From: Dinochytrium kinnereticum
Taxonomy: Eukaryota; Chytridiomycota; Chytridiomycetes; Chytridiales; Chytridiaceae
Direction of reading: 5' to 3'
Assembly (NCBI GenBank): GCA_027604005.1
Contig: JADGJT010000271.1
Span: 3,240 to 27,436, forward strand
DNA length: 24,197 nt
Shown: positions 1-24,197 of the stretch, in pieces
How the letters are laid out: the number at the start of each line of letters is the position of its first letter
Numbering within the stretch: the stretch's first letter is position 1
Translations under genes and position numbers: made by a program
Notes under the pieces: model-generated
What the model was told of the DNA's origin: nothing
Databases searched by the model: none
The model's input: only the letters and a program-made list of their open reading frames with translations

Positions 1-172
1 GCCCCCCCCCCGACCACCCCCCCCCCCCCAGCCCCCTCCGCCGCGGTCCTGCCCCCCTAAATCTTCGCCGCCGGGCCTGATTTGTTGGTCCTGATGATTA
101 ACGAGGGGCGGATGACGAGCAGGGAAGGGGCAAGCCAACAAGAAAACGATCTGAACAGGATCAAAGGCTCAC

Positions 173-284
173 CAAACTTGAGCATATCGGAGAAGGCGAT
201 CTGCCTCAGCGGTCGCTTTGCGTACTCTTTGATGCGGGAGGTGACCCACGCCGGCAGTGCCTGTGAGGCGCCGGCAGCAGGCAT
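173..284 (-). CDS. Probable mitochondrial PDK/BCKD kinase, first coding exon (partial)
   Basis: This exon encodes about 37 residues and appears to be the N-terminus of a pyruvate dehydrogenase kinase or branched-chain alpha-ketoacid dehydrogenase kinase, mitochondrial enzymes that inactivate their dehydrogenase complex by phosphorylating E1. The stretch IKEYAKRPLRQIAFSDMLKFG fits the family pattern at the start of the helical domain: a helix ending in Y-A, a proline, then a short helix ending in F-G. A donor (GTGAGCC) follows the first base of the Gly codon at 173. The frame stays open upstream to an ATG at 512, but that part encodes a Cys run from a CAG/CTG repeat. A GTGAGA donor near 441 and a CACAG acceptor near 335 suggest a 5' UTR intron, so I chose the ATG at 284. 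The next exon is not recognisable: either the intron runs past base 1 or the C-rich edge hides it. The kinase catalytic part lies outside the window, so the assignment rests on about 25 residues. Confidence 0.5.
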
Positions 285-470
285 GGCTTGTTGTTTCTCT
301 GGATGGAAGGATGCAGTATGAGACTGGAGGTTCTGTGCGGTGAGAGCCGATGAGGCCGGCTGTGGATGGATGGAAGAATGACGGACTCGGGCGAGTCGGA
401 TGACGGCGTCAAGGAGGTGGGGAAGCGTGGGAATTCTCACCTGTCCGTCAGCAATTGTTCCCACGGTCAG

Positions 471-492
471 GCAGCAGCAGCAGCAGCAGCAG
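471..492. repeat. GCA/CAG trinucleotide microsatellite
   Basis: About seven GCA units in the probable 5' leader of the kinase gene. Read on the minus strand in the open frame it would encode a run of cysteines, which argues against that part being translated. Confidence 0.9.
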
Positions 493-512
493 TGTGAGGT
501 GAGGTCAGTCAC

Positions 513-1168
513 AGCTGAAGGTCACGGGCAGCCCTCCATCCCTGCCACCATCCCTGCCAGCATCCCTGCCACACGCTGAATGATTGGCTGCATCTCATCT
601 GTTGAAGAAACAGTCATTATCATCATCATTATCATCAATTATCATCAACAATCACGTATTATTCGTGTTATTGTGATGATATTTTAAAGAATATTGCAGC
701 ACTCACTCACTCACTCACTGCACACACACGCACGCGACGCGTCCCTCAACGCGCTCCTCCCGCAACGCGCTCCTTCAAGCCTTCCCACCTCACATGCAGC
801 TGACATGCGCTCCCTGCCTGCCTGCTGCATGCCTGCCCTGGCACCGGGTGTTTGCGGAGGACCCTGCTCCCACGCGTGTGTGTCGTCGGAATGTTCCGGA
901 AGGGTCTTGTGCCACCTTTGATTGTTCGGCTGAACCCAAAACATCCTCAGGGATATCGGTGTGGATATTTGCAGGAACATCCACAGTTGTTTATTTCATG
1001 TATATGTTGTAGTTCTTCTTCGCTGTGAACATTCATTCATTTGTCCTGCTGCAGAAGAATAATAATAAAACAAATAATGATAATTATAAAAATACACACT
1101 ATTACACCCATGAAATTAGCGAGAAAAAAAAAACAATTGCTGGCTTCCAGTTTTCAACATACGCGCAA
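513..1168. other. Intergenic region with simple repeats
   Basis: This lies between the probable kinase gene (leftward) and the 3' end of the vinculin-like gene. It holds ATCATC-rich sequence at about 618-650, a (CACT)5 run at 700-719, CACACACG sequence and a repeated CGCGCTCC motif near 750-774. Two ACGCGT hexamers at 737-742 and 872-877 match the MCB box bound by fungal MBF cell-cycle factors, but such short matches occur by chance. TTTATT at 990-995 could be the poly(A) signal (AATAAA on the minus strand) of the vinculin-like gene. The short open frames here are compositionally repeat-like and I see no gene in them. Confidence 0.6.
538..573. repeat. Three tandem copies of a 12-base unit
   Basis: ATCCCTGCCACC, ATCCCTGCCAGC and ATCCCTGCCACA follow one another directly. 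No function is evident. Confidence 0.85.
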
Positions 1169-4100
1169 TCATCGTGCCGGAGCAAGCCTCTTTGACCTGT
1201 AAACATTCCTCCTAAACCTAATGGCCAACGGCGGGTGCCCTCCCCCAACCTTCCCGCCCCCCTTCTCCCCCTTTGCGATCCTCAAACTTCCCGCCTCAGC
1301 ATGATTCAAACAAGCCTTGACAGCCACCATCAGATTCTGCGCGCACCCCACAAGCTGCAAATCCCGATCCGTATCTCCAGGAGCCGAGGTCTTGACCGCA
1401 GCAATGATCTTGAGCTGCTGAGCGAGCGTGTCAATCCGATCCAACGTCAGGAGCAAAGCCGTCTTGAGCCGTTTGTCAGAGCATGCATCAGCGATCGGGC
1501 GACTCGCAAGAACGATCGCCGACGCCTCCGACATGATCTGCTGCGCCGCAGTGATGAAGGCTCGCTTTGCTTCAGGAGAAGCGTCTTTTCGGAGCTGGTG
1601 GTGGTGGTGGGAGAGGTCGGTGAGTCTGTCGGACATCTTTTGAGCAGCGTGGATGATCGGGTTGTCTTTCGACGTCCAGTGCGAGGCTTCAATTTTGAGT
1701 TCCTGAGCCGCAGCCTGATATTCACCAATGTCAATCCTCAAAACCAACATCTTCCCTTCAAAAAAGAAAAACAAACCTGAATGGGATTCGCCTTTGCCTC
1801 GACCTCGGTCAACATGACGGGCGGCTCCTCATCCACAAACACAACATCCGACAGCACATTCTCCAACAGCTGCACCGATATCCCCTGAATCGACAAATCC
1901 GGGCTGGCCGGAAGCTCAGTGGGATGCTCCTGAGGCGTCTCAGAAACGATCCCCTTATGCGCACGAATGAGGTCCCCAATGCTCATGAACCGGCCCGTTA
2001 GATCCTTAACATGCGTCTGAATCGCCGATGCATCCGCCGCCGTGATCTTGTGAGATTCTGCTATCGATCGAGATTTTCCGAGAAGTAGGGGGATGACTAT
2101 TGTTTTGTTTTTTGTTTTTTGGTTTTTCATGTTAAAAGGTTCAGAAAAAAAAATGAATGTCAACAGGATCCATTGAGATACCTTTCTCAACTTCTCGAAT
2201 CTTAACTTCAAGATTGGCTCTATAGCCTTGGTCTTCAGTGACCTCCGCCTCTTTCCTTGCGATCGTCAGAATCTGAGTTGCGCACGCCACCATGTCGTTG
2301 CTCTCCTTTCTGACCTTTTCGGTGTCCCCAAGGTTCGAGGCAGCCCCCAACGCCTCTGAGTGTTTGTCGAGAGCATTTTCTGTGGTAAATCAGAACGATA
2401 AAGGTTTAGAATGCGTGAGGAGATTAAAACAAGATAAAAACCTCAAAGCAAGCAAACAAGGGGAAAAAAAGAAAAAGAAAAAAAAAGATAGAGAGAAGAA
2501 AAAGAAAGGTGGGGTGAGGTTAACCACAAAATAGAGGCCAACGAAAAAAACAAAAAAAAAAAACAAAAAAACTCACTCGTCCCCACCAAAAGATCATTCA
2601 CCTTAAACCCCCCCTCAGCCGCCAAAACCCCCCCAAGCAACTCCCTAACCCCACCCTCCCAAGCCTCACAAACTCCCTCCAAGTAATCCTTCGAAGCCCC
2701 ATCCCCAGAATTCAAAACCGCCAACCCCCCAGCCGAAACAAGCGCCTCAACCAACCCCCCAACCCTCCCTTTAACAACCCCAACCTCCTTCCCAACCTCC
2801 CCCCCAACAACCTCCTGAACCAACGCAGCCAACCCCACCAACCTCCCCGCCTCCCCCTCAAGATCATGCACGGCGGCGCTGAACCTCGGTTTCTGGCCCT
2901 TGTGAACGGCCTCAAGAAACTGCACATAGGGAGTGGCGATCAGACGACGGTCGGAGAGGGTTGAGGCGGTGACGGTGAGGTCTCCAATCAGGAAACGGGA
3001 TCGAGAGGTGGTGAGGGCGGTGAGCTTTTCGGCGGAGAGGTCGAGGAGGGAGAGGAGGTCTTGGTGGTGGCGAGGGGATTCGGGTCTCTCGAGGGCTTGG
3101 TGGGCTGCTGTGGAGATTTTGGGGAGGGCGGTTGTGAGGGATTCTGTTAGGGTGTGGAGGGCGGTTTTGGCTTCGGGGGACTTGAGGGTTTCGAGGGTTC
3201 CTTTTTATTTACGATGATGTTGAGATTTGATTTTAGTTTAGTAACGGTTTTCGGAAACCGAAAGATACCAAGCAATTGACGCTAATGAATACAGGAGGAG
3301 AATGCCTACGTCTAGTGTCTGCGATCACTGTGTTGGTCGCGTGCTGATAGTCGATGAGAGCTTGCTTTAACGCCGGTTCCGAACCGGATACAACAGCAGA
3401 GCGGATAGAACCGGCTGCCTCGTCGACCCTCTTCCTTTGCTTAACATTATCATGAGCCGGTGCCTATTCCAAAAACTCCCATGTTAAATTTGATACCAAC
3501 AAAGATGTGAAGATAAAGTCCAGCCTTTGAGTCAAATAGACCCCTCCACCCCCTTGAACGAAAAAAAAAAAAGGATAAAAGGCCCACCTCGCCAAGTCCT
3601 CCCATCTCTTCACCAGTCAACTGCACAACGATCTCAATCTCCTTACAAATATTCGCAAGCCTCGCACAAGCAGCCGCCCTAACACCTTTAGCCTCAGCGA
3701 CCCCCGGATTCCTCAAAGCAACCGTACAAGCCGCCATAACCAACGGACTCTCCCTAACAATCCCATCCACCGCACACCTCAACCTCGTCTGAACATCCGG
3801 CACCAACAACTCCCCAACCCTTTTAAACGCCAGCTGTCCAAGCGTGACGACCGCCTGTCCAAACACCGCGACAGCCACAGCGTACCGATGATCCTCGGCG
3901 GCTCGTTTATCGGGGGTCTCTAAAGAGGGAGCGCAGGTGTCGATGCGGGAGAGATGAGACCGGACTTGACGGGAGGCTGAGAGGATTCGACGGATTTCAG
4001 CGTCATCAAAGGTGGTTAGGACCATGGTGGTGCCACGAAGGATCCCGCGGACGGATTCAAGGAGCTGTGAGCGGCCTGGCGAGGAGTAGGGGTCACGCAC

Positions 4101-4499
4101 AAGCTGGCTTGTGGAGGTCAAAAGGAGGTCGGAGGCTTTCAGAACTGTTTTGCGGAATCAAGAGGAGGTGTTAACCACTGCACCCCCTCTTCCACAGAGA
4201 AAACACTCAGCAGCAATTTCCCTTCCCACAGAGAGTTTAACCAAAACAAAACCAAAAGCATTACCCTCATCGCAAGCCCCAGGCATTCCCTCCCTGAGCA
4301 TATCATCAGCTCCGCTCTGACCCGCTATGCGTTTCCCAACGCCAACGAGGCTCCTGATCTGGTCGTCAACAATCTTGGCCAGGGCAGATAAGTCTGGCAT
4401 CGGAGTCTTGCTGATCTCTGCCTCGGAGATGATGAGGATGAGGGCCGTGACGGCCTCTGCCAGTGGGGCGAGGACGGTCTTGCTTGTTGTGGTGTACAT
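1169..4499 (-). CDS. Vinculin/alpha-catenin family actin-binding protein
   Basis: Seven exons join to 856 residues: 4499-4265, 4144-3588, 3439-3310, 3200-2577, 2379-2182, 2057-1777 and 1714-1169. All junctions keep frame. Vinculin and alpha-catenin link membrane or adhesion complexes to F-actin. Residues 96-133 match the head domain: DPYSSPGR, then RGIL-x-GT, then TTFDDAEIRRIL. Exon 5 (about residues 516-581) has MVACATQILTIARKEAE, equivalent to vinculin's ARRANRILLVAKREVE. The actin-binding tail starts near residue 676: SHWTSKDNPIIHAAQKM, then CSDKRLKTALLLTLDRI, QLKIIAAVK and AQNLM, ending in a basic, aromatic tail. Human vinculin is 1066 residues, so this is about 200 shorter. The proline-rich neck is reduced to EEPP, which makes it resemble alpha-catenin in layout. 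The exon 3 acceptor could instead be at 3430, removing three residues. Family assignment is very likely; vinculin versus alpha-catenin is open. Confidence 0.9.
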
Positions 4500-4705
4500 T
4501 GATCGGTTGTTAGGGATTGTCAGTTACAAAAGTTTGGTTCTTTTTGACTTGCCGTTGGTGGTTGGGTTGGAGGCAGACGGCCAGAGGATGGGATGGAGAC
4601 GGCGATGGCCGTCATGGGCCACACCTCCGACGGACACCTTGGGGGATGCAATGCACAATCACCCAGGGAGATGGTGGGTGGATGCGATATCAAGTCAAGC
4701 GCTGG

Positions 4706-4711
4706 TTTATT
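4706..4711 (-). terminator. Candidate poly(A) signal of the first CAP-like gene
   Basis: AATAAA on the minus strand, about 74 bases after the stop codon at 4785. Confidence 0.45.
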
Positions 4712-4784
4712 TATGCTACAGAAACAACACGCAGAGAAGATACAAAGACAACAATGGTGCGGTGCAGAGGGCAAGGAGGATTCA

Positions 4785-5507
4785 TCAGGTGAAGAAGCAG
4801 GTGACAACAGTGCACTGAGGCTTCTTTCTATCCTTCGTTTTCCCAGAAGAAAATGCCGCACCACATCCAACCCTTTCCTGCCTCGGTATAACGAATGCTC
4901 GGTTCCTGTTATCGTACCAATACTTGATAATGGTGTTGAGAGTAGGATTCGGCCTCTTCGATCCCTTCATAGCAACGATCCCCTGAGACATAAACTTTCC
5001 GTCAACTTTATCATAATGAGCAGTGCAGCCCTCATTCGCCAGCTTCTGCGCACGCTTCTGAGCCTTTTCCACCAACCCTTTGTTCACTGTGACCAAGCTC
5101 ATGCTGAGAGTGGCCCTCTCCCTGTTGATCCTTTTTCTCATCTTTTCGTTCCAGCCCAACAGCCCGGATGAGACCGCGCGGTCTTGCGCATCCCTCATGG
5201 CCGCGGCGGCGTCGTCATCAATACGAATGTCGGCTTGGAAATCTTTGGGGAGTGAGTCACCCAGGCCTTGGGATTCGAGATTTCCCCAGGGAGAGGAATC
5301 GCTGTCCGAGTCCATGATTTCCGGAAGGTCGTTGAGGTCCGGCGGGATGATGCTCCTGTCCATCGCGCCGCTGTCAATGTTGTCGAGGTCGGACCAGGCC
5401 ATGTTGTTGAGGGAGTCAGAGGACATGCTGTCCATCATGGCTTCAGACGGGATGTTGAATGCCGAGACCGAGGCGATCAGGGCGAGGAGAATGGTGCTAG
5501 GCAGCAT
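4785..5507 (-). CDS. Secreted protein with degenerate CAP (SCP/PR-1) domain, copy 1
   Basis: An intronless gene of 240 residues. A signal peptide is clear (MLPSTILLALIASVSA, cleavage likely after residue 16), followed by an acidic, Ser/Asp-rich stretch to about residue 110. The C-terminal half resembles CAP domains (PR-1, SCP, Pry): a helix around RKRINRERATL, a second helix around LVEKAQKRAQKLANEGC, a central SQGIVAMKG in the place of the usual GEN motif, a helix ending in YWYDN, then VGCGAAF and C-TVVT-C, the typical paired strands. CAP proteins are extracellular; several bind sterols or lipids. The canonical His and Glu of the CAP cavity and the HYTQVVW motif are not recognisable, so activity by the usual CAP mechanism cannot be assumed. 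Its paralogue lies divergently at 6564-7292, with the same signal peptide pattern and the same order of four cysteines. TATTAATA lies about 95 bases upstream. Confidence 0.75.
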   Translation of the reverse strand: MLPSTILLALIASVSAFNIPSEAMMDSMSSDSLNNMAWSDLDNIDSGAMDRSIIPPDLNDLPEIMDSDSDSSPWGNLESQGLGDSLPKDFQADIRIDDDAAAAMRDAQDRAVSSGLLGWNEKMRKRINRERATLSMSLVTVNKGLVEKAQKRAQKLANEGCTAHYDKVDGKFMSQGIVAMKGSKRPNPTLNTIIKYWYDNRNRAFVIPRQERVGCGAAFSSGKTKDRKKPQCTVVTCFFT

Positions 5508-5600
5508 GCTTTTGCGTTGGGTTGAAGAGCAGGAGAGGAGGGTTGCTGTGCTGGCTCTGCCGGTGTTGGATTGAAGTGAGAAGTGCGAGAGCCTTGGCCC

Positions 5601-5610
5601 TTATTAATAC
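5601..5610 (-). promoter_or_regulatory. TATA-like box for CAP-like copy 1
   Basis: The minus strand reads GTATTAATAA about 95 bases upstream of the ATG at 5507, a plausible TATA position for a secreted, probably regulated gene. Confidence 0.35.
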
Positions 5611-6487
5611 TCAGCGGATTCTGTTGCAGCCGTCGCCTGCCCATGAATCAGGCAGGGCAGGGCAGGCAGGTTGTGGCTTCATGACAAGCCTCCAACTTAT
5701 AAAATTGAAAGTGCCAGGACCGCCAACAACTCCGCCGCCACAAAAAACCATTGAAAAGAAGAAGAAAAAAAGAAACAGAGCAACTCAAAAATGTCAATAT
5801 CAGAAGCGGATGTTCAAAGCGTCGTATTGGGCACTTTTCAACATCCATGACTTGCTTCCAACATTTCTGACTTTGTTGGCAGTTGCCAATTTGGACCTGC
5901 TTTGTGATCATCCAACGTAAAAACTAAACCATAACTTTGTGGTTCGATGGCTGTCTGACGTCGGAGGGGAAGCATGCATGGTGTTTCGGTCAACTTGGTA
6001 TTTCCTTTGCCAGCAAAGTTCACCTTGTGAATGAATATCTATACACACTGATCACAAGTTAAACCACATTCCTAAAGAACACTCACATTTGTAAACAAAT
6101 CCCAACCCAACTCTTAAGCGTTTTTCAACAAGAGTTGACCTAATAAAAAGTCAGCATAATGTCGTGGCTGGACCGAGGAATTCAAGAGAGAAGTAAAAGT
6201 GTACTTGTCCATCACCGCAAACAACTCTCCCAGTTCCTTTTGTCGACTCAACCTCTTTTCTACCCGTTCCACCATTTCCACCCTTTCTACTGAAGAGAAT
6301 ATACTTTAAACGTTACACTTCTTTGTTTGTGTTTCCACTGTGAATCCTGTCCCTTCCAGAATAACGAGTGGCTAACGATACGTGAGCGCAAGTCACAAGT
6401 TTGCAACACCTGAACCGAACCCATTGACTGCGCGGGTGTAAAAACGAGGAAGGTGGCAGGTAGGTAAGCCACCCATCCGCGCTGGCC

Positions 6488-6495
6488 ACATAAAA
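6488..6495 (+). promoter_or_regulatory. TATA-like box for CAP-like copy 2
   Basis: ACATAAAA, about 70 bases upstream of the ATG at 6564. The ATG at 6495 overlaps it, which is one reason to prefer the later start. Confidence 0.35.
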
Positions 6496-6563
6496 TGCAG
6501 CCAACAACCATCGCGTTCACCACACAATTCAAACATCGACAAAGCCTACACAACTCAAAGATC

Positions 6564-7292
6564 ATGCTTCCAATCACTCTCTTCCTTGCCCTGGTGGCCT
6601 CAGTCTCGGCCGCAAGCATCCCTTCATCAGACTCCACCAACCCTTTCCTTGACGCCAACGGTCCCCCAAGCTCCAGCGACCTAGGTTTCGACTTTATTCC
6701 ACCCAACGACGACATCTCTTCCCCGCTCTGGGGCATCCTCCCGGATGCAGTGGAAACTCGCGAAGCCTTTGAAAACGATGGAGAAGAGATGTTGGATAAC
6801 GAAAGCGAACACGCTGGAGAGATCTCTGGCGTTGATTCCAACGACGGCAATGAGATCCAGTCTCGCGCGACAATTTTGGGCGTTGACTTTGGGTTTAACA
6901 GAGAATTCACGGACAAAGTCAACTCCGAGCGAAGACGACGCGGTTTGAAAACGCTACAGTCAAGTTTTACCCTCGCGAGGCTTTCGGATATCTTCCTGAG
7001 ACAGATCGTAGCGAAGAGAGAATGTAAAATGATGGCTTGGGACAAGCTCAAAGAGTACAAGATGAGCCAGAACTATTACATGGAAGATCGACCTCGCTCC
7101 ACCGATTTCATGGTCAATGCTTGGAAGAAGCAGAATCTGAAGGCAGTTGCAGACTCAAAGCAGACCATGATTGGTTGTAAGCGGACGTCTTGGCTTGTGA
7201 GGGGTGTACGGACCTGTCATGTTGTGATCTGTACCATGGCTGATAACTCCTCGAAGATTCCAAAGCTACCTATTCCCGGAGTAAGAGGGTGA
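6564..7292 (+). CDS. Secreted protein with degenerate CAP-like domain, copy 2
   Basis: An intronless gene of 242 residues. I chose the ATG at 6564 because it opens directly into a signal peptide (MLPITLFLALVASVSA) matching copy 1 nearly residue for residue; the in-frame ATG at 6495 would place 23 polar residues before it. After an acidic Ser/Pro/Asp-rich region (to about residue 105) comes a CAP-like part: FTDKVNSERRRRGLKTL, equivalent to the first CAP helix (NxxR), a second helix with IFLRQIVAKREC, then MIGCKRTSW and C-HVVI-C near the C-terminus. The four cysteines fall in the same order as in copy 1, but the rest is strongly diverged and the CAP cavity residues are not visible. It was recognised as CAP-like mainly through its neighbour. 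Divergent duplication followed by fast divergence is the likely history, as expected of a secreted effector-like or cell-surface protein. Function unknown. Confidence 0.7.
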   Translation: MLPITLFLALVASVSAASIPSSDSTNPFLDANGPPSSSDLGFDFIPPNDDISSPLWGILPDAVETREAFENDGEEMLDNESEHAGEISGVDSNDGNEIQSRATILGVDFGFNREFTDKVNSERRRRGLKTLQSSFTLARLSDIFLRQIVAKRECKMMAWDKLKEYKMSQNYYMEDRPRSTDFMVNAWKKQNLKAVADSKQTMIGCKRTSWLVRGVRTCHVVICTMADNSSKIPKLPIPGVRG

Positions 7293-7305
7293 TAAATTCA
7301 TGCTT

Positions 7306-7311
7306 AATAAA
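7306..7311 (+). terminator. Poly(A) signal of CAP-like copy 2
   Basis: AATAAA, 14 bases after the stop codon of the gene ending at 7292. Confidence 0.5.
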
Positions 7312-7741
7312 AATAACATCTGTGGCTACATATCCAAAGTATGTTCAGAAATGTAGAGAATCGCGGCCATTCAAAAGCAGTAACAGCCTCTGGACGCGAG
7401 AACATGCACGCTGTCTGCGGAAATGAGCCCTCTGAGAATGAGAAGTAAAATAATGGGGAAAAGACACCTTGATCATTTTTCTTCTTGGATCCAAGAAGAA
7501 CAAAGGATGGCAAAGAGCAAGAAGAATCACCCAAAGGGTAGGTACATGCACAGGAGAGTAGAAGCTGCTTTGGGAGAGGACAGTGTTTCCACTGCAATCT
7601 CTCAGTACATACGCATGGTGTTTATTATATTTAGTAGAACTCTTTTCCTTCGAAATAAACCACTCAGAGGCAGCAACAACACAGAAAAACCTCACAACAG
7701 GGGAATGGAGGTCCTCGTCGTCCATGGCTCGTGATCGGTCG

Positions 7742-7915
7742 TCACCTCCAACCCACTTGCCGGTTGTCTTCGATTTGTGCTCGGTCAATGGGGGACCTGA
7801 GGGGGTGGGTGTCCATTATCGTGTCATTGCCCGTCTCTAGGCAGAAATTGAAGGCTGAGATGGCGGCAAGGATGGCGAGGACGAGAGTGGGTGATTCAGA
7901 GGCACAAAGATGATT
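7742..7915 (-). pseudogene. Possible fossil of a third secreted CAP-like gene (5' part)
   Basis: A 57-codon open stretch on the minus strand contains TLVLAILAAISAFNF, close in pattern to the signal peptide of CAP-like copy 1 (ILLALIASVSAFNI). It has a stop immediately upstream and no initiating ATG, and the downstream part has no CAP-like motif. It may be a decayed third copy or an exon of an unrecognised gene; chance is also possible. Confidence 0.2.
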
Positions 7916-7999
7916 TCAAGCTGTCTCTTAACACTACATGATCAAAAATAGTTGCAACTCTCACCAACAGTTGTTGCCTGTGATCGTTATGATCACGCT

Positions 8000-8293
8000 T
8001 CAGTCAAAAAACGAGAAAAGCCTTATGTAAAAGCTTTGGTAGCGAGGGCTATCCCTTGAGAGTGTAGACGTCCGGTCGTTGTAAACGTTAAGAAGCCAGT
8101 AGTCAATGACTCCACCCATCCTGCTGCCAAAGCCCCAGCTATAACTATCAAGATCAAAGGTCGTGGGATACTGGCGGTGGCACTCAAAATAACATGAAGA
8201 GCCATTAACGGTTCTGGTGGACAAAGATGCAGACGCGGAGGTGTGTTCATGCGGTCCTCCCAGCGCGAACAAAGGACATACGGTAAAGGGCAA
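8000..8293 (-). other. Unassigned open frame, possibly coding
   Basis: The last 65 or so of 97 codons read like a folded protein (YFECHRQYPTTFDLDSYSWG, then GGVIDYWLLNVYNDR), with aromatic and Asp/Asn-rich composition and no repeats. The N-terminal part is not convincing and no signal peptide or family was recognised. It could be the last exon of a gene whose upstream exons I could not define. Confidence 0.2.
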
Positions 8294-8843
8294 AGTTGAC
8301 TGTCAATCTCTTCCCGGAGACAAATGCATGGCAGCTCGTCGATGGGAACGAGTGAGCATGGGGTGGTGAGCAAGGAGGCCCTCGCCAGCGGAGAACGGCA
8401 GCGCAACGACCTGTGACTTCACACATCCTTTCAAACGGAACATTGTGAAGTTGCCGCGGTACAGGAACTAAAGTTGCCAAAGAACCGCCGGAAGCGAGCA
8501 ATTATAATAATGGCTGTGTTTGTCAAAACCAAAAGGAACAATTTTGCTCCAGTCAAAAGCACACCAGACAGTGAGAGAGTGACTGGACTGCTGGGCCCAT
8601 CGCCTCCTGCGAGTCCGTCATCCCGTCGGACCAAACACCCGAACCCACACCTCACCTCACCACGGAGCTAGCTGAGCTCTGGAATCCATCGCCACTGCGA
8701 CTGAATTTGCCTGTCTTTCAGGAAGAACAATCTGAAAGTACCGGTCTGACCTGCTGGCCAGAACCAAACACACAAGATCACTTTGCTTTGTAGAGCCTGT
8801 GAAGGCAATAAGAGGCATGCCGGCGTTAGGCAACTCAGCTACA

Positions 8844-11740
8844 ATGGCTGATGGGGTAACGTCGCCAGTCTCTCCGAAGAGCTCTCTGGCAATGCAGGCC
8901 ACCAATTCCACTGCTGGACAAGTGGATGTGATCGAGGTCATGTTCAATGGAGTGGATTCTGACAATGAAGATGCCGCCGAACAACCACGCCAGGGTTGGT
9001 TCTCTTTTCCCGTTCAACTTTAGAGACGTCCTGCATGCGATTTTCATTTGTTTGTGTTGGAGGTGAGAGATAACAAAAAGTGTTCCTTTGACAGGTCACA
9101 AGGAGCCTGCGACCATCTCACCTTCAGCATCGGCACCAAAGATGCTACCGCATCGTGTTCCACTCACCCAACCACTCTCCACCTCCTCTTCTGCTCGCCA
9201 GCCAGTATCTCGTCGACCGTCTCTCGCCTCCTCAATCACGAGTAGATCAGGAAACACCGGAGGTCTCACTGGCTTTGGAACACTGCTTTTGGGAGATGGT
9301 CTGGGAGACTCGTCGTCGACTGTGACAGCTGATGTAATATACTACCTGGAGCCTGAGGACATTGCTGCGGATGAGTCCATTCCGGATGATGTGAAGAAGG
9401 CAAGGGTGACGGCCTCCTTCATCCGAGCATGTTCCAATGGAGACATTGGCAAGGTTGGTGTTATGCTTGGGAAGATGGAGGAGTCTATCACTCCCCAGTC
9501 GGCTAGTGTCAAGGATTGGATTGATATCAATGGAAAGGATGAGGATGGGACGCCAGCGATTGTCTACGCTGCATGCTGGGGCCATGCCGACATCATTCGG
9601 ATCCTGCTTGAGTCAGGTGCGAATATTGATGACAGGGATAAGAGTAAGTTTGGCATCATCTTGGCTGATCTTTTTGGCTGATCCCTTTATCTCCTCTAAA
9701 GATGGATGGACAGCTCTCTTATGGGCCTGCTCAAACGGCCACGAAGACGCGGCCAAGGTTCTCCTGCAAGGCGGAGCATCGAAGGATCTCAAGTCAAATC
9801 GTGGAAGATCATTACAGGATATCGTCAAGCGCGATGCATCCAAACAGATGCGCAAGATACTGGAGTTGGATCCAGTGGCAGACAGTGCCTCGGATGTCGG
9901 AGAGGGATCCAGCACGTTTTTCTTCAAAAGCTCCTCCACTTCCATGTCCTTGGCTGACTCAGATTCGGGCTCCATCTCAAGTGATAGGAATTCAACATAC
10001 ATGAAAAGGTGGTCTTCAACGGACGATCTCGATAGGGTGAGCCCATCAACTTTCTTTACTTCGAATACAACCCTAAACCATCATTCTCTTAGATGTCAAA
10101 TAGTGGTTCCAACGATGATCCTTACGGCGACACGGATGGCGATGATGATGCTCCCATCCCGTTTGATTGGGATAAGTGCAGCTTGGATCAAATGCTCGTG
10201 TTTGACGAGAAGAAACTGGATGGTATACTTAAGGTTGCCGTTGTGAACCTTCAGCCGTTGGCGGCTCAGAGTGGTCGAAAGAGGCCTAGGCCAGTCCCGG
10301 CAAACATTATTCTGCTATGCGCACGGTACGCTCATTACTGGAACTCTGTGGATTTTTTGGACGAGTTTTTTGGAAGGGCGTTCAAGAGTATCATTGCGGA
10401 AGTCCAGGTAAACGTCTTTGTCTTTATCCAACCATCCTTCACCTTTATGATTTTTTTTCTTGGTTATTGCTTCCTTGTTTTCTCACCTCTTCCTTCAGAA
10501 GAATCCCGACGACAACCACCTCATGTCCCACTGGATAGCTAACTGCGCCCAGCTCATTCGCTACCTCCGTCGTGACCCGGGTCTCCGCTCTTCAACAACA
10601 GATCACCAAGCAACCCTCACTGAACTCATTCATGAGCTTTACGCCATTTTCACCTTTCATCTGAACCGACAGATCGATCAAATCCTTGATGCCGCCATCC
10701 TAGAATCTGGGGCAAGGGAGGCTATCGCATCCGTGAGGTTCGATAATGCATTTACCGGCTTCGGTAGGCGCAAGACGCTTCTAAAGGTTCAGCAGCAGCA
10801 GCAGCAGCAAGGTGGTGGTTCGAACAAGCGAGCTTCTATCTCGGCTGGTGGGTCGCCGTTAATGTCAAGTGGTGTACCTACCTCCCCTAACTCAGGTGGA
10901 ATGGCTGGTGGGTCTCCAATCCTCTCACCTACCCTCTCGCCGCAACCTCTGCGGAAAAAGGTTGAGACTCCAAAACGCACTCGTCGACTCCTCGGGTGGG
11001 GCTCACCCTATCAAGTTACTCCTCGGTCGATTGTCTCCATTCTGGACTCTTCGTCTCGCGCGCTGCGCTCCGCTGGCGTCCACCCGTCCATTATTCGTCA
11101 AGCGCTGGCTCAGGCTCTCACTCATCTCAATGCCGAGATCTTTAATCGCATTCTGACATCCAAAGACCTTCATTGTCGGTCTAGGGCCATGCAAGTTCGC
11201 TTAAATATATCGGTGATCGAAGACTGGTGCAGGGAGATGGAGGAGGAGCTCTATGGGGATGGACTTCTCTTGGACGAGCGGCCGGTGTTGTGCCGAATCT
11301 TCAGGCCTAGCGTTCAGATTTGCAAGTTTCTCCAGGTCATTAGCAGCTTGCAGGATCTTGGCGAGCTTTTAGAGACGATGGCGGGGCTAGACGCTATAAC
11401 GATTCCACAGGCCGGCAGAACAATGGTTGGGTATCGTTATGAGATCAACGAGCCCAGTTTTCCTGAGGAAGTGGAGGCTTATGTCATAAAGGTCGCCGAG
11501 GACATTCGTCGTGTTCATATTGATAACGCGGTAGAGGTGGTCGATGATGACGTTCTTGAGGGCCTTCTCGATCCCCATATTCACATCCCATTCCACCTGC
11601 CTCCGTTGTCTGGGACTGATGCGGATGTGGGTTGGGTTTGGAGCAAAGCGGTACCGTTTATTCCCGAGGGTTGTATGAGGATGCTGGATCAGGAGAGTTT
11701 GGAGGATTTGGGGGATGGGTGGGATGGTGCTGTGAATTGA
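8844..11740 (+). CDS. Ankyrin-repeat and DIL (dilute) domain protein
   Basis: Five exons join to 863 residues: 8844-8994, 9095-9643, 9702-10036, 10093-10407 and 10499-11740. Phases match at each junction (introns 100, 58, 56 and 91 bases). The ATG at 8844 has a good context (ACAATGG); an in-frame ATG at 8817 is the alternative. Residues 1-145 are Ser/Thr-rich and probably disordered. About residues 150-270 hold three ankyrin repeats, the clearest being DGTPAIVYAACWGHADIIRI and NGWTALLWACSNGHEDAAKV. From about residue 370 onward is a DIL domain, known from the cargo-binding tail of class V myosins: SHWIANCAQLIRYLRR, AEIFNRILTSKDLHCRSRAM and a following IEDWC motif. The motor is absent; ankyrin-DIL proteins of this layout are known in fungi. 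It probably acts as a cargo or membrane adaptor, which is inference. A Gln run (about residues 547-553) with a Gly/Ser/Pro-rich stretch is inserted inside the DIL region. Confidence 0.88.
10791..10809 (+). repeat. CAG repeat encoding polyglutamine
   Basis: About six CAG codons encode the core of a Gln run within the DIL region of the ankyrin-DIL protein. This is a likely length-variable site between strains. Confidence 0.9.
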
Positions 11741-12330
11741 TGCACCTTCGCTGTTCTCACCTTTCTGATCATTTTCTGAATATTTTTTTCTTTTCACGTT
11801 ACGCTGTCCTCTTTGTTCGGTTTATTAATAATCCTTTTATCTCTATTATTGTGCTTTCTCTTCCCCGTGTCCCTTTTGTTCTCTTTTGTCATCCAACTTG
11901 TATATCTTACAACGCGTTCCCAGCGTATTTTTCCCTGCTCAATATCTCTCCATCTGCTCTCGGTTTATGTTCAATTATCCCTATGATCTCGTCTTGCTCA
12001 GCACGCGCCTGCCTTTTCTTAACTTCATAGTGCTGAATGATGTATCAAATAGACCTGTTTTACCTATCACCAAAGACACAAAACACAAGCCAGCGTGATT
12101 GGGCCAACCCCCGTCTCCCCAATCGCAATCCTCATCACACCAGGTGCCGCGCATTGTTCCCAACACGTTGTTACGCAGCGAATGTATCTGATTTGACCAC
12201 TGGTGATGGTCCAGTTCGCTCACCGCGTCCGAGTCACCTTTGGCGTGACTGTCAAGGGATATTCCACTACTGCAACAAGGAAGCACACACTCACCCCCAC
12301 AGACCAAGAAAGATTACCTCAGAGGGAACC
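11741..12330. other. Intergenic region between ankyrin-DIL gene and next gene
   Basis: The first half is T-rich and pyrimidine-rich, as expected of a 3' UTR and termination region, with ATTAATAA at about 11823-11830 as a weak poly(A) signal. The second half is the leader of the gene starting at 12331. A continuous frame extends upstream from that gene to 12037, but it lacks a good start context and looks like leader sequence. No RNA gene seen. Confidence 0.6.
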
Positions 12331-14546
12331 ATGAAGACCTCACGCCGTCTTCTCATTCGAACCGACTCAGAGCTCTCAACTCCCCGTGAAAGCGTTGGGC
12401 CGGCAGCCCCACCGTCACCGCGTCTCCCACCCAAACGAAACCCAAATTTCGAGCACCTAACGGACAGGCCAAGCAAAGACCCCATCTCGCTTCTCAAATC
12501 TCTTCATGTCGCCCCATCGTCTTCTGCGACCGACATCTTTCACTCAACCCACTCTTTTCCTGAGGTTGAGGATCTTGAAGCCTCGACGATGGGGTTAGCC
12601 TCAAAGTTGAGTTCAGGCGAAAAACTTGACGACCCTTTTAAGTCACCTCCACCCGTGTCCTTGCCAGAAGATCGGGCCATTGACATGGCTGACCTCCCGC
12701 CTCGCGCGACCATCGCAGATTTACTGAAGAGGATGGAGGCTGAGGGGATTGTGGGGAGGCTGGAGGTTCCTGCGAGGGATGGGGTGAAGGTTGGAGGAAA
12801 GTCTGTTAGCAGCGATGATGCTGTTGAGGATGTTGTTGGACAAGTTGGGGAAGGGTGGGTGGAAGTTGTGTTGGGGAGTGATAAGGCTTTCAGTGTATTT
12901 TTGAAATCATCACGGGAGGGTCTGAATGATGTTGGGTCAAGGGATGCCCTGCATACAAGATCGAGTGAGAGTTTAAATGTTAGGCCCAGTGAGGATTTTG
13001 GTGTCGAAAGTGAAAACACTATGGACGGACACGTTGTGGAGAGCAGACGGTGAGTATTCACGCGATGATCTTCCTTCTTTCTTTTTATTTTTGGAGTCCA
13101 CTCCGTTATGTCTGTTATGTCGGTCAATCTAAACAGTCTTATCCAGGTTATCCCAAGCCAAGCCAGAGCCAAACGTGACTTTGAATGATTCAGATGGACT
13201 CCAACAACGGCAACTGAACGACTCTGAAAGGTGATATCTAAATTACCTAAATTACTAGCTTCTCACTCATTGACATGTTGGTTGTTCAGACCTGACGAAA
13301 CGGTTGATACAATGTCGGATGACCGCATGGAGAGGTATTCGTAGATTTAACCCTCTGATTTCTTTTTTGTGATGGTCCTTGTCGACTAAATAGAAGAAAG
13401 AGAGTTTCAATTCCTAACAACTGTTTAGTAACTTCTACCCTATAAGGACGGCTATGATTATAACACCAACATCCACAAACACACCTGTTGCAAGCCCAGA
13501 GCCGGCCCAGATCGAGAGGTACGTCCCTTCCCTCTTCAACCAGGCAATCATTACAGTTTAGCGTCGTCAAAAGCTAACTAAGCCCCATCTTGTTTAGGGA
13601 TTTCAATGGTGAAGATCAAGCCATGACAAATGTCTCAAGTCCATGCGAGGATGAAACCAACCGGTAAACCCTATACAAACCTAGATTCAATAACCCACCC
13701 CCCGCTGACCTTCAAAAGTAGCCAGTTGAACTACCACAGCATGGCGGTCACCCCCATCGAACCCGACCCCTTCAACCCCCCACAAAACCGACGCGACTCC
13801 AGACGCGCTTCCAAGAGGTGAGTCCTTCACCACGTGAAAAAACAAAACAAAAAAAAAGATATTCCAACATCCCAGCAGACTCCTTCCAGATCAACATCCA
13901 CCTCCCCTACAACCGCATCCTCCCCATCACGATAGTGAAGGTCGCCACAATCTCCACATTAAAGTCCCTGATCTACCCAGACCTCGCCGTCCTCCCCGAC
14001 GATCTCACCTTGTTCTCGTTGTACCTCGGGGAAAGAAACCTGCGTGATTCAGAGATCGTCGGGGAGGTTGAAAATATTGAGGAGCTTGGCGTTCGATTGG
14101 TGTTGGGGGATGGAGACGATGATAAGAGGAATGGGGGGGAGCTGGTGTTTTTGGAAAGGTAAGAAGCCAAACATTCATCGGTTCGCCACTAACACGCAGC
14201 ACAACCCTTCCCCTTAAGATCCAAAACCCTCACCCAACCAACCCAACCCTTCACCTGCAAAGCCTGTCAAACCCCACGCACAGAATGCATCTCCTGCAGT
14301 CGCCCCTTCTGCGGAACCTGCTCTCGCGCCGTAACCGCAAAATCATTGGAAGAAGGTGTTAAAAAGCCCATGGTTCAATGTACAGGGTGTCTCACGGTCA
14401 AGGCAGACAGGGAAACAAGAGCCTTAGTGATGAAGCGTAGGGTGATTATTGTGCTGGTGTTCATCTTGGTGGTGCTTTTGGGGGCTTGGGTTGTTTTGAG
14501 GAGTGGTGGGGGTGGGGAGGGTTTTGCGTTTGTGAAGGCCAGGTGA
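12331..14546 (+). CDS. Unrecognised tail-anchored protein with ubiquitin-like region and CxxC zinc module
   Basis: Eight exons join to 576 residues: 12331-13049, 13147-13230, 13290-13334, 13429-13518, 13598-13663, 13719-13817, 13859-14158 and 14219-14546. The ATG has a good context (ACCATGA). Residues 1-367 are polar and low in complexity, probably disordered. About residues 376-450 look like a ubiquitin-like fold: FQINIHLPYNRILPITIVK, then a TLKSLIY helix, LFSLYLGERNL and a final VRLVL strand. Residues 481-525 hold four CxxC pairs (CKAC, CISC, CGTC, CTGC), enough for two zinc ions. Residues 543-561 form one hydrophobic segment (VIIVLVFILVVLLGAWVVL) 15 residues from the C-terminus, with KRR before it, as in tail-anchored ER, peroxisomal or mitochondrial outer-membrane proteins. 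I do not recognise the family. All seven introns are phase 2. The intron at 13818-13858 (41 bases, A-rich) is the least certain. Confidence 0.72.
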
Positions 14547-14755
14547 TGGGATGGAATGGGGTGGTTTGAAGCTTGGAGTTGTTTTAGATGGTTGCTTTTG
14601 TCAAGTCCGCTCACTTTCTTCCTTATTCTTTTTCTTGTTCTTTGCTTTCGACGTAAACCCCTACACGCCTGTGTTGGTTCAGTCTGCCTCTCTTCCTTCA
14701 TTAGACCTGGTTTAAAAGAATTCCCCATCATCAGTGTTAAAGGGTATAAGAAAAG

Positions 14756-14761
14756 AATAAA
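14756..14761 (+). terminator. Candidate poly(A) signal of the tail-anchored protein gene
   Basis: AATAAA, about 210 bases downstream of the stop codon at 14546. Confidence 0.35.
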
Positions 14762-15430
14762 GATTAGCAGTGCACATCCAAGATAGGTCAACAACCCTTT
14801 TCACCTTCACTTCATGGGGTGATAAACGGCCAAAACAGCATCCATCAATCTCAAATACGATAAAAATCTGCCTAACGTCAAGAGGCAACAGGGGCGGGAG
14901 ATGCCCTCCTTTATTCAAACCACAGAAAAGGCAACGATAAAAATAAAAAAGCAGGCGTCATAAAAAATAAAAACAAAACAACAAACAAGAAAACACATCA
15001 ACCAAACGCCAAGGTGCCCAAACATCTGAATGGCTAAGAAAATCAAAGAATCTTTAACCTCGCTTAAACGGACTTAAAAGAGAAGAAGGAGCAACTAAAT
15101 CATCACAAGCATCGACAGAACCACAGATTTTAGAACTCAAGCCATACCTCTCTTCAAACAAAAAACATGGAACGTCGACTTAAGCAAAGCCCAAACCAAC
15201 CCATCCTCTCCCTTAAAAAACCACCGTTTCCACTTTTCAATAAACAGTCAGGAAACAAGGGGAAAAAAACAGTGGGGGTTAAATGAAGCGATCAAACCCC
15301 AACATATTAAAAGGCAATAACTCAAGTAGGCAAGCAACTTCTGGGGTTGGGCAAAGAGAGGCCAAAAAAAAACAAAAAAAAACATAGAAAAGAACGGAAA
15401 AAGAAAGGATGCAACTTTTTTTTAAAAAAA

Positions 15431-15460
15431 GAAGAAGAAGAAGAAGAAGAAGAAGAGAAG
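15431..15460. repeat. GAA trinucleotide microsatellite
   Basis: About eight uninterrupted GAA units followed by AGAAG, next to poly-A and, 20 bases further on, poly-T tracts (15480-15506). The homopurine run lies in the convergent 3' region. Confidence 0.9.
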
Positions 15461-15605
15461 GGGCAAAACAGCAGGAACACTTTTTTGTTTTTTTGTTTTT
15501 TTTTTTGCACAGGGATTACTTTGTTCGATGAAAGGAGAGACGGATTCATAAAGAGTTTTACAAAGAACCGGGAGGAGATGGAGGAAGCATTGGGTCTAAA
15601 GGGGA

Positions 15606-17209
15606 TTAAAAAACCTCCTCTTCAAGCTCAGCCCCACCGTTCTCTGCCGGAATCTCAAAGCCATCCTCGGTTCTGTACATGATAGCCTAGCGAGAGTGAA
15701 CAAAATGTAAGAACGAATTAAATTACAGAAAAAGGGGGAGTAATAAACCATCCTCCTCATTAAAAAGTAATAATAATAATAATAAAAACAAGCAAGCAAT
15801 ACAGCATAAAAAACAAAAAAAAAAAAACAGCGGCAAGCAACACAGCAAAAAACAACAACAACAACAACAACAATGAAACAAGTCAAACCTGAATATTCTT
15901 CAAAGCATCCTCCAACCCCCCCGTAGCCTCTCCAATATCCAACTGAGTCTGCACAAGAATCTCAATCTCTCTCAACTTTCCAAAATAAAATTCCCTCTCC
16001 CTCTCAGCCTGCTCAACAGCTCCCCTCAACTCATTAACCTGAATCGTCATATCCCCAACAACCCTCTGATACTCCGCCTCAATCTCCGCCTTCTCCTTCT
16101 CCCATCCTGCTCCAGCGCTCGCGGACCTCGACAAATTGCCTCCATTCGCATGGTGACCGGCGGCCGGGGCGGCACGAGCCGACGGGAGGGAGCCATTGGA
16201 AGACCGTGTGGGCGCTCCTTTGGGGACGGTCGCGACGGAGGGGTTCGAGGTGGCCTTTTTCATGGCACCGGATGTGGTACGGCTGGGCATCTTTGAAGGA
16301 GAAGCGGGGGCGGCACCTTCGCCTTTTCTGCGGGAGATAGCGTCATAGACACCACCGGGGAAATATTGGTCCCAGAATCTATTTTTTTTTTTTTTCATGA
16401 TCAGGTTAGGGTGGTGATCGAATAAAGGAAGGTGGTAGAGAGACAAACTCACTTCTTCATCCACTGGAGAAACTCGAGGTTGTCCTGGAACTTGCACTTG
16501 ACCAGCTGCTGTACGGGGATGCGGTTGTCAATCTTATGCTTGTCAAAGACTGACTGCAGGACCTTGAAGTTCTGAATGTATTCGTACTCGTGCTTTGCGG
16601 CAAACTTGACCTTTGACAGAGGGACCTAATGTTTGCGATATTCAAAATAAAGGCAAAGCAAGAAAAGAGAGGTTAGTGGCAGGAGATGAAGGCTGAATTA
16701 GTGGCGAAAAGGACAAAGAAAAAAGTAAATAAATAAAGGATGCGAAACAGGCATCCCAGTGCCATTGAGGCAGACCCGCAGGAGACTCTGTCAATGGACA
16801 TCCATCAGCTTCAACCTTCCTGGACGCGCGCATCACAAAGTCCACATCAAAGGCATGTTCAGCACCAAATTCGGACACGCCCAAAATTCACTCCAGAGGG
16901 TCCTCTCCACATCGATGCAGCCCCCAACGAGCCCAGACGGATCGCCAACCCCATCGCTTCAGCACAGCCTCCAAAGAGGAGCCGCTCAGACCAGCGCCCA
17001 TCCAACGCAACCCCCCGCAATGCCAAAAGGCAAGCAGCCTGCCAAACACCAAACGCAGAAACAAGCAAAGAAAGACCCCTCACATCTCTGTAGATAGAGT
17101 CCATAATCTGGCAATGCACGGCACCAGTCCCACACTGCTCCACCTTGGTGTATCCAAGCTGCAGGAGGTCATTCATCCACGCCAGCAGTTCTGTCCGAGA
17201 TTCGCTCAT
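15606..17209 (-). CDS. EB1 family microtubule plus-end tracking protein
   Basis: Four exons join to 289 residues: 17209-17084, 16625-16453, 16378-15889 and 15686-15606. The protein matches EB1 (Bim1 in budding yeast, Mal3 in fission yeast), which binds growing microtubule ends and recruits other tip proteins. The calponin-homology domain covers about residues 1-115: [51 protein letters not shown] and [19 protein letters not shown]. Residues 120-190 are a basic Ser/Pro/Ala-rich linker, the usual second microtubule contact. Residues 192-245 form a coiled coil leading into [10 protein letters not shown], the hallmark of the EB homology domain. The chain ends in EEEVF, an acidic tail with a terminal aromatic residue like the EEY/F motif that binds CAP-Gly proteins. 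Intron 1 is 458 bases; intron 3 (202 bases) carries AAT and CAA repeats. The start is divergent from the cobS-like gene. Identification is secure. Confidence 0.95.
15768..15784. repeat. AAT microsatellite in EB1 intron 3
   Basis: About five AAT/TAA units inside the last EB1 intron. Confidence 0.8.
15851..15872. repeat. CAA microsatellite in EB1 intron 3
   Basis: About seven CAA/ACA units, close to the donor of the last EB1 intron. Confidence 0.85.
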
Positions 17210-17970
17210 GGTGTGGTCTCGGTGGCGTAACTCAGGCTGTTTGAGTGTGTGTGCTTGATGGCGCAAGGGGCCGGTGGAGGTGAGAGGGGACGGGGGGTGT
17301 GCTTGAGGAGAGGAGGAGGTCGCTGGGACGGGAGCGGCAGCAGCAGCAGCGGGGAAGGTGGGGGGCGACGGGGTTTGATGGCAGGTCGCTGGCTCAAGTG
17401 TTTGGCGGAAAACCAAAATTGGGAGAAAGCGAAAATTCAAGTGCTGGTCGCTTGCTTGCTTGCGCTGCTTGCGCTGCTGCTTGCTGGCTGGCTGGCTGGC
17501 TTTGACGCGCTGGTCACGACGGCCCTCCCCCTGCCTGGCTGGCGACGCGTCGTGCCCCGCGATAGCGCGCATCTCTGGCTGTTGTGCAGGCGGTGATGCT
17601 GACGCGCTCCTGCATTCACGCCTGCATGCCAAACAAAAGGACAGCAGCGGTGGAGGGCTTTGTGAGGCTCAGTCAGAAAGAACCTTTTGGTCGTCCACGC
17701 AGCAACGCCGCGTGAAAGCCGCCCCCCGTTAACGCCTCCAATGGCAACGGCATGGTCTGTTCAAGCTCACCACAACGCGGCCACCGCCATCCCTCGCGGC
17801 CTTGCGAGGACGGTCAGACACGCCTGTGGTGGAAAGGCACGGCCCTCCAGCATCTTCTTTTTATGCTTTAGACGCCCAGCAGTGGCCGTCAGCAGCAGCA
17901 GCAGCCGCTGTGCGTCTGTTGGCTTGTTCGCCCCAAAAATTGAATCCTGAAGAAGAAAAAAAAACAAAAG
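17210..17970. other. Divergent EB1/cobS-like promoter region
   Basis: About 760 bases between the two start codons. It is GC-rich, with GCTT/GCTG repeats at about 17447-17483 and (GCTG)4 at 17483-17500. A palindrome GACGCGTC at 17544-17551 contains ACGCGT, the MCB box of fungal MBF, and further GACGCG copies lie at about 17503 and 17600. Regulation of EB1 by a cell-cycle factor is possible but not shown. The open frames here overlap on both strands and follow the repeats, so I call none a gene. Confidence 0.5.
17483..17500. repeat. GCTG tetranucleotide repeat
   Basis: Four tandem copies of the GCTG/CTGG unit, following a longer degenerate GCTT/GCTGCT-rich stretch. Confidence 0.85.
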
Positions 17971-19328
17971 ATGCCGCATGGAGACGGGGGACACCCGCCA
18001 GCGCCAAAGAGAGAGAAGGACGCTGGCCCAACCATCCAGGATCAGGAGAACCAGGATGCGCCAGCTGGCGCTGCGTCAAAGTACAGCGTGTACCCAAAGC
18101 CCCAGGAGGGCCCCAGCTATCCCGAGGAGGAGAGGTCTTCCGGGTTCTTTGCGAGGGAGATCACGGCCTTTCTCTCGGGGGTGATGGTGCGTGCCACTGT
18201 CATCTGTTCCCATCCTTGTTTTTTGTTGGTTTTTTTTTTTTTTGCTTTTGCTATGTGTGTTGGGTGTAAAGGAATGAGTGAGGGCTTGGGGTGAACAAGA
18301 TGGCGAAAGCTAACCTATTGGTGGCAAGAACAGTTCTTTACAAGGATTCGAGTTCCATCATGGGTGAATCACAGCATGTACTGGTTGAGCTTATCAACCG
18401 CCTACTTTCCTCTCATCGGTAAGAGCCCCACTACGTACCCCACATTAACTCAACCATGTCAACTCCACTACAACAACAATTAAAAAAAGGCGTCATCGTC
18501 GGCCTCCACGGAGCAATGGCCTACGCTCTCACGTCAACCATCTGGTCATCTCAAATCGCCGCAATCGCCTACACCATGAGCACGGTCTACCTCACCGGTG
18601 CGTTCCACGAGGACGGTCTGGCGGACATGTTTGACGGGTTTGGAGGAGGGTGGACACGGGAGTCTGTTCTTCGAATCATGCGGGACTCGCGAGTGGGGAC
18701 CTATGGGTGTCTTGGCTTATTTCTGGTCGTGCTGCTGAAGATTGCTGGTGTGGTGGATCTGGCGGATCGAGTGACCGGTGCTCAAGGGTTCATGGGTGCA
18801 TCTGCCACTGGAGTTTTCATGGATCAGCACCCGCTGGTGTGGCTGCTGGAGGGGAAGCAGAGCGACATTCTATCAATGATCCGATCCACGCCTCCGCTCC
18901 TTCGAATGGTGGGAAGCTTTGTGGCCGCCCACGTTCTCGGCCGTTGGTCCTGCACCTACCTCCTCTGGCGATACCCCTACGTCGAGAACCATTCAGCCAA
19001 AGGAAAAGAATTCCTTCTGAAGGTAACAGCCACCAGGCTGTTCTGGACGACCCTCTCAGCGATCGCGATGCTCTCGATCACGCTCCTCGGAGTCCCGGCG
19101 TTCTGGGAGACGCTTGCAGGGGTGTTTGGTGTCAGCTGCATCGTCACCCACATGATGGGGCTCCGGACGGTCAAGGTCATTGGGGGCGTGATCGGGGACT
19201 GTCTTGGGGCCACGAACCAGGTGGTTGAGATGGGCACGTACCTTGCGCTGTGCGTTGACTGGGGCCGCGCGTTTGTGTCTGTCGCGTCGCTGGCGTTGAA
19301 TTCGAGGTGCGGCGACGAGGAGCTTTAA
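17971..19328 (+). CDS. cobS: CobS-type cobalamin synthase (adenosylcobinamide-GDP ribazoletransferase)
   Basis: Three exons join to 379 residues: 17971-18186, 18334-18418 and 18490-19328 (introns 147 and 71 bases). In prokaryotes CobS joins adenosylcobinamide-GDP and alpha-ribazole (or its phosphate), completing the nucleotide loop of vitamin B12, and is a multi-pass membrane protein. Motifs in order: FFTRIRVPSW and AYFPLIG (residues 73-101, the usual N-terminus of CobS), FHEDGLADMFDGFGGGW (from 139, the Asp-rich signature), LRIMRDSRVGTYG (to 173), and GDCLGATNQVVE (336-347). The hydrophobic segments between them fit the family. The first 60 or so residues are an extra polar, acidic, Pro-rich N-terminus that does not look like a mitochondrial presequence. 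Residues 181-225 seem longer than in bacterial enzymes. All catalytic motifs are intact. The introns show it is nuclear, not bacterial contamination. No other B12 gene is visible here. Family assignment is strong; the reaction in this organism is inferred. Confidence 0.92.
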
Positions 19329-19720
19329 TTAAAAGAAAATAATTTTTAATTTTAATTTTGGTTGAAGCCATGCAGGGTGATACAGGGAAGCATTGGGAGC
19401 GTGTGATTGGCTGACACCGTCACACCGCCGAGCACTACCACCCCTGGCGATGTGTGACCGCACGGCTCGTAGACCGTGGGAGTGTTCGTGAAGCCAGCCA
19501 ATGGAACACCCCACAGCACTGTATGCGAGTGTTTGATTGGATGGTCCACCTCCTCTCTCTGGTCCTTCCCCTGGCACTACGCATTCCTTTGGAGCAGAAA
19601 ACACTTTGCTGACCTCCGACCTCCATCACCCTCCATCGACCTCCATCGACACCTCCATCGACACCTCATCCTCCTCTTCCTTCTCACCTCCTCATCCTCC
19701 TCAACACACCGCAAGGCAGA
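19329..19720. other. Intergenic region between cobS and DUF599 copy 1
   Basis: The AT-rich start (TTAATT repeats, 19326-19360) is the probable cobS 3' end. The right side holds a tandem array of CTCCATCGAC-type units at 19621-19668, in the leader of the next gene. A plus-strand frame through here covers the repeat and is not convincing. Confidence 0.6.
19621..19668. repeat. Tandem CTCCATCGAC-like units
   Basis: About four copies of a CTCCATC(G/A)(A/C)C unit, some with an added AC, in the leader just upstream of DUF599 copy 1. Confidence 0.8.
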
Positions 19721-20888
19721 ATGACAAGCAGGCCGATGGACTCACCCGAGATCATCAAGAACTCACTCTGCGCCGTCGCCTCCATCCTCCTCATTGGCGG
19801 ATACCACACATGGCTGGCCTACGTCGTCAAGCGTTACCCCTCCAAAACAGTCTTTGGCATCACAAATGAAGCAAGGTGAGAGCTCATGCCACGCCATAGC
19901 AGGGCCATCCCAGTCATCCCTTTCTCCTAACAACGACACTGTCAAACCACCAAAAAAACGAAAAACAAAAACCAAATGAACGCAGGAGGGTATGGGTCTA
20001 CACCATCATGAAGAAGAAGCAAGACATCCTGGCCGTTCAGTCGCTTCGTAACTTTATCATGGCTTCGTCGTTGCTGGCAACAAGCTGTGTGTTTATCATC
20101 TTTGGATTTGTGGCCTTCTTTGGGACGATCGGGTCGAGGAGGGATACGACGAACCCCGATAACCCTCTGTCGACCAACTTTTCGTTTGTGGAGGATCCGC
20201 TGTTTGGGCTCAAGGTGAGGTGATTTTGCTGCATAAGACAGTGAGGGTGCATTGACAGGTCACTAAGGGTTTTCGTGGTTGTCCCATGATTAATCGGCAA
20301 TGCGAACCCGCCTCCATTCATCGTCATTTTAGAAGAATGCTTAACGTAGTCTCTAACGCTTTTGGCTGTCTATCATTCAGATGGTCCTTGTCATTTCGAT
20401 CTATTTCCTCGCCTTCTTTTGTTTTGCGCAAGCCATCCGATTCTACAACCACGTCGGTCTTGTCATCAACAGTGAGTTCACCCACTCCCCTTCCCTCTCC
20501 GAAAGAAAGAAAAAAAATCCGACCCGCCCTCTTCCTCACCCTCACCACCAATCTCAAAAACTAAAAAATCTTCATTCAAGCCTCACTGAAAGACGAGCTC
20601 ATCCCTGAAGCCGACGAGCGCCAAAAGATCACCTACCAGATGATGTGTCCCTCCCTCGTCGCCGATCTTCTAAACCGAGGATCAAGATTTCAAACCATTG
20701 GTCTCCGCGCTGTATTTTGCAGCTTCCCGCTCATCGTTTACCTCTGGGGTCCTTACTTTCTCATCGCTAGTTCGGTCGCTGTCGTGATCCTGTTAAGGGT
20801 TTTGGACATGAATGTGTCGGATTTTGTGCCGCCTTCTGGGAGGACTGATGAGGAGGTTGGGGGGGTGTCGAGGATGAGGCAGGCTTAA
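19721..20888 (+). CDS. DUF599 family multi-pass membrane protein, copy 1
   Basis: Four exons join to 260 residues: 19721-19875, 19986-20214, 20381-20471 and 20581-20888. The first exon is short (51 codons) and was found by matching copy 2. The family (Pfam DUF599) is known from bacteria and plants and has no established function. Four to five membrane helices are visible: residues 14-35; 66-90 after KKKQDILAVQSLRN, the most conserved family motif; 128-148 before AIRFYNHVGLVIN; and two near 215-245 around LWGPYFL. The basic KKKQD loop and TVFGITNEAR precede helix 2. The start at 19721 fits the leader, although an ATG at 19736 is possible. The tail after the last helix is short. It has the same orientation as cobS upstream and copy 2 downstream. 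Exons 2 and 3 (229 and 91 bases) equal those of copy 2 in length and phase, so the two arose by duplication. Family is firm, role unknown. Confidence 0.85.
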
Positions 20889-21730
20889 ACTTTGGATTTT
20901 GTGAGGGGGTTTAGGTCCACGCACCCCAATTTGTCCCAAAAGAGTATTCGGCTTTGCTGTCGTCTCCCGTGTTGATTCCAACGTAAAAACCGTTCTGAGG
21001 GTTGTTGTTGTTGTTTTTCTGCTTTTGGTCTTTTGTTTGGCCCTGCCATGGTTGCAGCTATGATGTTGAAAGTTTGAGCCAAATGATGCGCTCTTGAACG
21101 CTTATGCTTCTCCTAGTTATCGTTTTTTTCTTTCTCTTATTTTAGCCATCATGTTCTATCTCATCAATCTCACACGCACACGTATCTTTGGCTCCTAAGT
21201 AATAAACTCGAACAAACACATATTTTAAAAGAAGATGCTCCCACTCGTTCATTCTTGGGGTTTTGGCACGGTTGCTGCAGGACAAAGTGGGGAACGCGTA
21301 GACAGACGTTGAGCAGTGTAACAGCCTTGCGCTCGAGCACAAGAAGAATAAAAATAGCCGATAATAAATAAAGATATTTTAAGTGGTGCTTCACGTCAGA
21401 TTCAAAGCACAGTAAAAATAAAACTCACCATTTTGCCTGATGAGGCAGTAAAATAAAAATTAAGGCGGGTCTTTGTTATTCTGACCACCAGTGATCAGAC
21501 TTGAAGAAAGAAAAAACAAGAAAAAAACAGGAAAATTCACGCCTGAGGTGCACAAGGAGCCTTGAAAAGGCAGTCACGAAAACGGCGCGTCAAACGCAAT
21601 CCTTGCGTCCGTGAGCTGAAGGATAACGCTTTGCTCACCCGCGTCGCTTAAAAGCGCAGCACGATTCCAAACACATGCCCTCCATCGGCACTCCCCAACC
21701 TCTTCACTCGCAAAGCAAAGCAAACAAGCG
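20889..21730. other. Intergenic region between DUF599 copy 1 and the secreted orphan
   Basis: T-rich and A-rich stretches with TTG repeats near 21001-21015, but no coding frame of good composition on either strand. AATAAA-like words occur near 21200 and 21365. The right end is the promoter of the gene at 21731. Confidence 0.6.
21648..21653 (+). promoter_or_regulatory. TATA-like TTAAAA box
   Basis: TTAAAA, flanked by the inverted repeat CGCTTAAAAGCG, about 80 bases upstream of the secreted protein start at 21731. Confidence 0.3.
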
Positions 21731-22279
21731 ATGCGGCACCTCCACCTCATAGCCCTCCTGGCCCTCGGCCTCCTCAGCACCCTCGTCACCGCAGAGATCT
21801 ACTACATGACCAACTGCGAGCACCACATCCACCGCCCCTCGGACCTCCTCCCCCGATCTCCCTCCCAGAACCTCACCACCAACAAGAACGGGGTGACCTA
21901 CTCCTCTCGAATCTACTACTACAAGGACATTGGGCGATCTCACGACTGGAGGAACGCTCCTGACGCCAAGAGCGTTGCGTTTCGATTGCCTCAGTTTTCA
22001 CCGGGGTACATCCTTTGGGAGGCTTGGGATGATTTGCCGGGTCAACCGCATCAGGGGATGGTGGTGGCTTTCATGCATGGGAATGTGGTGTCGGCCTGGG
22101 TGAGATCGGATGCGCGGAGCAAGGCGGATTATGAGTGGATTGGGAAATTGACGGAGACTTCGGGGCAGGTTTTGCTGGCGAGCTATCAATGCTATAAGGA
22201 TAATTATCGCGTGTTGAATAATTGGGGGATTATCTCTCAGAGTGAGATCTGCTACTCGCTTTATTACTGCGTGCGATGA
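21731..22279 (+). CDS. Small secreted protein of unknown family
   Basis: An intronless gene of 182 residues. A signal peptide is clear (hydrophobic LIALLALGLLSTLV, cleavage likely after the TA at residue 21). The mature part of about 161 residues has four cysteines (29, 154, 174, 180), enough for two disulfides, and many Tyr and Trp residues. Beta-type segments are likely (SSRIYYYKDIG, VAFRLPQF, YILWEAWDD, GMVVAFMHGNVVSAWV), giving the look of a compact extracellular beta-sandwich. There is no membrane anchor and no GPI signal. I do not recognise the family. It sits between the two DUF599 paralogues, in the same direction, with its own TATA-like box and poly(A) signal, so it is an independent gene inserted between, or carried along with, the duplicated pair. 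Confidence 0.85.
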   Translation: MRHLHLIALLALGLLSTLVTAEIYYMTNCEHHIHRPSDLLPRSPSQNLTTNKNGVTYSSRIYYYKDIGRSHDWRNAPDAKSVAFRLPQFSPGYILWEAWDDLPGQPHQGMVVAFMHGNVVSAWVRSDARSKADYEWIGKLTETSGQVLLASYQCYKDNYRVLNNWGIISQSEICYSLYYCVR

Positions 22280-22616
22280 TGGGGTTTTTAGAGAAGAAGA
22301 GAGAGAGAAAACCCAGCGACCTCTTCAATAATTATGAATAAACATTTCCTTTTATGATTATCACCAGCGCACATCTCCATCCCTCACCAGCATTGGAAAA
22401 CACGCAAGGAGTCCATGAAACGGTCGCCGGGAATATCCCTCGAAACATTCTGCCAACAACACAAGGTGCACTGATCAACATTTCTGCGACAATCCCCTGA
22501 CAACACCTCCGACACCCGACATCCGACCTCCCGATCCCCACAACCCCCCCTTCCCCCCCTTCCCTCCCTTGCCTTCCCCCAACACCCTCCGCATCAAGTC
22601 TCCAAAGCGCCCGCTG
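22280..22616. other. Short intergenic and leader of DUF599 copy 2
   Basis: After the poly(A) signal of the preceding gene the region becomes C-rich (CCCCCC runs at about 22543-22580), typical of the leaders in this window. No gene was seen. Confidence 0.55.
22337..22342 (+). terminator. Poly(A) signal of the small secreted protein gene
   Basis: AATAAA, 58 bases after the stop codon at 22279. Confidence 0.5.
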
Positions 22617-24127
22617 ATGCCACCAATGGAGTACATCATCACAAACGCCGTCTGCGGAGGCGTCTCGGTCGTCTTGTTTGCTGCCTACCATGCCTGGCTC
22701 AGTCACATCATCCTCAAATCCCCTCACAAGACCGTGTTCGGCTTAACCAGTCAAGCAAGGTACTCTCCAACACCTTTCTCTCCGTCGTTCGAGAGCCCAT
22801 CTTTATTATCTGACTTTCGACACCTCACACACACAAAAAAAAAAAAAAAAAAAGACGAGCATGGGTCGCCGCAGTCATGCAGAAGAAGCAAGACATTCTC
22901 GCCGTCCAGTCACTGCGGAATTGGATCATGGCGTCCTCATTTTTGGCCACCAGCGCCGTCTTTACGATTTTTGGGTTCCTGGCGTTTTTTGGGAACGTTG
23001 GCTCGAGGAGCGACACAACCAGTCCGACGAATCCGTTGGCGGGGTTGTTCTTCTTTGTGGAGGATCCCGTGTTTGGAGTTAAGGTAGGCCTCATTCTTTT
23101 CTTTATGCTGTTTCTTTGCTATTTTATTTTTTTTTGCCAAGGGTGGGGGTGTTGTTGGCAGTTGAGGGTGGGTGGTTGGTTGGTCAGGGGATATGAGTGC
23201 AGAGCGGTTTCCCTTACATTAATCGGAAAAGGCGGGGGAGGATAGAGTGCCGCATCTGGAAGAAAGTCTTCTCCTTTTCATTTGAATGCAGTCCGACGTT
23301 GCATATTATAAATTCTGACCGTTTCCTCTAACACATCACGAACTTCCACATTCACCCCCCCCTTCCAAACAAAAGGTTTTCCTCATCATCGCCATCTACT
23401 TTTTCTGTTTTTTCTGCTTCACACAAGCCATAAGGTTCTACAATCACGTCGGTCTCGTCATAAACAGTACGTTTCACCCCCCGTAATCCCGCGCCGAAAA
23501 TATATCTAAAGTTGTTGACCTCTTCAGCCCAAATTGCTGTCGAACAACTCGAAACCCTTGATGAAAGAACTCAGGCAACCTATAAATCCATCACCCCCAA
23601 ATCAGTCGCAAGGATGCTTGATCGAGCGTCAATGTTTCAGACGATTGGCTTGAGGATGTATTATGCCAGGTGAGGATCTATCCCCCCATGAAAGCACTTC
23701 TGTTCCTCCTAACAATCAATGAACGAAACGAATCTCCCCTTTACAAAAAAATTATAGTTTCATGGCGATTGCCTACATCTGGGGCCCCTACTTCCTCCTT
23801 GGGATCACCATCATCCTGCTCCTCATGCTCAGATCCCTTGACCTCAACGTCTCTCATCACTTTGAATCAGAAACGCACCGAAACTCTGTCATGCACTCGG
23901 CTGAAAGCATTGTGATGCCTACCACCAAACGGAGGTGGTGGTGGTGGAGGAAGGAGGAGGGGATGGGGAAGGAGACTGAGATGAGGAGACGGGTAGTGGG
24001 TGAGGATCAAAATCTGGAGATGGGGGAGAGTAGAGTCAGGTTGGATCCGGCGGGTGGCGGACAGGAGGGATGGGCGGTGGCTAGCATGCAGGGAGTCTCT
24101 TCAGAGTCGTTCAAGTGTGTGGATTGA
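22617..24127 (+). CDS. DUF599 family multi-pass membrane protein, copy 2
   Basis: Five exons join to 324 residues: 22617-22759, 22855-23083, 23376-23466, 23528-23669 and 23758-24127. It is a paralogue of the gene at 19721-20888, with the same helix order, the same KKQDILAVQSLRN motif and the same AIRFYNHVGLVIN segment. Exons 2 and 3 have the same lengths as in copy 1. It differs in having an extra phase-2 intron (23670-23757) inside the last helical pair, between MYYA and FMAIAYIWGPYF. It also has a C-terminal tail of about 95 residues that copy 1 lacks, rich in charged residues and containing four tryptophans in a row encoded by a TGG repeat. The tail is probably cytosolic and disordered. 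Start: ATG at 22617, or the ATG at 22626 with a better context (ACCAATGG). The tail reads to a clean stop at 24127. Function unknown. Confidence 0.85.
22836..22853 (+). repeat. Poly-A tract in intron 1 of DUF599 copy 2
   Basis: About 18 A bases directly before the AG acceptor at 22853-22854. A purine tract in place of the usual pyrimidine tract next to the splice site is unusual. Confidence 0.8.
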
Positions 24128-24197
24128 AGGGTATGTGGGGGGGAGGGGGGGTTTGGTTTTTTTGTTATTTTTTACGGTTAGGTTGTGGGGTTTTTGG

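What the first reader, a model, noticed from the sequence alone, without database searches (positions are those of the whole stretch)
17971..19328. Intron-bearing CobS cobalamin synthase in a fungal genome
Fungi are held not to make vitamin B12, although early-diverging lineages carry B12-dependent enzymes. Here the last nucleotide-loop enzyme is complete, with the FHEDGLAD, RDSRVGTYG and GDCLGA motifs intact, two spliceosomal introns and a eukaryotic-style polar N-terminus. The organism may rebuild or remodel B12 from scavenged cobinamide or from analogues with the wrong lower ligand. Origin by transfer from bacteria or algae, or by retention from an ancestor, is open.
Basis: partly seen in the sequence, partly recalled or inferred. 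Interest (0 to 1): 0.88.

Follow-up and report, generated by a model that had tools for sequence, protein, structure and literature searches.

The report
Vitamin B12 finishing enzymes in chytrids
A water-dwelling fungus carries a real, intron-bearing gene for an enzyme that finishes vitamin B12, along with two partner enzymes, which suggests that it can complete the vitamin from scavenged pieces although fungi are thought unable to make any of it.

Summary
Window 17971-19328 (+) encodes a complete CobS (379 aa, two GT-AG introns) in the chytrid Dinochytrium kinnereticum. Exon 2 is right: its 28 residues are identical in two Phlyctochytrium proteins, whereas the public gene model skips it. Motifs needed by Salmonella CobS are intact. 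The same genome holds CobU, two CobT, MetH, methylmalonyl-CoA mutase and a cobalamin adenosyltransferase; searches for MetE, CbiB, CbiZ and BluB found nothing. So it is predicted to be an obligate B12 user that can attach the lower nucleotide to scavenged cobinamide, perhaps remodel cobamides, but not make DMB. Fungal CobS, CobU and CobT each fall in one lineage apart from the bacteria sampled; CobS spans Chytridiomycota and Blastocladiomycota. The ultimate source (bacterial transfer or eukaryotic inheritance) stays open. CobU and CobS share a contig in 4 of 7 species with both listed; here they sit in the same slot beside two duplicated EB1 genes, probably a duplicated pair split by reciprocal loss. 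Algal CobT/CobS is published; ten searches listed no paper on the fungal genes. Function is inferred, not shown.

The parts
17971..18186 (+). cobS exon 1 (polar N-terminal extension, start of the CobS domain)
   Evidence: ends in ...AFLSGVM at a GTGCGT donor
18187..18333 (+). cobS intron 1, 147 bp, GT-AG, phase 0
   Evidence: splice supported by relatives' proteins
18334..18418 (+). cobS exon 2 (FFTRIRVPSWVNHSMYWLSLSTAYFPLI), leading into the first long helix
   Evidence: 28/28 residues identical in P0002 and P0003; helix 74-103 in the model of P0002
18419..18489 (+). cobS intron 2, 71 bp, GT-AG, phase 1
18490..19328 (+). cobS exon 3 with HxDxxxDxxD (residues 140-149) and GxxGDxxG (333-340), stop at 19326-19328
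   Evidence: motif roles from PMC8092220
15886..17209 (-). EB1-family gene in more than one exon (ATG at 17209), divergent neighbour of cobS; its duplicate on contig C3 lies beside cobU
   Evidence: PF03271 on 15886-16497; matches to C3 of 73.3% nt over 15887-16629 and 85.5% over 17079-17209; start

Best explanation
The gene encodes a membrane-bound adenosylcobinamide-GDP ribazoletransferase (CobS) of the chytrid fungus Dinochytrium kinnereticum. It works with CobU and CobT of the same genome to attach a lower nucleotide to scavenged cobinamide. CobU would phosphorylate adenosylcobinamide and load it with GMP, CobT would turn DMB (or another base) into alpha-ribazole phosphate, and CobS would join the two. 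The product would feed MetH and methylmalonyl-CoA mutase. With no MetE found, the fungus should depend on B12. Shown: gene structure by homology, family, key motifs, co-occurring genes, fungal lineages. Inferred: enzyme activity, substrates, order of steps (from the bacterial pathway), dependence on B12, source of cobinamide and DMB.
For: Pfam CobS 155.3 bits over the full profile. HxDxxxDxxD and GxxGDxxG (PMC8092220) are present here and in 14 of 14 fungal CobS scanned, out of 18 other fungal or fungus-like entries P0002-P0019. CobU: 168.9 bits Pfam, 171.2 against an NCBIfam equivalog cut-off of 161; P-loop GGARSGKS in 12 of 12 fungal CobU entries. CobT: two copies with three introns each at matching places; the RLGEGTGA end is in both spliced copies and in 11 of 14 fungal CobT entries scanned. 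MetH, mutase and adenosyltransferase are present. MetE: no match, while the control rang in 10 of 14 genomes. CobU and CobS share a contig in 4 of the 7 species with both listed.
Against: No expression or enzyme data. CobS is below NCBIfam's prokaryotic naming cut-offs (201.9 against 273; TIGR00317 82.8 against 110) and CobT too (249.5 against 319.3). No CobC above cut-off: 4 weak matches, best 89.7 against 162.9 bits. MMACHC was not found, but that search had no positive control. My pattern around the CobU histidine (role recalled) matched 6 of 12 fungal CobU entries, and the SNExGxGIVP pattern 4 of 12, so these are not uniform. Some chytrids have CobU and CobT listed but no CobS (Chytriomyces, Entophlyctis), others CobS but no CobU, in capped lists. 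No BluB, so DMB must come from outside. The assembly may be incomplete.
Confidence: 0.82

Rival explanations
1. Cobamide remodelling is the main job: CobS (with CobT) swaps the lower ligand of unsuitable cobamides such as pseudocobalamin, as reported for Vibrio cholerae CobS and suggested for algae.
For: CbiZ and CbiB not found. V. cholerae remodelling was reported to involve CobS (passages of PMC7733943); Chlamydomonas remodels and has CobT and CobS (passages of PMC4850488). Freshwater life near cyanobacteria would make this useful (inference).
Against: CobU is kept, which direct remodelling would not need (inference). PMC8092220 notes that in vitro data for V. cholerae CobS were lacking, and PMC7733943 states that the genes for algal remodelling had not been identified. 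Not exclusive of the best explanation.
Confidence: 0.35
2. The set came from bacteria in one old transfer of a cobU-cobS (perhaps -cobT) operon piece into an ancestor of zoosporic fungi, followed by vertical descent, intron gain and losses.
For: One fungal lineage each for CobS, CobU and CobT. CobU and CobS have consecutive locus tags in two other chytrids and tags two apart in a third. In 80 bacterial CobS loci CobU lies within the flanks of up to 1.5 kb in 33, CobT in 64. CobU here is a single open frame.
Against: No specific donor: the fungal CobS stem is long (1.08) and deep forks are weak. Chlamydomonas CobS is reported closest to Sphaeroforma among non-algal sequences, a hint of eukaryotic kinship that I could not test. 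CobU was listed for chytrids alone, so CobU and CobS may differ in history.
Confidence: 0.45
3. Retention from an early eukaryote or opisthokont ancestor, in line with the vertical history proposed for B12 use in non-Dikarya fungi.
For: CobS in both Chytridiomycota and Blastocladiomycota, the three Blastocladiomycota grouping apart from 12 chytrid rows; CobS in algae and Sphaeroforma; PMC8085122 argues for vertical inheritance of B12 use (abstract).
Confidence: 0.4
4. Bacterial contamination or a decayed gene.
For: None beyond the lack of transcripts; the Siphonaria records carry the label UNVERIFIED_CONTAM.
Against: Two introns, eukaryotic neighbours (EB1, DIL domain, vinculin family, DUF599), orthologues in many chytrids, intact frame and motifs.
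Confidence: 0.02

Closest known systems
Bacterial CobS (adenosylcobinamide-GDP ribazoletransferase; Salmonella enterica, PMC8092220)
   Same: Same Pfam family over the whole profile; same two loop motifs needed in vivo
   Different: Long polar N-terminal extension, a longer and variable middle stretch, introns, below prokaryotic naming cut-offs
Algal COBT/COBS set (Chlamydomonas, Pavlova; PMC4850488)
   Same: A eukaryote that holds CobT and CobS
   Different: Fungal; CobU is present too, a name that does not occur in that paper (0 occurrences, listing); MetE not found, so dependence on B12 is predicted
Non-Dikarya fungal B12 use (PMC8085122)
   Same: MetH, mutase and adenosyltransferase in early-branching fungi
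   Different: That paper names eight B12 enzymes; CobS, CobT and CobU occur 0 times in its main text
Bacterial cob gene clusters with cobU, cobS and cobT (seen loci; Salmonella operon recalled)
   Same: CobU and CobS close together in some chytrids
   Different: Of the 4 species with CobU and CobS on one contig, CobT is on a contig of that length only in Chytridium; in Dinochytrium the pair is split over duplicated segments

Membership tests
CobS (PF02654) | Full-length profile match above the curated cut-off | tested here: met
   155.3 bits, cut-off 23.2, profile 2-207/207
CobS (PF02654) | Loop motif HxDxxxDxxD | tested here: met
   HEDGLADMFD at 140-149; role from PMC8092220
CobS (PF02654) | Loop motif GxxGDxxG | tested here: met
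   GVIGDCLG at 333-340; role from PMC8092220
CobS (PF02654) | Polytopic membrane protein | tested here: inconclusive
   Model of the orthologue P0002, mean pLDDT 85.1, is mostly long helices; simple hydropathy gives 4 strong segments; no solved relative by sequence
CobS (PF02654) | Ribazoletransferase activity | not testable with these tools
   Needs enzyme assay or rescue
NCBIfam prokaryotic CobS equivalogs (a naming threshold, not a defining trait of CobS) | Score above cut-off | tested here: not met
   Best 201.9 against 273; TIGR00317 82.8 against 110
Cobinamide salvage / nucleotide-loop assembly pathway | CobU, CobT and CobS in one genome | tested here: met
Cobinamide salvage / nucleotide-loop assembly pathway | Dedicated CobC phosphatase | tested here: inconclusive
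   4 matches, none above cut-off, best 89.7 against 162.9 bits; control rang in 13 of 14 genomes, over the cut-off in 2
De novo B12 synthesis | CbiB and BluB, markers of late ring and DMB synthesis | tested here: not met
   0 matches each; controls rang in 8 of 14 genomes for CbiB, and in 14 of 14 for BluB but over the cut-off in only 3. Ring-forming genes were not searched
CbiZ-type remodelling | CbiZ present | tested here: not met
   0 matches; control rang in 5 of 14 genomes, over the cut-off in 4
V. cholerae-type direct remodelling by CobS | CobS replaces the lower ligand of whole cobamides | not testable with these tools
   Needs a feeding experiment
Gene with spliceosomal introns | GT-AG introns whose removal restores a conserved protein | tested here: met
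   transcripts not tested

The most novel reading that the evidence does not exclude
Zoosporic fungi kept a working final arm of B12 synthesis that the rest of the kingdom lost. It entered or was retained before Chytridiomycota and Blastocladiomycota split, began as a linked cobU-cobS pair, and lets B12-dependent chytrids turn cobinamide and pseudocobalamin from cyanobacteria or algal prey into true cobalamin, so that parasitic and saprobic chytrids are remodellers in aquatic B12 cycling.
Probability: 0.35. Interest if true: 0.82.

Novelty: new member of a known kind. Interest (0 to 1): 0.68.

Why it matters
PMC8085122 describes fungi as long regarded as neither making nor using B12, and showed use in early-branching lineages. 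A CobU-CobT-CobS set in a chytrid in which no MetE was found would add fungi to the eukaryotes that can carry out finishing steps of B12 assembly, so far reported for algae. It turns several questions into simple tests: can a fungus live on cobinamide, can it remodel pseudocobalamin, and did eukaryotic CobS come from one source. Chytrids are common parasites of phytoplankton (recalled), so the answer bears on who supplies usable B12 in lakes.

Full report
What is in the window. The + strand at 17971-19328 holds a three-exon gene (exons 17971-18186, 18334-18418, 18490-19328) for a 379-residue CobS. Fourteen GT/AG combinations keep the frame. The chosen one is supported by protein homology: of the 28 residues of exon 2, 28 are identical in Phlyctochytrium planicorne (P0002) and P. 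bullatum (P0003) and 26 in Blyttiomyces (P0004). Of the 17 fungal proteins compared, 15 match at 15 to 28 of 28; the two that do not, P0001 and P0017 (6 and 7), look like faulty gene models. The public Dinochytrium model (P0001, HDU67_004941) equals the spliced protein on both sides of the exon-2 region but omits exon 2 and reads part of intron 2 instead.

Which organism. The CobU frame on contig C3 is 100% identical to HDU67_005506 of Dinochytrium kinnereticum, whose contig length of 199,497 equals that of C3. One CobT is 100% identical, over the 91% of it that aligns, to HDU67_006767 on a contig of 20,101 bases, the length of C389. The contig length listed for HDU67_004941 (32,569) differs from that of C271 (27,436), which I cannot explain. 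The species is in Chytridiales, Chytridiomycota. Neighbouring genes in the window are eukaryotic in kind: vinculin family, ankyrin, DIL domain, EB1 and DUF599.

Family and key residues. Pfam CobS fits at 155.3 bits over its whole length. In Salmonella CobS, variants in HxDxxxDxxD and GxxGDxxG lose or weaken function (passages of PMC8092220). Both are intact here and in 14 of 14 fungal CobS scanned. NCBIfam's prokaryotic cut-offs are not reached. A model of the orthologue P0002 (40-row alignment, mean pLDDT 85.1) is mostly long helices; the segment matching exon 2 leads into and begins helix 74-103. No solved relative of CobS was found by sequence.

Partners in the genome (22.4 Mb, 558 contigs). 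CobT lies on C3 and C389, each with three introns at matching places, the spliced proteins 72% identical. CobU lies on C3 as one open frame. MetH, methylmalonyl-CoA mutase and adenosyltransferase are present. CbiB, BluB, CbiZ and MetE gave no match; controls rang in 8, 14, 5 and 10 of 14 genomes, for BluB over the cut-off in only 3. MMACHC gave none, but nothing rang in the controls either. Four CobC-like matches score under the cut-off. These searches read single exons, so a gene broken into very short exons could be missed; genes of ring synthesis other than CbiB were not searched.

Distribution. Among the 120 CobS hits listed (of 7,383), 18 are named fungi, from genera that I recall as Chytridiomycota or Blastocladiomycota (looked up for three). 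For CobU 12 of the 120 listed are named fungi (11 species), for CobT 16 of the 120 (15 species). All three are listed for 5 species: Dinochytrium, the two Phlyctochytrium, Chytridium lagenaria and Nowakowskiella JEL0407 (count). Chytriomyces and Entophlyctis have CobU and CobT listed without CobS; Blastocladiomycota have CobS and, in Paraphysoderma, CobT, without CobU. The lists are capped and rest on predicted proteins, so gaps are not losses.

Trees. In the CobS tree of 85 rows, 17 rows labelled fungal (16 named, and P0007, an unnamed metagenome protein that I put with them) fall together with one further metagenome row, P0023, at 100/100 support on a stem of 1.08; because of P0023 the label needs two changes, not one. 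Three Blastocladiomycota group at 97/92 and 12 chytrid rows, P0007 among them, at 85/95; Polychytrium, Quaeritorhiza and P0023 are unresolved. P0001, P0011 and P0017 were left out as duplicate, partial or faulty. The CobU tree (79 rows) has 12 fungal rows in one clade, 100/99, with a long-branch warning for one outside row next to them. The CobT tree (71 rows, quick method, rows over 450 residues left out) has 16 fungal rows in one clade, SH-aLRT 100. Rooting is by midpoint. The outside rows are bacteria where named and otherwise unnamed metagenome proteins. No named algal or holozoan CobS was available, so the trees show one fungal lineage but not its source.

Gene pair and duplication. By locus tag, CobU and CobS are consecutive in P. 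planicorne and Podochytrium JEL0797 and two tags apart in P. bullatum; in Chytridium lagenaria both lie on contigs of the same length. In Dinochytrium, window 14216-17209 and C3 92155-102525 share four blocks in the same order at 72-85% nucleotide identity, three of them in or beside the EB1 gene. The cobS start codon lies 761 bp upstream of the EB1 start codon, in divergent orientation; on C3 the cobU stop lies 269 bp upstream of the EB1 start codon, in the same orientation. A second pair of segments, C389 and C3, is collinear over nine blocks at 68-84% identity, each with a CobT. The simplest reading is that a large duplication copied EB1-cobU-cobS and that one copy later lost cobU and the other cobS; no relic of either was seen. 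Orientation in the other species could not be read. In 80 bacterial CobS loci, CobU lies within the flanks (up to 1.5 kb) in 33 and CobT in 64, so the pair could descend from a bacterial cluster; this is suggestive only.

How it most likely works. CobU activates scavenged adenosylcobinamide, CobT activates the base, CobS joins them at a membrane, and the product serves MetH and the mutase (steps from the bacterial pathway). Since BluB was not found, DMB or alpha-ribazole would have to be taken up. Remodelling of pseudocobalamin is possible, as in Chlamydomonas (PMC4850488) or with CobS as reported for V. cholerae (passages of PMC7733943 and PMC8092220), but is untested. E. [quoted passage not shown] the chytrid set looks like that.

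What is known. PMC8085122 (first part of the text with abstract and introduction, section 7 and passages seen) established B12 use in non-Dikarya fungi and does not mention CobS, CobT or CobU. PMC4850488 (passages) found CobT and CobS in algae and noted Sphaeroforma as best non-algal hit of Chlamydomonas CobS. Ten paper searches over an open-licence library listed no paper on these fungal genes; the listings show at most 20 papers each, and subscription journals are largely missing. Some public records already carry automatic names such as vitamin B12 biosynthesis CobS (Polychytrium), so the sequences are public though the finding seems undescribed.

Verdict. The new points are the CobU-CobT-CobS set, the failure to find MetE, the fungal lineages, the corrected gene model and the split gene pair. 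Activity remains to be shown.

Noticed in passing
window 17971-19328: The public Dinochytrium gene model for this protein (P0001) skips exon 2 and reads part of intron 2; P0017 (Chytridium lagenaria) seems faulty at the same place.
   Followed up: yes
L025/L026 (contig C389) and L023/L024 (contig C3); window 14216-17209 and C3 92155-102525: Collinear duplicated segments at 68-85% nucleotide identity: a large-scale or whole-genome duplication in this chytrid.
   Followed up: partly
window 1172-1774 (-): C-terminal part of a vinculin-family protein (PF01044, 88.1 bits) in a chytrid.
   Followed up: no
window 19721-20700 and 22569-23245 (+): Two similar genes in tandem downstream of cobS; the second matches DUF599 (PF04654), the first looks alike by eye.
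   Followed up: no
window 4788-5507 (-) and 6495-7289 (+): A CAP-domain secreted-type protein (PF00188) and a neighbour of similar N-terminal layout without a Pfam match, possibly a diverged duplicate.
   Followed up: no
contig C3, first exon of CobT (L002; P0242 residues 16-62): The public CobT model on C3 starts with a stretch weakly like an IS66 accessory protein (21.3 bits, cut-off 74); fusion, mis-annotation or chance.
   Followed up: no
P0023 (metagenome protein, 240 aa): An unnamed metagenome CobS that falls inside the fungal group; may come from an unsequenced chytrid or another eukaryote.
   Followed up: no
P0285, P0347, P0350: Metagenome proteins of 586 aa that join a nitroreductase-family domain (PF00881) to CobT (PF02277), possibly BluB-CobT fusions.
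   Followed up: no
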